From NCBI GenBank assembly GCA_018661465.1, contig JABJIC010000015.1, positions 1 through 64,000 on the forward strand: a DNA stretch of 64,000 bases, given 5' to 3'. This DNA comes from Gammaproteobacteria bacterium. Its GTDB lineage: Bacteria; Pseudomonadota; Gammaproteobacteria; Pseudomonadales; Pseudohongiellaceae. The notes under the pieces are model-generated. The model was not told where the DNA came from and did not search any database. It saw nothing but the letters and a program-made list of their open reading frames with translations. Below, piece by piece: positions 1 through 64,000 of the stretch (position 1 is the stretch's first letter; each line of letters opens with the position of its first letter). Made by a program: the position numbers and the translations under genes.

Positions 1-473
1 ACATGTTCAAACTAACACTCCTTATACTGCTGTCAATCAAAAAGAAGCATTGTCAGTTATCTTTATGCAACGCATAAACCTTGTAAGGAGATATTTGACG
101 GAATAAGTGCCCGTACTTTTTGTATCAATAGGTCTCTAATGGCTCCTACACTTATTAATAGATCTTATTCTGACATAGCTCTTTAGATGGAATATCCATC
201 CGCTCAGCTTCAATTTGAACTCTAAACCGAACCTCAATCTTGCTGCGGCTGAGTAAGCTGTTTTGTGCGCGGGATTCAAGATAAGGTGTATTGCTCGTTT
301 TAGGTGTAAGTTTTCCTCTCAAAGCCAATTTTACTCATTACCATCTACTTCATATTTCCAAAGTTTCTAATGGATAATATTTCCCCAGCGATTTAGTATC
401 GATCACCCAACAGGAAAATAATTTACTTCGCAGCAATTACTAAACTGCAATGAAATACAATTCAGGAATAACA
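1..473. other. Leading non-coding stretch
   Basis: No open frame with a ribosome binding site or a recognisable protein was found on either strand. The DNA is AT-rich and probably holds the promoter of the hydrolase that follows, but no convincing -35/-10 pair was picked out. Confidence 0.5.
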
Positions 474-1589
474 ATGAGAAACATTAAATCCAGCATCGCG
501 GTACTCCTGCTTCTTATCTGCCAATTCGGTTTCGCCCAACAGGATGTCCTCAGCATCGATCACTATGTAGCCAATGTATCCGAGGCTCCCTCCATGGCTG
601 GCGAAGTGGCACAAATATATGTGCGGGAACGAGTAATTGCCGACAGCCCTCTTCGCGGACGAAACATGGAAGGTCAGGTGGTATTGTTTATTCATGGCGC
701 CGGCACCCCCGCAGAAGTCGCATTCGATGTGCCCTATGAAGGCTATAGCTGGATGGCTTATCTAGCGGCCGCTGGTTATGACAGCTTTTCAATGGATACA
801 ACCGGTTATGGTCGTTCAACTCGCCCCACTGCGATGAATGATGTGTGTAATCTTTCTGAGTCACAGCAACTGGAGTTTATCGATGAACCTTGCGCCCCCA
901 GTTATCCCTATGCTGCAACTACCATTGCGTCGGATTGGGATGACATCGATGCCGTCGTTGACTACCTGCGTGAATTGCGTGGCGTAGAACGCGTACACAT
1001 GGTGGCCTGGTCTCTCGGCGGTCCGAGAGCTGCCGGTTATGCCGCCCTACATCCCGAAAAGGTTGGCCGCATCGTGTTGTTGGCGCCAGCCTATGGTCGA
1101 GATCGCCCAAGCAATCCTCCTGAAGTAATTCCGGCACCGGGTTCAGCATTTAATAAACAGTCTTTGCAGGACTTCACCAGAAACTGGGATCGTCAGGTAG
1201 GTTGTGAGAATCAGTATAATCAGCCGGTAAAGAACGCAGTGTGGGGAGCCATGTTGGATTCAGATCCTGTCGGCTCCACCTGGGGCACAGGTGTGCGCAG
1301 AGCTCCTCGGACTACAACCTGGGGTTGGAACAAAGATGTTGTAGGGCGAACCGAGGCGCCTATGTTGTTGGTGTCTCCCGTTCATGACGCACAGATCCCG
1401 GCGCGGCTTGTTCGAAATCTCTATGAAGACTTGGGCGCAGAGGAAAAAGTTTTGTTGGACCTCGCCTGTTCGTCCCACAATGCCATGTGGGAAATAAATC
1501 ATAACATTCTGTTCGATGCCACTCTGCAGTGGCTGCAAAATGAATCCGTGGACGGAATTACTAATGGTGAGTTACGTAAGGGCTATTAA
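474..1589 (+). CDS. Secreted alpha/beta hydrolase
   Basis: A serine hydrolase of the alpha/beta fold, probably periplasmic. The start at 474 is preferred over the in-frame ATG at 450 because AGGA lies six bases upstream and it gives a clean signal peptide (MRNIKSSIAVLLLL, cut near FAQQ). Counting from the ATG at 450, the oxyanion HGAG is near residue 82, the nucleophile is Ser188 in AWSLGG, the acid is probably Asp313 in SPVHDAQ and the base His343 in SSHNAMW, so the triad is complete and in the usual order. The substrate cannot be told from sequence; family members include esterases, epoxide hydrolases and C-C hydrolases. The gene converges on the flavin-reductase-like gene with only three bases between stops. 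Confidence 0.85.
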   Translation: MRNIKSSIAVLLLLICQFGFAQQDVLSIDHYVANVSEAPSMAGEVAQIYVRERVIADSPLRGRNMEGQVVLFIHGAGTPAEVAFDVPYEGYSWMAYLAAAGYDSFSMDTTGYGRSTRPTAMNDVCNLSESQQLEFIDEPCAPSYPYAATTIASDWDDIDAVVDYLRELRGVERVHMVAWSLGGPRAAGYAALHPEKVGRIVLLAPAYGRDRPSNPPEVIPAPGSAFNKQSLQDFTRNWDRQVGCENQYNQPVKNAVWGAMLDSDPVGSTWGTGVRRAPRTTTWGWNKDVVGRTEAPMLLVSPVHDAQIPARLVRNLYEDLGAEEKVLLDLACSSHNAMWEINHNILFDATLQWLQNESVDGITNGELRKGY

Positions 1590-1592
1590 CTA

Positions 1593-2216
1593 TTACTTCG
1601 GCCGTTCCATTTCGAATAAATTGTCTTCATCAACACGGCTGTAGTCGTTGTATCCCATTCTCCCTATGGGAGACATTCTTACAACGTCTACGAGCCCTTC
1701 CTCAGTGATAAATTCATCGTCGATGTGTACTCCGATTACTTCACCAAGAATCATGATGAATTTATCCGAGGGCTCCCATGAAGGTATTTCGACGCTTTTA
1801 ATGTAACGGCACTCAAGGGAAACTGGGCTCTCCTTAATTCTCGGCGCTCCAATTAAATTTGACGCCACAGGAGTCAATCCACTTAATTTAAACTCATCTA
1901 CTTCGGAGCTTACGCTAGCTGATGAGGCATTCATCTGTTCGCGCAACTCCCAGGAGGCGAGATTGCAAACAAACTCTTTAGTTGCTTCTATGTTGCGAAT
2001 TGAATCTTTCATGCCGTCGGCAGCGCTTCCAACCCCGCCTGAAAACATAACCGTTGGTGGCTTATAACACACCGCATTGAAGAAACTATAAGGCGCCAGA
2101 TTCAAGACACCTGCTTCGTCTCGAGAGCTTATCCATCCAATGGGTCGAGGTACTACCAAGGAATTGAATGGATTTCTTGCTAAGCCATGATCATTTTTTG
2201 AAGGTTCATAAAACAT
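1593..2216 (-). CDS. Flavin reductase-like FMN-binding split-barrel protein
   Basis: A 207-residue cytoplasmic protein without a signal peptide, matching the flavin reductase-like split-barrel family (VVPRPIGWISSRDEAG at the N-terminus, then NLAPYSFFNAVCYKPP, a typical FMN-binding region, and SPVSLECRY in the second half). Such proteins bind FMN and either reduce free flavin with NAD(P)H or supply electrons to a partner. It lies 17 bases downstream of the secreted amidohydrolase on the same strand, so the two are probably cotranscribed. No strong ribosome binding site precedes its ATG, which fits translational coupling. The precise reaction is unknown. Confidence 0.8.
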   Translation of the reverse strand: MFYEPSKNDHGLARNPFNSLVVPRPIGWISSRDEAGVLNLAPYSFFNAVCYKPPTVMFSGGVGSAADGMKDSIRNIEATKEFVCNLASWELREQMNASSASVSSEVDEFKLSGLTPVASNLIGAPRIKESPVSLECRYIKSVEIPSWEPSDKFIMILGEVIGVHIDDEFITEEGLVDVVRMSPIGRMGYNDYSRVDEDNLFEMERPK

Positions 2217-2233
2217 AGTATTGATCGACTACT

Positions 2234-3928
2234 TTAGTTCTTTTGATAGGTAATGCGGCCACCCACCACGGTCATCACGTTCTCGCTGGAGAGAATATCA
2301 GGCTCGGGTATGGTCATGAAGTCGCTATCGAAGACCGTAAAGTCAGCATACTTACCAACTTCAATCGAGCCTCTGACATTTTCCTGAAAAGCGCCATGTG
2401 CTGGCCAGATGGTTAGCATCTTCAGTGCAGTCTCTCTGGAAACAGCGAGCTCGGGGTGCCAGCCAGGGCCTGATGTACCATCGAGTCTTTTACGGGCAAC
2501 TGCAGCGTAGAATTCTATTCTAGGATCACCCGCTTCGACGGGAGCATCTGACCCGGCAAGAATCATAAGGCCTCTATCTATTAGCGCCTGCCATGGGTAA
2601 GCATAAGACAAACGGTCGGCACCTAGTCGGTCGCCAGCAAAATTCAAATCGCCAATACCATGGGAAGGTTGCATGGAAGGCATTACTCCCAATTCTACAA
2701 ACCGCTGCTGATCCACCGGCGGAATAATTTGCGCGTGCTCCATGCGCCAGCGCAGATCTTCGCTCGCCCATTCTGATCGCGGTACCGCCTCATAAGCTTC
2801 TTCATACCAATCTAAAAGAGAACGAACAGCACGATCGCCGATCACGTGGGTCTCTATCTGTATTCCCTGTCGCAGAGCAGCGTGCAGAATCGGCACCAGT
2901 TCTTCTTTAGTGGTGCGGTTCATGAAACCGTTGTGATCTGCATCTGAATAATCGTTAATGAGAGCTGCGCCGCGGGAGCCCAAGGTTCCATCGATGAATA
3001 CTTTAATGCCGCGAACGTCGAACATATCGTCGGCTGTTGTTTCGCGCCCTCTCTGAATCATTTGCTGGGCTTCTGAAACTGGTATTGCCGCATACACTCG
3101 ATGAGCCATATTGCCTTCGGCATGTATTTGATTCATCAGTCCAACCAGCTGATAGGACATTCCTGCATCCTGGGTTTGAGTCCAACCCAGCGCCGCATTA
3201 GATCGTAATCCTCTCTCGAGATTGTCTTTTAAGTATGCATCGGTATCTTCGGGAATTATTGCTCTGAATACGTTCATTGCGTTGGCAAGGACATAGCCAT
3301 TAGGCGTGCCATCTAAATCTCTTTCGAAGCGGCCGCCTTCAGGGTCTGGCGTGTCACGGGTAACACCTGCCAATTCCATAGCTTTAGAATTCACCAGCGC
3401 TGAGACTCCATCGGCGCGAGGCATGAATAAAGGCTTGTTTTCTGTAAATGAATCCACGTCGTACTTATTAAGAAAGCGCTCCTCGTCAGTCCACTCTCTT
3501 TCGATCCAGCCGCGCCCCAGGACCCAAGCACCATCCGGAACAGTTTCTGCCCAGTCGGCAATAGTCTGAACTGTTTCTTCCAACGTAGGGATACCAAACA
3601 AACTCAGTGTCTTAGTACGCCTGCCAACACCTTCCAGGTGTTGGTGACTATCGGTAAATCCGGCATAGACAGTATTTTCAGACATATCGATAACATTGGC
3701 ATCTCCACACATGTATCGCGCAGCATCGGCATTGCTGCCAACAAATACAATACGATCCCCTACAGATGCGACGGCTTCGGCTGTCCACTGTGCATCATTG
3801 GCCGTGTAGACAATGGTGTTGTGCAGCACCAGATCGGCAGCCTCGCAATCAGCTGGGGAATTTTGACCGTAGGAAGCTGAGGCAAGGGCTATGCTGAAGA
3901 TTCCTGTGAGAGTTATTGATAGCTTCAT
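2234..3928 (-). CDS. Secreted amidohydrolase (YtcJ-like, metal-dependent)
   Basis: A 564-residue amidohydrolase of the YtcJ-like branch. It starts with a signal peptide (MKLSITLTGIFSIALASASYG), so it should act outside the cytoplasm. The metal-binding HxH appears as DSHQHLEG near residues 93-100. Later metal and active-site signatures are FIDGTLGSRGA, IETHVIGDRAVR, WRMEHAQIIP and, near residue 460, LAGSDAPVE with the catalytic Asp. The order and spacing fit an intact TIM-barrel enzyme with the usual flanking beta-sandwich. It heads a probable two-gene operon with the flavin-reductase-like gene. The substrate (amide, carbamate or cyclic imide) is not predictable. Confidence 0.88.
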   Translation of the reverse strand: MKLSITLTGIFSIALASASYGQNSPADCEAADLVLHNTIVYTANDAQWTAEAVASVGDRIVFVGSNADAARYMCGDANVIDMSENTVYAGFTDSHQHLEGVGRRTKTLSLFGIPTLEETVQTIADWAETVPDGAWVLGRGWIEREWTDEERFLNKYDVDSFTENKPLFMPRADGVSALVNSKAMELAGVTRDTPDPEGGRFERDLDGTPNGYVLANAMNVFRAIIPEDTDAYLKDNLERGLRSNAALGWTQTQDAGMSYQLVGLMNQIHAEGNMAHRVYAAIPVSEAQQMIQRGRETTADDMFDVRGIKVFIDGTLGSRGAALINDYSDADHNGFMNRTTKEELVPILHAALRQGIQIETHVIGDRAVRSLLDWYEEAYEAVPRSEWASEDLRWRMEHAQIIPPVDQQRFVELGVMPSMQPSHGIGDLNFAGDRLGADRLSYAYPWQALIDRGLMILAGSDAPVEAGDPRIEFYAAVARKRLDGTSGPGWHPELAVSRETALKMLTIWPAHGAFQENVRGSIEVGKYADFTVFDSDFMTIPEPDILSSENVMTVVGGRITYQKN

Positions 3929-4238
3929 GTTTCTTTTTCTCTTCTAAGCCTAAGCCAGGAAAATGAATATTGAATAATTGATGTTTGCTGAAAGTGAAAA
4001 CTACCGCAAAACTACAGCTTGCGCAAAATTGCTAGTCTTCTGTCTTAGTTTTGGGGTTCGGCGATTTGCAAACCCTCAAGGAACTAGCTCAGCGGTTCAT
4101 GTTTCTTCAAATAAAACATTTTTACACGGGCAAATGCCAGCGACTAATGCGGGGAGTGCTTCTAATTCAGTGTTTGAATACTCTAGACTGTGTTTTCTGG
4201 GAATTACTTTTCAAGACGAGAAAACTCGGCAGGATTCT
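3929..4238. other. Intergenic stretch without a supported gene
   Basis: Short plus-strand frames exist here but none has a ribosome binding site, a recognisable motif or convincing codon use. The region must hold the promoter of the minus-strand amidohydrolase; no clear element was seen. Confidence 0.45.
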
Positions 4239-4643
4239 TTAGTTGGCTTTTAAATTAAGCAGCAACTTATCGATCTTCTCTATGGAAAATGGCTTCTCAA
4301 TTCCACCGATCACATCAAGCCCCAGTTCCTTGCCAATTTCTTGCGTGAGCTTCAGTTTTTCGCTGCCCATTCCGCTTATTAGAACAATCGTGGCAGTGCA
4401 ATTATTGGCCGATAAAAACTGAAACACATTCACCCCATCGAACCCCTTTTCTGAAAGGTCTATATCGCTATCCACGCCCAGGTCGAGGTCGAGAAATATG
4501 AGATCAGGGGAGAAGCTTCTATAGCTTGAAGCTATTTCACCGGGTTCGTTAACACAGGCGACTTCAAAATCCGCCACCCGCGCAACTTCTTCGAGAATGT
4601 CGGTAATGTCTTTGTTGTCATCTATGATCAGTAGCTTGCGCAT
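4239..4643 (-). CDS. Stand-alone response-regulator receiver (CheY-like)
   Basis: A 134-residue single-domain receiver with no output domain. The acidic pair is Asp8-Asp9 (IIDDNKD), the phospho-acceptor is Asp52 in LIFLDLDLG, the conserved Ser/Thr is Ser90 in VLISGMG and the conserved Lys is Lys117 in EKPF, so it should be phosphorylatable. The loop after the phospho-acceptor is longer than usual and acidic (GVDSDIDLSEKGFDG) in place of the short MPGMDG type. No histidine kinase lies nearby, so the partner is elsewhere. It may act as a phosphate relay or by protein-protein contact. It is transcribed alone. Confidence 0.88.
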   Translation of the reverse strand: MRKLLIIDDNKDITDILEEVARVADFEVACVNEPGEIASSYRSFSPDLIFLDLDLGVDSDIDLSEKGFDGVNVFQFLSANNCTATIVLISGMGSEKLKLTQEIGKELGLDVIGGIEKPFSIEKIDKLLLNLKAN

Positions 4644-4696
4644 TACGATGATTGACCACTTATTCTGAAATTAATAGGAAGTGTTTCTTTGACACA

Positions 4697-5134
4697 TCAA
4701 GATTTTGAATCCAGTCTCAAAAAGTACCTTGGTGGAAATCCGGTACGGAAACGGAACTCAAAGCCCACAGCGTATGCTTCGCTTACCCGTTCCTCCTCTG
4801 CGCCCTCTATTGGCACCACTAGAAACGGCTGGAATGAATCCGTTCCAGGCATTTTTACTTCTACATCAGGGTTGCTCAAAGCCTGCTTGTACCAGGCTCG
4901 AGGCCAGTGATTCGCCGCGATATAGTTTTCGCCGTCAAGCTGTTCCAGCCGGAGAACTCTTTCGTGACGTTCATTGCCCTCGTTAAAAGTCGCGATCACT
5001 AATGAAGTGCTACCCTGGGGCTGGTTATATCCGAGGTTAGCCTCAAACCAGACAATGGATAAGATGTAGCTTGCTAACAAACCACTAATCGCAATAAACG
5101 ACCACTTCTTGATTTTCTTAGGCTCCACCTTCAT
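4697..5134 (-). CDS. Membrane-anchored nitroreductase-like (DUF385-type) split-barrel protein
   Basis: A probable 145-residue protein with one N-terminal transmembrane helix (FIAISGLLASYILSIVWF) and a small C-terminal domain. The region YIAANHWPRAWYKQALSNPDVEV resembles the deazaflavin-dependent nitroreductase/DUF385 type of split barrel, where a WY.NL..NP..EV pattern is typical; the match is by eye. The longer frame would need a TTG at 5206; the ATG at 5134, preceded closely by GGGAG, removes a non-family N-terminus and is preferred. A second anchored protein of similar design lies at 5999-6541. Whether it binds FMN, F420 or no cofactor is unknown. Confidence 0.6.
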   Translation of the reverse strand: MKVEPKKIKKWSFIAISGLLASYILSIVWFEANLGYNQPQGSTSLVIATFNEGNERHERVLRLEQLDGENYIAANHWPRAWYKQALSNPDVEVKMPGTDSFQPFLVVPIEGAEEERVSEAYAVGFEFRFRTGFPPRYFLRLDSKS

Positions 5135-5328
5135 CTCCCAAATTGAACGGGCCGCTCCTAATTTGAACAAGTGCCGCAGATGAAATTCTAAAATAGAATG
5201 ACCCAAAATAAAACTTATTGATCTATTCGAATTCCTTTTACGTTCTTAGTTACCTACTATTCATAGCGGCCAAAAACAGCATCTTTCAAATTTTTCTTAA
5301 CTATCACGCCTGCATTAATTACCAACGC

Positions 5329-5646
5329 CTATTTATTAAGCTCAATTGCAGCAGCAATGTAGGACCGCAATTCTTGTTCCTGCATTTTCTCCAGAGACAA
5401 CACCCTCATCCGTTTTGTTTCACCATGGAGCATGCCGTATTTGTCTTCAATGAAAGCGCCTTTCAAGAACCCAATATCAACTCCGTAAGGCATGGTTCTC
5501 ATGTGGCACAAACCTGATCCATTGTAGGAATAGGTAGTAATCTTTTCTTTCTTTGTTTCTGACACTTCACTGAAAGCAAGCAGTATGTCCCTCACCTCAC
5601 AGAATAAATCGCTCTTGGGAGATGCCAGATCTCTATCAAACTGCAT
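5329..5646 (-). CDS. DUF1801 domain protein
   Basis: A 105-residue cytoplasmic protein with the DUF1801/YdhG-like pattern: an early helix with VRDILLAFSEVSE, KITTYSYNGSGLCHMRTMPYGVDIGFLKGAF in the middle and RVLSLEKMQEQELRSYIAAA at the end. Members of this family include small proteins described as iron chaperones, but most are uncharacterised. The start at 5646 is chosen because AGAGGAG lies nine bases upstream; the extra ten upstream residues come from a duplicated leader, not from coding sequence. No operon partner is obvious. Confidence 0.72.
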   Translation of the reverse strand: MQFDRDLASPKSDLFCEVRDILLAFSEVSETKKEKITTYSYNGSGLCHMRTMPYGVDIGFLKGAFIEDKYGMLHGETKRMRVLSLEKMQEQELRSYIAAAIELNK

Positions 5647-5655
5647 GATTATTCG

Positions 5656-5690
5656 CTCCTCTAATGCTCTCCACACTCCTCTAATGCTCT
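5656..5690. repeat. 20-bp tandem duplication carrying the ribosome binding site
   Basis: The 15-base unit CTCCTCTAATGCTCT occurs at 5656-5670 and again at 5676-5690, a period of 20. On the minus strand this duplicates the AGAGGAG Shine-Dalgarno of the DUF1801 gene, so its leader carries two copies of the site. Confidence 0.85.
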
Positions 5691-5998
5691 TTACACTATA
5701 GGCATATATTTAAGATAAAGGAACTGTTCAGGTCTATTTGCCACTGGCCAGAAAAAACCGAACGCTCGCATGATATTGGACAAAACTACTCTACGGAGAT
5801 AGCCTGTAAATGCACTTACGCTATTTTCTCTCTTAGCTCCTTCGATTCATTTGTCAGCGAACCTGAATTGGCAGTTAACGGAGAAATTTTTTTGCACGAG
5901 ACCCAAAGGGAAACATTCTGGGCTTCCAACTTGTTGACGCTGTTTCGTCCAAGTAGTTGCGGATAATGATATTTGAATTCGGAAATGACGGAGAAACC

Positions 5999-6541
5999 AT
6001 GATAAAAAAAATAGCAAAATGGACAGCGTATACATTCGGCGCCTTTGTACTTCTTGTAGGAGTAGCATATGGCGGAATGCGTCTTAGTGATGGTCCAGTG
6101 GAATTTTTCCCCTGGTTTACCATTAGTATCGGCGGCCCGTTTCGAAGCGGCGAATTAGCTGCCTCACCTGACAATTGGGATTTTATTAAGGATCGGGAGG
6201 AAATCGAATTTCAGACTCTAAACCCGACAACCTCGCGAACCATATGGGTGCCTGTAATAGACGGCAAGCTCTACGTTGTCAGTGGTTACATGAATTCAAC
6301 AATCGGGCGCGTATGGAAACAGTGGCCAAGCTACATGGAACAAGACAATAGAATTCTTCTTCGGGTGGATGATGATATTTATGAGCAGAGGCTAAATCGA
6401 ATAACTGAGGGACCCATAACCGCAGCAGTTATGTCAGAAGTGGCGCGCAAGTATTTCGGAGCGCCAGCACAGGTCAACCCGGCTGCCGGGGCCGCGGTTA
6501 CCAGCGGATCGGCGTGGCTATTTGAGGTAGTCGATAACTAG
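5999..6541 (+). CDS. Membrane-anchored protein, possibly split-barrel (nitroreductase/PNPOx-like)
   Basis: A 180-residue protein with one N-terminal transmembrane helix (WTAYTFGAFVLLVGVAYGG) followed by a globular domain presumably outside the membrane. The ATG at 5999 is preferred over 5957 because ACGGAG lies six bases upstream. The region TSRTIWVPVIDGKLYVVSGYMN, then KQWPSYMEQDNRILLRVDDD, looks like the beta-strand core of a split barrel in which a small ligand or flavin binds, but no diagnostic motif was found. It resembles the anchored protein at 4697-5134 in design and both may share a role. It ends at a strong bidirectional terminator. Confidence 0.6.
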   Translation: MIKKIAKWTAYTFGAFVLLVGVAYGGMRLSDGPVEFFPWFTISIGGPFRSGELAASPDNWDFIKDREEIEFQTLNPTTSRTIWVPVIDGKLYVVSGYMNSTIGRVWKQWPSYMEQDNRILLRVDDDIYEQRLNRITEGPITAAVMSEVARKYFGAPAQVNPAAGAAVTSGSAWLFEVVDN

Positions 6542-6544
6542 ACA

Positions 6545-6581
6545 AAAAAGGCCGATTCAGTTTTCCTGAATCGGCCTTTTT
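6545..6581. terminator. Bidirectional rho-independent terminator
   Basis: A perfect inverted repeat: GGCCGATTCAG, loop TTTTC, CTGAATCGGCC, with A-run before and T-run after. It can serve the plus-strand gene ending at 6541 and the minus-strand gene ending at 6646. Confidence 0.93.
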
Positions 6582-6645
6582 ATCTACTTCCTTCTGAGCC
6601 AGTTTTTGCAAGTATTTCTAGATCAACAAACAAAAGCTCGCCTAA

Positions 6646-7782
6646 CTAATCTGCAACCCAGGGCGGATCAATTAGTAACTCCGGATCGACATTAGCCTTA
6701 GGAATAAATTTCTGCGTACGCCCATTCTGATTGTCACCGCCATACATGTTGCCGTCAGTATCGACTGTAAAACTATGCACTTCGATGTAGCCATCGGGTA
6801 ATTCCGGCGGCACCAACCATGTGTATTTGTAATTGCCTTCAAAATCCAGATTCACAAAGCGAAGCGGCCTAAGGTCAGTTATCCAGATATCGTCTTCATT
6901 GACTATGATATCCAGTGGCAAAGTAAAACCATCCCATACGTCCACAAAGTCCATCTCGGCTGGGTCACTGGTAGTGCGAAACAGATTGATGCGCCCCCCA
7001 GTTCGATCCAGTGCAAAGATTAGTCCTTCTGGCCCAACTCCTAGGGCATGAATGCCTTTAAACTGCCCTGGACCGCCTCCGTCACCGCCAAATTCAGACA
7101 GATAATTCAAATCTTCGTCGAGAACGATTATGCGATTATTGTCACCTTCTGAAGTTCCATCGGCTATCAGAACGCGACCGTCTGGCAGGAAGGCAACATC
7201 CTGTGGATGAGACAGATGGTTCACACCATCTGCTCCAACTACATTCTTTTCGCCAAAGGTCTTGAGTAGCCTGCTGCCACCGTTTGAGAATACGTAAATC
7301 TGACTGAATGTTTCGTTGATTACCCAGACTTTTTTCTCTGGGTCATAGGGGCTTATGCGAACGCGATGAGGTCCGGGACCATCGGAGTCTGCGCAGAGAA
7401 AATCCCATTGGTCCCAAAGATCTGTGACTTCGCCATTTGCGTCCAGGGTATACATGCAATTTTGCCAAGTGCGCAGCTCAGTTTGGAACAGGACATTTAT
7501 CCCAAGAGTGCCAGCGTGCTGCTCAAATTCTTCCGGAATCGGATAAGGCAATAAGGTCTCGCCACGCATCAGAACGAAGATTCGATTAGGTGACTCGGCA
7601 AATACGCCAGAATTGCCCCCTAGAGCGAAACCTTGCTTGGCAAAAGGATTTTGCCAGGCTCTCACCACGTTATATGGACTAGGACCAATAGGTCCTCTGG
7701 CATTGCCCTGACCTTGGGCGTAACTGACCGCTGCCAACAGCGCCGTTATTAAAAACAGTGATATTTGTCTTGTTAACCGCAT
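6646..7782 (-). CDS. Secreted NHL-repeat beta-propeller protein
   Basis: A 378-residue protein with a signal peptide (MRLTRQISLFLITALLAAVSYAQ) and NHL-type propeller repeats, for example SHPQDVAFLPDGRVLIADGT, then FKGIHALGVGPEGLIFALDRTGGRI and LDIIVNEDDIWITDL. This pattern is found in peptidylglycine lyase-like and other secreted propellers. The ATG at 7782 with GTGGAG upstream is preferred over the GTG at 7794. Only about 155 bases separate it from the divergent amine oxidase gene, so the two probably share a promoter region. No catalytic residues could be assigned; it may bind a ligand or act as a periplasmic scaffold. Confidence 0.8.
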   Translation of the reverse strand: MRLTRQISLFLITALLAAVSYAQGQGNARGPIGPSPYNVVRAWQNPFAKQGFALGGNSGVFAESPNRIFVLMRGETLLPYPIPEEFEQHAGTLGINVLFQTELRTWQNCMYTLDANGEVTDLWDQWDFLCADSDGPGPHRVRISPYDPEKKVWVINETFSQIYVFSNGGSRLLKTFGEKNVVGADGVNHLSHPQDVAFLPDGRVLIADGTSEGDNNRIIVLDEDLNYLSEFGGDGGGPGQFKGIHALGVGPEGLIFALDRTGGRINLFRTTSDPAEMDFVDVWDGFTLPLDIIVNEDDIWITDLRPLRFVNLDFEGNYKYTWLVPPELPDGYIEVHSFTVDTDGNMYGGDNQNGRTQKFIPKANVDPELLIDPPWVAD

Positions 7783-7937
7783 CTCTCTCTCCACTCATAA
7801 TTATCAATGCCGAAACTATCATGAAAATCATCCAATTCCCAAGTTACAAACTGCAACATACTGCCCTTTCTACCGCTTTATCTTCCACTGCCCAGCCTGT
7901 TAAAATTGAGCATTATTTGGACCGGAGATGTTGTGTC

Positions 7938-9512
7938 ATGACCACCCCAGTTACTAGACGGGAATTTCTTAACTTGTTGGGAGCCTACGGTGGCACGTCC
8001 GCTGTATTGCAGGCCGGCGCTGCTCTCGGGTTCATGCCCAACACCAGCCAGGCGGCGGATATATCGCTTATGGCAAACAATGGCAAAAAGGTCGCCATTC
8101 TCGGCACAGGCATCTCTGCATTAACTACTGCGTGGGAACTCACCAAGGCAGGCTATGACTGCACTCTGCTGGAAGCTTCTCACCGCCCTGGCGGAAGAAT
8201 GTTCACAGTGCGTTCCGGTACCGTGATTGACGAGATCGGCAATTACCAGCGCTGCGAATGGGACAACGATCCTCACCTCTACTTCAATGCCGGCGCAGCT
8301 CGAATTCCCAGCATTCATAGCAGCGTACTGAAATACTGCAAAGAATTGGAAGTCGAACTGCAGGTCTTCGTCAACGAAAGCAAGACAGCCTGGGTTCAGG
8401 ACGACGCGATGAATGGCGGCAAGCCCATTAGAAATACAGACTACTCATCGAGCATGAATGGTTTTATTTCGGAAATGCTTACCAAGTCTTTGGGCAAGGG
8501 CCAGCTAGACTCCGATCTTACCGAATCTGAATCTGAAACTTTGCTGGGCATGCTACGCAGCTTTGGCGACCTTAACGAAGACATGCTCTACAAAGGTTCC
8601 GTAAGAGCTGGATATGGCTCCGGCGGTTTCCTCGATCATGGCACCAAGAGGGATGTAGTCGCCCTACGCGACCTATTGAAAACCAGATTGGCCGGCAGCG
8701 TTATGGTCACTACTCAGGAAGGCACTGGCAGCGGCCCTCTTCTTATGCAACCTGTTGGCGGCATGGATCGTATTATCTACGCTTTTGCCAACCGACTTGG
8801 CGATCGAATTAAATTCCGCGCTCCCGTTACGGAAGTAATGGTTAAAGACGATGGCGTTGAAGTGGCTTATGAACAAGATGGTGAAACACAGCTGTTGAAA
8901 GCTGACTACTGTTTCAATTGCATACCTAGCCATCTGATGAGTGGAATTCCAAACAACTTCCCTGATGAATATACAGAAGCGATGAATTACATTCGTCGTG
9001 GCCGAGCTTATAAGGCAGCATTTCAGGCGAAGGAACGGTTCTGGGAAAAAGAAAATATTTATGGCGGCATAACCTGGGTTAATGCACCTAGCGCACAAAT
9101 TTGGTACCCACCTCATAATATTCACGGAAAGAAAGGTATTGTGCTTTCTGCTTATAATTTCGGTGGCGCTAATTACACTGAAATGAGTCAGGAAGATAGA
9201 ATCGAAGATTTTCTTTCTGCCGGCGAAAAAGTCCATCCTAACTATCGCGAAATGTGTGAGAAGCCCATAACCATTGCGTGGCATCGCATGAATCACATGT
9301 TGGGTTGCGCACCTAGATGGGCACGCAGTCGAGGTGGCTGGTCAGAGAAAGAAGAACATATGTATGAAACACTGAGAGCGCCTGTGAATGGGCGTCATTA
9401 CATGATCGGTGATCAGGCCACACAGCACTCTGCTTGGATGGAAAGTGCTATTCAATCTGCTCACTACGCTTTAGCAGATTTGGATCAACGAGTGAGAACA
9501 GAACCAGCATGA
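7938..9512 (+). CDS. Tat-exported flavin amine oxidase
   Basis: A 524-residue FAD-dependent amine/L-amino-acid oxidase. The ATG at 7938 (CGGAG ten bases upstream) gives a protein that opens with a twin-arginine signal (TRREFLNLLGAYGG), which a longer start at 7758 would bury. The dinucleotide-binding motif follows as VAILGTGISALTTAWELTKAG, then LLEASHRPGGRM, and the C-terminal FAD motif HYMIGDQATQHSAWMESAI closes the fold. Its stop overlaps the start of a diheme cytochrome c, so it may pass electrons to the cytochrome instead of to oxygen. The amine substrate is unknown. Confidence 0.87.
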   Translation: MTTPVTRREFLNLLGAYGGTSAVLQAGAALGFMPNTSQAADISLMANNGKKVAILGTGISALTTAWELTKAGYDCTLLEASHRPGGRMFTVRSGTVIDEIGNYQRCEWDNDPHLYFNAGAARIPSIHSSVLKYCKELEVELQVFVNESKTAWVQDDAMNGGKPIRNTDYSSSMNGFISEMLTKSLGKGQLDSDLTESESETLLGMLRSFGDLNEDMLYKGSVRAGYGSGGFLDHGTKRDVVALRDLLKTRLAGSVMVTTQEGTGSGPLLMQPVGGMDRIIYAFANRLGDRIKFRAPVTEVMVKDDGVEVAYEQDGETQLLKADYCFNCIPSHLMSGIPNNFPDEYTEAMNYIRRGRAYKAAFQAKERFWEKENIYGGITWVNAPSAQIWYPPHNIHGKKGIVLSAYNFGGANYTEMSQEDRIEDFLSAGEKVHPNYREMCEKPITIAWHRMNHMLGCAPRWARSRGGWSEKEEHMYETLRAPVNGRHYMIGDQATQHSAWMESAIQSAHYALADLDQRVRTEPA

Positions 9513-10141
9513 AGAAACTAATCACAGTAACAGCACTAATGCTCTCGGCTCTTTGTAGTATTTCAGCTAGCGCAGCAGAGGGTGATGTAGGAGTAGCAGC
9601 TACAATGGATGATCGCTACTGCACCACCTGCCATGGCGCCGACGGTGTAGGCAATCTTGCTATCGAAGCTCCCCGATTGGCTGGCATGGAAGGCTGGTAT
9701 TTAAAACGCCAGCTGGAAAACTTTAGAGCAGGAATTCGCGGGACACATGCCGAAGATATTCCGGGCCTGGAAATGCAGCCCATGGCGGAAAAGCTTAGTA
9801 ACGAAAGTATTACGGATCTTGTTGATTGGATTGGCGGCTGGGAATATGTACCTGCCGCGGTAACGGTTGAAGGCAATGATAGACAGGGACGAACTGCCTT
9901 TCAAAGTTGCGCCGCTTGTCACGGAGCAAATGCAGAAGGTAACGAAGCCTTGGGTGCTCCCGCTCTCGCTGGCCAGAACGACTGGTACTTGATCACTCAA
10001 ATAGAAAACTTCCGCTCAGGCGTAAGAGGATCACATCAAGACGATACCTTTGGTGCTCAAATGGTCACCATGTCTAAGACTCTAAGAGACGAGCAAGCTA
10101 TTCTGAATGTTGTGAGTTACATAAATACACTTCAGAAATAG
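9509..10141 (+). CDS. Periplasmic diheme cytochrome c (c4-like)
   Basis: A 210-residue exported cytochrome with a signal peptide ending near SASAAEG and two haem motifs, CTTCH (Cys38-His42) and CAACH (near residue 130), each in a separate c-type domain with GNLAIEAPRLAG and GNEALGAPALAG after it. Two similar halves with APxLAGQ and M-containing segments match the cytochrome c4/c553 arrangement. Its ATG overlaps the amine oxidase stop as ATGA, evidence for coupled translation. The probable role is electron acceptor for that oxidase, passing electrons on towards a terminal oxidase. Confidence 0.9.
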   Translation: MKKLITVTALMLSALCSISASAAEGDVGVAATMDDRYCTTCHGADGVGNLAIEAPRLAGMEGWYLKRQLENFRAGIRGTHAEDIPGLEMQPMAEKLSNESITDLVDWIGGWEYVPAAVTVEGNDRQGRTAFQSCAACHGANAEGNEALGAPALAGQNDWYLITQIENFRSGVRGSHQDDTFGAQMVTMSKTLRDEQAILNVVSYINTLQK

Positions 10142-10151
10142 AAGATTGAGG

Positions 10152-10227
10152 AGTGTTGCAACCCGGCTGTAAACGAAGTGTTGAAGCCCGGCTGTAAACG
10201 AAGTGTTGCAGCCCCGTCTGCAAAACA
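10152..10227. repeat. 25-bp tandem repeat, three copies
   Basis: Units at 10152-10176 and 10177-10201 are nearly identical (AGTGTTGNANCCCGGCTGTA followed by AACGA); the third at 10202-10227 is degenerate. The array begins ten bases after the cytochrome stop. Each unit has GTTGCA and GGCTGTAAAC but no strong hairpin. Confidence 0.88.
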
Positions 10228-10346
10228 GAGTCTGGCGGCGACACTCTTAAGACTCACTCCTAAGCGACCCTCCAAACTGTATTTCCTGTCGCGGCTTTGG
10301 TTATACCTGCGCTGCATTTAAACTCAATTCGCAAACAAGCTCTTTG

Positions 10347-10919
10347 CTAAAAGCCAAATATCCCGGCCAGATTTCGAATAAACCGCAAAGCCAGGGTCAA
10401 CCTGGGGTTGCTTTGAATCATTGATCCCATTGCATCCACTTCGACTGTAATATTTTCCATTGCTTGCGCTGCCTCCAGGCCTCTGCCTGTAAGACTGAAT
10501 TCGATCAGTCGATTGGGGCCAAGATTTCGGATCTGAATCTGTAGCTCTTCTACTTCACGTTGTTCAGTGATTGCAGGTCTTACACTGCTCTTGTTAGTAG
10601 CAATAATGTCCAAGACATTCCAATTAAGATAGCTGTCAGCGGGGACTGGCAGCAGCTTGATTTCGATCAGTTCCTGTATCTCCGTGCCCGTATTGCCCAC
10701 TGTAATATTGTATCTGGAAGTACAACGGCTGAGTTCCGACTCATCGGAAATGTAAAAATCGCTACAGGTGGAAAATCCAAGTCCGGCTCCATATGAAACT
10801 TCGTAATCGGCGGCAAATAAAATTCGAAATGTTACGGGGAAGAAAACAAAGAGTATCAACAAGACTGCTACAAAAATGACAGCACGCTTCTGATTGTAGG
10901 TATAGGAGTATGTAGTCAT
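10347..10919 (-). CDS. Hypothetical single-pass membrane protein
   Basis: Not recognised. It is a 190-residue protein with one N-terminal transmembrane helix (AVIFVAVLLILFVFFPVTF) and a probably periplasmic domain containing two cysteines near residues 53 and 66, a beta-rich segment (YNITVGNTGTEIQELIEIKLLP) and a mostly helical C-terminus. Start ATG has AGGA four bases upstream. It lies 73 bases from the DUF6498-type gene on the same strand, so the two may be cotranscribed. The beta region with NTG suggests an immunoglobulin-like fold, but this is a guess. Confidence 0.6.
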   Translation of the reverse strand: MTTYSYTYNQKRAVIFVAVLLILFVFFPVTFRILFAADYEVSYGAGLGFSTCSDFYISDESELSRCTSRYNITVGNTGTEIQELIEIKLLPVPADSYLNWNVLDIIATNKSSVRPAITEQREVEELQIQIRNLGPNRLIEFSLTGRGLEAAQAMENITVEVDAMGSMIQSNPRLTLALRFIRNLAGIFGF

Positions 10920-10992
10920 TGATCCTGATTTTCTCAGTGTGCAAAATCGCTGGCAATACTTTCGAGAGCTTTCATCTCAGTAAAATGAATGA

Positions 10993-12273
10993 TCAGCCAG
11001 CGTGTTGTGATAAGTGCCCGCGAAGATCGGCGATTGTCTTTAACAAAATCAGCAAGGTCAGCGCCGGTACTGCCGAACCAAACATCATTGTCAGAAACCC
11101 TCCAAAAATTATCGTCACATGCATAATGATAATCCGACGGTAGGGTTCTCCCATCTGTTTCCCTGTGTCCTTGCCAATATACTCTCTTCGGCCGAGAAAA
11201 TTCACATAATAGGAAATCCCGTGACTTATGAAAAAAGCGAGAAGTGCTGGTGCCAAGCGAAGAAAGTCAGCGAACACTTCGGCAGTTGAAATATCTCCCT
11301 CGCCCGCGATGCTTGAACCAAAGAAGGCATAGATAAAGAGCAGATGACCCGCCATAAAACCGCCATAGTGGCCAACAAAAAACGGCCCATAAAAAAGCAC
11401 GGCCCAGCCTGAAACTTTGCCGAGTTTAAGGAGATTATAAAAGCCGATAACTGCGCTCTCTGCCCAGAACAGCAGCATAACTTCCCCGATATCCCAGTCA
11501 TACAAAAGAACACCCAGTATTGGAATGAGGTTTGCGACAAGAAGAGCCAAGCTTGATAAAGAAGTAATACCAATGGCATTACCGGTCTCAATTCCGACCA
11601 TTGGCGGCCCGGGCATTCTGATCTTTTCCTGCATTGCAGAAAAATCCAGTTTTGCAGGCGGGCTACTTTCCGATGGAAATAATTCCCGCAGTTCCGTAAT
11701 CAAAAATTGCGCCCTTTCCTCGTCAATAGCAGACCCGAAGCCTATTTCTTCACGGCCATAATTGAATACCAGATGTGGTCCTCTCCATCCTGTTCCTGCA
11801 CTTTCGTCTGGCTGCTGACTACGGAAGTCTCTGACCAGCTCTTTGCGGTATCGGGCACCAAAGCCAATTCCAAAAAGCCCGACGCGCAGAATTAAATCGC
11901 CCTGGTTCACGCGAAGAGTTTCTCTGCCAAAAACAAGAATGAGAAATAGAATAAGCAGAACTGCGACACCAGTAGACCAACCAAGTAACCAAAACCCAGT
12001 GAATAGTAGAGATACCAGTGAAAAAAGGCCGCCATCTCCCGCATCAAGCAAGGACCCGCCTACAGTGAATAAGGGCGTGCTGAACATAGCAAGGAAGGCA
12101 CCGGAGATGAGTATTGCAATCCAGGATCGCTTAAAAGGAAGGCTTCGGTAATAGTCTTTGCCAGATGATGTTGCGCTATCCAGCCCCAATGAGAATTGAG
12201 GTTTGTATGGTCCCATCGCTTTGAGACGCCGGCGCTTGGCCACAAATTTTGATTCAGACTTGTTAACAGCCAT
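10993..12273 (-). CDS. DUF6498-type polytopic membrane protein
   Basis: A 426-residue protein with two parts. The N-terminal half has two or three transmembrane helices (SWIAILISGAFLAMF, VAVLLILFLILVF) and a soluble PH-like segment. The C-terminal half has about six helices with LIPILGVLLYDWDIGEVMLLFWAESAVIGFYN, the pattern of DUF6498 proteins. The ATG at 12273 is preferred over a TTG at 12282. Function is unknown. The N-terminal soluble region between the two membrane blocks is not normally part of the short DUF6498 proteins, so this may be a longer or fused version. Confidence 0.6.
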   Translation of the reverse strand: MAVNKSESKFVAKRRRLKAMGPYKPQFSLGLDSATSSGKDYYRSLPFKRSWIAILISGAFLAMFSTPLFTVGGSLLDAGDGGLFSLVSLLFTGFWLLGWSTGVAVLLILFLILVFGRETLRVNQGDLILRVGLFGIGFGARYRKELVRDFRSQQPDESAGTGWRGPHLVFNYGREEIGFGSAIDEERAQFLITELRELFPSESSPPAKLDFSAMQEKIRMPGPPMVGIETGNAIGITSLSSLALLVANLIPILGVLLYDWDIGEVMLLFWAESAVIGFYNLLKLGKVSGWAVLFYGPFFVGHYGGFMAGHLLFIYAFFGSSIAGEGDISTAEVFADFLRLAPALLAFFISHGISYYVNFLGRREYIGKDTGKQMGEPYRRIIIMHVTIIFGGFLTMMFGSAVPALTLLILLKTIADLRGHLSQHAG

Positions 12274-12697
12274 AAGAACCAATTGGTCAGAAGGTTGAAG
12301 TGCGTGGAATAATTTGGATTAAGCTATTTAATCCCTGTTCTTGTCTCTGTGAATTCAAATTGGAGATTGATCAGCGAATTCTTCTTTCTACATTCTATTT
12401 TCTACGCTCTCCTGTTCGCCGGTCAGAAGTTCTGCGATCCTCCCCTTTATACGCAACTTTACTATCGCTACCCTTTCTTCTCTCGCTACTCCTTCGGCCA
12501 TTTTCGCTTCTTTTTTCTTCACTCATCGTTTTGTCCTCAGTCTTCCCGTAGTCCAGATTAGTAGTTGGGATTAATAGTTTAGAAAAATAGTTGAGTAATG
12601 AAGAATGCGTATCGCACTTATGTTCTTTCTTACTCTGTCAGGCTAGATATTGAAATTTCGATACTGCACTGATTTAACGCCATCCAAGCCAATATCT
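12274..12697. other. Intergenic stretch, pyrimidine-rich, no gene seen
   Basis: About 420 bases between two minus-strand genes. The plus strand between 12380 and 12540 is unusually rich in C and T. Frames there have no ribosome binding site or protein similarity. No terminator or promoter could be assigned with confidence. Confidence 0.5.
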
Positions 12698-13087
12698 TTA
12701 ATCGAAATTAACCGCAGGGCGGCTATCTATCATGATCTTGTCGAGTACATTCTGCGCTTTTTTCTTATCTGACAGATCCTGTACTTCCAGCATCTCACAT
12801 TGATCGTCTACCATCTGAGATATAGTCACTGGATAGAATTTACAATCATCGGGTCGATCCAGGTAGATATCACAGGTATATAGCTCTTTATTGGGAGCAC
12901 GCCTTAGCCAAGGACATCGCTCAAGCTGCTTACCTGATTCAGGATCAATCCAGATTTCTCCTCGCTGAACATATCTGAATATATCGGGTCTAAATGTCTC
13001 CCAAAACTCTAGTTCACTTTCAGTTGCGGACAGCCCGCCGTGTCCGTATTTTGTACAGCATTTCCCACATTGATTACATTCTTTCAA
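12698..13087 (-). CDS. YkgJ-family cysteine cluster protein
   Basis: A 129-residue protein opening with the CxxCxxCC cluster (ECNQCGKCC, Cys4, Cys7, Cys10, Cys11) and further cysteines in ERCPWL, YTCDIY and DDCKFYP. This is the YkgJ/UPF0153 pattern, thought to bind zinc or an iron-sulfur cluster. The family's function is not settled. The protein is cytoplasmic (no signal, no helix) and ends with a short lysine-rich tail. It lies about 70 bases from the secreted protein gene at 13155-14105, but no functional link is evident. Confidence 0.85.
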   Translation of the reverse strand: MKECNQCGKCCTKYGHGGLSATESELEFWETFRPDIFRYVQRGEIWIDPESGKQLERCPWLRRAPNKELYTCDIYLDRPDDCKFYPVTISQMVDDQCEMLEVQDLSDKKKAQNVLDKIMIDSRPAVNFD

Positions 13088-13154
13088 GCTTCAGCTCTGC
13101 TCAGAATCCGACGGGCTTAAGTGAGCCGCCAGTGGGATTTCATTAAATGAACCC

Positions 13155-14105
13155 TCAGTCATTTGCAGCTTTTGCAGCTTCAGATTCCAGATATCTTTCA
13201 CCTCTTAACGCACCGGTCATGCTGTAATTTCCTTCATGGCAGGCATACTCGTAAATATGATCGCTTTCTTCATTTCTAGTGAATGAGAACTCACCTCGCC
13301 AAGCTTCGGTGTAATACCTGGGATCATTCACCGAAAACTGATAGTTCAGCTCCGTATCAGAAGTACGGGTGAATCGCTCAGTTATGTGGGCTTCACTACT
13401 TAATAACATCGGCCGACCGATAGTGGCACGCTCTGGATTTACATCGCTGAAATGTGTTGTCTCTACAACTAGAGTGTCTCCTTCCCAGTGCCCTACCGAA
13501 TGTCCTTCCATGGTTCTTATTGCATCTGGACGCTGGTGTCCGTTCATGTGAATGATACGAAGCGGCACGACTTCTTCACTTATGATCGCTATCGTATCTT
13601 CAGTCTGCACAAAGCCACTATACAACTGATACATGAAAGCTCGCATGGGTGGTGAATGCCAAGCCTCAATGCAACGCTCGGTACCAGGCCTCTGCTCTGG
13701 GCCATCGTAACCAACTCCTCCGAAATACGAATGAGCGGATCTTTGAGTGCCAAGTTCGTTATAGGGAAGCACGCCATTCTCTGGGTATACAATCACTGAG
13801 CTTCTATACTCACCGTTTACTATTGCCAGTACCGGCGGACCAAAAATATCAATGTCAGGATCGGTGTTGTCTTCATTCCCTTGAGCAACTGTCTGAGCGA
13901 AGCCATTAGCCTGCCCGGGTGACAGCACCAGAGGGAGGCCTTCTGGACGCTCCAGCATGGTATTGAATCTGGTTCCCCAAACTGCTTGAAAATCTGGCTG
14001 GCCAAATTCAGTTCTGGGTACCTGGTAAGTTTCAGCGGATTGAGCCAAGCTCAAGGAGCTGAAAAGGCAGGCGGTGAGTGCGAAGCTAAGCTTACGAACA
14101 TGCAT
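13155..14105 (-). CDS. Secreted protein of an uncharacterised family (VGHWEGDTLVVETTHF motif)
   Basis: A 316-residue protein with a clear signal peptide (LSFALTACLFSSLSLAQ). It carries the motif VGHWEGDTLVVETTHF followed by SDVNPERATIGRPMLLSSEAHITERF and a beta-rich tail with YEYACHEGNYSM. The same motif recurs in the shorter protein at 16287-17030, so both belong to one family. I know similar proteins from acidobacteria and marine proteobacteria, but none with an assigned function. Two or three conserved acids and histidines in the motif could bind metal or substrate. It is transcribed alone, with no partner in tight spacing. Confidence 0.75.
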   Translation of the reverse strand: MHVRKLSFALTACLFSSLSLAQSAETYQVPRTEFGQPDFQAVWGTRFNTMLERPEGLPLVLSPGQANGFAQTVAQGNEDNTDPDIDIFGPPVLAIVNGEYRSSVIVYPENGVLPYNELGTQRSAHSYFGGVGYDGPEQRPGTERCIEAWHSPPMRAFMYQLYSGFVQTEDTIAIISEEVVPLRIIHMNGHQRPDAIRTMEGHSVGHWEGDTLVVETTHFSDVNPERATIGRPMLLSSEAHITERFTRTSDTELNYQFSVNDPRYYTEAWRGEFSFTRNEESDHIYEYACHEGNYSMTGALRGERYLESEAAKAAND

Positions 14106-14415
14106 AAAAACAACCTCTATTTAGGTACTTATTGCCAGAGAAGGTCGAGCCTTATCCAGCAAATGCCATGTGATATGGTATTTAGCTTCTTTTTTAATAC
14201 CAAAAAGACTACTAAGCGACCAATTGTCTAGGAGTCTAGCATAAGGCTCAAGCTAGCATTAGTCTTCTATTCAGCCTATTTTGCTCTCTTTAGTCCTAAT
14301 TCGGTTCAGCTATTTCTCAACTTTTCGCTTCACAAATAATTGAGAAATTCGAAGCTTTCTGTAATATTCAATCACTATGAAATTCGGCAAACCCGCCAAA
14401 CATAAGGAAATAGGC
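14106..14415. other. Divergent intergenic region
   Basis: About 310 bases between the divergent genes at 14105 and 14416. It must hold both promoters. The sequence is AT-rich with no obvious operator or RNA. Confidence 0.45.
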
Positions 14416-15021
14416 ATGGCTATCAAATCACTGGTTAAAATTTCAGTAACTATATTCTCAATACTATTCTCAACACTATTTACCTTAAACACTGCCCAGG
14501 CACATTGGTCTCTGGATAATGAGGCTTCCGAGCTTAGCTTTGTTACGGTAAAAGCCGAGCACGTAGCCGAGGTGCACACTTTCGAAATGCTGTCGGGAAC
14601 CATAGGCGATTCAGGTGATGTTGAAATCACTATTGAACTGGCAAGTGTTAACACCATGATCCCCATTCGCAATGAACGTATGCAAGCCATGTTGTTTGAA
14701 ACCAATCTTTTTCCGGTAGCTACTGTTACAGGAAATGTGGATATCGAAGCTCTTGCCGCTCTGGAAGCAGGGACTATTAAGACAATGCAAGTTCAGCTTG
14801 AATTGTCTTTGCACGGATCAAGCTCTTCACTCACGACAGATCTGATGGTCGTGCGTACCGGGCATGGACTAGTAGCATCTACTTTAAAGCCTGTGATCGT
14901 TACAGCAGAGTCGGCAGGGCTGGTTGCGGGTGTAGAGGCGCTTCGCGAAGTGGCGGGTTTACCAAGTATCAGTCGCGCTGTTCCAGTTAGTTTCACGGTA
15001 GTGTTTGAGCAGGGCCACTAG
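14416..15021 (+). CDS. yceI: YceI-family periplasmic lipid-binding protein
   Basis: A 201-residue YceI-like lipocalin-fold protein. The start at 14416 has AAGGA seven bases upstream and gives a signal peptide ending at NTAQAH. Family features are HWSLDNEASELSFVTVK at the start of the barrel, then IELASVNTMIPIRNERMQAMLFE and LSLHG.SSSL near the C-terminal half. YceI proteins carry isoprenoids in a hydrophobic pocket. The gene is followed 86 bases later by a b561 cytochrome, a known YceI/b561 pairing, so it may carry a quinone-like lipid to or from the membrane cytochrome. Confidence 0.9.
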   Translation: MAIKSLVKISVTIFSILFSTLFTLNTAQAHWSLDNEASELSFVTVKAEHVAEVHTFEMLSGTIGDSGDVEITIELASVNTMIPIRNERMQAMLFETNLFPVATVTGNVDIEALAALEAGTIKTMQVQLELSLHGSSSSLTTDLMVVRTGHGLVASTLKPVIVTAESAGLVAGVEALREVAGLPSISRAVPVSFTVVFEQGH

Positions 15022-15107
15022 GGCTGCCTTAGGATTGAGGTGAGAACGAGAATGAGCGCTAATCAATTCGTGAGACTTACACTCGATTAAAAGAGGATGG
15101 ACACAAT

Positions 15108-15620
15108 ATGAACAACTCCTACGCGCGATCGCAAAAAGTTTTGCATTGGTTGTTGGCTGTTCTGATTTTATTCTGGCTATTCGTCAGCGGCGAACTTGTG
15201 TCGAGTCTTGAGGGTGCCGAACAAGGCAACATCCTTATGGTTCATTCCGGCGGAGCAATCATCATCTTATTGCTGATGATTGCGCGTTTTCGTCTGCGTC
15301 TGAAAAATCCGGTGGCTCCACTATCGAACTTGAAACCCTGGGAACAGAAGTGGGGTTCGATAATGCACAAGTGCTTCTACCTTCTCGCCTTGCTCATGGT
15401 GTTGAGTGGCATTCTTCAGGGCATGGTTTTTGATCAGGACGTTCGCGTTTTTGGATTAGTAAATATTACCGTCGGGCACAATGAAGGACTGCTGCAAGTT
15501 TTTCATGAAGTACATGAGATAGTGTCTCTTCTGTTTAAGCTGTTTATCGCTATCCATATACTGGCAGCGCTCAAACATCAATTCCTGGACAAACAGCCAT
15601 TCTTGAAACGAATGTCCTAG
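15108..15620 (+). CDS. Cytochrome b561-family membrane protein
   Basis: A 170-residue protein with four transmembrane helices and histidines placed as in the bacterial b561 family: KVLHWLLAVLI in helix 1, MVHSGGAIIILLLMIARFRLR in helix 2, MHKCFYLLALLMVLSG in helix 3 and EVHEIVSLLFKLFIAIHILAALKH in helix 4. It should bind two b haems and move electrons between quinol and a periplasmic acceptor. It directly follows YceI, and the pair probably work together. RBS: AGAGGA upstream at 15092-15097. Confidence 0.88.
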   Translation: MNNSYARSQKVLHWLLAVLILFWLFVSGELVSSLEGAEQGNILMVHSGGAIIILLLMIARFRLRLKNPVAPLSNLKPWEQKWGSIMHKCFYLLALLMVLSGILQGMVFDQDVRVFGLVNITVGHNEGLLQVFHEVHEIVSLLFKLFIAIHILAALKHQFLDKQPFLKRMS

Positions 15621-15821
15621 TCAGGAACTGATATTCTAACCCTTAACTTTTCCCTACTCTCGCGATGAATTTTTTCATAAATACAGGGTCAGGTTAAACT
15701 CTATATTTTCAGCCAAACAGACACTATTTGTCACGTTCTGGGTCATTGACTCCGGTAGCGATACTCATTATTCTCTGAGTGATTAACACACAAGAAAATC
15801 AACTAGATACCGGAGATTACA

Positions 15822-16250
15822 ATGAATACTCGCCGTTGGATCACAGCAAGTGCCAGCATAGCTACAGCAGCCTTTGTGCTTTTTGTCGCACCCGCTCTGG
15901 CTCACCACTCGAGCACCCCTTTCTATGATCCAGACCCAGAGAAAAGAGTAGACATCGAGGGAGCCGTGACTCGTTTCGTATTCAGAAATCCACACGCTTT
16001 CTTGTTTGTGGACGTAACCGATGCCAGTGGCGAAACCACTGAATGGCAGATCGAGCTTGGCGCTCCGGTTGGTCTGCGTCGCGTAGGTTGGACCCCCGAA
16101 ACATTACCAATAGGAACGATGGTTAAAGCCTCAGGACGACCTTCACGAGCTGACGGTTCAACGGGCCTTTGCTGCGTACGCATGACAAGAGCTGACGGCA
16201 GCCCAGTATTGGAAGGTGGCCGTGTTGAAGACGCATCACAGAATCGATAG
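15822..16250 (+). CDS. DUF6152-type secreted protein
   Basis: A 142-residue exported protein with a signal peptide ending at APALAHHSS and the DUF6152 pattern: HHSSTPFYDPDPEKRVDIEGAV, FRNPHAFLFVDVTD, TEWQIELGAP and RVGWTPETLPIGTMVKASG. The conserved N-terminal His pair immediately after the cleavage site and the His in NPHAF suggest metal binding. The family has no settled function. CCGGAG six bases upstream fixes the start. It lies 36 bases from the motif-sharing protein at 16287, so the two are probably cotranscribed and may act together in the periplasm. Confidence 0.8.
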   Translation: MNTRRWITASASIATAAFVLFVAPALAHHSSTPFYDPDPEKRVDIEGAVTRFVFRNPHAFLFVDVTDASGETTEWQIELGAPVGLRRVGWTPETLPIGTMVKASGRPSRADGSTGLCCVRMTRADGSPVLEGGRVEDASQNR

Positions 16251-16286
16251 GTTTCCGGCGTCCAAAACTCGAAGTCTGGAGAATTT

Positions 16287-17030
16287 ATGAAAGCTGTACT
16301 AACAATCGGAAAAACTATGAATAAGAAATCCGCAATTATTAGCTCGCTAGTTCTGGCCCTGGGCCTGATCTCTTCGCCACTTAACGCTCAGGTAGCCAGT
16401 GTTCCCGATCTGTCAGGCGTCTGGGATGGCGGCTTTGGCGCACGACCAGTTAATGGCGAAACAGTGCCCTGGGGTGATGAAAATTTCCCTAAATTGAATG
16501 AACGTGCCCTCGCCTATCAACAGGTTTGGGATGAGATTATGGCTCCTAAATATGATTGTCAGCCAGCATCTTCACCGGCAATTCAATATGACCCCTATCA
16601 TATGCAGGTTACTCAGTGGCCTGACCGTGTATTACTGAGATACGAAAAAGACGATCAGCTAAGAACAATCTGGATGGATGGTCGCGAGCCTAGCTCTGTT
16701 GATTTCGGCATCCAGGGCTTTTCAGTAGGTCATTACGAGGATGATGCGCTTGTAATCACTACTACTCACTTCGTATTCGATGTAGCTGGCTTCGATGACT
16801 ATAATGGCATTCCATCGTCCTCCCAGAAAATCGTCCGCGAACGCTACTGGCGTGATGGAGAGGATCTTAAAGTAACCCTGGAAGTAGAAGATCCAATGTT
16901 CTTGCTGGAACCAACTTCCTATACTACGAGATGGGTACCAGCGCGCCCAGGCTACCAGTTGTCTACCTATGACTGCGATCCTGAATCGTCCAGAGCTTCA
17001 GTACGTTTCTTTCCATCGAAGTATAAGTAA
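16287..17030 (+). CDS. Secreted protein sharing the VGHWEGD-family motif
   Basis: A 247-residue secreted protein. The ATG at 16287 has GGAG five bases upstream; an internal ATG at 16317 would give a more typical signal peptide (MNKKSAIISSLVLALGL), so the true start is uncertain. The motif SVGHYEDDALVITTTHF matches VGHWEGDTLVVETTHF of the 13155-14105 protein, and the following RYWRDGEDLKVTLEVEDPMF resembles its beta-rich tail. The preceding gene is DUF6152 and the following one a b561 cytochrome. This local group could form a periplasmic electron-transfer or ligand-binding unit, but no enzyme activity is assigned. Confidence 0.72.
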   Translation: MKAVLTIGKTMNKKSAIISSLVLALGLISSPLNAQVASVPDLSGVWDGGFGARPVNGETVPWGDENFPKLNERALAYQQVWDEIMAPKYDCQPASSPAIQYDPYHMQVTQWPDRVLLRYEKDDQLRTIWMDGREPSSVDFGIQGFSVGHYEDDALVITTTHFVFDVAGFDDYNGIPSSSQKIVRERYWRDGEDLKVTLEVEDPMFLLEPTSYTTRWVPARPGYQLSTYDCDPESSRASVRFFPSKYK

Positions 17031-17193
17031 GCGAGCATCAATCGACGTTCTTAATCGGAAATGACTTTTTTGAATATGAGAGTCGGATACCAGAGCTGGA
17101 ACCGAACGTCTGATATGAATAGACAGGGCTGTATCTCCAAAATCTGGAGTGCAGCCTTTTTTCGATCCAGACCCGAACATTCCACCTCTTCCT

Positions 17194-17706
17194 ATGAGTA
17201 AGATACCCTCACTTCATGACCAGCCAGATTCCTTCGGCTGGATATCAATTGCCCTGCATTGGGTGACTGCTATCGCTATTTGTCTGTTGTGGTTTCTGGG
17301 CAATAGCATTTCCTACCTTCCAGTGACCGAGGTTGATGACCGACGAGCACTGCATATAGCAATTGGACTTAGTGTCTGGGCTTTGCTGGCGGGAAGAATT
17401 TTGTGGAGATTCCTATCCCCACACCCCCATGTCAGAGGGCAGACAGAGCTGACTCACAAGATTGCCCGCATCGCCCACACTGTAATACTTGCCACGCTTG
17501 CTGTGATGATCATCTCTGGTCCGATCATGGCGTGGAGCTTGGCTGACAATAGCGAACTCGCCAATATTGCTTTGATGTTTCATTCTTTCGCGGCTACAGC
17601 ATTGCTGATTTTGGTGGTGTTACACGTGCTTGCCGCGCTGAAACACTTGATGTTTCACGATGATGAAACCATTGTCAGAATATTTGTACCCAGAAATCCT
17701 GACTAG
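17194..17706 (+). CDS. Cytochrome b561-family membrane protein, second copy
   Basis: A 170-residue four-helix b561 protein: ALHWVTAIAICLLWFLGN, ALHIAIGLSVWALLAGRILWRF, IARIAHTVILATLAVMIISGP and FHSFAATALLILVVLHVLAALKHL carry the ligand histidines. The frame can be opened at a GTG at 17149; the ATG at 17194 (MSKIPSLHDQ) is preferred because the family N-terminus begins there, although neither has a strong ribosome binding site. It follows the DUF6152/motif-family pair by about 160 bases and may be their membrane partner, feeding or draining electrons. It differs clearly from the b561 beside yceI. Confidence 0.82.
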   Translation: MSKIPSLHDQPDSFGWISIALHWVTAIAICLLWFLGNSISYLPVTEVDDRRALHIAIGLSVWALLAGRILWRFLSPHPHVRGQTELTHKIARIAHTVILATLAVMIISGPIMAWSLADNSELANIALMFHSFAATALLILVVLHVLAALKHLMFHDDETIVRIFVPRNPD

Positions 17707-17836
17707 TCATTCTCTCCCTAAGTTTGATGCTCTCAAACATTGACCTTTGCCCGGCATTTCCTGATATGCTTCCAAGCTGTTAATCGGAGCCCTAGAGCGG
17801 ACTCCGGCAAAAAAAATATAAGATTCCGGAGGGAAC

Positions 17837-19192
17837 ATGACAGCAAATACCGCTGCAGATAATCAGGACAACGCTGACGCTCACTTAAAATCCAATATGA
17901 GAAAGGTGGCAATGGCGGCACTGGCTGGCACCAGTATCGAGTGGTATGACTTCTTCCTCTATGGCACCGCTGCTGCCCTGATATTCCCCACCGCTTTCTT
18001 TCCGGAAAGTACGCCAACCATGGCATTGATACTTTCCTTCGGTACTTTTGCCTTCGGCTTCATTGCCCGCCCTATCGGCGGCATCCTGTTTGGACATTTT
18101 GGCGACAGGGTCGGTCGTAAACGAACTCTGGTGTTGGCCCTGATCATGATGGGTATAGCCTCAACCATGATTGGATTGTTACCCACCTATGCAACCATAG
18201 GCATTGCCGCCCCTATACTGCTCACCGTATTACGGTTCGCTCAGGGACTGGCTATCGGAGGCCAATGGGGTGGCGCCATGCTACTGGTTACCGAAAGCGC
18301 CCCTGCGGACAAGCGAGGCTATTATGGAGCCTATGCCCAAGCCGGCGCTCCCGTTGGAGTAATCCTGGCCAATCTCGCTTTCATCGCTATTAGTGCAACT
18401 GTTTCTGAAGAATTTTTCATGAACTGGGGCTGGCGAATACCCTTCATCTCCAGCGTTTTATTGATCGGTGTCAGCATGTACATCCAGCTACATCTGGAAG
18501 AGACAGATGCCTTCAAGGAACTCGAGGCAGCCAAAGAAGAGAAACATGCTGATGATGTGGCTGCGGCGCCAGTTCGACGATCACCTGTGCTGGAAGCGCT
18601 TATTAAATACCCCAAAACCATCGGACTTGCCGCTGGGGCATTTCTATCGATTCAGGTCTGCTTCTATATCCTGATTGGTTTCGTGCTTGCCTACGGCAGC
18701 GACCCCGATGGGGCGGGAATGAGTCGAGATACAATGCTGCTCGCTGTATTGGTTGCATCCGCGATACAAATCCCAACCCAGTTTTTTGCGGCGAGCTATT
18801 CCGATCGCAATGGAAGACGGGGCATCTTCATGATCGGTGCCGTGTTAATGGGCGTCTGGGCGTTTGCACTTTTCCCGCTTATTGATACCTCGAGCTTCTG
18901 GATGATCGTTCTGGCCATTACCGGCGGACTTTGTTTTCTGGGAATGATGTATGGCCCGCAAGCGGCTTTGTACACCGAGCTGTTCAGCACCGAAGTACGT
19001 TATTCAGGAGCCTCTCTCGGTTATCAAATTGGCGCCATTGTCGGCGGCGCGTTCGCTCCGACCATAGCGACTATTCTATGGACGCAATACGATATTATCT
19101 GGGTGTCTGTGTATATGGCGGGGGCTTCTGTAGCATCACTAATTTGCGTGATGATGCTAACCGAAACCTCAGGTAACAGCCTTCACGATTGA
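17837..19192 (+). CDS. MFS metabolite:H+ symporter (MHS family)
   Basis: A 451-residue major facilitator with twelve predicted helices. The MHS family signature is clear: MAALAGTSIEWYDFFLYGTAAAL in helix 1, then GHFGDRVGRKRTLVLALIMMG in the loop between helices 2 and 3, and LTVLRFAQGLAIGGQWGGAMLLV later. Relatives (ProP, ShiA, KgtP) import osmolytes or dicarboxylates with protons. GGAGGGAAC precedes the ATG. A good hairpin terminator follows at 19223. The substrate is not predictable. It stands alone. Confidence 0.88.
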   Translation: MTANTAADNQDNADAHLKSNMRKVAMAALAGTSIEWYDFFLYGTAAALIFPTAFFPESTPTMALILSFGTFAFGFIARPIGGILFGHFGDRVGRKRTLVLALIMMGIASTMIGLLPTYATIGIAAPILLTVLRFAQGLAIGGQWGGAMLLVTESAPADKRGYYGAYAQAGAPVGVILANLAFIAISATVSEEFFMNWGWRIPFISSVLLIGVSMYIQLHLEETDAFKELEAAKEEKHADDVAAAPVRRSPVLEALIKYPKTIGLAAGAFLSIQVCFYILIGFVLAYGSDPDGAGMSRDTMLLAVLVASAIQIPTQFFAASYSDRNGRRGIFMIGAVLMGVWAFALFPLIDTSSFWMIVLAITGGLCFLGMMYGPQAALYTELFSTEVRYSGASLGYQIGAIVGGAFAPTIATILWTQYDIIWVSVYMAGASVASLICVMMLTETSGNSLHD

Positions 19193-19222
19193 TAAGTCTC
19201 AATTGCTGACAGAAAGAGTTAT

Positions 19223-19252
19223 GGGGCTGGCCTAAAATCCAGCCCCGAATTT
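19223..19252 (+). terminator. Probable rho-independent terminator of the MFS gene
   Basis: Inverted repeat GGGGCTGG / CCAGCCCC (19223-19230 and 19239-19246) with an eight-base loop, followed by GAATTTTA. The T-run is short. Confidence 0.7.
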
Positions 19253-19345
19253 TATGACCCTCGCGAAAATAACCTACCCTGCTTAAGCGAAATCGAAGAG
19301 CTCTGGAATTATTACAAAAGAGAGGAGTCTCTCAGCGAGTTGTGG

Positions 19346-19840
19346 CTAGCCTGTGCCTACATATGGAATCAAACGACCGCAGAGCAAGACGACAGTCCAT
19401 GTGATCAAGGACGTATAAGCAACGAATTTTGCGATAGGGGGTGGATTGGCATCCGGATCCCAGCCATGAATCACTGGGTTTATCTTCCAGTAATACAACA
19501 ATGCATTTAGTCCCGCGATCACTATTAATACCATCTTTATCTGAAAACCAATGTTGATTGAATAACGCATCGGGTCGCCAATAAAGAAGAGTGCTCCGGT
19601 GATCAGGTTAAGTGCGAAGCCAATGAATACGAACGGCAACAACTGATGAGTCCCTACCTGATTTAGTGCCCTGAAATGACCGGCCATACGCAGATCGATA
19701 ACGATCAAACCACCAAGTAGAAGTGAGAGCCCGATGAAATGGATGATCTCAAGTATTGGCCATAGCCAGTATGTGAGTAGTATCCACTGACTCAGTGAAG
19801 TTTCGGCTAGTGATAAGGAAAAAGATTCCAACATAATCAT
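19346..19840 (-). CDS. DUF6644-like polytopic membrane protein (second of a tandem pair)
   Basis: A 164-residue protein with four predicted membrane helices. The segment YWLWPILEIIHFIGLSLLLGGLIVIDLRMAGHF and the C-terminal CGRLIPYVGTG match the tandem neighbour at 19847-20338, which has LWAYPILLAIHIVGLAIVVG and GRLIAYI. A histidine in the first helix is conserved in both. Such proteins resemble DUF6644 membrane proteins. The two genes are six bases apart, so they probably form one transcript and a heteromeric complex. Possible roles include haem or quinone binding, but this is not shown by sequence. Confidence 0.7.
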   Translation of the reverse strand: MIMLESFSLSLAETSLSQWILLTYWLWPILEIIHFIGLSLLLGGLIVIDLRMAGHFRALNQVGTHQLLPFVFIGFALNLITGALFFIGDPMRYSINIGFQIKMVLIVIAGLNALLYYWKINPVIHGWDPDANPPPIAKFVAYTSLITWTVVLLCGRLIPYVGTG

Positions 19841-19846
19841 CCCTAC

Positions 19847-20338
19847 TCAGATGTAGGCTATTAGACGGCCAGCAACAATCGCAGCCATCCAAAGTAAAAG
19901 TGAAACCAGAGCGATGTATTTTGTCGAATCGCTAATAGCGTAGTCCGCGTTATTGGCTTCAGCAGCACTTGCAGAATCGATCGCAAGTTCACCTCGTAAT
20001 CGAGACTGAATAATCCCCGCCAGGACCATCCCGGCGATAATGGCGGCAATTTTCAGCAGAAACGGAACATTACCAACAAAGGTTACTGCTTGAGAAGTAA
20101 ATAGAAGAATTCCGGAAATAGCGTTAATAATGAAACCAATCCAGGCCATCTTGCTTAGAGGCAAAAATGCGGCGGGATGAATACCGGGAAACATTCCCAA
20201 TAGACGCAGATCGCGCATTGAGAATATGCCCACCACAATCGCCAGGCCGACAATGTGAATGGCTAGCAGTATTGGATAAGCCCATAGTGATTCCGCTACC
20301 CACATAGCGATAGAGCTAGACTCAAGCCTGAGAAACAT
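19847..20338 (-). CDS. DUF6644-like polytopic membrane protein (first of a tandem pair)
   Basis: A 163-residue protein with four predicted helices: SLWAYPILLAIHIVGLAIVVG, MAWIGFIINAISGILLF, LLKIAAIIAGMVLAGII and YIALVSLLLWMAAIVAGRLIAYI. It is related to the neighbour downstream, and both carry a histidine in the first helix and a GRLI ending, so they look like paralogues after a tandem duplication. The start ATG has AGGGGG nine bases upstream. The variable loop with ASAAEANNADYAI is longer than in the partner. Confidence 0.72.
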   Translation of the reverse strand: MFLRLESSSIAMWVAESLWAYPILLAIHIVGLAIVVGIFSMRDLRLLGMFPGIHPAAFLPLSKMAWIGFIINAISGILLFTSQAVTFVGNVPFLLKIAAIIAGMVLAGIIQSRLRGELAIDSASAAEANNADYAISDSTKYIALVSLLLWMAAIVAGRLIAYI

Positions 20339-21073
20339 GCTCTTGCCCCCTGAATCTATTGCTGGATTGTCTCTGGCTTATAAACATTATGGCTCTTGAG
20401 TCCCTGGCTGGTTTTTCAAAGCAGTTAATCTCACTGCATCTTTCATTTGTTTTCCGGTTTTATTTACCGTTCTCTTTAGCGCCAGAACATCAGCAATAAT
20501 ATCACTATCGCGAAGGATAATATTGAGTAAATACGAGTGATTTTTGTCCGGGATCAACATTGATAGTTAAGGATTGAGCTGGTAATTCTGAAATCTATCT
20601 AGCGCTGCCTCACTCTCTCCGTCTACCTCTCTCTTCTAACACTCTCTGCCCAACACTCACTATCCTTTAGAAAGCTCCTGTAAATGTCACCCAAGAGTAG
20701 CCTGGATTGGAAATGATGGGGTGTTAGATTGGAGACTCCTCCTATCCTCGGAGGTGGGGGTCGGTGTCGAAATAAGTGTCGCTGCCAAAATAAGTGTCGG
20801 TGTCGAAACAAATGTCGGTATCGATTAGGAAGGACAGCTAAGGCAGTATGTGATCTAGCCGTTATTTATCTCTAGACCTCGCCAGGTGATAAATAGTTTT
20901 GCGGCAAGAGATCAGAGCTTACACTGACCCCCTACCACTTTGTAGCAACTTTGCGCCTGAAGCTTTCAAGCTTTATTGTGCAGTCCTTCTCGTGCGATCT
21001 GTCTTCTGCACAAAAATCTAAGCTAGCTCTAGCATCTACTTAATATGCAGTTTTTACAGGTTTATATGAAGTT
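20339..21073. other. 735-base non-coding region
   Basis: Downstream of ccoP and upstream of the DUF6644 pair. It holds an 18-bp tandem array (20763-20824) and, at 20921-20935, the string ACACTGACCCCCTAC, which resembles the flank of the RAYT transposase at 26261. No gene is supported. The promoter of the DUF6644 pair must lie near its left end (20339 onward). Confidence 0.6.
20763..20824. repeat. 18-bp tandem repeat, about 3.4 copies
   Basis: Units GGTGTCGAAATAAGTGTC (20763-20780), GCTGCCAAAATAAGTGTC (20781-20798), GGTGTCGAAACAAATGTC (20799-20816) and a partial GGTATCGA. The array is in non-coding DNA. Confidence 0.88.
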
Positions 21074-21949
21074 CTAACGAGCCAGCATGGCCACCAGTAG
21101 CTTAACTTGAGCATCGTCCAGACGTTTGCCAAAGGCAGGCATTACGCCATTTCTACCGGAGGCAATTGAAGCCTGAATTTCTTCCAACTCACCACCGTAT
21201 AACCAAATATCATCTGCCAAGTTAGGCGCGCCCAGCAGGATATTGCCACTACCATCTACACCATGACAGGCAGAACAGTTTTGGTCGTAAGCAGCTTTGC
21301 CAGCATGAGTTTCGATGCCGTCGTTACCAAGCTGCATAACATAGTCTGCAACCGGCCCAACATTGACCCCGAGTATAGATTCCCACGCCAGCATATTGGC
21401 ATTTCTTCCATTGCGAATTGTCAGCTCGATATCTTGAGCACTGGATCCCCACTGCCAATCAACATCCATTAGATTCGGGAAAATTGACGCCTGACCTCGA
21501 GCGTCAGGACCATGGCAGGTAGAACATTCACGGGCGAAGATACGCTCTGCCGTTTCCATCAGACCCAAGTCATTCTGAATCTCGGCAAGACTGGTGGCCG
21601 CAATGTCAGCCCTTACTTGAGCGAAGCTCTCATTGTAGCCCTCATAGCTCTCGACAAGACGAGAGCCCTGAGACCAATTCAACAAGCCTTTATATGTTCC
21701 GAGCCCGGGATAGAGCATCAAATAGATTATTGAGAAAACCATGGCGGCTAGAATCATCCAAAACCACCAAAGCGGAGGAGCATTCGATCCTTCTCGGAGA
21801 TTGCTATCCCAAACCGGTTCTACTTCGGGCTCCTTTTTTGCATCAGCGGAGAAATAGATGCTGAACACTAGCCAGGCAAGTGTAATTAATCCGACCAGTG
21901 TTAGGACTACAATCCAACCACCCCAAAATCCTGTAGGCAAATCAGCCAT
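21074..21949 (-). CDS. ccoP: cbb3 cytochrome oxidase diheme subunit CcoP
   Basis: A 291-residue membrane-anchored diheme cytochrome c. Starting at the ATG at 21949 (four bases after the ccoQ stop) gives the family N-terminus MADLPTGFWGGWIVVLTL; longer frames carry unrelated residues. Two transmembrane helices (IVVLTLVGLITLAWLVF and FWMILAAMVFSIIYLML) are followed by CSTCHGPDARGQ and CSACHGVDGSGN haem motifs, each with the GxxxMP or MLAWE methionine region. It passes electrons to CcoO/CcoN. No ccoGHIS genes follow; 735 bases of non-coding DNA do. Confidence 0.94.
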   Translation of the reverse strand: MADLPTGFWGGWIVVLTLVGLITLAWLVFSIYFSADAKKEPEVEPVWDSNLREGSNAPPLWWFWMILAAMVFSIIYLMLYPGLGTYKGLLNWSQGSRLVESYEGYNESFAQVRADIAATSLAEIQNDLGLMETAERIFARECSTCHGPDARGQASIFPNLMDVDWQWGSSAQDIELTIRNGRNANMLAWESILGVNVGPVADYVMQLGNDGIETHAGKAAYDQNCSACHGVDGSGNILLGAPNLADDIWLYGGELEEIQASIASGRNGVMPAFGKRLDDAQVKLLVAMLAR

Positions 21950-21953
21950 GATA

Positions 21954-22085
21954 TTAATCGTCCTCCAGTGGTAGGCGTGCAGTTTGGTCAATCTGCTCAT
22001 CATTGCCTCTGTAGCTAAACCAGAGCGCGAGGCCAACCATAAATGCCATCACTAACATGTCGCCAATAAATATAAACATTGTCAT
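21954..22085 (-). CDS. ccoQ: cbb3 oxidase small subunit CcoQ
   Basis: A 43-residue protein in the gap between ccoO and ccoP. It starts MTMFIFIGDMLVMAFMVGLA and continues LWFSYRGNDEQIDQTARLPL, one membrane helix and a short tail, the size and look of CcoQ. Its ATG overlaps the ccoO TGA as ATGA, and the stop lies four bases before the ccoP ATG. Such small subunits stabilise the cbb3 complex. Confidence 0.85.
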   Translation of the reverse strand: MTMFIFIGDMLVMAFMVGLALWFSYRGNDEQIDQTARLPLEDD

Positions 22086-22711
22086 AGTGTCTGCTCCTCA
22101 CTCAGCCCGGTGCCGAGCATTTGCAAATACGCTATCAGGGCATCAATCTCTTTCAAGCCTTCCAATTGCTCGGGAGCTGATGCAATTTCTTCGTCACTAT
22201 AGGGATGGCCAAGAAACTTAAGCCCGCTCATCTTCGCTGAGATATCTCCAGCTTGCGTGGCATCTCTTTCAGCTAACCAAGGGTAGCCCGGCATAATACT
22301 TTTGCTTACCACTTCTCGCGGATCAATCAGATGTATTCGATGCCAATCATCAGAGAATTTTCCTCCGACCCTATGCAAGTCAGGGCCGGTTCGCTTTGAA
22401 CCCCAAAGAAACGGCCTGTCATAAACAAACTCGCCTGCTCTGGAATAAGGCCCATAACGCTCAACTTCTGCAATCAGTGGTCTGATCTGTTGAGAGTGAC
22501 ATACATGGCAGCCTTCGCGGATATAGATGTCTCTTCCGGTCAGTTCAACTGCAGAATAAACACGGGTATTTATTGTCGCTGTTTCCAGGCTTTCCTGGTT
22601 CAAAATCGGCACGATCTGTACTAGACCACCGATAGACGAAACCACGAGAATTCCAAAAATTAGCAGACCAATGTTTTCTTCGATCTTCTTGTGTAATGAA
22701 AGTCCACTCAT
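22082..22711 (-). CDS. ccoO: cbb3 cytochrome oxidase monoheme subunit CcoO
   Basis: A 209-residue c-type cytochrome anchored by one N-terminal helix (NIGLLIFGILVVSSIGGLVQIV). The haem motif is CHVCHSQQIRP, with REGCHVCH typical of CcoO, and VGGKFSDDWHRIHLIDP follows as in the family. A methionine ligand probably lies in SIMPGYPW. Its start overlaps the ccoN stop as ATGA (22711/22708) and its stop overlaps ccoQ, so the operon is tightly coupled. Confidence 0.95.
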   Translation of the reverse strand: MSGLSLHKKIEENIGLLIFGILVVSSIGGLVQIVPILNQESLETATINTRVYSAVELTGRDIYIREGCHVCHSQQIRPLIAEVERYGPYSRAGEFVYDRPFLWGSKRTGPDLHRVGGKFSDDWHRIHLIDPREVVSKSIMPGYPWLAERDATQAGDISAKMSGLKFLGHPYSDEEIASAPEQLEGLKEIDALIAYLQMLGTGLSEEQTL

Positions 22712-24147
22712 GAGGCAACTCCATAGGCGGGGTCGACCGCCGGAATCTGAACCTTAACGGCATGTCGCCCCTTAAGAGTCATGAATAAATTAAATGCCAT
22801 CAGTACTGTGCCTCCGAGGAAAATCAAGCCTGCAATAAGACGCAGCCCGTAGAAAGGAGCCATACTTGCCATGATGTCCTTGAAGCTAAAACTGAGCTCG
22901 CCAATTTCATCGACGCTTAACCAAAGCAGGCCCTGGGAAACACCTGCACCCCACATAGCCATGACATAAAGCATAGTGCCAGCCAGCGCCAACCAGAAAT
23001 GAATATTGGCCAGACGCACACTGTAAAGATCAACACCAACCAGCCTTGGTACTAGATAGTAAAACGTGCCGTAGGTGATCATCGCGTTCCAGCCCAATGC
23101 ACCGGAGTGTACGTGGCCGATAGTCCAATCGGTAAAATGGCTGACAACGTTGACGCTTGGGAAGGCCATCATCGGTCCTTCGAATGTTGCAAGACCATAG
23201 AACGCTAGAGATAGTACGATAAACTTCAGAGCTGGATCGGTTTTCAGTTTTTCCCAGGCTGTACTCACCGTCATGATGCCATTAATCATGCTTGCCCAAG
23301 ACGGTGCTAACAGAACCACACTCATCACCATTCCCAGAGACTGTACCCATTCCGGAATCGCACTGTAGTGAAGATGGTGAGGTCCAGCCCAGATATAGCT
23401 GTAAACGAATGCCCAGAATGCCACTACTGAAAGCCGATAACTCCAGATTGGCCGCTCGGCATGTTTAGGTAAGAAGTAATACATCATTCCGAGAAATCCA
23501 CCGGTGAGTAGAAAACCCACTGCATTATGTCCATACCACCATTGAACGACAGCATCCTGTGCTCCGGCGAAGATTGAATAAGACTTTGTTGGACTAACAG
23601 GAATGGCCAGGTTATTTACGATGTGTAACATGGCAACTACAATTATCAAAGCACCGTAGAACCAGTTTGAAATGTAAATTTGCTTGATTTTGCGAGTCGC
23701 TAGTGTGCCGAAAAATACTACCGCGAAGGCCACCCAGACGATGGTTATTGCAATATCCCAAGGCCACTCAAGTTCGGCGTACTCTTTAGACGTGTTTAGA
23801 CCAGCCAACAAGGAGAGGCCTCCTGTTAGCACTACTATTTGCCAGGCATAACAAACAAACCAGGCTAACTTCGGCGCAAACAACTGAACATGAGAAGTTC
23901 GCTGAACACTGTAAAAGGCCGTAGCCATTAATGCGGACACACCAAAGCCAAAGACAATGCCGTTGGTGTGAAGCGGCCTGAGTCGGCCAAACGATAGCCA
24001 GAACTGCCCAAAATCAATTGTCGGCCAGATAAGTTCGGCGGCGATATACACACCTGCCACCATTGCCAGAACTGCCCAGACCACTGAAAACTGGATCAGC
24101 CTAATTACAATCTTATCGTGATAAATGTTTGTACTTGCTTCGCTCAT
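22708..24147 (-). CDS. ccoN: cbb3 cytochrome oxidase catalytic subunit CcoN
   Basis: A 479-residue haem-copper oxidase subunit with about twelve helices. Ligand motifs are RPLHTNGIVFGFG (low-spin haem), WWYGHNAVGFLL (CuB histidine and the crosslinked Tyr pattern of C-family oxidases), GPHHLHYSAIP (CuB pair) and WTIGHVHSGALGWN (haem ligands). Length is normal for CcoN. It is the proton- and electron-coupled terminal oxidase, of high oxygen affinity in characterised relatives. It lies 119 bases after a Yip1-family gene; the putative FNR promoter upstream of that gene likely drives both. Confidence 0.95.
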   Translation of the reverse strand: MSEASTNIYHDKIVIRLIQFSVVWAVLAMVAGVYIAAELIWPTIDFGQFWLSFGRLRPLHTNGIVFGFGVSALMATAFYSVQRTSHVQLFAPKLAWFVCYAWQIVVLTGGLSLLAGLNTSKEYAELEWPWDIAITIVWVAFAVVFFGTLATRKIKQIYISNWFYGALIIVVAMLHIVNNLAIPVSPTKSYSIFAGAQDAVVQWWYGHNAVGFLLTGGFLGMMYYFLPKHAERPIWSYRLSVVAFWAFVYSYIWAGPHHLHYSAIPEWVQSLGMVMSVVLLAPSWASMINGIMTVSTAWEKLKTDPALKFIVLSLAFYGLATFEGPMMAFPSVNVVSHFTDWTIGHVHSGALGWNAMITYGTFYYLVPRLVGVDLYSVRLANIHFWLALAGTMLYVMAMWGAGVSQGLLWLSVDEIGELSFSFKDIMASMAPFYGLRLIAGLIFLGGTVLMAFNLFMTLKGRHAVKVQIPAVDPAYGVAS

Positions 24148-24155
24148 CTATACTC

Positions 24156-24196
24156 TCTGAATAAGTAGTTCTAAATAAAAGGTCTGAATAAAAAGT
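24156..24196. repeat. 14-bp degenerate tandem repeat, three copies
   Basis: TCTGAATAAGTAGT, TCTAAATAAAAGGT and TCTGAATAAAAAGT follow each other between the Yip1-family gene and ccoN, just upstream of the ccoN start. Confidence 0.7.
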
Positions 24197-24266
24197 TATA
24201 AAAGTGTGCTGAATATTCTGCTTGGCTAAGTTTTCTACTCTCAGTCTTTCTTAATCATTTTCTTTC

Positions 24267-24881
24267 TTAAACACCCAGCAATGGACCTACACCTAATGTC
24301 CAGAACATCATGCTCATGCCCAGCAGGCTTACAGCCGCCACCAATAACCAACCCACTAGCGCTGATGCCATTAGCATGCCCCGCTCTGGCGGTATGCCCA
24401 GCACTATGGGAATGCCTTTATAGAGCAGATACATCGCCCAGATCATGGCAGGGATCATCACCAGAATATTCATAAACACATTAGGGAATAAATGAGCGAG
24501 GCTGCCAATTGCTAATGGCTCACCAACGATGGTGATTAATGCCATATGACGGCCGAGGGAGGCGGCTGCTCCATAAGTAGTCGCCATCCACTGGCTAATG
24601 ATAGACGTAGTGATGAGCCCAACCACTAAAACCCAAAAGTAGCCAAGGCTGATAATTATCAGGGATTCTCTAGCCATCATCAGGGGTTCATCCGCACCCA
24701 GGCGCCAGCCAAAATTGGAAGCCCCTATATAGGCGAATAGTGGAGGCAGGATCACTAGCCAGAGTGAGTATCGAAATAGAACGGTAAAAGGCGAGGGATC
24801 CGCTTTCGACAAATTTTCGAACACCGCTGCAGGCTCATACAGCGATTTAAGTAATAGAAAAGAGTAGATTTGATTGCCCAT
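24267..24881 (-). CDS. Yip1-family (DUF1282-like) inner-membrane protein
   Basis: A 204-residue protein with five predicted helices. It has LLKSLYEPAAVFENLSKADPSPFTVLFRY at the N-terminus, then MALITIVGEPLAIGSLAHLFPN, MIPAMIWAMYLLYKGIPIVLGI and a hydrophobic C-terminus; the YLLYKGIPIVLGIP segment is typical of bacterial Yip1 proteins. Function is not established. It is the first gene after the predicted FNR promoter and 119 bases before ccoN, so it is probably expressed with the oxidase under low oxygen, a context worth noting. It could help assemble or place the oxidase, but that is inference. Confidence 0.72.
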   Translation of the reverse strand: MGNQIYSFLLLKSLYEPAAVFENLSKADPSPFTVLFRYSLWLVILPPLFAYIGASNFGWRLGADEPLMMARESLIIISLGYFWVLVVGLITTSIISQWMATTYGAAASLGRHMALITIVGEPLAIGSLAHLFPNVFMNILVMIPAMIWAMYLLYKGIPIVLGIPPERGMLMASALVGWLLVAAVSLLGMSMMFWTLGVGPLLGV

Positions 24882-25017
24882 ACCTTGCCTGTGCCAGGAC
24901 TCAGAAAGACTGAATCTGGCTTATTTATATATACACACGGGAATTTGTTCATTAACCAGCACCAGTCCAATTCCCTGTCGGACTCGGTTCATCGATCATA
25001 ATGAACGTGTTGTCGCA

Positions 25018-25060
25018 ATTATAGTTAGCCTCGAGGGCTAAAACAATTGATCTGCCTCAA
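25018..25060 (-). promoter_or_regulatory. Putative class II FNR/Anr-type promoter
   Basis: TTGAT-CTGC-CTCAA at 25047-25060 matches the FNR consensus TTGAT-N4-ATCAA at nine of ten positions. A perfect -10 (TATAAT on the minus strand, 25023-25018) follows, placing transcription start near 25011, so the box is centred about 42 bases upstream, the class II position. Its target is the Yip1-ccoNOQP transcript. Confidence 0.65.
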
Positions 25061-25126
25061 TTACATATAACAACTGCGTTACTGCAGCTGTTTTTGTACT
25101 ACAGCTAGGGAGATGTTGCCGAGTAG

Positions 25127-25510
25127 TTAGTCCAGGTTTACCGAGAATCCAAATGTGCCTTCATAGACACTAGGATCTCCTTCCACGATGGTTGACCAAG
25201 TAACAGTGTAGTCACCTGAGACAAGCGCTGGCTGATAGATTTCCATCATAAGATCGTCAGCTCCCATGCTGTGCATGCCCCTGAGCTGATATTCGCCTGC
25301 TGGGCCGGTAAGAACGACACTACTATTGGGGACATCGGGCAAAGCTTCGAAAAATAAGCGTAGAGATCTCGGCTCGCGGCTTGCAGTTGAGTCTGCTGCG
25401 GGCTCGGAATTCAATAGAGGTGTGTGGGCTGTTCCGCCAACACAAGAAGAAAGCACTACACAGATGAGGACTAGAAATCCTGTGTCACGGATAGAACGTT
25501 TGCTGAACAT
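25127..25510 (-). CDS. CopC-like lipoprotein
   Basis: A 127-residue probable lipoprotein. The ATG at 25510 gives a short signal peptide with lipobox VVLSSC near residue 25; a longer start at 25555 would displace it. The mature part begins AHTPLLNSEPAADSTASR, then VVLTGPAGEYQLRGMHSMGADDLMMEIYQPALVSGDYTVTWS, matching the CopC beta-barrel (HTPLLNSEP, SGDYTVTWS). CopC binds copper in the periplasm. The gene lies just upstream of the FNR promoter and the cbb3 operon, suggesting a role in copper supply to the oxidase, but no link is proven. Copper ligands may include His29 and His77. Confidence 0.75.
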   Translation of the reverse strand: MFSKRSIRDTGFLVLICVVLSSCVGGTAHTPLLNSEPAADSTASREPRSLRLFFEALPDVPNSSVVLTGPAGEYQLRGMHSMGADDLMMEIYQPALVSGDYTVTWSTIVEGDPSVYEGTFGFSVNLD

Positions 25511-25624
25511 ATGGCTGACCCATTCTAGGTTCGAGAAAGATTTTAGGATTGCCATAGTACTACGAATTGGCTTCGTGGTTCTTATTTCTAGAGGCTGTTT
25601 CCCGGGGACTAGTCTTGCCAGGAT

Positions 25625-25705
25625 GGTTGGGCAATTTTGCAGAAGGTCGGGTAATTTTCGGAGGGGCGAGTATTTTTCGGAGGGGGAAGCGTAATTTTCG
25701 TAGAG
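25625..25705. repeat. Degenerate 20-bp tandem repeat, four copies
   Basis: Units of the type GGTCGGGTAATTTTCGGAGG at 25625-25644, 25645-25664, 25665-25684 and 25685-25705. They fall within a plus-strand open frame without a ribosome binding site and are judged non-coding. Confidence 0.75.
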
Positions 25706-25759
25706 GGTCGGGCGCAGCTTCAGGGGAAGCCGATGGTTGGAAATCCAGCCAGCGTTTCG

Positions 25760-25933
25760 CTAGTGCTGATCTCGCTGCTTCTTTACCTGAGAAAGCTCTC
25801 GCGCGAATTGATCAAGTTTCATCCTGATCTCATCTTCTTTTTGCTTCTTGAGGAAAAGTAGATCGTTATCGCCAGAGACATCCTGTATAGGATCGCCGTT
25901 TGTCTCTTCTGCTGCTTGCGCAAATTTACTCAT
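25760..25933 (-). CDS. Possible small charged coiled-coil protein
   Basis: A 57-residue frame: MSKFAQAAEETNGDPIQDVS at the start, then a lysine/glutamate-rich stretch LLFLKKQKEDEIRMKL and DQFARELSQVKKQRDQH. The heptad-like spacing of leucines suggests a short helix or coiled coil. GGAG lies eleven bases upstream of the ATG. No family is recognised. The region is otherwise gene-poor and close to a transposase. Confidence 0.4.
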   Translation of the reverse strand: MSKFAQAAEETNGDPIQDVSGDNDLLFLKKQKEDEIRMKLDQFARELSQVKKQRDQH

Positions 25934-26653
25934 TCTTTAATAACTCCAGCCTGGTGCTCTGATTCTTTCATCTCGAATATGCTCGTTAAAGATGAATTTT
26001 CCAAAGCCCGCTGTGCAGGTTTTTGTTGTCGTTGCGTCGTTCTCTGCTTCAAGTCTGGCTGCTTATTGTTCGAAAAACGAAATTTTCTCGCCTCTCTCGC
26101 CCTTCACCTTCCGATTTTCTGATCAATTCTTGCTCAGAAAAATCAATAAGTTAGCTCACACCATGGAGCGCAACATATAGTGTAAATTCGGCAAAGTCAA
26201 ACAATATATAGTGATTCAAAGCCCCTAGCTCACTGATATATAGACTATTTTTTAAGTGGTACACCAGCCCCCTATGCCTGTGTCAGCGCATCTGCAGCCG
26301 AATAAATCCTTATAAAACACAAGCTTAGCGAGATCCATGCAATTTCACGTAACAACTATTACAGGACATCCAGTTGATATTTAAAGGACACCCAATTAAT
26401 TATATATTTTCAATCCTGCTATCAAAACTGCCGAAAATCGGGCGAATTCATTGGCAATTTATCCGATGATTGGAGAAAGAAATTTTGCCGGGTATTTAGA
26501 ATGGTTTTGTGGCGACAACTAGAACGGAATCGGCGATAAAGCGCTCGAGGAAATACTTTGGACCGAGTTGGTTTAGTCAGTTAGATCGTCTGGTGACATT
26601 AGACTGAGGAGGAGACTGAAGCTTGGTATTGTTCGGGAAGGGTTTAGGCTTCC

Positions 26654-27748
26654 CTAGGTCCCGTATAGTAATTTCGAGGACGCTATGCCTCGTATCCATT
26701 TATGTGGATGTTTAAAGTCCACACCGGATTTAATTCTGCTTTCATGGAAATGCAGGAGGGAGTCTTCTGATCCTGCTGCAATAGAATAGTGCTTTTGAAA
26801 TGCTGTAATGGATTTCATCCAGGAGTCCGCGGAGATACCTAGATCCTGCAGAATCTTCTGCTTCATCTCTAACGCCTCCAAATTACGACGCTTATCCTGC
26901 TCATTGGAATGAAGAGCCTTGCAAGTATTTTCCAATAAGTCGAAATAGCTCTGCTGACTGACTGGCAATGCATCATCGCTCATAGTGGCCAACTCAGCCA
27001 TCGGCCGCAATTTCGCTTGCTTCCTCACAGTCTGCCGACCGACAAGGTGTTTGGTGTTCTTTCGCGTTAGTAATCGATGTTGGCGATAGCTGCGATTCTT
27101 AACTTTTTTGGCATGATTAATCAGCCGTTCCTGAACCGATGTGAAGTCACTGGCCTCCAGCGACTCGCTAATACCCGCTCTTACGGGGTTCAAGTCTACA
27201 TAGGCCATGCAGGTAACCACTGCCTTTTCATCCAGAAGTGCCTGACTCTTGAAACGCCCTTCCCAGAATCGCCCGCTGCACTCATCTTCTTTATTCGCCC
27301 TGCGTGCGATGGACTCATTAAGACAACGCATAAACCAGCTAATATCCATTAGCCTCTCTCTCCAGAGACTTACGGTGCTGGCCAATTGCTTCTGCGCAGC
27401 TCTGCTTTTCATATTCATGCGCAGTGTTTTTATCAGTGAGGCGTTTCTTGGAAACAGTTCGGTCCAATGCTGAATCACTTCTTCATCCGACCAGGATTCT
27501 GCCTTCTTCTTATTCACAAAGAGCACCAGATGATAATGATTACTCATCACTGCGTAGGCGCAGATATCGATAGAGAATTGTGAAGACAGTTGTTTGATTC
27601 TTGTTACTAGCCACTGTTTTCGATGGTCGAAATTCTGACCGGAGACCGGATCATCGCCACACAAATAGGCGCGACGCACACAACGGGATATGCAGTGATA
27701 GTAGGGAGTATCGTCCAGCGATACTTGTTGATATCGAGCTCTAGTCAC
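26654..27748 (-). CDS. REP-associated tyrosine transposase (RAYT, Y1 family)
   Basis: A 364-residue Y1/IS200-like transposase of the REP-associated class. Family features are YYHCISRCVRRAYLCGDD near residue 20, the HUH motif SNHYHLVLFVNKK near residue 70-77, the FWEGRFKSQALLDE region, and the catalytic tyrosine probably in VTCMAYVDLNPVRAGI near residue 180. An unusually long C-terminal half (lysine-rich, LENTCKALHSNEQDKRRN) follows. The start is GTG within an inverted repeat (27744-27757). RAYTs act on short palindromic REP elements scattered in the genome rather than on their own ends. Confidence 0.87.
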   Translation of the reverse strand: MTRARYQQVSLDDTPYYHCISRCVRRAYLCGDDPVSGQNFDHRKQWLVTRIKQLSSQFSIDICAYAVMSNHYHLVLFVNKKKAESWSDEEVIQHWTELFPRNASLIKTLRMNMKSRAAQKQLASTVSLWRERLMDISWFMRCLNESIARRANKEDECSGRFWEGRFKSQALLDEKAVVTCMAYVDLNPVRAGISESLEASDFTSVQERLINHAKKVKNRSYRQHRLLTRKNTKHLVGRQTVRKQAKLRPMAELATMSDDALPVSQQSYFDLLENTCKALHSNEQDKRRNLEALEMKQKILQDLGISADSWMKSITAFQKHYSIAAGSEDSLLHFHESRIKSGVDFKHPHKWIRGIASSKLLYGT

Positions 27749-27882
27749 TTTTTAAGCATCTTATTACTTCTGAATCATTACTTTCCGCCCCAAAAATATC
27801 AGCAGACAAAATCGAGGCGGACCGCCGATTCTAGAGGGTTTGTAGTACTATGCAAGACAAACTTGGTAAGCTTAAAAGTGAC
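27744..27882. repeat. Inverted repeat upstream of the RAYT gene
   Basis: GTCACTTTTTAAGC (27744-27757) and GCTTAAAAGTGAC (27870-27882) are inverted, differing by one T. Between them, ATCGAGGCGGACCGCCGAT (27811-27829) is an imperfect GC-rich palindrome of the REP type. The left arm covers the transposase start codon. Confidence 0.7.
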
Positions 27883-27990
27883 ACTGACCGGGACGCTGAC
27901 ACATAGATATTTCGACACATCGATAATCAGCATTAGCATAAAACCGACCCGGCACTGCCAGGGAACAGATAAAAGGGATATTAAACAAAG

Positions 27991-28893
27991 ATGAGAATTG
28001 GCATCGACCTCGGAGGCACCAAAATCGAAGGTATTTTGTTAGCCGATGATGGTGTAGTTGTAGAAAAGCTTAGAGTGGATACACCCGCTGAGAATTATGA
28101 GGCTACCGTGGCCGCGGTTTGTCGTGTAGTTGGTTCATTGCAGCCCTCTGCCGGAGAGGCTTGCAAGGTAGGAATAGGGACACCTGGCGCTCTGACAATG
28201 AATACCGAAGTGATGAAGAACTGTAATTCAATCTGTCTTAATGGAAAGCCATTAAAGAAAGATATTGAAGACCAACTCAACTACGAAGTAATCATAGAAA
28301 ATGACGCTAATTGTTTTGCTCTCTCCGAAGCTTGCTATGGTGCAGGAAAGAATATGGCAACGGTGTTTGGCGTTATTCTTGGTACTGGCACCGGTGGCGG
28401 TCTGGTCATCAACAAGAAATTGCATACCGGACCAAACCGAATCGCTGGAGAGTGGGGTCACAACTCAATCCCTGACTCGGTAAGGAAACTAATCGATTCT
28501 GATCGGCAATGCTATTGCGAGAGAGACAACTGTATCGAAACTGTTCTTTCCGGTCGCGGGCTAAAGCAGAGCCATCTTGAACGCACGGGAAATAGCCTCG
28601 AAGCCATAGAAATAGCGGCTTTAGCGGGTTCAGGAGATGAGCCTTCAAGAACATCAATTGATGTTTACAGCCAGCAATTAGCCCGCTGTTTATCCACGGC
28701 AATCAATATATTCGACCCGGAAATGATCGTTCTCGGCGGAGGCCTGTCCAACATCCAATCTCTGTATGAGACTGTGCCAAAATATATGGAAGGTTTTGTG
28801 TTTACCGATGTGATTTTGACTAAACTGTCGGCACCCACTTTTGGCGATGCCAGCGGCGCACTGGGCGCCGCCTGTTTGTGGCCGATTGACTAA
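27991..28893 (+). CDS. ROK-family sugar kinase (fructokinase/glucokinase-like)
   Basis: A 300-residue kinase of the ROK family. The ATP site is MRIGIDLGGTKIEGILL, the sugar site GTPGALTMN.EVMKNCNSI with ENDANCFALSEA (catalytic Asp), VILGTGTGGGLV binds phosphate, and GEWGHNSI with CYCERDNCIETVLSGRG is the ROK zinc motif. It most resembles bacterial Mak-type fructokinases and N-acetylglucosamine kinases; substrate is not certain. It is divergent from the RAYT element and convergent with purA, and stands alone. Confidence 0.87.
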   Translation: MRIGIDLGGTKIEGILLADDGVVVEKLRVDTPAENYEATVAAVCRVVGSLQPSAGEACKVGIGTPGALTMNTEVMKNCNSICLNGKPLKKDIEDQLNYEVIIENDANCFALSEACYGAGKNMATVFGVILGTGTGGGLVINKKLHTGPNRIAGEWGHNSIPDSVRKLIDSDRQCYCERDNCIETVLSGRGLKQSHLERTGNSLEAIEIAALAGSGDEPSRTSIDVYSQQLARCLSTAINIFDPEMIVLGGGLSNIQSLYETVPKYMEGFVFTDVILTKLSAPTFGDASGALGAACLWPID

Positions 28894-28911
28894 ATAGAAT
28901 CTGTAAAACAA

Positions 28912-31438
<2,527 letters not shown>

Positions 31439-31483
31439 ATCTTTTCGTCTTCTTAATAAAACCAGTTAAAGCTCGTGGTAATC

Positions 31484-31669
31484 CTAGTTGATAATGACCA
31501 ACATTATCGTACCCACCAACATACTACACAGCCCGATAATTCGTACTGTCCTGTCATTTACCTGATCCAGCATCCGCAACATGCGCCGCCAACGACGGGG
31601 ATCGATAAAAGGGATAATCCCTTCAATCACCAGCATCAAACATAAAGCCACAGCCAATTCGTGCCACAT
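31484..31669 (-). CDS. DUF2065 small membrane protein
   Basis: A 61-residue protein with two hydrophobic segments (WHELAVALCLMLVIEGIIPF and VRIIGLCSMLVGTIMLVII) separated by DPRRWRRMLRMLDQVND. This is the DUF2065 (YjeT) pattern, and its place between hflC and hisZ matches the usual order. The ATG at 31669 is preferred; the longer frame adds residues unlike the family. Function unknown. Confidence 0.87.
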   Translation of the reverse strand: MWHELAVALCLMLVIEGIIPFIDPRRWRRMLRMLDQVNDRTVRIIGLCSMLVGTIMLVIIN

Positions 31670-31806
31670 TTTGTATCTATTCTCATCGTCTACATGACAA
31701 ATATGCAGACGAAAAAAGTAAACCTGACTCATTACGTGATGTCAGGTTTAGAAGCTACTCTATTGATTAGGGGCCCTGTCTTTTCGCCTTTCTGCGTTTG
31801 CTGAGG

Positions 31807-31836
31807 CTAATCCTCTTGAGACTACTCCCCTTGAGG
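31807..31836. repeat. 15-bp tandem duplication at the end of hflC
   Basis: CTAATCCTCTTGAGA (31807-31821) is followed by CTACTCCCCTTGAGG (31822-31836). On the minus strand this repeats the last codons and stop of hflC, so the second copy ends in TAG and the first contains another TAG. Confidence 0.7.
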
Positions 31837-32694
31837 GACTCCGTTTTTCAGATATTTGAAGTAATCGCTATCTGGATCCAGTAACAATACATCGTTCTTG
31901 GAACTAAACGTTTCGCGATAAGAATTCAGGCTTCTAGTGAAGGCGAAGAATTCAGGATCTTTGCTATAGGCATCTGCATAAATTCCAGTAGCCGTCGCGT
32001 CACCCTCACCTCGGGTTTCTTCTGCATCCCGATAGGCTTCTGCCTCGAAGATCACCGCCTGGCGATCAGCATCGGCTCTAATTCCGATAGCAAGCTCATC
32101 ACCACGAGAACGAATTTCCTGCGCCTCGCGACTTCTCTCAGTAATCATTCGATCATAAACAGAAGATCGTACATCTTCAGGCAAATCAATTCGCTTCACT
32201 CGCACATCGATAATCTCGATGCCCAAATCTATCGCCGTTGATTCATTGAGATCATTGGTCAGAGCCAGCATCAACTGATCGCGTTCACCAGCCACTACTT
32301 CCGCCAGAGTACGCTCACCGATTTGGTCACGCAGACCATCATTGATTCGTTCAGCTAACAGTCGGCCAGCTGTGGAGACTTCTCCACGGGTAGAAATATA
32401 GAACTGCCCTACATCTATAATTCGCCATTTGGCATAGGAATCCACCTCGAGAGCCTTCTGCTCAAGAGTCAGATAACGACGACGAGGCGAATCTTCTGTT
32501 AAAAGACGAGCATCGAATTTACGAACCGTATTCACCCAGGGAATCATTACGTGTAAACCGGGCTCGATGTCGTTGTTGACCAACTCACCGAACTGAAGCA
32601 TAACGGCACGCTCTGTTTCCTTAACTACAAACAGGGAGTTGCCCGCAATGACGACTACCAGAAAGACAAAACCTAATGCGACAAAATTTTTCAT
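31822..32694 (-). CDS. hflC: HflC, subunit of the HflKC membrane complex
   Basis: A 290-residue SPFH/band 7 protein with an N-terminal membrane anchor (FVALGFVFLVVVIAGNSLFVV) and periplasmic SPFH domain (FVVKETERAVMLQFGELVNND, IPWVNTVRKFDARL, RYLTLEQKALEVDSYAKWRI). Its start overlaps the hflK stop as ATGA. HflK and HflC form a cage around FtsH and regulate proteolysis. The 3' end carries a 15-bp tandem duplication that includes the stop. Confidence 0.96.
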   Translation of the reverse strand: MKNFVALGFVFLVVVIAGNSLFVVKETERAVMLQFGELVNNDIEPGLHVMIPWVNTVRKFDARLLTEDSPRRRYLTLEQKALEVDSYAKWRIIDVGQFYISTRGEVSTAGRLLAERINDGLRDQIGERTLAEVVAGERDQLMLALTNDLNESTAIDLGIEIIDVRVKRIDLPEDVRSSVYDRMITERSREAQEIRSRGDELAIGIRADADRQAVIFEAEAYRDAEETRGEGDATATGIYADAYSKDPEFFAFTRSLNSYRETFSSKNDVLLLDPDSDYFKYLKNGVPQGE

Positions 32695-33905
32695 TGGCGA
32701 GTACCTCTCGAAGTACTATTCAGTCGTGAACGATCAACCGTTCCCCCCGCGGATGGAGCCGGCAGGTAAGGTGCAATTTGTTCTGCTAAATCTCTTAGCT
32801 CAGCAGTTGAGCCTGTTCGCCCAACCGAGCTTGCGCTCTGTTCCATGAGCTTATCCAGAGGTAGGTAAAGCATATTGTTGCCACCTTCCACGTCGATCAT
32901 TATCTTACTACTGGCCATCATCACATCTTCAAGAGAATCGATGTACAGTCTCTGGCGCGTAACTTCCGGCGCCTTGGAATACTCAACCAATAATTGATTG
33001 AAGCGCGAAGCATCACCAGTTGCTCTGGCTATCACTTCTTCCCTGTATGCATTCGCCTGCTCGATAGCGCGTTGCGCGGCACCACGTGCCTCAGGAATTA
33101 TCTGATTCGAATACTGCTGGGCCTGGTTCTGAGTTCTTTGCTCATCTTCTCGCGCCCTGATCACATCATCGAAAGCTGGTCTCACATCATCGGGTGGCTG
33201 AGCATCGACAACGTTAACCTGACTGACAAGAATGCCTGTGTTATAGACATTCATATAATCCTGTAGGCGTTCCTGCACATCAGCGGCGACTCGGTCACGG
33301 CCAGTGGTCAGAATCTGTTCCATGAAGTTTCCACCTACAACGTGGCGGATAGCTGATTCAGATGCATTGTCCAGACTATGCTCCGGGTCTTGAACCGCGA
33401 GAACATACTTAACAGGATCCTGAATTAGATATTGAACCGTGACCGTTATATCGATGATGTTCTCATCGGTAGTAAGCATGGCTCTATTTTCATAGGTCTT
33501 GGCATTCAACTCGGAAATGTTTACCAGGTTCACCTCATCAACAATAGGTGGGTTCCAGTGCAGTCCGGGCTGTGGGTTTGTATCGAGAACTTTACCGAAG
33601 CGCAGAACAACACCTCGCTCCGCTTCATCGACGATATAGAAGCCTGTGAACCCCCACAGCATCGCCACCACGGCAACCAATGCGGCAATCAATCCCATGG
33701 AGAGACCTCCGCCGCCTTTGCCAGATGATTTTCCGCTCGAGGAACCACCGCCAGACCCGCCGCCAAGCAGGCTATTGAATTTTTTTGTCAGGTTTTTAAT
33801 GACTTCATCGATATCAGGCGGTCCCTGGTTGCCACCTTTACGACCACCACCCCAAGGGTCCTTGTCGTTGTCATTTCCGTTATTTCCAGGTTCATTCCAA
33901 GCCAT
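32691..33905 (-). CDS. hflK: HflK, subunit of the HflKC membrane complex
   Basis: A 404-residue SPFH protein. It begins MAWNEPGNNGNDNDKDPWGG, then a glycine/serine-rich cytoplasmic tail (LLGGGSGGGSSSG) before the membrane helix SMGLIAALVAVVAMLWGFTGFYIV and the SPFH core VDEAERGVVLRFGKVLDTNPQPGLH. The ATG at 33905 is preferred to 33917 because GGAG lies seven bases before it. Partner of HflC; together they bind FtsH. Confidence 0.96.
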   Translation of the reverse strand: MAWNEPGNNGNDNDKDPWGGGRKGGNQGPPDIDEVIKNLTKKFNSLLGGGSGGGSSSGKSSGKGGGGLSMGLIAALVAVVAMLWGFTGFYIVDEAERGVVLRFGKVLDTNPQPGLHWNPPIVDEVNLVNISELNAKTYENRAMLTTDENIIDITVTVQYLIQDPVKYVLAVQDPEHSLDNASESAIRHVVGGNFMEQILTTGRDRVAADVQERLQDYMNVYNTGILVSQVNVVDAQPPDDVRPAFDDVIRAREDEQRTQNQAQQYSNQIIPEARGAAQRAIEQANAYREEVIARATGDASRFNQLLVEYSKAPEVTRQRLYIDSLEDVMMASSKIMIDVEGGNNMLYLPLDKLMEQSASSVGRTGSTAELRDLAEQIAPYLPAPSAGGTVDRSRLNSTSRGTRQ

Positions 33906-33985
33906 TGGTTTCTCCATAGCTTTTTTAAAGACACAAGAAGTCGATTTTAGCTAATAATCACTCAATTACACAGTCTTTTAGCAGT

Positions 33986-35374
33986 TCAGAGTACGTTCTC
34001 TCTGGGCTCGCTTTCCAACTCTGTCTCAACAAGCTTATTTGCAGGTAATTCAACGGTCTCCGGGGCACTGGCTATTTCCAGTTCCGAAGGCGCTTCTGCA
34101 TCAACTAGCTCAACTCCATCCTCTAGCAGCAATCGCTGCAGATCTTGACTGGGCATACGCAAAAGCAGAAGATAACAGCCATCTTCATCCACCTCCTCAC
34201 TTTCAATTAGCCCTTTTTCATAAAGCTGACTTCGAATGCGTGCATACGAAGGGCTTATCCTAACCGTCTCTTCCGCGATACTGCCTGCAAGCAATTCACT
34301 GACTGCCTGCTGCAAAAGATCGAGACCGGCTCCAGTCTTCGCAGAGACCCAAACCCGTTCAGGCCTGCCATTCTCTCCGCGCTGGATGCGTGGCTCGTAG
34401 CCAGGCATTAAATCTATCTTGTTCATCACCATTAACTGCTCAACCGAGCTGGCGCCAATTTCGTGCAGCACTTCGTCAACGTCGCCAATAAAATCTTGAT
34501 GGTTTTCGTGGGCAGCATCCACCACGTGCAATAGCAAATTGGCTTGCACCGTTTCTTCCAGCGTGGCTCGAAAAGCTTCCACAAGCTGGTGGGGTAAATG
34601 GCTTATAAAGCCTACAGTGTCCGCAATAATTGCCGGGCCAAAATTGGGCAAGTTGATACGTCGTAATGTCGAATCCAGAGTCGCAAACAGCTGATCGGCT
34701 GCGTAAATTTCTGCATGGGTCAGCTGATTAAACAATGAGGACTTGCCCGCATTGGTATAGCCCACCAGTGAAACAGTCGCCACTTCTGCTCGTTTTCGTG
34801 AACGCCTTCCCTGATCTCGCTGACCTCTCACCTTTTTGAGGCTTTTGTTTATGGACTTGATGCGCTGGCCGATCATTCGCTGATCCAGTTCCAACTGCTT
34901 CTCGCCAGCACCGCGCATACCGATGCCACCTTTCTGCCTGTCCAGGTGAGTCCAACCGCGTTTTAGTCGTGTACTCATATGCTGAAGCTGCGCTAATTCC
35001 ACCTGCATCTTGCCTTCATGGCTACGGGCGCGCTGAGCAAAAATATCCAAAATCAGGCCGGTACGATCAAGTACTCGACATTCCAATTGCTGCTCTAGAT
35101 TTCGTTCTTGGCTGGGGGACAGAGAATGGTTAAACAATACCAACTCTGCGCTATGTGCAAGAACGGCTGCCTGGATCTCTTCAAGCTTGCCGCTGCCTAC
35201 AAAGTAAGTAGAGGAAGGCTGCTTGCGCGACCCGGTGATGAAGTCGACCGGCATCGCACCTGCGGATATGGCCAGTTCTTCAAATTCAGTTGGATCCTCC
35301 CGTTCACTCTCCGAGTCGATGGAGATGTGGACAAGAATAGAAACCTCACCAGAAGCCGGCCTGTCAAAAAACAA
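33986..35374 (-). CDS. hflX: GTPase HflX, ribosome-associated
   Basis: A 462-residue GTPase with the family start MFFDRPASGEVSILVHI, the N-terminal domain (TYFVGSGKLEEIQ, LFNHSLSPSQERNLE), the linker GAGEKQLELDQR, and the G domain: G1 GYTNAGKSSLFN, G3 DTVGFI, G4 NKIDLM. HflX splits stalled ribosomes. The start is TTG, not ATG: TTG TTT TTT GAC matches the family N-terminus and GAGG lies eight bases upstream. It lies 32 bases after hfq, as usual. Confidence 0.96.
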   Translation of the reverse strand: MFFDRPASGEVSILVHISIDSESEREDPTEFEELAISAGAMPVDFITGSRKQPSSTYFVGSGKLEEIQAAVLAHSAELVLFNHSLSPSQERNLEQQLECRVLDRTGLILDIFAQRARSHEGKMQVELAQLQHMSTRLKRGWTHLDRQKGGIGMRGAGEKQLELDQRMIGQRIKSINKSLKKVRGQRDQGRRSRKRAEVATVSLVGYTNAGKSSLFNQLTHAEIYAADQLFATLDSTLRRINLPNFGPAIIADTVGFISHLPHQLVEAFRATLEETVQANLLLHVVDAAHENHQDFIGDVDEVLHEIGASSVEQLMVMNKIDLMPGYEPRIQRGENGRPERVWVSAKTGAGLDLLQQAVSELLAGSIAEETVRISPSYARIRSQLYEKGLIESEEVDEDGCYLLLLRMPSQDLQRLLLEDGVELVDAEAPSELEIASAPETVELPANKLVETELESEPRENVL

Positions 35375-35406
35375 TCAGTAACCTCTTTGTCTAAACAAAA
35401 AATAGC

Positions 35407-35679
35407 TTAAACAGCATTTCCAGGTTCGCTACCGTCATCTTCGGCAACATCACCCTGACCCGACATTGGTACTTTAACCATGCGGGAAGGAACAACTGTG
35501 GAAATTGCGTGCTTATAGACCATTTGACTTACAGCGTTCTTCAAGAGAATCACGAACTGATCAAATGATTCAATCTGACCCTGTAGCTTAATACCGCTGA
35601 CAAGGTAAATTGATACGGGAATTCTTTCCTTTCTGAGCACATTCAGAAAAGGATCTTGTAGTGTATGTCCTTTCGACAT
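35407..35679 (-). CDS. hfq: RNA chaperone Hfq
   Basis: A 90-residue Sm-like protein: [47 protein letters not shown] and [12 protein letters not shown] are the canonical Hfq sequence, including the RNA-binding Gln8, Phe42 and KHAIST. A short acidic C-terminal tail follows. AGGAG precedes the ATG. It acts in sRNA-mRNA pairing and is expressed between miaA and hflX. Confidence 0.98.
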
Positions 35680-35847
35680 TATTTTTCTCCTTACAGTCTA
35701 CAACGCATTATCCAATGGTCGGAAAACAAAGCGACCAATTGATAGGTACTGATTCAAAATAAGCACTTACATGAACTAGATACGAATCTAAATCCAAAAA
35801 TTTCAGGGTAAACGAGCTTATTTAAAAGCTTCAGTCTCTTATGATCA

Positions 35848-36807
35848 CTATATGGAGGTAGAACCCATATATTTCAAGACTTTGTCGATAGAATTAACTG
35901 ACGGGTCGGCCAGTGGAATCAGGCCATCCCAACTACGCAGCCAGGTCAATTGGCGCTTTGCGAGTTGTCTGGTGGCAATAATACTCTTTTCCACCATTTC
36001 CTCATAGTCCAATTCACCGGACAGATATTGCCAAACCTGCCTATATCCTACTGATTTTATTGAAGGAAGCTGGTGATTCAAATCACCTCGAGAGAACAAA
36101 GCTTCAACTTCAGCAACTAGCCCATCCTCCAGCATCTGCCTGAATCGCCGCTCAATCTGTTGATGGAGTACGGCTCGATCATCGGGCTGGATTGCCAAAA
36201 AATGCAGATTAAAGGGCAATTCCAACCCTGGCGCCTGTTGATCCTCGCGATGAAGCTCACTCATGGTCTTTCCAGATACCCGAAATACCTCCAGAGCCCG
36301 CTGTAATCTCTGGGGATCATTGGGGTGAATTCTCGCTGCAGATTGCGGATCGACCTCTTGTAATTGTTGGTGAACCGCTTCCCATCCATGCTCCGCTGCA
36401 GTATCGATGATTTGCTGACGAACCTCTGGATCCGCATTGGGCATATCGGCCAGCCCATCTCTTAGAACTTTAAAATACAGCATAGTTCCACCCACCAGCA
36501 GAGGAGTATCTCCTGCTGCCAGCACTTCTTCAATTTCCCGAATAGCGTCGCTACGAAACTCCGATGCAGAATAGGCATAGGATGGATCAACAATATCAAT
36601 CAGTCGGTGTGGAGCGACATCCAATATGTCTTGATCAGGTTTTCCTGATCCTATATTGAGGCCCCTGTAGACCTGAGCCGAATCCACACTAATTATTTGA
36701 CAGGGAAAGCGCTGCACAAGCTCGACCGCCATACCGGTTTTTCCGGAAGCAGTTGGACCCATTAGACAGAAGACATTCGCCTTCGGTTTTGTTGCGCTAC
36801 CATTCAT
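35848..36807 (-). CDS. miaA: tRNA dimethylallyltransferase MiaA
   Basis: A 319-residue enzyme that adds dimethylallyl to A37 of tRNAs reading UNN codons. Motifs: [18 protein letters not shown] (P-loop), [20 protein letters not shown] (substrate site), [17 protein letters not shown] and [14 protein letters not shown] near the C-terminus. Length is normal. It lies downstream of mutL and upstream of hfq on the same strand. Confidence 0.97.
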
Positions 36808-36857
36808 TTTTCAGACTCGGTGTCATATGCAGCAGTTCAGCTTCAGTGCTTTTTTTG

Positions 36858-36901
36858 CTGTAATGGTTTTAACTGTAAAGGCTTTTACTCAAGGGTTTTA
36901 A
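36858..36901. repeat. 15-bp degenerate tandem repeat, three copies
   Basis: CTGTAATGGTTTTAA, CTGTAAAGGCTTTTA and CTCAAGGGTTTTAA, in the mutL-miaA gap. Confidence 0.65.
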
Positions 36902-36950
36902 CTCTGGACTCAACTACGATGACTCTAACAAGAGAATAAGCCATGAAGTT

Positions 36951-38774
36951 TTACTGACCGCGAAGAAACAATTTATCTAATTCATCCATTGACTGGTAAA
37001 CCCAAGTTGGGCGTCCGTGATTGCATTGTCCACTTCTCTCTGTGGCTTCCATATCTCTCAGCAAGGCATTCATTTCCGGAATACTTAACTGTCTGTTAGC
37101 TCGTACCGAACCATGACAAGCCATAGTAGATAACATCTCATCCTGATGGGATTGTATGCGATCACTGCTGCCATATTCGAGCACATCAGAAAGCACATCT
37201 CTTACCAATTGTTCTATGTTGGCGTCTCGAAGTATGGACGGTATTTGACGAACGATTATGGATTCTTCGGCGACTCGTTCCAACTCAATACCTAGATTAA
37301 GCAGAGTTTTCTTTTGGTTATCAGCACAGTCCGCCTCTGACTGACTAACGGAAATAGAAAGAGGCACCAACAAGGGCTGCATTTTTAACTCTTCGTTCTC
37401 GCAAGCAGTTTTCATTCTCTCGTAGGTGATCCGCTCATGTGCCGCGTGCATATCGACAACTATTAGACCTTCCTTATTCTGAGCCAGAATGTAGATGCCA
37501 TGGAGTTGTGCTATGGCATAACCCAGGGGCGGAACCTCGGCGTCGTCAGCCTGAAGTCTGGCATAGGTTTCCATTTGCTGCTGTACATGATTAGGGTTTA
37601 CTGCGCCGGAACGATCACCTGAGAAGTATGTTTGCCCACCTGAATCAGCGAGGGAAAGACCTTCTTGTCTACCAACAAATCCCGAATCTGACTGCTGAGA
37701 ATAATTGCTGCCGGGGAATTCTCCAGCAGCGCCTTGGCTATGCGCCGCAAGCATTTGATCGCTAGGCTTCACTGCTGCGAGAGCCTTGTGCAGCGAACTA
37801 AATAGGAAGTCGTGGACTAGTCGAGAGTCTCGGAAACGCACTTCGTGTTTGGTTGGATGGACATTCACATCCACCGCAGAAGGCGCCAACTCAAGATAGA
37901 GAACATAGGCTGGGTGTCGGCCGTGAAACAATACATCCCGATAGGCTTGCTTCACTGCGTGGGTCACTAGTTTGTCGCGAATGATTCTACCGTTCACATA
38001 GAAGTATTGCAGGTCCGCCTGGGATCGAGAAAAAGTTGGAAGGCTCACCCAACCCCATAATCGAAGACCGGAACTTTCCATTTCAACAAAAACTGAATTC
38101 TCGACAAAGGCCGGACCACAAACCAGACCGACTCGCCGCTGTTTTTCCTGATCCGATTTTGCCGGAAGTAGATTGTGAATCGCTCTCTGATTATGATTCA
38201 GATTAAACATGACATCGAAACGACTAAGAGCTATGCGTTTTACAACTTCATCGATTCGACTAAATTCTGTTTTCTCAGTTTTAAGAAATTTCTTTCTGGC
38301 TGGCGTGTTAAAAAACAGATCACGTACTTCGACAGTGGTTCCCTGTGGGTGTGCCGCAGGGCTCAAATTCGCCTCCATCTCCTGACCTTCAACAGAAACC
38401 TTCCAGCCATTGCCGTCGCCATCTTCTGCCGAGCGCGAAGTCATCGCTAATCGAGACACCGAGCTAATGCTGGCCAGCGCTTCGCCTCTGAAGCCCAAGC
38501 TTCTAATATTCTCCAGATCTTCCAGGTCGGCAATCTTGCTAGTGGCATGGCGACTCAGCGCCAGAGCCAAGTCATCCTTATGGATTCCAACGCCATTGTC
38601 TTTGATCTTTAGTAATTTTACGCCGCCCTGCTCAACATCTACCTCAAGCTTGTCTGCCCCAGCATCCAGACTGTTTTCCAATAGCTCTTTGACGACCGAG
38701 GCTGGTCTCTCAACGACTTCGCCCGCCGCGATCTGGTTGGCGAGTCTTTGACTAAGAAGGTTTATTCGGCTCAT
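36951..38774 (-). CDS. mutL: DNA mismatch repair protein MutL (endonuclease type)
   Basis: A 607-residue GHKL ATPase. The ATG at 38774 gives the family start [20 protein letters not shown]; the longer frame adds unrelated residues. N-terminal motifs are [27 protein letters not shown] and [10 protein letters not shown]. The C-terminal part contains [12 protein letters not shown], fitting DxHA(X)2E(X)4E, plus ACHGSVR and CNHGRP, the metal-binding set of nicking MutL proteins. This differs from E. coli MutL, which lacks it and relies on MutH. Confidence 0.96.
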
Positions 38775-38922
38775 AGGACAGAGTGAAATCGTGCTGCGGT
38801 TGCTTATCAATAAAGAGTTAAAGTGAGCTGGCATTGTAGCACTAACAACGGTGTAGTCACGGCCACTGAATTCGATTTGGGTGTACTGAAGAGGGTATTC
38901 TACGAAGGAAAAGAGAGGGGTA

Positions 38923-40431
38923 TTAAGACGCCGGTATCTTGAGAACCTGACCGATCATAATTCGGTCACCTGCAATATTATTGGCCTGGCGCAGGCTGGA
39001 GAGGCTCACTCGGTACTGAGTAGCAATCTCGGACAATGTTTCACCTCGGGAAATTGTATGCTCGGCAGGCTCCAGTGAAATCCCGCCAATGGTCAACACT
39101 TGTCCGACATGAATGGTATTGGATTGCAGGCCATTGCTGGATTTAAGATCAGACAGAGAAACACCAAAGCGCTGCGCTATTACGGACAGGCTATCACCCC
39201 GCTTCACCGTATATGACCCGGGCACGATTCCGTTTTCTTTCTGCCAGGCAATCAATGTCCCTTCTGGCGGCGCATCATAGAAATAGTTCACAACACCCTG
39301 GGCAACAGCCTGGGCCATGCGGCGTTGAAAGCTGGATGTATTGAGGCGACGTGCTTCTTCAGGATTGGTTAGATAGCCGGTCTCGATCAGTATTGATGGT
39401 ATGTCCGGACTCTTCAGAACTTCAAGCGATGCCTGCTGTACTTTGTCTCGGCGCAGGCGGGTAATGCCGTCCAGTGACTCCAGTATTCGGGTACCAGCCA
39501 CCAGGCTCTGCTCCATACTCCAGGCCATTTGCAGAGACAGTAATGTTAAGGCTACATCGTCATCCCATGAATCGAGATCAATATCTCCGCCCACCCCACC
39601 TAGCAGATCGGCACTGTTTTCTTTTTGTGCGACTCGCCGTGCATTTTCGCGGTCTGCACGATCACCGGAGAGAGCATAGATTGTCAGCCCTTTTGCGTTA
39701 CTGCTTTTATACCAGTCTGTATGCAAGGCAACAAAAAGATCAGCCCGGTTTTCTCTGGCGATTTGCGGGCGCTGCTGCAGTTCAACGTAGTAGTCACCAT
39801 CTCTTATCATTATCGGCGTGTATCCGGGCATGGCTTCAAGCACATCAAACAAAGCATGGGACATGGGAAGGGTTATGTTCTTTTCTTTCAGTCTGCCATC
39901 GAATCCGATGCCGCCGGGATCTTCGCCACCATGACCTGCTGATATAGCGACTACAATATCTCTCTTATCCATGCTCGGTGAAGGAATGGAGCTGACTGGC
40001 CGAACAGTTTCGGCAGCCCGCTCGGTGTCATAGAGATCAACCACGAGGCGGTCGCCTAACTCACTATTTGGAAGCAGGGTAAAACTGGAAGGCTTAACTT
40101 CCTTGCCAAGATCGATCACCATCCTCAGGGTATTGCCCTCGCGCACCGCACTGCGAACGCCAGTGATGGGGCTGTCGGCAAAATCCAGATTACTGAAATT
40201 TCCAGCCATGGAAGAATTTTCGATATCTACCACGACACGATGGGGGTTGCTTAGTGTGAACAATTGATAGTCCACACTCCCGCTAAGATCGAATACCAAA
40301 CGGGTATGATCCGGCGCTTGCCATAGTCGTAGCTCCTGCACTTCCGCGGCAAATGAACACGCGGGCAGCAGAAACGACATTGCCAGGCAATAGCGCAATA
40401 ATTTGTGTGCCGAGTCTTTGGGCTCTTTCAT
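38923..40431 (-). CDS. N-acetylmuramoyl-L-alanine amidase (AmiB/AmiC type)
   Basis: A 502-residue periplasmic amidase that cleaves peptidoglycan during cell separation. Signal peptide ([20 protein letters not shown]), then an AMIN domain (residues about 30-130), the catalytic Amidase_3 domain from about 155 with [23 protein letters not shown] and [12 protein letters not shown] (zinc ligands and catalytic Glu), and two LysM repeats at the C-terminus ([20 protein letters not shown] and [20 protein letters not shown]). Position between mutL and tsaE is standard. Cell-division amidases are activated by EnvC/NlpD partners. Confidence 0.95.
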
Positions 40432-40599
40432 ATCGACTCTTCGCTCCCCGTTAAGCAGGGGAAGTACATCTCCATTACATTAGAACAAGTAAGGTCTAAA
40501 TCACTTTTCGCAAAGTTTAAAACCCAGCAGTGATCTCAATCATTCACACAAGAGACTGTTTTCTAACGACATTACTCTCGCTGTCTATAGATTTCGGCC

Positions 40600-41115
40600 T
40601 TATGGCCACAATCTTTTGGCTATTTTTTCACCTTTTGGTGAAAGACTTTGACAAGAAAGCAGGCGAGCCGTTCCGTCAATGGCTATTTCGATATCAATAT
40701 CTGCCGGTGGTAACAAGCCCTTGCCCTGCTCTGCCCATTCAATCAGGCATAGATTGGCTTCAGAAAAATAGTCATCGATTCCCAGATATTCCACCTCTTC
40801 AGGATCAGCCAGCCTGTATAAATCAAAATGGTAGATATGGCACTGCTCAAATTCATAGGGCTCCACCAGAGTATATGTGGGGCTTTTGACAGCTCCCTTG
40901 TGGCCATAGCCTCTCATCAAGCCTCGAGTCAGTGTGGTTTTCCCTGCACCGAGATCGCCATGTAAGTAAATTATTCCACCGAGGGTCGCCGTTCCCTTCC
41001 CAGCTTCGATGGCAGAGGTATCAGTCCCGCTATCGGCGAAAGTCGCTCGCGCAAGACGCGCTCCAAATTCGAGAGTGGCATCTTCATCGGCTAGTTTGAT
41101 ATGTTGAATTGACAT
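40600..41115 (-). CDS. tsaE: tRNA t6A synthesis ATPase TsaE
   Basis: A 171-residue P-loop ATPase needed to make threonylcarbamoyladenosine at tRNA position 37. Walker A is YLHGDLGAGKTTLTRGLMRG, then SPTYTLVEPYE, IYHFDLYRLADPEE and CLIEWAEQG, all family signatures. It lies between nnrD and amiC, the usual place. TsaB/C/D partners are elsewhere. Confidence 0.95.
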   Translation of the reverse strand: MSIQHIKLADEDATLEFGARLARATFADSGTDTSAIEAGKGTATLGGIIYLHGDLGAGKTTLTRGLMRGYGHKGAVKSPTYTLVEPYEFEQCHIYHFDLYRLADPEEVEYLGIDDYFSEANLCLIEWAEQGKGLLPPADIDIEIAIDGTARLLSCQSLSPKGEKIAKRLWP

Positions 41116-41191
41116 CGAGTTATTACGAATTACTTGTCGGTTAAATGGCAGCTAAGAGTAAGTTTGCTGCGAGAAAAAAGCTTATCTGGAT

Positions 41192-42763
41192 TTATAGCGA
41201 AGGATTGATCAGTTGTCGAATGTATTTGAAGAGATCGCTGGCGGCCATGCCTTTCGCTCCTAACTCTTGCGCTGACAAATCTGCTGCCTCGCCATGAATG
41301 CATACGGCGCAGCAAAGACTATCCTCTAGCGACATTTCATTGGCAAGCAAACCGGCAATCACTCCACTCAAGACATCACCCATTCCGCCACTGGCCATAC
41401 CGGGATTTCCTTCACTGCAGAGGAAAAGTTTCTGTTCTCCCTCTTCTTGCGTACATATCAGGCTGCCGCTGCCTTTTAACAAACATGCCCCTCCCCATTT
41501 TTTCTGAAGCCGTGACACGCTTTCAAATCTGTCTCGCTGAATTTCTTCAGAGCTCACACCAAGCAAAATTGATGCCTCTCCCGGATGAGGAGTAAGTATC
41601 CAGTTGTCCCTCTTTAGCCTGGCGTTGGGGCTACCCTTATCTGCTAACAGTTGCAGTCCATCTGCATCAATTACCAAAGGAATATCACCAGCCGATTGTA
41701 CCGCTAACGCCGCCTGAAAGAGTTGCTGCGACCACTGTCCGCGACCGAGACCTGGCCCAAGCACCAGCGCGTCTGCCCGCTCAAGCAAACCCACCATCGA
41801 GTCCGGATGAAAACCTTCATCTTCTGTTCCCATCACCATCAACTCAGGCCTGCGCGCCAGGATGGCTGGACGGTGAGCAGAGCGGGTAATCACGCTAACT
41901 AATCCCGCCCCGCTTCGCTGCGCCGCTTCGGCTGCCATCAAAATGGCACCGCCATAACTGTAGTCGCCCCCAATGAGAACCACGTGTCCGTGGTTTCCCT
42001 TGTGGGATGAACTAGCCCGCGGCCTCAGGAACTGCAGGGCATAATTAATATCTATGCGCTGAGCGCTTGCTGTCGGTGAGGATTCACTGTGGAATATTTC
42101 CGGTGGCACATCAAGGTCGTGATAGATCAACTGCCCAATATAGTCACGACCACTATTAGTTAGCAGCCCCTGCTTAAGCCCGATAAATGTCACAGTTATG
42201 TCTGCGACCACCGCCCGCCCTAATGCTCGACCGGTATCCGCACTCAAACCAGAAGGGATATCCACCGCCAGCACGGGGGAATCACTTTGATTGATAAACT
42301 CAATTGCCGATGCATACTCGCCTTCAACTTCTCGGTCGAGACCGGTTCCAAACAGAGCATCAACTAAAACCGTATTGGCATGAATTGAATCCTGCCTTTT
42401 AATCAGGTCAGACAAGGTAAGTGTGAGAACTTGTTTTTCCAATGCCCATTGCCAGGCTGTGGCCGCATCGCCTTTTAGGTTTTGTCCGGGGCTAAGTTGT
42501 ACGACCTCCGCTGCGATTCCCTGTTCCTTAGCCAGGCCAGCAATAATGTATCCATCTCCAGCGTTGTTGCCTGCTCCACAGAAAACCAGGAGATGCCGGG
42601 TCTGAGGCCAGGCTTCCATTAAGGTATCGAAACAGGCCGCTCCCGCTGTTTGCATGAGCTTAAAGCCGGGAATTCCGAAATCCTTGATTGCCACTTGATC
42701 AAGTTGCTGAACCTGCGCGGCGCGGTACAGGTCTCTTGGAAGTCTGTTGGAGAAATCACTCAT
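41192..42763 (-). CDS. nnrD: Bifunctional NAD(P)H-hydrate epimerase/dehydratase
   Basis: A 523-residue repair enzyme for hydrated NADH/NADPH. The N-terminal YjeF_N epimerase domain (residues 1-220) has MQTAGAACFDTLM and FCGAGNNAGDGYIIAGLA; the C-terminal dehydratase has SHKGNHGHVVLIGGDYSYGGA, GPGLGRGQWSQ, LTPHPGEASILLG and GMASGGMGDVLSGVIAGLL. Both halves look intact. It starts 12 bases after the MarR stop and runs into tsaE. The symbols nnrD and nnr are both used for the fused protein. Confidence 0.95.
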   Translation of the reverse strand: MSDFSNRLPRDLYRAAQVQQLDQVAIKDFGIPGFKLMQTAGAACFDTLMEAWPQTRHLLVFCGAGNNAGDGYIIAGLAKEQGIAAEVVQLSPGQNLKGDAATAWQWALEKQVLTLTLSDLIKRQDSIHANTVLVDALFGTGLDREVEGEYASAIEFINQSDSPVLAVDIPSGLSADTGRALGRAVVADITVTFIGLKQGLLTNSGRDYIGQLIYHDLDVPPEIFHSESSPTASAQRIDINYALQFLRPRASSSHKGNHGHVVLIGGDYSYGGAILMAAEAAQRSGAGLVSVITRSAHRPAILARRPELMVMGTEDEGFHPDSMVGLLERADALVLGPGLGRGQWSQQLFQAALAVQSAGDIPLVIDADGLQLLADKGSPNARLKRDNWILTPHPGEASILLGVSSEEIQRDRFESVSRLQKKWGGACLLKGSGSLICTQEEGEQKLFLCSEGNPGMASGGMGDVLSGVIAGLLANEMSLEDSLCCAVCIHGEAADLSAQELGAKGMAASDLFKYIRQLINPSL

Positions 42764-42774
42764 GTGGGTCTCAA

Positions 42775-43215
42775 CTATCTATCAAACTTTTTGATCAAGC
42801 GGCGCACCAGACGAAGCGCAGTGTCCAACTCTTCTACCGGGATATCCTCGGTAGAGTCGATCGCCCAGGGGTCCTGTACTTCCCGCAAATCGTTGTAAAT
42901 ATGTTTACCCTGCTCAGTAAGTGTTACCAGCACCGAGCGCTTATGCTTCGGGTTCCGGGTATAGGACAGAAGACCGTCTTCTACCATGACGTCTGTGATT
43001 CGCTGCACAGCCTGACGGGACTGCCCCAACACTCTGGCAATGCCCGGTACGGTCAATCCGGTACTGGAAAGAGCGATAGCTCCGATGACTTTCCATCGCG
43101 CACTGGTTAGTCCAAGACCTTCGGTCATAGCATCGCCCTGAGCCACCAGCAATCCATTAAGCCGGAATACTGACAAAACCAGGTCAAGAAACAGCATACG
43201 TTTAGGGGAATGCAT
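42775..43215 (-). CDS. MarR-family transcriptional regulator
   Basis: A 146-residue winged-helix regulator: LTSARWKVIGAIALS, then VPGIARVLGQSRQAVQRITDVMVEDGLLSYTRNPKHKRSVLVTLTEQG. It probably binds DNA as a dimer and responds to small phenolic or oxidising ligands, as in its family. It occupies the place upstream of nnrD. A palindrome-like site at 43277-43301 lies upstream and may be its operator. Its stop is only 11 bases from the nnrD start, so it may be cotranscribed with, and influence, the superoperon. Confidence 0.88.
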   Translation of the reverse strand: MHSPKRMLFLDLVLSVFRLNGLLVAQGDAMTEGLGLTSARWKVIGAIALSSTGLTVPGIARVLGQSRQAVQRITDVMVEDGLLSYTRNPKHKRSVLVTLTEQGKHIYNDLREVQDPWAIDSTEDIPVEELDTALRLVRRLIKKFDR

Positions 43216-43276
43216 GACGAAAGAATCCTTTTTAAGTAGCCAGTCCAGAGATCTATGTCAGCATGTTGTCATTGCT

Positions 43277-43301
43277 CTCAGAATCAGTCAATTGATCTGA
43301 G
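43277..43301. promoter_or_regulatory. Imperfect palindrome, possible MarR operator
   Basis: CTCAGAATCA-GTCAAT-TGATCTGAG, arms of nine to ten bases with one unpaired A, lying 62 bases upstream of the marR start, in the divergent region with the SIMPL gene. Assignment is tentative. Confidence 0.4.
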
Positions 43302-43462
43302 ATAAAACTTTTGCAGGGCGAGTTGCGACTTTAGTAGTAAGAGTGAATATTACCTTAAAGGAAATCAAAGCTTTTGAGGACAGAAACAGAAAACAGCCCT
43401 GAAGCAAATCTGTTAAAGTTTGCCGCAGAAACCACGGAATACCCAGAATCAAAGGACACTAT

Positions 43463-44275
43463 ATGTCAGCCATCCTCGCAACAAACACAGTACATAAATT
43501 CTTACTTCGATCAGTACTGATCTCCACCACCTCGTTTTTTGCCCTCGCGGCCAGTATCGCTTTCGGACAGCCACAGCTGTCCGGCAACCCGGATGAACTG
43601 CGCGGCTTTCTTTTTCCGAGAGCGAATACAGTAAATATTAACGGCGAAGGCGAGATCACTGCTTATAAGGATGTGGCAAAAGTAAGTTTGTTAGTGACCA
43701 CGGAGGAGCGCAGCCTGAATAGAGCAATGACGGCCAACCAGCAACTCAGACAGGAAATTATCACTGACTTCCTTGCCGCCGGAATCGACGAAAACGATAT
43801 CAATAATTCGAAATTTTCAAGTTCACCACAGTTCGGTTTGTTCGGTCGAAATCCAAATGCCTTTGAAGTGACGGCTCGAATGGAAGTGAATGTAAGCAGC
43901 GAGGAACATCTGCAATTGTTGGCAGCCGCTGCAGATAATAATGACGAGGTTAAGTTTGAAAGTACCGCATACGAACATAGTCTGGAAGATGAGTTTGAGG
44001 ATCAGGTTAGAGCTCTCGCCATGGAAGATGTCATGGCGCAGAAAGCCTATTACGAAAATAGTCTGGGTCTGGAATTGAAGGCGATCAATTTCTTCTATGG
44101 CGGAATTCAACGCATGTCGCGAGTGCAACCCATGATGGCAGCTCGAACAGAAATGGCTGCAGACGCTAACGTTGGAGTTTCAGTATCCAGCGCGCCGGTT
44201 ATGGCACCAAGCTTCGACGAAGTGGACTACCAGACAAACCTGACTGTAGTTTTCGAGATTATAGATAGCGAATAG
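43463..44275 (+). CDS. SIMPL (DUF541) domain secreted protein
   Basis: A 270-residue exported protein with a signal peptide (LISTTSFFALAASIAFGQ). The SIMPL pattern is present: VNINGEGEITAYKDVAKVSLLVTTEERSL, ITDFLAAGIDENDINNSKFS, FEVTARMEVNVSSEEHLQLLAAA and AMEDVMAQKAYYENSLGL. Proteins of this family (OMP28/Ig-like) are periplasmic or outer membrane and are linked to oxidative stress resistance in some bacteria. AAGGA seven bases upstream fixes the start. It converges on the VOC gene. Confidence 0.85.
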   Translation: MSAILATNTVHKFLLRSVLISTTSFFALAASIAFGQPQLSGNPDELRGFLFPRANTVNINGEGEITAYKDVAKVSLLVTTEERSLNRAMTANQQLRQEIITDFLAAGIDENDINNSKFSSSPQFGLFGRNPNAFEVTARMEVNVSSEEHLQLLAAAADNNDEVKFESTAYEHSLEDEFEDQVRALAMEDVMAQKAYYENSLGLELKAINFFYGGIQRMSRVQPMMAARTEMAADANVGVSVSSAPVMAPSFDEVDYQTNLTVVFEIIDSE

Positions 44276-44282
44276 ACTGCGC

Positions 44283-45059
44283 TTATTTTGCAGTCTCGAC
44301 TAATTCGATTCTCACACCGTCCGGGCCTTCGACGAAACTGATTCTTATGTTGCGAAAGTCCCGCGGCTCCATAGTGAATTCCACACCATTTGCTTTTAGG
44401 GCATCTGCACCGGCGGTTAGGTCTTCATAGCGCCAACCTAGATGGTCGATGCTTCGCCCCTGAGTAGCGGCAACTTCACCTCGAGCCTGAGCAACGATTA
44501 ACCAAATATCTCCGTAGTTCAATCCTGGCAGTACGCCGGCGAATTGCTCAAGGCTTCCACCGAAATTGTCCGAGTACCACTCTAGTGTGGATTCTGGATT
44601 CGGAGACGAAAGATGAAGATGATGAACACCTCGCAAATTGCTGTCATCGATCAGCTCAATTTTTGTACCCCATGGATCCTCTACAAAACCTAATCGCATA
44701 CCACTAAATTCGACTAAATCACCAAGCTGGGTGCCTCCATCTGCGACAACTTCAGCGACAAGCTCATCCACATTGCTCACGGAAAAGCTTATATGATCAA
44801 CGCTCGAGCCTACAGATCCGGCAGTGGGTTCTCTCTCGAAAAAAATTATTGCGATATTCCCATACATGACACGGTCAATTGGCAGGTTGGTATCTGTAGA
44901 GCGCAGAAATCTGGCTGGCTCTCCTCCGAAATGCTTTACATACCAATTTACCGCCTCGAGGGCGTTCGTAGCAGTCTGATGAATATGATCATAGGGAGCA
45001 GCAAAACTGCTGGACGCAAACATCAAGAAAAGTAAAAACGTGAGTGAATATTTTTTCAT
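44283..45059 (-). CDS. Secreted VOC protein with two glyoxalase-like domains
   Basis: A 258-residue protein with a signal peptide (MKKYSLTFLLFLMFASSSFA) and two glyoxalase/bleomycin-resistance domains. The first carries YDHIHQTATNALEAVNWYVKHFGGE and DHISFSVSNVDELVAEV, the second VHHLHLSSPNPESTLEWYSDNFGG and DHLGWRYEDLTAGADALK. Histidines and glutamates typical of the metal site (HHLHLS, IELVDDS and VRIELV) are present. An exported VOC protein is unusual; the substrate is unknown. The ATG at 45059 with GGGA upstream is preferred. Confidence 0.82.
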   Translation of the reverse strand: MKKYSLTFLLFLMFASSSFAAPYDHIHQTATNALEAVNWYVKHFGGEPARFLRSTDTNLPIDRVMYGNIAIIFFEREPTAGSVGSSVDHISFSVSNVDELVAEVVADGGTQLGDLVEFSGMRLGFVEDPWGTKIELIDDSNLRGVHHLHLSSPNPESTLEWYSDNFGGSLEQFAGVLPGLNYGDIWLIVAQARGEVAATQGRSIDHLGWRYEDLTAGADALKANGVEFTMEPRDFRNIRISFVEGPDGVRIELVETAK

Positions 45060-45125
45060 TGCAGGATCCCTTTTTTGTTTTTTTGACAGAAGCAATCGTG
45101 AAAGACACTTCTCAATAGCTTCTAG

Positions 45126-45911
45126 CTAGTGAGTCATGGAGTACATTAAGTAGTTGATGCCGAGCCTGTATGCCGAATTGGCATAGCGAGTTGGATACTC
45201 AGGATGATAGGTGTGTTCCCAACCGTCTCCCATATCAGAGTTCCAGTTTATAAGAACCATTACCCGTCCCTCGTCATCCAATATGGCGTGGTTAGTAGCA
45301 AAGTCGATGCCCTGTTCTCCGTATTCGTCGCTGCGATAGAGAGCGGGGATCATTTGCGGTCCCTCTATATCATAGTAGACATGAAAAATTTCATGATCTG
45401 GTTTTAACTCTACAATTTCCCGATCGGGGAAGACCTGACTGAAGGCAGCATAGAAATTATCCCACTGACGTTGGCCCCAAAAATCGTCAATGAGAAGAAA
45501 TCCACCTCGTAGAAGATACTCTCGAAGATTTTCGATTTCATTCGAGTGAAGTGATAGACCTCCACCCTGTCCTACTTCCAACATATAGAGAAAAGGGTAA
45601 TCAAAAATCTGCGAATCGTCGAAACGTAAGACAATTGGATCACTCATTACCCTGACATTGGTAAGACGGGAAACACCTCGAAGAAAGTTCATATCTGCGG
45701 CAGGAAAATCGATAGACCATGGCCCGTAGCCGAATCCTCCACCAAAATAGGTATCAAATTGCACACGGACAAAATTAAACTCACCCGCATCATCATATGC
45801 CGGCATGAGATCCTCTTCTGCAGCCACGGCCATGTTAGTCATGACGAGACAAATAAAAGGAAGAAGGAAATTTTTTGAAAGTAGATTCATATTAGGAATG
45901 AATGATCTCAT
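45126..45911 (-). CDS. Secreted DUF4159 domain protein
   Basis: A 261-residue protein with a long hydrophobic signal (NFLLPFICLVMTNMAVAA). The DUF4159 pattern is clear: FVRVQFDTYFGGGFGYGPWSIDFPAADMNFLRGVSRLT, then LYMLEVGQGGGLSLHSNEIENLREYLLRGGFLLIDDFWG. DUF4159 proteins are often found with von Willebrand-type or ATPase operons and their function is unknown. The ATG at 45911 overlaps the ChaN stop as ATGA and has GCGGAG upstream, so it is coupled to the ChaN-family gene. Confidence 0.78.
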   Translation of the reverse strand: MRSFIPNMNLLSKNFLLPFICLVMTNMAVAAEEDLMPAYDDAGEFNFVRVQFDTYFGGGFGYGPWSIDFPAADMNFLRGVSRLTNVRVMSDPIVLRFDDSQIFDYPFLYMLEVGQGGGLSLHSNEIENLREYLLRGGFLLIDDFWGQRQWDNFYAAFSQVFPDREIVELKPDHEIFHVYYDIEGPQMIPALYRSDEYGEQGIDFATNHAILDDEGRVMVLINWNSDMGDGWEHTYHPEYPTRYANSAYRLGINYLMYSMTH

Positions 45912-46855
45912 ACTTCTCCGCGAAGTGAAGCGCAATAGTCTTCGTTACTGATGGCGGGTGTAAACCAGATAAAATCAAATGCCTTTACCTCATTAAACTG
46001 TTGTAGATATTCCTGCGGAGATAACTCACTGGAATCCACTTCCTGAAATGACAAAGACACAATCTGATTTCTATTCAAAGTGTCATCGGCTGCCAACAAA
46101 TAATTGGGCACACCCAAATCCTGTCTTACGTGAAAATTACCGGCAATCAATACATTCAATTTCCCACTGGACTCTTTAGCGCTCACACTCCCAGCCATCG
46201 AAAAATCTCTCGCTTGCTGAACCCTTACCATGGCGGGAAACTGGGACTCAGGCAACATACCGCAATGGCTTTCGTCGATGTCTGCATTGAGTTTCTCAAT
46301 GACCGTCTCATCCAACACGTCGACGGCTCCCGCGGGCAGCCCGCCCCCATAGACCTGCCCCATAAATTCTGAGGTAATATTTCCGGCGCTTATACCGACA
46401 CCTGCGTTGTAGGATGATTCGATCAAGGGGCCGTAAAATGGCCAGTCCCAACCTTCTTCATCCCATTGCAGATAATTTCGAATCTGATCAAGGCCGGAAA
46501 ATTCAATATTAGCGATTTCATCCAACAATTCTTGTTTGTCGCTCTCCATCATTTCAAAAGCAACAGAACCTACACGCTGTTGCTGAAGATAATAGTCCAG
46601 CATTGTTTTTTGCAGAGCATGATGATCGGGATTATCGTGCTTCTCTCCCAATAGCAGATAACGGGAATCATTGATCCGCTGGATTAGTTGTTGCTGGTCA
46701 ATAAACTGATCGCGATTACTGTCCCAGATTTTTCCAACAAGTTGACCATCCGCATATAGAGGTGATTCCCAAGTTTGCGGGACAGCTAACTGCGCCTGAC
46801 AACCCATAGTGAGTAGAAGCGCGGATACCAAGACTCCTTGTTTAATTACTGCCAT
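45908..46855 (-). CDS. ChaN-family lipoprotein
   Basis: A 315-residue lipoprotein. The start ATG at 46855 (GGGAAG upstream) gives a signal with lipobox LLTMGC. The ChaN/DUF399 core follows: YLLLGEKHDNPDHHALQKTMLDYYL, VAFEMMESDKQELLDEI, GISAGNITSEFMG and ESSGKLNVLIAGNFHVRQDLGVPNYL. ChaN in Campylobacter binds haem and is outer-membrane linked. Here it sits next to a cytochrome c lipoprotein, so it may handle haem or iron. It is coupled to the DUF4159 gene. Confidence 0.83.
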   Translation of the reverse strand: MAVIKQGVLVSALLLTMGCQAQLAVPQTWESPLYADGQLVGKIWDSNRDQFIDQQQLIQRINDSRYLLLGEKHDNPDHHALQKTMLDYYLQQQRVGSVAFEMMESDKQELLDEIANIEFSGLDQIRNYLQWDEEGWDWPFYGPLIESSYNAGVGISAGNITSEFMGQVYGGGLPAGAVDVLDETVIEKLNADIDESHCGMLPESQFPAMVRVQQARDFSMAGSVSAKESSGKLNVLIAGNFHVRQDLGVPNYLLAADDTLNRNQIVSLSFQEVDSSELSPQEYLQQFNEVKAFDFIWFTPAISNEDYCASLRGEV

Positions 46856-47348
46856 TGATATCTTCCCACTGCTCATAGATTTCTTCGGTCCAGAGATTTT
46901 GAAAAAAGGCGATTGCCTGCAGCTTTTCTTCTTCATTCAACACATTTTCAAACGGAGGCATCTGGCCACCGAATGCAGCACCACCATTATTCACGACTTG
47001 CAGTAAAACAGAGCGGGGATGATGCCATGCATGGGCAGACCCATTTAGGGGAGGTGGCGGAAAATTGCCATCATCCAATTTGGCGCGCCAATCTTCGGTG
47101 ATGCCTTGAGCATTATCGCCATGGCAGAGGGCACAATTGTTGGCAAATACCTGAGCTCCGGCATTAGCCTGAGCCTCTGTATACCATCGCTCAGCTTCGG
47201 ACTGACCAGCTAGTGAAGCCGAAGGGCTCATTGCGGAACCAGTCGGAGATTCGGATTCGCCACATGCCACCAGTGTTAGCGCAACTAAAATTGCACATAT
47301 GGTTTGTGAGTATCTTTTCAATCCTAATTGTAAATTCATGGGTTTCAT
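46842..47348 (-). CDS. Cytochrome c lipoprotein
   Basis: A 168-residue probable outer-membrane-linked cytochrome c. Start at 47348 (GGAAG upstream) gives a signal with lipobox LVAC29. A serine-rich linker follows, then the c domain with NCALCHGDNAQG (Cys72-His76) and QMPPFENVLNEEE, the Met ligand region. It overlaps the ChaN start by 14 bases, so the two are coupled. It could exchange electrons with the ChaN-family protein or an oxidase. Confidence 0.86.
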   Translation of the reverse strand: MKPMNLQLGLKRYSQTICAILVALTLVACGESESPTGSAMSPSASLAGQSEAERWYTEAQANAGAQVFANNCALCHGDNAQGITEDWRAKLDDGNFPPPPLNGSAHAWHHPRSVLLQVVNNGGAAFGGQMPPFENVLNEEEKLQAIAFFQNLWTEEIYEQWEDINGSN

Positions 47349-47367
47349 CTCAGAAGCTTCCACTACT

Positions 47368-47874
47368 CTACTTCTTCTTTTTCGGATAATCGAATTCAAC
47401 CAGTGTGCCACTTCCCAACTCAATGTCTGACCAGTTATCAATAGCTAACTGCATCTCTACTAATCCGCAGGTAGGTATATTCTCGATTGATTCACCCGTC
47501 ATGGCGTTCGCAAACTCGGTAATAGCAGGGTTATGGCCAACCAACATAGCAGAATTATTAGTTTCATCCACCAGGCTGGCAGCTTTTAGAAACATATTTG
47601 AGCCAGCGAAATAGAGCTCTGGATTACTACCGATCTCATCCTGGGGATAAGCTAGCTGTTCGGCCAACAATTTCGCCGTGGTCTTGGTGCGGACTGCTGG
47701 GCTACAAATTATACAATCAACGCGACTCTCAATTGCTCCCTGACGAGACATGAAGCGCTCTGCCATCACCGGCACATCGGCCAGGCCTCGATCAGACAGA
47801 GGGCGTTCGAAATCTTTAAGATCCGGGTTGTCCCAGCTGGACTTGGCGTGTCGGAGTAAGAAAAGGGTCTTCAT
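47368..47874 (-). CDS. sixA: SixA-like phosphohistidine phosphatase
   Basis: A 168-residue histidine-phosphatase superfamily protein. It begins MKTLFLLRHAKSSWDN with the RHG motif (His9), then RPLSDRGLADVPVMAERF, ICSPAVRTKTTAKLL, and NSAMLVGHNPAITEF with the second catalytic histidine. This is the SixA pattern; SixA removes phosphate from histidine in HPt or the nitrogen PTS. Its end lies 20 bases before the start of the cytochrome lipoprotein gene, so it likely belongs to the same operon. Confidence 0.88.
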   Translation of the reverse strand: MKTLFLLRHAKSSWDNPDLKDFERPLSDRGLADVPVMAERFMSRQGAIESRVDCIICSPAVRTKTTAKLLAEQLAYPQDEIGSNPELYFAGSNMFLKAASLVDETNNSAMLVGHNPAITEFANAMTGESIENIPTCGLVEMQLAIDNWSDIELGSGTLVEFDYPKKKK

Positions 47875-48132
47875 AGAAAAACGAGACTAGCACCACTTAT
47901 GAAATTTGCATCACTTACAAATAGGAACTCAGGCAGTCTAGCCCAATTCCAGTATTGCAATCTTATACTCCAAAATACTCGGCAACTCCAGCAATATCGG
48001 GCTATAGAGAAAGTATGAAAAAGCATAAATCTTGAGATTTTGACCCACCGTATCCCCATTAATTACTCATTCATCTCCAATAGTTGCCGAAAACATGTAG
48101 ATATCCTTACTTATCACATTGGAATTGTAAAA

Positions 48133-48843
48133 ATGAAATTGTATAGCAGCCTTCTTCTTCTGGTATCAGCAACAGTATTTGGCTCAACACTTAGCGCCCA
48201 GGAGAATGGAGTAACAAAAGAAATTGAGCTTGGCTCCCTGTTTACTTCAGGAAATACAGAGGAAGTATCTCTGAACTTTGCTGGAGCAATCGATATTATT
48301 GAAGACGACTGGGAATACAATTTTTCCCTTGATGGTCTCTACTCTTCTAGCGAGAGTGAGGTTAAAGGACAAAGATTATACGGAGTAGCCAGCGCGAATT
48401 ACTCCTTTACTGAAGATAGCTTTTTCCTCTCACGTCTTGCTCATGAAGACGATCGCTTCAGCGGTTACGACAGCCAGTCGGATATCACCTTTTCTTATGG
48501 TCGTGGCATGCTTCAGAATATTTCAAACATGGAGCTAACGCTTAATGCGGGTGCTGGTGTTCGTTGGTCGCGATTGAATAATTCAGATTTTGACGAGCCC
48601 ATCGTGCGTCTCGCCGGCGACTACAGATGGACGATTTCCGAGTCTGCTGTTTTCACCCAAGAGCTTTCCGCAGAGGCAGGTAGCGACTCCAATATCTACC
48701 GCTCGGAAACAGGCATAGAAACAGAAATTATGGAGAATCTGTCTCTGAGATTTTCACTGAAGATAAAGAATCAATCTGAGGTTCCTATTGGACGGGAAAA
48801 AACGGATACCGAAACAGCTGTTACTCTTGTTATGCGATTCTAG
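48133..48843 (+). CDS. DUF481 outer-membrane beta-barrel protein
   Basis: A 236-residue exported protein with a signal peptide (MKLYSSLLLLVSATVFGSTLSAQ) and the DUF481 pattern: IELGSLFTSGNTEEVSLNFAGAID, WEYNFSLDGLYSSSESEVKGQRLYG and aromatic-ended strands to the C-terminal F (LVMRF). It should form an outer-membrane barrel. E. coli YdiY is a relative of unknown role; other members are salt-induced. The start at 48133 has a modest GGAATTG site upstream; the 48040 frame adds a false extension. Confidence 0.82.
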   Translation: MKLYSSLLLLVSATVFGSTLSAQENGVTKEIELGSLFTSGNTEEVSLNFAGAIDIIEDDWEYNFSLDGLYSSSESEVKGQRLYGVASANYSFTEDSFFLSRLAHEDDRFSGYDSQSDITFSYGRGMLQNISNMELTLNAGAGVRWSRLNNSDFDEPIVRLAGDYRWTISESAVFTQELSAEAGSDSNIYRSETGIETEIMENLSLRFSLKIKNQSEVPIGREKTDTETAVTLVMRF

Positions 48844-48917
48844 AAATCTGCTTTAGTAGTAGCGCGACAAAGCCTATGCTCCGGTAAGTCGACAAACATA
48901 GAAGGTGAGCTAAAAGT

Positions 48918-50537
48918 ATGACCCCTGTTGTACGCCTGTATTGGTCGATAGCTTTACTCTTCATGCCATTGAGTTTGTTTTGGTTGCTTAGCAGCACCGA
49001 CGGCTCGGTGGCTATCCTCGACTTGCTTGATTCGCCTCTGCAATCAATCGCCTTTCTAATTCTTTTCGCCTGGACAGTAATTGGCGCCTACGAGCTGTTC
49101 TTCGGCAAAAGTAATTTGCGCCGAAATTATCCGATCCTGGCAAACCTTCGTTACGCTCTGGAATATATCCGCCCGGAAATTCAACAATATTTCATAGCAA
49201 ACAATATTGAAGAAAAGCCCTTCAGCAGAGAACGCCGAAATCTAATCTATCGACGCGCCAAAGGCGCCAACGATATGTTGCCCTTCGGTACGGAACAAGC
49301 AATTCTGGAAGACGGATATCGAAGTCTTGCTCATTCCCTGAATGTCACCAAGGTAGCCGAAGAAAACCTTCGCGTAGTTTTCGGCGGCCCGGAATGCAAA
49401 ATACCCTACAGCGCATCACGACTGAATATTTCCGCGATGAGTTTTGGCGCCCTCAGTGCTACAGCTATCGCCGCCCTCAACAGGGGAGCAGGTTTGGGGA
49501 ATTTCGCTCACAACACCGGCGAAGGCAGTATTAGCAAACAGCATCTCGAAAATGGAGGTGATATTATCTGGCAGATTGGAACCGGTTATTTTGGATGCAG
49601 AAATTCTGATGGATCCTTTTGCGACGAGTCCTTCGCCAATCGCGCCACAGATGATGTGGTGAAGATGATTGAGGTAAAACTTTCCCAAGGAGCAAAGCCT
49701 TCCCACGGCGGAGTATTACCTGGAGCGAAAGTAACTAAAGAGATCGCTGAAATACGCTTGGTGGATCTGGGCAAGACAGTATTCTCGCCTCCAACCCATC
49801 CTGAATTCGATTCCCCCATGGGTCTGCTGCAATTCGTAAAAAGATTACGGGAACTAAGCGGAGGCAAGCCGGTGGGCTTCAAACTCTGCATCGGAAGAAA
49901 GAGTGAATTCATGGCTATCGTCAAAGCCATGCTGGAATCCAAAATCCTACCCGACTTTATTACCATCGATGGCGCGGAAGGCGGTACCGGGGCAGCTCCC
50001 GTGGAGTTTTCAAATCGACTTGGCACTCCCTGCTTGGAAGCTACCTATTTCGTCAACCAGGTACTCAAAGGCGCGGGTATTCGCCAGCATATTCGACTGA
50101 TCAGTTCAGGGTATACGTCCACCGGTTTCGACATGTTGGAGAAGATAGTTCTCGGCGCGGATACAGTGAATGCAGCTCGCTCGATGATGATGGCTCTTGG
50201 CTGTATTCAAGCGAAGGCCTGTCATACCAATCACTGCCCAACTGGCATTGCGACGCAAAACCCTTCACGGGCTCGAGCCGTTAATGTAAAAGAGAAAGCT
50301 ATCAGGGTATATAATTTCCACCATGCCACCGTGGAAGCATTCCTGGAATTATGTGGAGCCATGGGATTCGACGACCCATCGAATTTTACGCCTACCGATT
50401 TATATAGTCGCTCCGATGGAACAGCGAAGAATTTTGGACAAATATACCAGGGACTAGAAGAAGGCCAGCTACTGGCAGGCTCTATTCCTGATGCCTATCA
50501 ACAAGATTGGGAAGCAGCCCGATCAGACCATTTCTAA
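48918..50537 (+). CDS. Membrane-anchored FMN-binding glutamate synthase-like protein
   Basis: A 539-residue protein with two N-terminal helices (LYWSIALLFMPLSLFWLL and SPLQSIAFLILFAWTVIGAYELFF) and a GltB2/GltS-type FMN barrel: MSFGALSATAIAALNRGA, FAHNTGEGSISKQHLENGGDIIWQIGTGYFGCRN, KLSQGAKPSHGGVLPGAKVTKEIAEIR, FITIDGAEGGTGAAP and ALGCIQAKACHTNHCPTGIATQNP (the [3Fe-4S] cysteines). It lacks the amidotransferase domain of true GOGAT, so ammonia or another donor is used, or the activity differs. AAGGTGAG precedes the ATG. Confidence 0.87.
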   Translation: MTPVVRLYWSIALLFMPLSLFWLLSSTDGSVAILDLLDSPLQSIAFLILFAWTVIGAYELFFGKSNLRRNYPILANLRYALEYIRPEIQQYFIANNIEEKPFSRERRNLIYRRAKGANDMLPFGTEQAILEDGYRSLAHSLNVTKVAEENLRVVFGGPECKIPYSASRLNISAMSFGALSATAIAALNRGAGLGNFAHNTGEGSISKQHLENGGDIIWQIGTGYFGCRNSDGSFCDESFANRATDDVVKMIEVKLSQGAKPSHGGVLPGAKVTKEIAEIRLVDLGKTVFSPPTHPEFDSPMGLLQFVKRLRELSGGKPVGFKLCIGRKSEFMAIVKAMLESKILPDFITIDGAEGGTGAAPVEFSNRLGTPCLEATYFVNQVLKGAGIRQHIRLISSGYTSTGFDMLEKIVLGADTVNAARSMMMALGCIQAKACHTNHCPTGIATQNPSRARAVNVKEKAIRVYNFHHATVEAFLELCGAMGFDDPSNFTPTDLYSRSDGTAKNFGQIYQGLEEGQLLAGSIPDAYQQDWEAARSDHF

Positions 50538-50639
50538 TCCGTTCACTCGCCGTTTCTAATCCGTTCACCCACCATTTCTAATCCGTTCCTACGCTATTTC
50601 TCCCCCGTTCCTGCGCTATTTCTCCCCCGTTCATCCGCC
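50530..50639. repeat. 22-bp tandem repeat, five copies, starting at a stop codon
   Basis: Units at 50530-50551, 50552-50573, 50574-50595, 50596-50617 and 50618-50639. The consensus starts ATTTCTAATCCGTTC; the last two units change CTAATCC to CTCCCCC. The first unit contains the TAA of the glutamate-synthase-like gene. The units carry no spacers, so this is not a CRISPR array. Confidence 0.92.
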
Positions 50640-50723
50640 ACGGTTTCTCCAATCTCTTTTTCGAATGACATAAATAGGTCTATACTCGGCTGACGTCTCT
50701 GAACTATTTATTCGTACTATTTA

Positions 50724-50772
50724 TTCTTACTACTAATTCTTACTACTAATTCTTACTACTAATTCTTACAAC
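50724..50772. repeat. 13-bp tandem repeat, about 3.8 copies
   Basis: TTCTTACTACTAA at 50724-50736, 50737-50749 and 50750-50762, then TTCTTACAAC. It ends 18 bases before the TPR gene start, in its leader. Confidence 0.9.
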
Positions 50773-50790
50773 AAGGCAGGAGAAAGATTC

Positions 50791-51339
50791 ATGCATCTAA
50801 GGCCGCTTGTTCTAATTGCCTGCACTCTGGCACCACTGTCCACCAATGCAGACCAGACTGATGTTCGCCTGGATGAATTGTTTTCGATCCTGAAGCAAAC
50901 CAATAATCCAGCAGTGATTCGAGGCACGGAGAATCGGATTTGGGAAGCCTGGCTAGAACATGACAACTCCGACGTGGAGCGCCTAATGTCCCTCGCCACC
51001 CAACGCATGAATACTCAGCGTTATCCTGAAGCTATGCTGGCTTTCAATCAGATCGTAGAAAATTTTCCTAACTATGCCGAAGCCTGGAACAAGCGTGCCA
51101 CATTGAATTACTTGTTGGGGAACACAGATGAATCCATCGCCGATATCGAAAGAACTCTTGAGTTGGAACCTAGGCACTTCGGAGCACTTTCGGGGCTGGG
51201 ATTGGTATATATTCAGCGTAAGCAGCTAAGTAAAGCGAAGGAGGCTTTTGAAGATCTCATTGAAGTTCATCCGAATAGCCCAAATGCAAAACAAAATCTC
51301 GAATTGGTTATCGAACAACTTCGATTCGGTGTTATTTAA
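50791..51339 (+). CDS. TPR-repeat protein
   Basis: A 182-residue protein with a signal peptide (LRPLVLIACTLAPLSTNA) and three TPR units: YPEAMLAFNQIVENFPNYAEAWNKRATL, NTDESIADIERTLELEPRHFGALSGLGLVY and LSKAKEAFEDLIEVHPNSPNAKQNL. TPRs mediate protein contacts; secreted ones often act in envelope assembly. AGGAGA precedes the ATG. It ends before a bidirectional terminator. No specific partner is evident. Confidence 0.86.
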   Translation: MHLRPLVLIACTLAPLSTNADQTDVRLDELFSILKQTNNPAVIRGTENRIWEAWLEHDNSDVERLMSLATQRMNTQRYPEAMLAFNQIVENFPNYAEAWNKRATLNYLLGNTDESIADIERTLELEPRHFGALSGLGLVYIQRKQLSKAKEAFEDLIEVHPNSPNAKQNLELVIEQLRFGVI

Positions 51340-51377
51340 AAGGGATATCTGATTGGAGGTATTTGAAAAATACCGAG

Positions 51378-51410
51378 CATAAAAAAAGGGCCGCTTTCGC
51401 GACCCTTTTT
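51378..51410. terminator. Bidirectional rho-independent terminator
   Basis: AAAAAAAGGG-C-CGC TTTC GCG-A-CCCTTTTT, a stem with one mismatch and A/T runs on both sides, between convergent genes ending at 51339 and 51456. Confidence 0.85.
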
Positions 51411-51455
51411 CTTTTTCGTCAGGACAAAAATCCTGAGAAAAGTTCGAATTGCAGC

Positions 51456-51818
51456 TTACTGACGTGAGCCGCTAACTCCGAATGCACCGAAGTCACTACC
51501 GAATTCGCCGTCGATTGAATCACCTTCAACCATGCCAGTGAAATCCAGAACCAGAGTCTGACCCTGAGCATCTATTTCAGCCGAGAAAGAAACTGAATTT
51601 CCATCGTACATTACGCCTGAGATAGGAGCATCGCCAAGACCGTCTGCTGACAAACCGCCAGAACCGTCTGCGTTCAGAGTTAAAGTCGCAGGAAGATTGC
51701 CTAGAGGAGTAACCATTTCAACACCCCAAACACCTACACCTGGAGGAGGTCCGCCAGCTGCACAACCTACTAATAACGATAATGATAGAACCATCAATCC
51801 GCTTAAAATTTTCTTCAT
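51456..51818 (-). CDS. Small lipoprotein, unknown family
   Basis: A 120-residue protein with a lipobox (SLLVGC, Cys19). The mature part is glycine-rich and beta-like: VGVWGVEMVTPLGNLPATLTLNADGSGGLSADGLGDAPISG, VSFSAEIDAQGQTLVLDFTGMVEGDSIDGEFGSDFG. The pattern resembles small lipocalin- or calycin-like lipoproteins, but no named family is clear. The ATG at 51818 has AGGTGGA upstream and is preferred to a GTG at 51830. It is transcribed alone. Confidence 0.72.
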   Translation of the reverse strand: MKKILSGLMVLSLSLLVGCAAGGPPPGVGVWGVEMVTPLGNLPATLTLNADGSGGLSADGLGDAPISGVMYDGNSVSFSAEIDAQGQTLVLDFTGMVEGDSIDGEFGSDFGAFGVSGSRQ

Positions 51819-52032
51819 TTTTATTTCCACCTTTGAATATGTCGAGAGCTAAATTAGTTTAACAACGGATTCCTGGTAGCTTTCGCCCCCCCAGCTCCCT
51901 CGCAGGAGATGCCTCTATTGCAAAACGGTGATGCTATTGTCCGGTTAATCCTGCCCTAGTCAACAGCAATTGCCCTGCTTTTCGGGCTATCTGACGCTAC
52001 AAGAGCCCTATTTCCGCCAATCTGCGCGGGAA

Positions 52033-53229
52033 TTACCAAGCTAAATCGAGAATTTCCAGAATCTGCTCAGAACTCTGCAATTCTCGCGGGTTTCGCAACA
52101 CCACGGGTTGACGAATTGCCCGGTCTGCAATCTCGGCAAGCTGCGACTTTGATACCCCCACATCTCTGAGGCTCGTGGGCAACCCAAGGCCAGCAATCAG
52201 ACTCCTAACCGCTGCCGATGCGGGTTCTTCAGCCATGCCCAGAGCCGCTGCAATTCCCTGTTGTTTGCCAGATTCGGTTACTGAATTCCACTCAAGCACT
52301 GCTGGCAGCATGACACAGGACGTATAGCCATGGGGAACAGAGCAGAGGCTACCCAAAATATAGCCAATACCATGGCTTGCTCCATGGGATACGGTGCCCA
52401 ATCCACAGCATGCCAGCCACACAGCTTGCTGGCTCAGACTTCGAGCGCTTAGATCTTCCGGGTCAGCCATAGTGTCAGGCAGTGACTGAGCGAATAACTT
52501 CATTGCATGGAGGAAGTGACCGTCGAGAAAGGGATGGGAATCGCTAGAGCAAAACCCTTCCACGGCATGATCGAGAGATCGAATCGCTGTGGATAACCAG
52601 AGCCACTGGGGAGTGTGAATGGAAAGTGCCGGGTCATAGATAATTGACTGTGGACAGAGATCGATTCCTCTATAGCCTTCCTTTGCCGACGTCTTGGTAT
52701 TCAACACCCCAGCATTGTTACTGAATTCGCCTCCTGACAAAGTGGTCGGCACCGCTATCTGCCGTATTTTTGACTGATCGGAAAACAAGCTGTAATCAGC
52801 ATGCTTGGGGCCGCGTGAGCCGTCAGCCAATTGCGCGTACTCGAGCAACTGATCCTCGGTATGAATATCTTGATCAATGGCCAATTGCATAGTCTTGCAG
52901 GCATCAATTATGGAGCCACCGCCTAGAGAGACCAACACATCGGCCTCTGCATGCCGGGCAGCGGCTAGCGCTTTGAAGACATCCTCTCTTGGAGTATGGG
53001 AGCCAATTCCCGTGAACAGCCCCGCGAATCTATTCCCGAGACTTTCTCTAATAGTGGCAAACTCTCCCGTGGCGGAACTGAGACTGCCGGAGGCTACGAG
53101 AAACACCCGTTGGCTGTCATTCTTCTCAACCACAGCTGCCAATGCAATGGCAACATCCTCGTTACTAATCACGCTCTCCAGTGCGGTGTAGTCAAACTGA
53201 ACAACTGTTGATTCCTGCTGCGGGGTCAT
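52033..53229 (-). CDS. Iron-containing alcohol dehydrogenase (maleylacetate reductase-like)
   Basis: A 398-residue dehydrogenase of the group III iron-dependent family. The NAD site is ADVLVSLGGGSIIDACK, then the substrate region ISVPTTLSGGEFSNNAG-like PTTLSGGEF, and the metal ligands HAVEGFCS, GTVSHGASHGIGYILG and VPHGYTSCVM. It most resembles maleylacetate reductases and group III alcohol dehydrogenases. It is divergent from the molybdenum hydroxylase genes, about 200 bases away. The substrate is unknown; aromatic degradation is possible. Confidence 0.86.
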   Translation of the reverse strand: MTPQQESTVVQFDYTALESVISNEDVAIALAAVVEKNDSQRVFLVASGSLSSATGEFATIRESLGNRFAGLFTGIGSHTPREDVFKALAAARHAEADVLVSLGGGSIIDACKTMQLAIDQDIHTEDQLLEYAQLADGSRGPKHADYSLFSDQSKIRQIAVPTTLSGGEFSNNAGVLNTKTSAKEGYRGIDLCPQSIIYDPALSIHTPQWLWLSTAIRSLDHAVEGFCSSDSHPFLDGHFLHAMKLFAQSLPDTMADPEDLSARSLSQQAVWLACCGLGTVSHGASHGIGYILGSLCSVPHGYTSCVMLPAVLEWNSVTESGKQQGIAAALGMAEEPASAAVRSLIAGLGLPTSLRDVGVSKSQLAEIADRAIRQPVVLRNPRELQSSEQILEILDLAW

Positions 53230-53340
53230 ACTCTGTCGTTCCTCAAGCCTGTCCTCAATCCATTCATAAACGCGTTTTGAATATGCGCTCTAAATACCAG
53301 TAATCAGCAACTATACCATCAGAATCAGGCATGTTTCTGT

Positions 53341-53400
53341 GCGCAATGCGCTGCTATACTGAGGAGATATGTACAGCGAATAGCATTCTCTTGAGAATGC
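53341..53400 (+). promoter_or_regulatory. Promoter region with two palindromes before the molybdenum hydroxylase
   Basis: GCGCAATGCGC (53341-53351) is a near-perfect palindrome just upstream of TATACT (53355-53360, possible -10). GCATTCTC-TT-GAGAATGC (53383-53400) is a perfect 8-bp inverted repeat lying 25 bases before the ATG. It may be an operator or an RNA hairpin. Confidence 0.5.
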
Positions 53401-53425
53401 ATTCACCTAGTGAGGGGAAAGGAAT

Positions 53426-53899
53426 ATGGCTACTTTTAAGATAAACGGGATAGAGCAGAATCTGGATGTTGAACCAGATATGCCTTTGCTCTGGGCAATC
53501 CGCGATGAGCTGGGGATGACCGGCACGAAATTTGGCTGTGGCATTGCTTCATGTGGAGCTTGCACGGTTCACGTGAATGGATCAGCAGTGCGCAGTTGTG
53601 TCACTCCGGTAAGCGCCATTGAAGGCCAAGAAATTACAACTATCGAAGGACTGGCCAGCGTAGCAGCAGGTGCCAATCCATCTGCTCCTGATCTTTCCGC
53701 TGTTCAGCAAGCCTGGATCGATCATCAGGTACCTCAATGCGGCTACTGCCAGTCAGGAATGATCATGGCTGTTTCCTCTTTTCTTGCCACCAACCCAAAC
53801 CCTACTGATGCCGAGATCGATGCCGGCATTACCAATGTTTGTCGTTGTGGCTCTTACACCAGGGTACGAAAAGCTATTCGATCCCTGGCAATAGCATAA
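53426..53899 (+). CDS. Molybdenum hydroxylase small [2Fe-2S] subunit (IorA-like)
   Basis: A 157-residue iron-sulfur subunit with two [2Fe-2S] motifs: KFGCGIASCGACTVHVNG with the plant-ferredoxin-type cysteines, then CGYCQSGMIMAVSSFL and TNVCRCGSYTRVRKAI in the C-terminal part. It resembles IorA of isoquinoline 1-oxidoreductase. The large subunit starts 9 bases after its stop; AAGGAG overlaps the TAA, so the two are coupled. There is no FAD subunit, as in the two-subunit oxidoreductases. Confidence 0.92.
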   Translation: MATFKINGIEQNLDVEPDMPLLWAIRDELGMTGTKFGCGIASCGACTVHVNGSAVRSCVTPVSAIEGQEITTIEGLASVAAGANPSAPDLSAVQQAWIDHQVPQCGYCQSGMIMAVSSFLATNPNPTDAEIDAGITNVCRCGSYTRVRKAIRSLAIA

Positions 53900-53907
53900 G
53901 GAGAGCC

Positions 53908-56127
53908 ATGATGAAAATTAACAGAAGAAAATTTCTATTAAGCTCCGCCATAGTAGGTGGTGGAGTACTGATCGCGTATTCGGCTACTCGCCCAAGCAAG
54001 CACCGTCAGGCTAACGACGAGCTAGTTGAAGGCACAGAACGTTATGTTACATCCTATCTTAGGATCGATCCGAATAACGAAGTAACTGTCTATGTTCCTC
54101 ACTCAGAAATGGGTCAGGGAATACATACTTCATTATCCATGATGGCTGCTGATGAACTCGATGCAGACTGGGAACTGGTTAATATTGAGCAGGCCCCTGC
54201 CATAGATTTATTCGCTAATAGCGACATGATCACGGGTTTCGCGGGCGAATTCGGTGTTCCTGATTTTCTTATGGGACTAGTTGCCGTTTCAGCTACCACA
54301 ATTGCCCAGATAGGAAACCTGCAGACAACTGGAGGTAGTGCCTCGATTAGATACACCGGTGAAGCTGCCATGAGAACATCTGGCGCAGCTGCCAGAGAAA
54401 TGCTTATTGAATGTGCAGCCCGACATTGGGGCGTTCCCGCTACGGAATGTACAACTGCATTGAGCCATGTACATCACAATGCCAGCGGTCGTTCTTTCGC
54501 CTATGGTGATCTGGCTAATGATGCAGCATTACTCGAGCCACCTGAGAACCCCGTACTAAAAACTCCTGATCAGTTCACTCTCATGGGCAAACCCATGTCG
54601 CGAAACGACATACCATTTAAGGTGGATGGCAGCGCGCAATACGGCTTGGATTATCACACCGAAGACATGCTTTATGCGGCCATTAAATTAGCACCGGTAT
54701 TCGGCACCAAGGTGGTATCGGTAGATGGGCGAGAGGCTCTTGTTCGACGCGGCGTGAAGAGAGTGATTGAACTTGAAGATTCAGTCGCCGTTGTAGCCGA
54801 CAGTTACTGGCGCGCCAAGGAAGCCTTAAAATTAGTGAAGGTGGAATTTGAGCCGTCCGAAAATGACAATGTTTCCAGCGCCGATATTTTCGCAGGATTC
54901 GATGCCTCTCTTGCAGATAACAATGGCAGCAAAGACTTCGAGCAAGGAGATGCAGAAGCATCATTTGAAGCAGCTGATGATGTAATCGAGGGCAATTACC
55001 GTGTGCCCTATCTTGCTCACGCTCCGATGGAGCCAATGAACTGCACGGTTCATATTCAGGGAGATAAAGCGGACCTTTGGACCAGTACTCAGGATCCACT
55101 CAGCATGAGAGGCCGAGTCGCTTCAATTGCAGGTCTCAGTGAAGAAGACGTGACCTATCATTTTAGTTATCTCGGTGGCGGCTTTGGCAGACGTCTGCCT
55201 TTTAATTGGAATGTAATCGATCACGCCACACTAATCGCCAAAGAATTCGATGTGCCGGTAAAAACTGTTCTTAGTCGTGAAGACGATATGCAGCAGGATT
55301 ATTACCGACCAGCCGTAGGTAGTAATTTCAAAGCCGCTTTCGATGCATCTGGAAATGTTCTGGCATGGCATAACCGCTATACCGGTCCCGTGCAAACTCC
55401 TGGCGCGGCACACATTCCTTACGCTATTGAAAATCAATCTATACGCACAGTAGACGGAGATACTCACGTACCTATCGCCGCATGGCGTAGCGTGGATCAT
55501 TCACAACAGACTTTCTTCACAGAATCATTCGTGGATGAAGTAGCTCACCGTTCCGGAAAGAACCCTTACCAGTTCCGCATGGATCTGCTGCAAGCACATC
55601 CACGTCACCGCAAGGTATTGGAAGTAGCAGCGGAAGCAGCGGGCTATGGGCGCAACCTTCCCGAGGGCCATGCTCTCGGTATCGCGGTAGCGGAGAGCTT
55701 CGGCAGCATCGCCGCCGAAATCGCTGAAGTATCAATAGGTGCAGATAACAAGCCGATTGTGCACAAGGTAACCTGTGCAATTGACTGTGGTTGGACTGTC
55801 AATCCGGATGCAGCCGCTGCCCAAGTTGAGAGCGGCATCATCTTTGGACTAACAGCTTCCATGTACGGTGAAATTACAATCGAGAATGGTCGCGTCGCCC
55901 AGAACAACTTTCCGGACTACGAGATGGTTCGATTGGCAACTTCTCCCGATATAGAAGTTCATTTTGTTGAGTCAGGTGAGAAACTGGGCGGACTTGGTGA
56001 ACCAGCAACTCCACCAATCGCGGCCGCGGTAAGCAATGCGATATACATTCTTACCGGACAGAGAATTCGGGAACTACCGATTAAGAATCATGACTTCTCT
56101 GAAGGTACACCAATAGCTCAGGTCTGA
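53908..56127 (+). CDS. Molybdenum hydroxylase large subunit (IorB-like)
   Basis: A 739-residue molybdopterin subunit. The ATG at 53908 (or 53911) gives INRRKFLLSSAIVGGGVLIAYS, a twin-arginine signal, so the enzyme is probably exported as a complex. Cofactor and active-site motifs include NSDMITGFAGEFG, LAHAPMEPMNCTVHI, YLGGGFGRRLPFNW and EKLGGLGEPATPPIAAAVSNAI with the catalytic Glu. The nearest families are isoquinoline 1-oxidoreductase and related aldehyde oxidoreductases. It acts with the [2Fe-2S] subunit and probably uses a cytochrome as acceptor. Confidence 0.9.
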   Translation: MMKINRRKFLLSSAIVGGGVLIAYSATRPSKHRQANDELVEGTERYVTSYLRIDPNNEVTVYVPHSEMGQGIHTSLSMMAADELDADWELVNIEQAPAIDLFANSDMITGFAGEFGVPDFLMGLVAVSATTIAQIGNLQTTGGSASIRYTGEAAMRTSGAAAREMLIECAARHWGVPATECTTALSHVHHNASGRSFAYGDLANDAALLEPPENPVLKTPDQFTLMGKPMSRNDIPFKVDGSAQYGLDYHTEDMLYAAIKLAPVFGTKVVSVDGREALVRRGVKRVIELEDSVAVVADSYWRAKEALKLVKVEFEPSENDNVSSADIFAGFDASLADNNGSKDFEQGDAEASFEAADDVIEGNYRVPYLAHAPMEPMNCTVHIQGDKADLWTSTQDPLSMRGRVASIAGLSEEDVTYHFSYLGGGFGRRLPFNWNVIDHATLIAKEFDVPVKTVLSREDDMQQDYYRPAVGSNFKAAFDASGNVLAWHNRYTGPVQTPGAAHIPYAIENQSIRTVDGDTHVPIAAWRSVDHSQQTFFTESFVDEVAHRSGKNPYQFRMDLLQAHPRHRKVLEVAAEAAGYGRNLPEGHALGIAVAESFGSIAAEIAEVSIGADNKPIVHKVTCAIDCGWTVNPDAAAAQVESGIIFGLTASMYGEITIENGRVAQNNFPDYEMVRLATSPDIEVHFVESGEKLGGLGEPATPPIAAAVSNAIYILTGQRIRELPIKNHDFSEGTPIAQV

Positions 56128-56188
56128 TCTTTTCTTTTCATAAAAGAAAACGATTACTGTCAAGGCTGTTAACAAGGATAGTGACAAG

Positions 56189-56211
56189 AAAGGGGCTTAC
56201 GCCCCTTTTTT
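56189..56211 (+). terminator. Rho-independent terminator after the molybdenum hydroxylase
   Basis: AAAGGGGC-TTAC-GCCCCTTTTTT, a strong stem with a T-run. The flanking A/T runs also allow it to serve the convergent permease gene ending at 56242. Confidence 0.92.
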
Positions 56212-56241
56212 GTGCCTGCTATTTGTGCACGCAGTTGACGG

Positions 56242-57348
56242 TCAATCCAGACGTTTACTGAATCGCACGATGGCCAGAGTTAAAGTAACCACCGTGAACA
56301 CTGCCAGAGCAATCAACTCATCCATCATACTAAACATATCCGCACCTCTCAGTACGATACCTCGAATCAGACGATTGAAGTGAGTAAGAGGTAGGACTTC
56401 CGCAATATTCTGCGCAATTGCCGGCATGCCATCGAAGGGAAACATAAAGCCTGATAATAATATGGAGGGTAAGAAGACGAAAAATGCCATCTGCATGGCT
56501 TGAAACTGAGTCTTGGCTGACGTCGATATTAGTAAGCCCAAAGACAAATTGGCGGCGATGAATATGAGAGATGCAAGCAATACATGAACTTCACTGCCTC
56601 GAATAGGAACTTGGAAAAAAACTCTGCCCATGGAAAATATAATCACTAACTGAAGAAGACCGATGAGTATGTAGGGGAATATTTTTCCGAGCATAAGCTC
56701 CGGAGTTTTGATTGGTGTATTGATCAGTAATTCAAGATTACCTCGTTCTCTCTCGCGCACAATCGCTACAGCGGTGAACAACACCATGGTCATAGTGAGT
56801 ATTACTCCTACCAGACCGGGAACAATATTCACTGCCGATCGTCTCTCCGGATTATAGAAATTTCTCACCTCGAAAATCGCTGCTGGCTGATTCCGTAACT
56901 GCTCGGTTTGAGTGTCGAAGCGCACAGGGACTCCCGTCAACTGCCGAGCAACTCCGAGAATAATCGGATCGGTTCCATCCACCAAAAGCTGAACAGCGGC
57001 GCGATCTCTTTCAATGACCCTTCTGTCGAAATCACTGGGAATAACAATTCCGATAGAGATGGAGCCCGCATCGAGCAACTGATCCAACTCCTGGATAGAA
57101 GCCACTCGCTGCTTCAGAATGATTACCTGTGATGCTGCCAAATCCGAGATCATCTCTCTCGAGAGGCTGGTTTCTGATTCATCTACGTATGCAGCGGACA
57201 GATTCCTCACGTCGGTGTTTATCGCATATCCAAACATCATTAGCTGGATAAGTGGTATACCAACGATCATGCCAAAGGTTAGTCTGTCCCGGCTTAGCTG
57301 CAGGAATTCCTTGCGTATTACAGCGAATATTCTACTTAGGGATTTCAT
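56242..57348 (-). CDS. ABC-2 type transporter permease
   Basis: A 368-residue permease with six helices. One long periplasmic domain follows helix 1 (YAINTDVRNLSAAYVDESETSLSREM), then FTAVAIVRERERGNLELLINTPIKTPELMLGKI, the family signature region, LGLLISTSAKTQFQAMQMAFFVFLPSILLSGFMFP and a C-terminal helix. It resembles YbhR/YhhJ permeases. The start overlaps the ATPase stop as ATGA; the operon is TetR-HlyD-ATPase-permease. Confidence 0.9.
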   Translation of the reverse strand: MKSLSRIFAVIRKEFLQLSRDRLTFGMIVGIPLIQLMMFGYAINTDVRNLSAAYVDESETSLSREMISDLAASQVIILKQRVASIQELDQLLDAGSISIGIVIPSDFDRRVIERDRAAVQLLVDGTDPIILGVARQLTGVPVRFDTQTEQLRNQPAAIFEVRNFYNPERRSAVNIVPGLVGVILTMTMVLFTAVAIVRERERGNLELLINTPIKTPELMLGKIFPYILIGLLQLVIIFSMGRVFFQVPIRGSEVHVLLASLIFIAANLSLGLLISTSAKTQFQAMQMAFFVFLPSILLSGFMFPFDGMPAIAQNIAEVLPLTHFNRLIRGIVLRGADMFSMMDELIALAVFTVVTLTLAIVRFSKRLD

Positions 57349-58310
57349 ATTGATACGCCCTTCTGCATCGCCTGCGTATCTCTTCTCTCCTCAGTTACTG
57401 CAACGAAAACATCTTCGATATCCGGAGTTACCTGCTCGATATGGACGTTGGGATTTCTATCTCCAAGGTAGCTTTTTACTAGTTCTATTGGTTTGGCGAT
57501 AGACTTCGGAATAAGAACACGAAGTCTGACACCCAGTTGTGTAATGCTTTCTATTCCTTCTCTGTTAATGAGTGCCTGTCTAATGCTGTTAGGGTCGTCA
57601 TCCACGAGCTCGACAACATGGCTGTGAATATCATCTCCCAATTGACGAGGCGTGCCATCGGCAACCTTAACGCCTTCATCCAGAATCGCTAGTTTATGGC
57701 AGCGCTCTGCTTCATCCATGTAGTGAGTCGACACCAAAATGGTGGTGCCTTGTTCTGCCAGCTCAAAAAGCGTCTCCCAAAAATCTCGGCGATTCTGTGG
57801 ATCCACTGCGCTCGTCGGTTCGTCGAGGAATAATATTTTTGGACGATGCAAGGTTGCTGCCGCCAATGCCAGGCGCTGTTTCTGACCTCCACTCAAGGTG
57901 CCTGCTCGCTGCCTGGTCTGATCCATCAGTTTGAAATCTTGTAGTAGCTCAAGAACCCGCGGTTTGCGCTGTTTACGCGGGACTGCATATATCTCACTAA
58001 CGAACTGGAGATTCTCCTTCACGGTGAGGTCTTCATAAAGAGAAAAGCGTTGAGTCATGTATCCTATTTGTTGTTTTAGGGCTTCCGAGTCCTTTCTCAC
58101 ATCCAAACCCATTACATATGCTGACCCAGCACTTGGGGTTAACAATCCACATAACATACGTATTGTGGTAGATTTCCCCGAGCCGTTGGGGCCAAGAAAA
58201 CCATAGATGCTTCCTGTTTCTATCTCCAGGTCAACTTCATTCACTGCAAGCAATGACCCGAACTTTCGACTCAGGCCGCTTGCAGATATGGCTATAGAGT
58301 TATCACTCAT
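57345..58310 (-). CDS. ABC transporter ATP-binding protein
   Basis: A 321-residue ATPase. Walker A is FLGPNGSGKSTTIRML, the signature LSGGQKQRLALAAATLHRPKILFLDEPTSAVD covers the C-motif and Walker B, and VSTHYMDEA holds the H-loop. A C-terminal regulatory tail follows. It resembles YbhF/CcmA-type drug exporters. Its stop and start overlap both neighbours by four bases, so it forms one exporter with the HlyD protein and permease. Confidence 0.93.
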   Translation of the reverse strand: MSDNSIAISASGLSRKFGSLLAVNEVDLEIETGSIYGFLGPNGSGKSTTIRMLCGLLTPSAGSAYVMGLDVRKDSEALKQQIGYMTQRFSLYEDLTVKENLQFVSEIYAVPRKQRKPRVLELLQDFKLMDQTRQRAGTLSGGQKQRLALAAATLHRPKILFLDEPTSAVDPQNRRDFWETLFELAEQGTTILVSTHYMDEAERCHKLAILDEGVKVADGTPRQLGDDIHSHVVELVDDDPNSIRQALINREGIESITQLGVRLRVLIPKSIAKPIELVKSYLGDRNPNVHIEQVTPDIEDVFVAVTEERRDTQAMQKGVSI

Positions 58311-59263
58311 TCTTCAAGCTCGAAGACAATCTGAACTGGAACGCCATCTGGCAGACGTTCCGCAAGAGTGGGCAGATCGATTTCTGCAACATAAGAAAGG
58401 CGACTTCGATCTCGCTCAGTTAGTGCAAAATACGGCGTAAAGCTGGGCTCAGAAGAAATTCTGCGCACTACTCCATTCAATGTTCCGTCCAATCCATCCA
58501 CGCTCACCGGCAACTCGGAACCAATTCTAATGCCTACTCTTTTAACTTCCGGAATGTAGACCCTGGCGTAGGGCTGCTCGCCAGACAGCAAAACAGCGAC
58601 GACGTCTCCCGCACGCGGTCTCTCGCCCTGTTCGAAAGGCAGAGAATCGACAATGCCGCTTACGGTGGCGGAGAGAACCAGTCTGGATTTATCTATCTGC
58701 AGGCTCGCCAATTGCGCCCGAGCCTGAGACAGCAATCCGTTAGTCTGGTCCATTTTCTCCTGCCGCGTACCTGCCTCGAGCTCCGCCAGCTGCGCTTCTA
58801 CCATCTCGATACGTGCCTTCGCCGATTCCAGCATTTTCTCGGCACTGTCGACACTTTCAATCGAAGTCAGGTTTTGTTCTCGCAATCCTGCCAGCCTGTC
58901 AAAATCTCTTGTGCGGAATTCCTGTTCAATCTCCGCGGCTTTCAAGTTCGCTCGCATTGCATCGATTGTCTGGGAGCGTGGACCACTGAGCTGTTCTGCT
59001 AACAGTGCTTCTATGCGTGTGATATTTGCCCTTGCCTCTATCAGGCGACTGTCGAAACGGCTGGAGTCCTGAGTCAGTATCACCGTTCCAGTGTTAAGCA
59101 GTTGGCCTTCCCTGACTTCGATCGAAACAATTTGTTCCGCGTATTCAGCCACCAACTCAATCCTGTCTGACTCAAGCTGTCCCACGGCCTGCAAGGGCTG
59201 TTCCTCACAGGCAGCTAGCAGCACAAGAGCGAAGGCCAGTGTGAATATTCTCAAGGTTTTCAT
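58307..59263 (-). CDS. HlyD-family periplasmic adaptor lipoprotein
   Basis: A 318-residue membrane fusion protein with a lipobox (LLAACEEQ) and the order lipoyl/barrel-sandwich (LVAEYAEQIVSIEVREGQLLNTGTVILTQD), a long alpha hairpin (residues about 75-165) and RLVLSATVSGIVDSLPFEQGERPRAGDVVAVLLS, then beta domain. It joins the inner-membrane ABC exporter to an outer-membrane channel, resembling YbhG. It overlaps TetR and the ATPase by four bases each. Confidence 0.9.
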   Translation of the reverse strand: MKTLRIFTLAFALVLLAACEEQPLQAVGQLESDRIELVAEYAEQIVSIEVREGQLLNTGTVILTQDSSRFDSRLIEARANITRIEALLAEQLSGPRSQTIDAMRANLKAAEIEQEFRTRDFDRLAGLREQNLTSIESVDSAEKMLESAKARIEMVEAQLAELEAGTRQEKMDQTNGLLSQARAQLASLQIDKSRLVLSATVSGIVDSLPFEQGERPRAGDVVAVLLSGEQPYARVYIPEVKRVGIRIGSELPVSVDGLDGTLNGVVRRISSEPSFTPYFALTERDRSRLSYVAEIDLPTLAERLPDGVPVQIVFELEE

Positions 59264-59925
59264 AGTTGTTCTTCCTGCTGATCGCTATTGCTGACACCGT
59301 TAAGGAATAGCTGTGTATTGTGTTGTGCCAATTGCCTGGCTGTTTCCTGATTGAGATTAATATTTAGAACTTGCTCAACTACTGGTTTTGCGAGAAAGGG
59401 AAAGATCGTCATTCCCAACAAAGAAATCAGCGCCATCGCTGGATCAAGGTCTTTTCGAAAATTACCATTGCCAATTTCGCCATGAATGGCCGCCATCAAG
59501 CCCGGCACAATCTTGGAGCTGAATTTTTGCAGCACCGCATCTCTCACCTCTCCTTCACTAAACAAAACTTCACGAATGAGAAAGTTGGGCCACCAGGGGT
59601 TATCCGCCAGTATCTGTGTATAGCTCTCACTGAATTCCGAGATAGAGATCTGCTTGCCGTCACCCATTCCCTGGAGACTCTCCTCCAGTGAATTAGTGAC
59701 CTGCTCTACCATCGACATGTACAGCCCACGCTTGTCACCAAAGTAATAACTCACCATGGCAGGATTTACGCCGGCATCAGTAGCAATCTGCCGAAGAGAC
59801 ACAGACTTAAAATCCCGAGTGAGGAAGTGGTTTCTTGCCGCCTGAAGCAAGTCGGCTCTTACCTTCTCTGCGTTCTGACCTGCGGGCCTGCCCAAGCTGG
59901 GTTTCATTGCTTTTTGTTCGCTCAT
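59260..59925 (-). CDS. TetR-family regulator of the exporter operon
   Basis: A 221-residue repressor. The helix-turn-helix is FKSVSLRQIATDAGVNPAMVSYYFGDKRGLYMSMV near residues 40-75; the C-terminal ligand domain has PWWPNFLIREVLFSEGEVRDAVL, seen in CecR (YbiH)-like regulators of ybh operons. It is the first gene of the operon and likely autorepresses through the palindromes just upstream (59950-59977). Its ligand may be the drug exported. Confidence 0.92.
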   Translation of the reverse strand: MSEQKAMKPSLGRPAGQNAEKVRADLLQAARNHFLTRDFKSVSLRQIATDAGVNPAMVSYYFGDKRGLYMSMVEQVTNSLEESLQGMGDGKQISISEFSESYTQILADNPWWPNFLIREVLFSEGEVRDAVLQKFSSKIVPGLMAAIHGEIGNGNFRKDLDPAMALISLLGMTIFPFLAKPVVEQVLNINLNQETARQLAQHNTQLFLNGVSNSDQQEEQL

Positions 59926-59949
59926 AAGTCTTTCCGGATCACTTGAAGT

Positions 59950-59977
59950 ATTTAATTAAACATTTAATTAATTAAAT
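59950..59977. promoter_or_regulatory. Probable TetR operator: AT-rich palindromes
   Basis: ATTTAATTAATTAAAT (59962-59977) is a perfect 16-bp palindrome, with TATTTAATTAAAC (from 59949) beside it, containing a second TTTAATTAA. They lie 25-50 bases upstream of tetR in the divergent region with nnrU, as expected for autorepression. Confidence 0.65.
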
Positions 59978-60056
59978 TGCAAGTAAAATGCTGAAGGCAT
60001 ACTGTGATCGAAGACGGTGCTACACTTGGCTTTGCAATCAATACAGAGGTATTACG

Positions 60057-60617
60057 GTGCTGATCCTGTCTCTTGGTCTTATGTTATTTATTCTGGTTCA
60101 CCTGCTCCGCGAGCTGGGTCTGCGGGATACGGTAATTAGTAAATTCCCTTCGAAGTCAGCCTATATGGGTGCCTATGCCCTGCTTGCTCTTATTGGCTTG
60201 ATACTCATAGCCTGGGGAAAGTCGATATCGCCCTTTGTGATGATCTGGCAGCCAGCCTACGAGCTACGCTACATCAGTCATATGATTATGATTCCGTCCA
60301 TGATTCTCATTGTGGCGGGCAATGTACCGCTCTCTCACCTGCGAAAGAATTTACGTAATCCAATGCTCCTGGGTGTAACTTTTTGGGCTTTTTCCCATCT
60401 ATGGTCTAACGGAGACCTTTCTTCGATGTTGCTGTTTGGAGGAATTGGGCTCTGGTCGTTGATTAAATTTGTTTCATTGAGCAGAACGACTTCGTTTAAA
60501 AATGGGGATGCTTCCATTATTTGGGACGGAGTTTCACTGGGAGTCGGTCTGTTTGCTTACTGGTTGCTAATCCTTAACCACGGACCTCTTTTTGGCGTAG
60601 GGCTCTCTTTGGCGTAA
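60057..60617 (+). CDS. NnrU-family membrane protein
   Basis: A 186-residue protein with five or six helices: VLILSLGLMLFILVHLLREL, AYMGAYALLALIGLILIAWG, HMIMIPSMILIVAGNVP, NPMLLGVTFWAFSHLWSNGD and MLLFGGIGLWSLIKF. The NHL/FSHLWSNGD region matches NnrU proteins, some linked to denitrification. The start is chosen at GTG 60057 because GAGG lies seven bases upstream and it gives the family N-terminus; a frame from 59988 adds unrelated residues. A 17-bp duplication covers its stop. Confidence 0.82.
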   Translation: MLILSLGLMLFILVHLLRELGLRDTVISKFPSKSAYMGAYALLALIGLILIAWGKSISPFVMIWQPAYELRYISHMIMIPSMILIVAGNVPLSHLRKNLRNPMLLGVTFWAFSHLWSNGDLSSMLLFGGIGLWSLIKFVSLSRTTSFKNGDASIIWDGVSLGVGLFAYWLLILNHGPLFGVGLSLA

Positions 60618-60620
60618 GGC
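60586..60620. repeat. 17-bp tandem duplication over the nnrU stop
   Basis: CTCTTTTTGGCGTAGGG (60586-60602) and CTCTCTTTGGCGTAAGGC (60603-60620). The change GTAGGG to GTAAGG puts the stop codon TAA of nnrU in the second copy. Confidence 0.8.
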
Positions 60621-60643
60621 GTACTTTAGCTTAGGACATAATC

Positions 60644-61066
60644 TTGCTTAAAAATATTTATCCACGAACCACACTCTTTAGCTCAAGGCTTTGCGTCTTG
60701 CTGATTACATGTCTTGCCTTAAACGCAAATAGCTATGGGCAGGAAGACTTATCTGCTTACTGGAATGGCGTATGGAATGCAGAAGGCACGCTGTTCACCA
60801 TCGGTGTCAGTGTTGAAGACAGCGTGATGGAGGTTGAACAGATTGAATCTCTGGGTTTTCTGTGGACCAGCAAGAACGGAAGCATCGAAGGTAACGTGGT
60901 GAGGGTTGAAGTAGAGTACGCCGGTGTAACAGGAATCATTCAGGCCGAATTGATCGATCCTAATACCGCGATTGCTTTCGCAGCAACTTGCCTGCCAGAG
61001 TTTATGGTGGTTTGCGCATTAGCGAAAGACCGTCAGGCAGTCTTTCGCAGAGTGGAAAGCCAGTAA
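60644..61066 (+). CDS. Hypothetical secreted protein
   Basis: A 140-residue protein, not recognised. It starts at TTG 60644 with TAGGA eight bases upstream and has a signal peptide (LFSSRLCVLLITCLALNANSYG). The mature part starts with AYWNGVWNAEGTLFTIGVSVED and continues as a small beta-rich domain to CLPEFMVVCALAKDRQAVFRRV, with a cysteine pair that may form a disulfide. It may be a lipocalin-like domain. It lies 26 bases after nnrU and may be cotranscribed. Confidence 0.55.
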   Translation: MLKNIYPRTTLFSSRLCVLLITCLALNANSYGQEDLSAYWNGVWNAEGTLFTIGVSVEDSVMEVEQIESLGFLWTSKNGSIEGNVVRVEVEYAGVTGIIQAELIDPNTAIAFAATCLPEFMVVCALAKDRQAVFRRVESQ

Positions 61067-61090
61067 TTACCCAGCTACTAATTTCAGATT

Positions 61091-61684
61091 CTATATTTCA
61101 GATACTGAGCTAACCACTTTTCCAACGATGCCGTATTCAATAGCATCTTCCACGGACATCCAGTAATCACGATCTGTATCTTTCGCTACTCGCTCAAGAG
61201 GCTGACCTGTTTCATCCGCAATCAATTGATTGATACGCCCTCGCATTTTCACAATCTCTTCAGCCTGGATCTTTATATCCGTGGCATCACCGCGTGAGCC
61301 GCCTGATGGCTGATGAACGAGGAATCGAGTATTGGGTAAGGAAAACCGATTTTCCTTTTTTGCTGCCAAATAAATAGTGGTTGCAGCGCTGGCTACCCAT
61401 CCTGTGCCAATCACTTTGACTTCAGGTTTGATGAATTTGATCATATCGTAGACGACATCGCCCGATTCAACATGCCCGCCGGGAGAACTGATGTAGATAG
61501 AAATCGGTTCGTCATTTTCCGCCGCGAGCGCCAAAAGCTTTTCCGTTACAGATCGTGCGATCTTGTCATTGATCTCGCCGAAAATAGTGATCGCTCGAGA
61601 CTCAAAAAGCTTCTTGCCTATCAGGTTCGAGCTGCCCGCCGATTTTTCTTCTTTGCTTTCCCCTTCGGGAGAGTTTGTTGCCAT
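61091..61684 (-). CDS. ClpP-like protease, stand-alone paralogue
   Basis: A 197-residue serine protease of the ClpP fold. The triad is intact: Ser99 in GWVASAATTIYLAA, His124 in FLVHQPSGGSRG, and Asp in the KDTDRDYWMS region near 169-173. The usual ASMGA around the serine is ASAAT, so this is a divergent ClpP. The N-terminus has a charged extension (MATNSPEGESKEEKSAG). clpX and tig are not adjacent, unlike the housekeeping clpP, so this is probably a second ClpP with special substrates. GAGG seven bases upstream fixes the ATG at 61684. Confidence 0.86.
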   Translation of the reverse strand: MATNSPEGESKEEKSAGSSNLIGKKLFESRAITIFGEINDKIARSVTEKLLALAAENDEPISIYISSPGGHVESGDVVYDMIKFIKPEVKVIGTGWVASAATTIYLAAKKENRFSLPNTRFLVHQPSGGSRGDATDIKIQAEEIVKMRGRINQLIADETGQPLERVAKDTDRDYWMSVEDAIEYGIVGKVVSSVSEI

Positions 61685-61828
61685 TGTGAACCTCATTTCT
61701 TATTTCTCGGTACTGATTTTATTACCAACTAGATTGTGTTTTTGGCAAATAGATTGCGCGACAAAAATAATACAGTAACTGCTTTATCTTAACTACTTAC
61801 ATTTCGTCTTTTACGCTCTCGCCTTTAA

Positions 61829-62239
61829 CTAGGCACAGGGTTGTTGATTGGTTCGCATGTAAGCGATGATCTTCCACAGATCATCGTCACCGTCTGGAAA
61901 GTTTGAACCGAAGCCTACCATTCGCGTATCTGCAATTCCGGTGGTTACCACATCGAATATTTGCTGATCCTCACCACCGTGTTTCCACTGGCAATCGAAC
62001 AGAAACAGAGCATCTGTTTCAGCTGGAAGCAAGGTATGGCAGTAAGTGGAGCAGCTTCCCAGAAACAGTGCCTGGCCCCGTTCAACTGCTGCCGAGTCGA
62101 GCATGAAAGCTTCAACTGTCGTCAGCTCTACTGGCTCTTCTACTTCCTCACTACAGGCAAACAACAGGCTCAAGACAGTTATAGTCAAAACCATTCGCGC
62201 AGTAGTATTACGTGCAAGTAGATTCAAGAGTATCCCCAT
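61829..62239 (-). CDS. Cytochrome c lipoprotein with a CX3CH haem motif
   Basis: A 136-residue lipoprotein with signal and lipobox LLFAC29. The haem site is GSCSTYCHTLLPAE: Cys63, Cys67 and His68, with three residues between the cysteines instead of two. A possible Met ligand is Met107 in DTRMVGFG, followed by DDLWKIIAYMRTNQQP, the C-terminal c-type helix. The fold around it is normal, so haem attachment is plausible despite the unusual spacing. It lies 26 bases from the RND transporter gene on the same strand. Confidence 0.75.
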   Translation of the reverse strand: MGILLNLLARNTTARMVLTITVLSLLFACSEEVEEPVELTTVEAFMLDSAAVERGQALFLGSCSTYCHTLLPAETDALFLFDCQWKHGGEDQQIFDVVTTGIADTRMVGFGSNFPDGDDDLWKIIAYMRTNQQPCA

Positions 62240-62264
62240 TTTCCTGGTCGCCTCAGTCAAATAT

Positions 62265-64000
62265 CTAGCGCTCGCCGGCTGCAGTTTCTTCGCCTAGAGG
62301 CTTGAAACTGATCAATAGCTGAGGCAGCAAGGTAAGTGAACCAATTAAGGCGACCAACATGGCCAAGCTGGTAAGCAAGCCAAAAACTATAGTTGGGATA
62401 AAATTAGATAGTGCCAGGATTGAAAATCCAGCAACGATAGTCATGGAAGTAAAATACATCGCCCTGCCAATGCTGTTATGACAGAAGAACATGGTATCTC
62501 GGTAGTTGCCAATGCGTGGAAACTCTCGTTTAAAGCGGTGCATATAATGAATAGTATTGTCCACTCCGATACCCACCGATATTGCCGCAATAGTGATGGT
62601 CATGATATCCAATGGGATTCCAAGCCAACCCATCACTCCCAGAACAAAAGTGGCTGCAATGGCATTAGGAATTATGCAGATAATAGCAATCTTCAGTGAT
62701 CGGAAAAGCGCTAGAAACATCATCATGATGGCCAACATGACAACGCCTAGAGTTAGAATCTGTGACTGAAATAAACTTTGAAGAACGTTGTTATACATTA
62801 CCAGTATGCCGGTAAGTTCTACCTCTTCATCACTAAAACCGAAATCCTCCTCAATACCAGATTCGATTCGCTGTAAAAGTTCATTACGATTTAGATCTTT
62901 ATCCGACTCGATAACTCTTACGTTAAAACGAAGCTGATCCTCCTCGATTGAGACATAGGGATTCAGCACCGTCTCCTTAAGTGTTTCTGGTATTCGGTTA
63001 TAGAGCACCGCCCATAACAAACCATCGATGACTTGATTTCCATTTAGCTTTTCAGCCAATTCGATAACAGCGCCGAAAGACATTACCTTACCCGTCTGCG
63101 GATCATTATCGAGATATTGATGAATAGCTTTTACCTGATCCATTTTTGGCGCAGTAAACCAATAAGCGTCGTTATTGCTATCGTCGGGATCACCGAAACC
63201 GAAGCCGTCATCGAAGCCGTCGTCAAACTCTTCTTCGGTCTTGGGTAGATTAACTACCACATCGAAACTAAGCGTGCCGCCGAGCTTGTCATCGAATAAG
63301 GTCATACCCTGGAAAATTTCGGTGCTCTCTCGAAAATAGTCAATAAAGCTGTTTTCAACACGAATCTGAGTGAGACCGATAACACTAAACAAAACCACGA
63401 ATGTGTAAATTATTAGTACCCTTCCCTTCAACTTGTCAGTAATAGTGGCGAGAGCGGTAGTCAGGTTCAGCTTAAGATTGGCGGTCAGTTGAGTCTCGTC
63501 TTTCTTGATGATGCTCAAGATCGCTGGAAATAGTGTGAAGGCTACAATAAGAGCAGTGGCCACCCCCATCATCATCATCCATCCAAAAGTGATGATAGGT
63601 AAGATTCCGCTAACTATGAGTGAACCAAATGCCACCGCAGTAGTTAGTGCCGTATAGAGACAGGGGCGAAACATGCTCAATACCGAATGACGTAGCAATT
63701 TGTCATGATCGCTAAAGTGCCGGGTAGCCCTCAATTCACGATATCGGACAGTAAGATGGACTGTGAGAGAAATGGTAATAATGAGTAGAAGCGAGATGAA
63801 GTTGGACGAAACTACTGTTACGCGCCAATCCATGAACCCAAGCACGCCAACCATGATAATTCCCGCTACCGCACAGCAAGATAGAGGTATAGCTACCCAG
63901 CGGATTTTTCTGAATATGAGCCCCAGGGCAAAAATAATCAACAAAACCACCGCAAAGCTAAAAGAGCTCAAATCACCCTGCACGAAGGTAACCAGGTCAT
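62265..64000 (-). CDS. RND/MMPL-type transporter, N-terminus beyond the window
   Basis: C-terminal part of a large transporter; the frame stays open to 64000. Two groups of helices typical of the RND superfamily are seen (WVAIPLSCCAVAGIIMVG, FGWMMMMGVATALIVAFTLFP; and AIICIIPNAIAATFVLGVMGWLGIPLDIMTITIAAISVGIGVDNTIHYMHRF, which carries the GVDNTIH-type motif of sterol-sensing/MMPL proteins). The periplasmic loop has an acidic, repeated DDGFDDGFGFGDPDD stretch. Substrate is probably lipid, hopanoid or hydrophobic, by family analogy. It precedes the CX3CH cytochrome lipoprotein. Confidence 0.85.
   Translation of the reverse strand, partial: DLVTFVQGDLSSFSFAVVLLIIFALGLIFRKIRWVAIPLSCCAVAGIIMVGVLGFMDWRVTVVSSNFISLLLIITISLTVHLTVRYRELRATRHFSDHDKLLRHSVLSMFRPCLYTALTTAVAFGSLIVSGILPIITFGWMMMMGVATALIVAFTLFPAILSIIKKDETQLTANLKLNLTTALATITDKLKGRVLIIYTFVVLFSVIGLTQIRVENSFIDYFRESTEIFQGMTLFDDKLGGTLSFDVVVNLPKTEEEFDDGFDDGFGFGDPDDSNNDAYWFTAPKMDQVKAIHQYLDNDPQTGKVMSFGAVIELAEKLNGNQVIDGLLWAVLYNRIPETLKETVLNPYVSIEEDQLRFNVRVIESDKDLNRNELLQRIESGIEEDFGFSDEEVELTGILVMYNNVLQSLFQSQILTLGVVMLAIMMMFLALFRSLKIAIICIIPNAIAATFVLGVMGWLGIPLDIMTITIAAISVGIGVDNTIHYMHRFKREFPRIGNYRDTMFFCHNSIGRAMYFTSMTIVAGFSILALSNFIPTIVFGLLTSLAMLVALIGSLTLLPQLLISFKPLGEETAAGER

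Follow-up and report, generated by a model that had tools for sequence, protein, structure and literature searches.

A candidate FNR-dependent class II promoter ahead of a yip1-ccoNOQP operon and a possible Yip1-family partner of its cbb3 oxidase

Control of cbb3 oxidases by FNR or Anr is known from other bacteria. The locus described here raises a narrower question: is an oxidase operon that begins with a gene for a Yip1-family membrane protein driven by such a promoter, and does that protein belong to the oxidase? In the window (the whole stretch of 64,000 nucleotides that was analysed), a box resembling an FNR/Anr site and a -10 hexamer on the minus strand are followed by yip1, ccoN, ccoO, a ccoQ-like ORF and ccoP, with some 130 nt of leader separating TATAAT from the yip1 ORF (Table 1). 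Our main explanation, which we hold to be very probable on comparative sequence grounds, is that this is the main, FNR-driven promoter of a yip1-ccoNOQP operon and that Yip1 is a dedicated partner of the oxidase.

Table 1. Positions of the putative promoter elements and of the operon genes in the window
Feature	Positions	Strand	Basis or remark
FNR/Anr-type box TTGAGGCAGATCAA	25047..25060	-	9/10 match to TTGATnnnnATCAA in the window sequence; the form TTGAGnnnGATCAA recurs 5' of yip1 in close relatives
-10 hexamer TATAAT	25018..25023 (25023-25018)	-	23 nt past the box; mostly 21-22 nt in relatives
yip1, Yip1-family membrane protein, 204 aa	24267..24881	-	PF04893, E 6e-17, 62.5 bits (cut-off 28.6)
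ccoN, cbb3 oxidase subunit I	22708..24147	-	TIGR00780, 624 bits (cut-off 583.15)
ccoO	22082..22711	-	TIGR00781, 246.7 bits (cut-off 200.65)
ccoQ-like ORF, 43 aa	21954..22085	-	named by look and by position between ccoO and ccoP
ccoP	21074..21949	-	TIGR00782, 205.2 bits (cut-off 179.95)

The original prediction, an FNR-type box at class II spacing from a perfect TATAAT, was confirmed on the minus strand. The letters TTGAT-CTGC-CTCAA given for the box are those of the plus strand; read on the promoter strand, the box has TTGAG as its distal half-site, a form retained in close relatives. If +1 is assumed to lie 7 nt past the hexamer, the spacing would place the box centre at about -42.5, the position first proposed being near -42. 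By itself, a 9/10 box is not rare in the window, where matches with at most one mismatch occur nine times against 4.2 expected. The window has one instance of a 9/10 box followed at 21–23 nt by a perfect TATAAT, and 200 first-order surrogate windows have none. Genome-wide, 33 TTGAKnnnnMTCAA sites were detected (18 when the pattern was read backwards). A simple ORF call places 16 of the 33 between ORFs, and the TTGAGGCAGATCAA site alone has a 6/6 TATAAT at 20–24 nt on either side. A chance match for the box and -10 pair is ruled out by the surrogate windows together with the conservation described below.

An inverted repeat, TTAGCC-CTCGA-GGCTAA, lies between the box and the -10 (window positions 25025-25041); it was not seen by eye in the printed upstream sequences of relatives. 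Elsewhere in the genome, a TTGATCGACCTCAA box (G000:C11:51088-51101, inside L191) has TATAGT at 21 nt, and a gene that looks DUF6644-like by eye begins 145 nt past it. Two DUF6644 matches below the cut-off were also found in the window at 19346-20338, downstream of ccoP.

The products of ccoN, ccoO and ccoP all score above the curated cut-offs of their cbb3 families, the ccoP score coming from the longer ORF 21074-22036, within which the ATG at 21949 was chosen as the start by eye. CcoN residues 2-461 align with chain A of 3mk7, and the histidines that we take to be metal ligands, as well as the tyrosine of CcoN, are identical in the two proteins. The first gene past the promoter encodes a Yip1-family protein and not CcoN, as predicted, and the stated gap of 119 nt before ccoN proved correct. 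This gap is AT-rich, and it could harbour a separate ccoN promoter, in which case the upstream box would serve yip1 alone. No sigma-70-like site is listed on the minus strand at 24148-24266, in line with the original prediction, in a scan that requires a -35 and therefore misses the proposed class II promoter and any other activator-dependent promoter. The gap is only 5 nt in G012, which favours one transcript, and it ranges from about -4 to 149 nt across 77 loci (extrapolated from alignments). We regard a separate ccoN promoter as improbable and continue with a single yip1-ccoNOQP transcript.

Homologous loci were collected by a Yip1-alignment scan, from which the best 80 of 132 relatives were kept; because all 12 proteins in the alignment came from yip1-ccoN loci, the scan was aimed at this subfamily. 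With this Yip1 query, ccoN lay directly downstream of yip1 in 77 of the best 80 loci; of the other three, L127 and L187 are cut off by a contig edge and L175 is a deletion scar. Clustering of ORFs across 81 loci placed yip1, ccoN, ccoO and ccoP in 63–68 of them, with the next family in 21. The genes upstream vary, a copC-like gene being present in 21 and purA in 19 of the best 80 loci. The box and its spacing also recur upstream of yip1: a box of at least 8/10 with a -10 of at least 4/6 at 21–23 nt was found in 41 of the 75 loci with 400 nt of upstream sequence, while 40 dinucleotide shuffles averaged 1.7 and never exceeded 5. Among 38 boxes of at least 9/10, a hexamer of at least 5/6 stood at 21 nt in 23 cases, at 22 nt in five and at 23 nt in one; each of the other gaps from 0 to 44 had one such case or none. 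The 23-nt gap of the window is at the long end of this range, most relatives having 21.

An ORF resembling a Y1 transposase, which falls slightly short of the Pfam cut-off, lies at window positions 26654-27748; about 20 of the 80 loci have it in the same position upstream of the copC-like gene, which is unusual for a mobile gene. One locus carrying the yip1-ccoN operon, L163, belongs to a record titled as a Klebsiella pneumoniae MAG, probably a mislabelled bin.

Within the genus, 11 of 37 genomes have a yip1 match and nine have ccoN at 81% or more, with yip1 directly 5' of ccoN in all nine. The box is 9/10 in seven of the 11 yip1 genomes and 8/10 in three (G009, G023 and G003); the remaining one, G021, has neither box nor FNR match. 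G009 has a frameshift in yip1 and one TAA counted within the ccoN match, defects that reflect decay or draft error. In G023, yip1 breaks off and is followed by C-terminal ccoP-like sequence, a deletion scar (L175 was taken as this genome, its matched residues and box being identical), and yip1 of G003 (L043) ends prematurely after some 63 residues. G023 and G003 are the two genus genomes in which the ccoN operon at this site is not intact, and yip1 is truncated in both. FNR is represented in G003 by a 46-residue fragment and in G023 by a weak CRP-type match only. Counting drafts, ccoN was found in 8 of 11 FNR-positive genus genomes versus 1 of 26 others.

The regulator on which FNR control depends is present in the genome: the FNR homologue L001 matches NF008365 with 256.6 bits (cut-off 228), and an alignment to 5cvr, a solved FNR, pairs all four of its cluster cysteines (C-X2-C-X5-C plus one further along). 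Several ORFs adjoining this gene look like universal stress proteins. FNR exceeded the cut-off in 46 of the 80 locus genomes (30/40 and 16/40; best 80 of 132 relatives). The box was present at 38 of 45 FNR-positive versus 2 of 28 FNR-negative loci, with a Fisher value of 2.8e-11 that is inflated because the loci are related. For this table, five of the 80 loci with less than 400 nt upstream were dropped, G090 and G127 (below the FNR cut-off) were set aside and G133, with FNR in two pieces, was counted as positive; the box rule differs slightly from that of the shuffle and spacing counts. Keeping the short loci gave 39/47 versus 3/31, and requiring a 9/10 box with a -10 gave 32/45 versus 1/28. 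Seven FNR-positive loci have no box under the rule used. Of the two FNR-negative loci with a box, one is the deletion-scar locus L175; the other, L117, has a very short branch surrounded by FNR-positive rows, and its draft may be incomplete.

A quick method counts only five changes of FNR on the CcoN tree. Three independent pairs on starred branches were available; the box follows FNR in between 0 and 2 of them (mean 1.6) and goes the opposite way in none. With three pairs, the sign test for FNR and box is not significant. A clade of four loci (L128, L131, L134 and L147), inside a starred and otherwise mostly FNR-positive group, has neither FNR nor box and keeps yip1-ccoN.

The boxes of the CRP/FNR family look alike, and besides FNR the genome encodes CRP (351 bits against a cut-off of 266) and a further protein of CRP/FNR type. 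The box might then be bound by CRP or a Dnr-like regulator, and the operon would answer cAMP or nitric oxide. The core of a CRP site differs from that of an FNR site, and 26 of the 28 FNR-negative loci lack the box, with weaker CRP/FNR-type matches persisting in several of these genomes. We therefore give binding by another member of the family little chance, and consider FNR control well supported by the sequence comparisons. When oxygen falls, FNR carrying its cluster would bind the box near -42 and contact RNA polymerase in class II fashion, yielding one transcript from which Yip1 and the high-affinity cbb3 oxidase would be made together. We infer this binding, activation and cotranscription from motif, spacing, conservation and the co-occurrence of FNR with the box, and the reading as a class II FNR promoter is supported to that extent.

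In other families of the order, 17 genomes have a strong ccoN match. Four of them (G039, G046, G047 and G053) encode a distant Yip1 protein, at 27–32% identity, before ccoN, and each has a 9/10 or 10/10 box 5' of yip1, with a weak -10-like hexamer at 21–22 nt by eye. No yip1 lies beside ccoN in the other 13, and 12 of these have a box of at least 8/10 within 500 nt 5' of ccoN, a count made with no shuffle control. Given the box before ccoN in families without yip1, FNR control of ccoN looks ordinary; where yip1 leads the operon, the box stands before yip1. The FNR/Anr part of our reading is ordinary, such control of cbb3 oxidases being already known, and the linkage to Yip1 is less so.

The AlphaFold2 model of Yip1 (mean pLDDT 91.2, pTM 0.86) contains five helices of 23–33 residues and some short ones. 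No PDB sequence matched at E up to 1, and no Foldseek match at E 0.001 or better was obtained. The best VIA-align hit, 6s8g_G of LptB2FGC (Z 5.3 over 87 residues), was rejected as a known fold for the protein, being at chance level for helical models. The missing fold match says nothing on the function of Yip1. Four residues are nearly fixed among the 55 proteins of the group, His112 in 49, His130 in 54, Met169 in 54 and Met171 in 55; the four distant Yip1 proteins have Gly, Gly, Phe, and Tyr or Phe at these positions. It is speculation from the alignment that they might bind metal. No open PMC paper was found for ccoN with Yip1, for Pseudohongiella with cbb3, or for 'Yip1 family' with 'cytochrome oxidase'.

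Alternatively, Yip1 could be a passenger that shares the promoter and plays no part in the oxidase; it might, for instance, be a membrane protein of general stress. The absence of yip1 beside ccoN in 13 of the 17 other-family genomes would fit this, as would PA1190, a Yip1-domain protein of Pseudomonas aeruginosa that is reported to rise under salt combined with low oxygen, an oxidase link being unstated in the passage describing it (PMC11538994). The linkage of yip1 to ccoN at 77 of 80 loci, retained in FNR-negative lineages and next to varied upstream genes, argues against a passenger, as does the truncation of yip1 in G023 and G003. We judge a passenger role rather unlikely. From the gene linkage, we propose instead that Yip1 serves this lineage of the oxidase as a dedicated partner.

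Model bacteria require CcoH and CcoS to make an active cbb3 oxidase. In Rhodobacter capsulatus without CcoH, the assembled complex was not detected, according to a part of PMC8267372, and an extract of PMC7876108 tentatively places the CcoH helix beside CcoN helix 9. We searched for CcoH (PF05751) and CcoS (TIGR00847) in 46 genomes of our choosing: eight of the nine ccoN-bearing genus genomes (G009 was left out), the 17 other-family genomes, which are all those with a strong ccoN match, and 21 of the 80 locus genomes. The yip1-ccoN group in this set has 29 handles for 28 distinct genomes, G071 and G025 being the same by coordinates. No CcoS match and no CcoH-sized match was found in these 28, in a search whose sensitivity is the chief reservation, since it could miss divergent forms, versus CcoH in 16 of 17 (not G054) and CcoS in 16 of 17 (not G049) in the other families (Fisher 2.6e-11 for the absence, uncorrected for relatedness). 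Weak PF05751 matches in long frames of G087 (20.9 bits, 645 aa), G128 (21.0, 569 aa) and G127 (23.0, 549 aa) were not counted as CcoH, although the last reaches the 23-bit cut-off. In the window's genome, to which the CcoG search was confined, there was no match to CcoH, CcoS or CcoG (TIGR02745), again with divergent forms liable to be missed. The DKTGT motif of the CcoI copper ATPase was absent from the window, L190 and L191, which together make up little of the genome.

Because the four other-family genomes with a distant Yip1 before ccoN also have CcoS and a CcoH match (58 of 150 positions in G039), Yip1 is not simply a substitute. We give slightly less than an even chance to a job for Yip1 in the biogenesis or the stability of the complex that contains CcoN, in a lineage without detected CcoH and CcoS. 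More tentative still is the idea that Yip1 is an unrecognised cbb3 biogenesis factor by which a single lineage of gammaproteobacteria replaced CcoH and CcoS, and that it may handle copper, as the nearly fixed His and Met residues would hint. If true, complete-looking oxidase genes with a fixed membrane gene and no detectable CcoH or CcoS would point to an alternative assembly route.

The proposed promoter shares its box and its likely spacing, measured to a predicted start, with the FNR class II promoters of Escherichia coli, and differs from them in its distal half-site, TTGAG. In a section of PMC3688515, the site lies within 4 of -41.5 in 19 of 23 FNR-activated promoters whose start is known, and partial matches are usual among FNR sites. 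Anr boxes are predicted at ccoN in four/five Pseudomonas species in the portion of PMC6588701 available, and an extract of PMC4505428 describes oxygen-dependent activation of the class II reporter FF-41.5 by ANR of P. putida. A predicted box is common to Pseudomonas Anr-ccoNOQP systems and the present locus, where the first gene past it is yip1 and not ccoN. The structural genes are those of systems that combine ccoNOQP with ccoGHIS, and CcoN aligns with 3mk7; unlike those systems, the group has no CcoS or CcoH-sized match and the window's genome no CcoG match. Campylobacter jejuni has homologues of CcoG, CcoH, CcoI and CcoS, and its CcoX, CcoY and CcoZ are lineage-specific, encoded beside the oxidase genes and required for full activity, as given in a part of PMC8267372. 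By description, yip1 resembles these genes as an extra, lineage-specific gene beside those of the oxidase.
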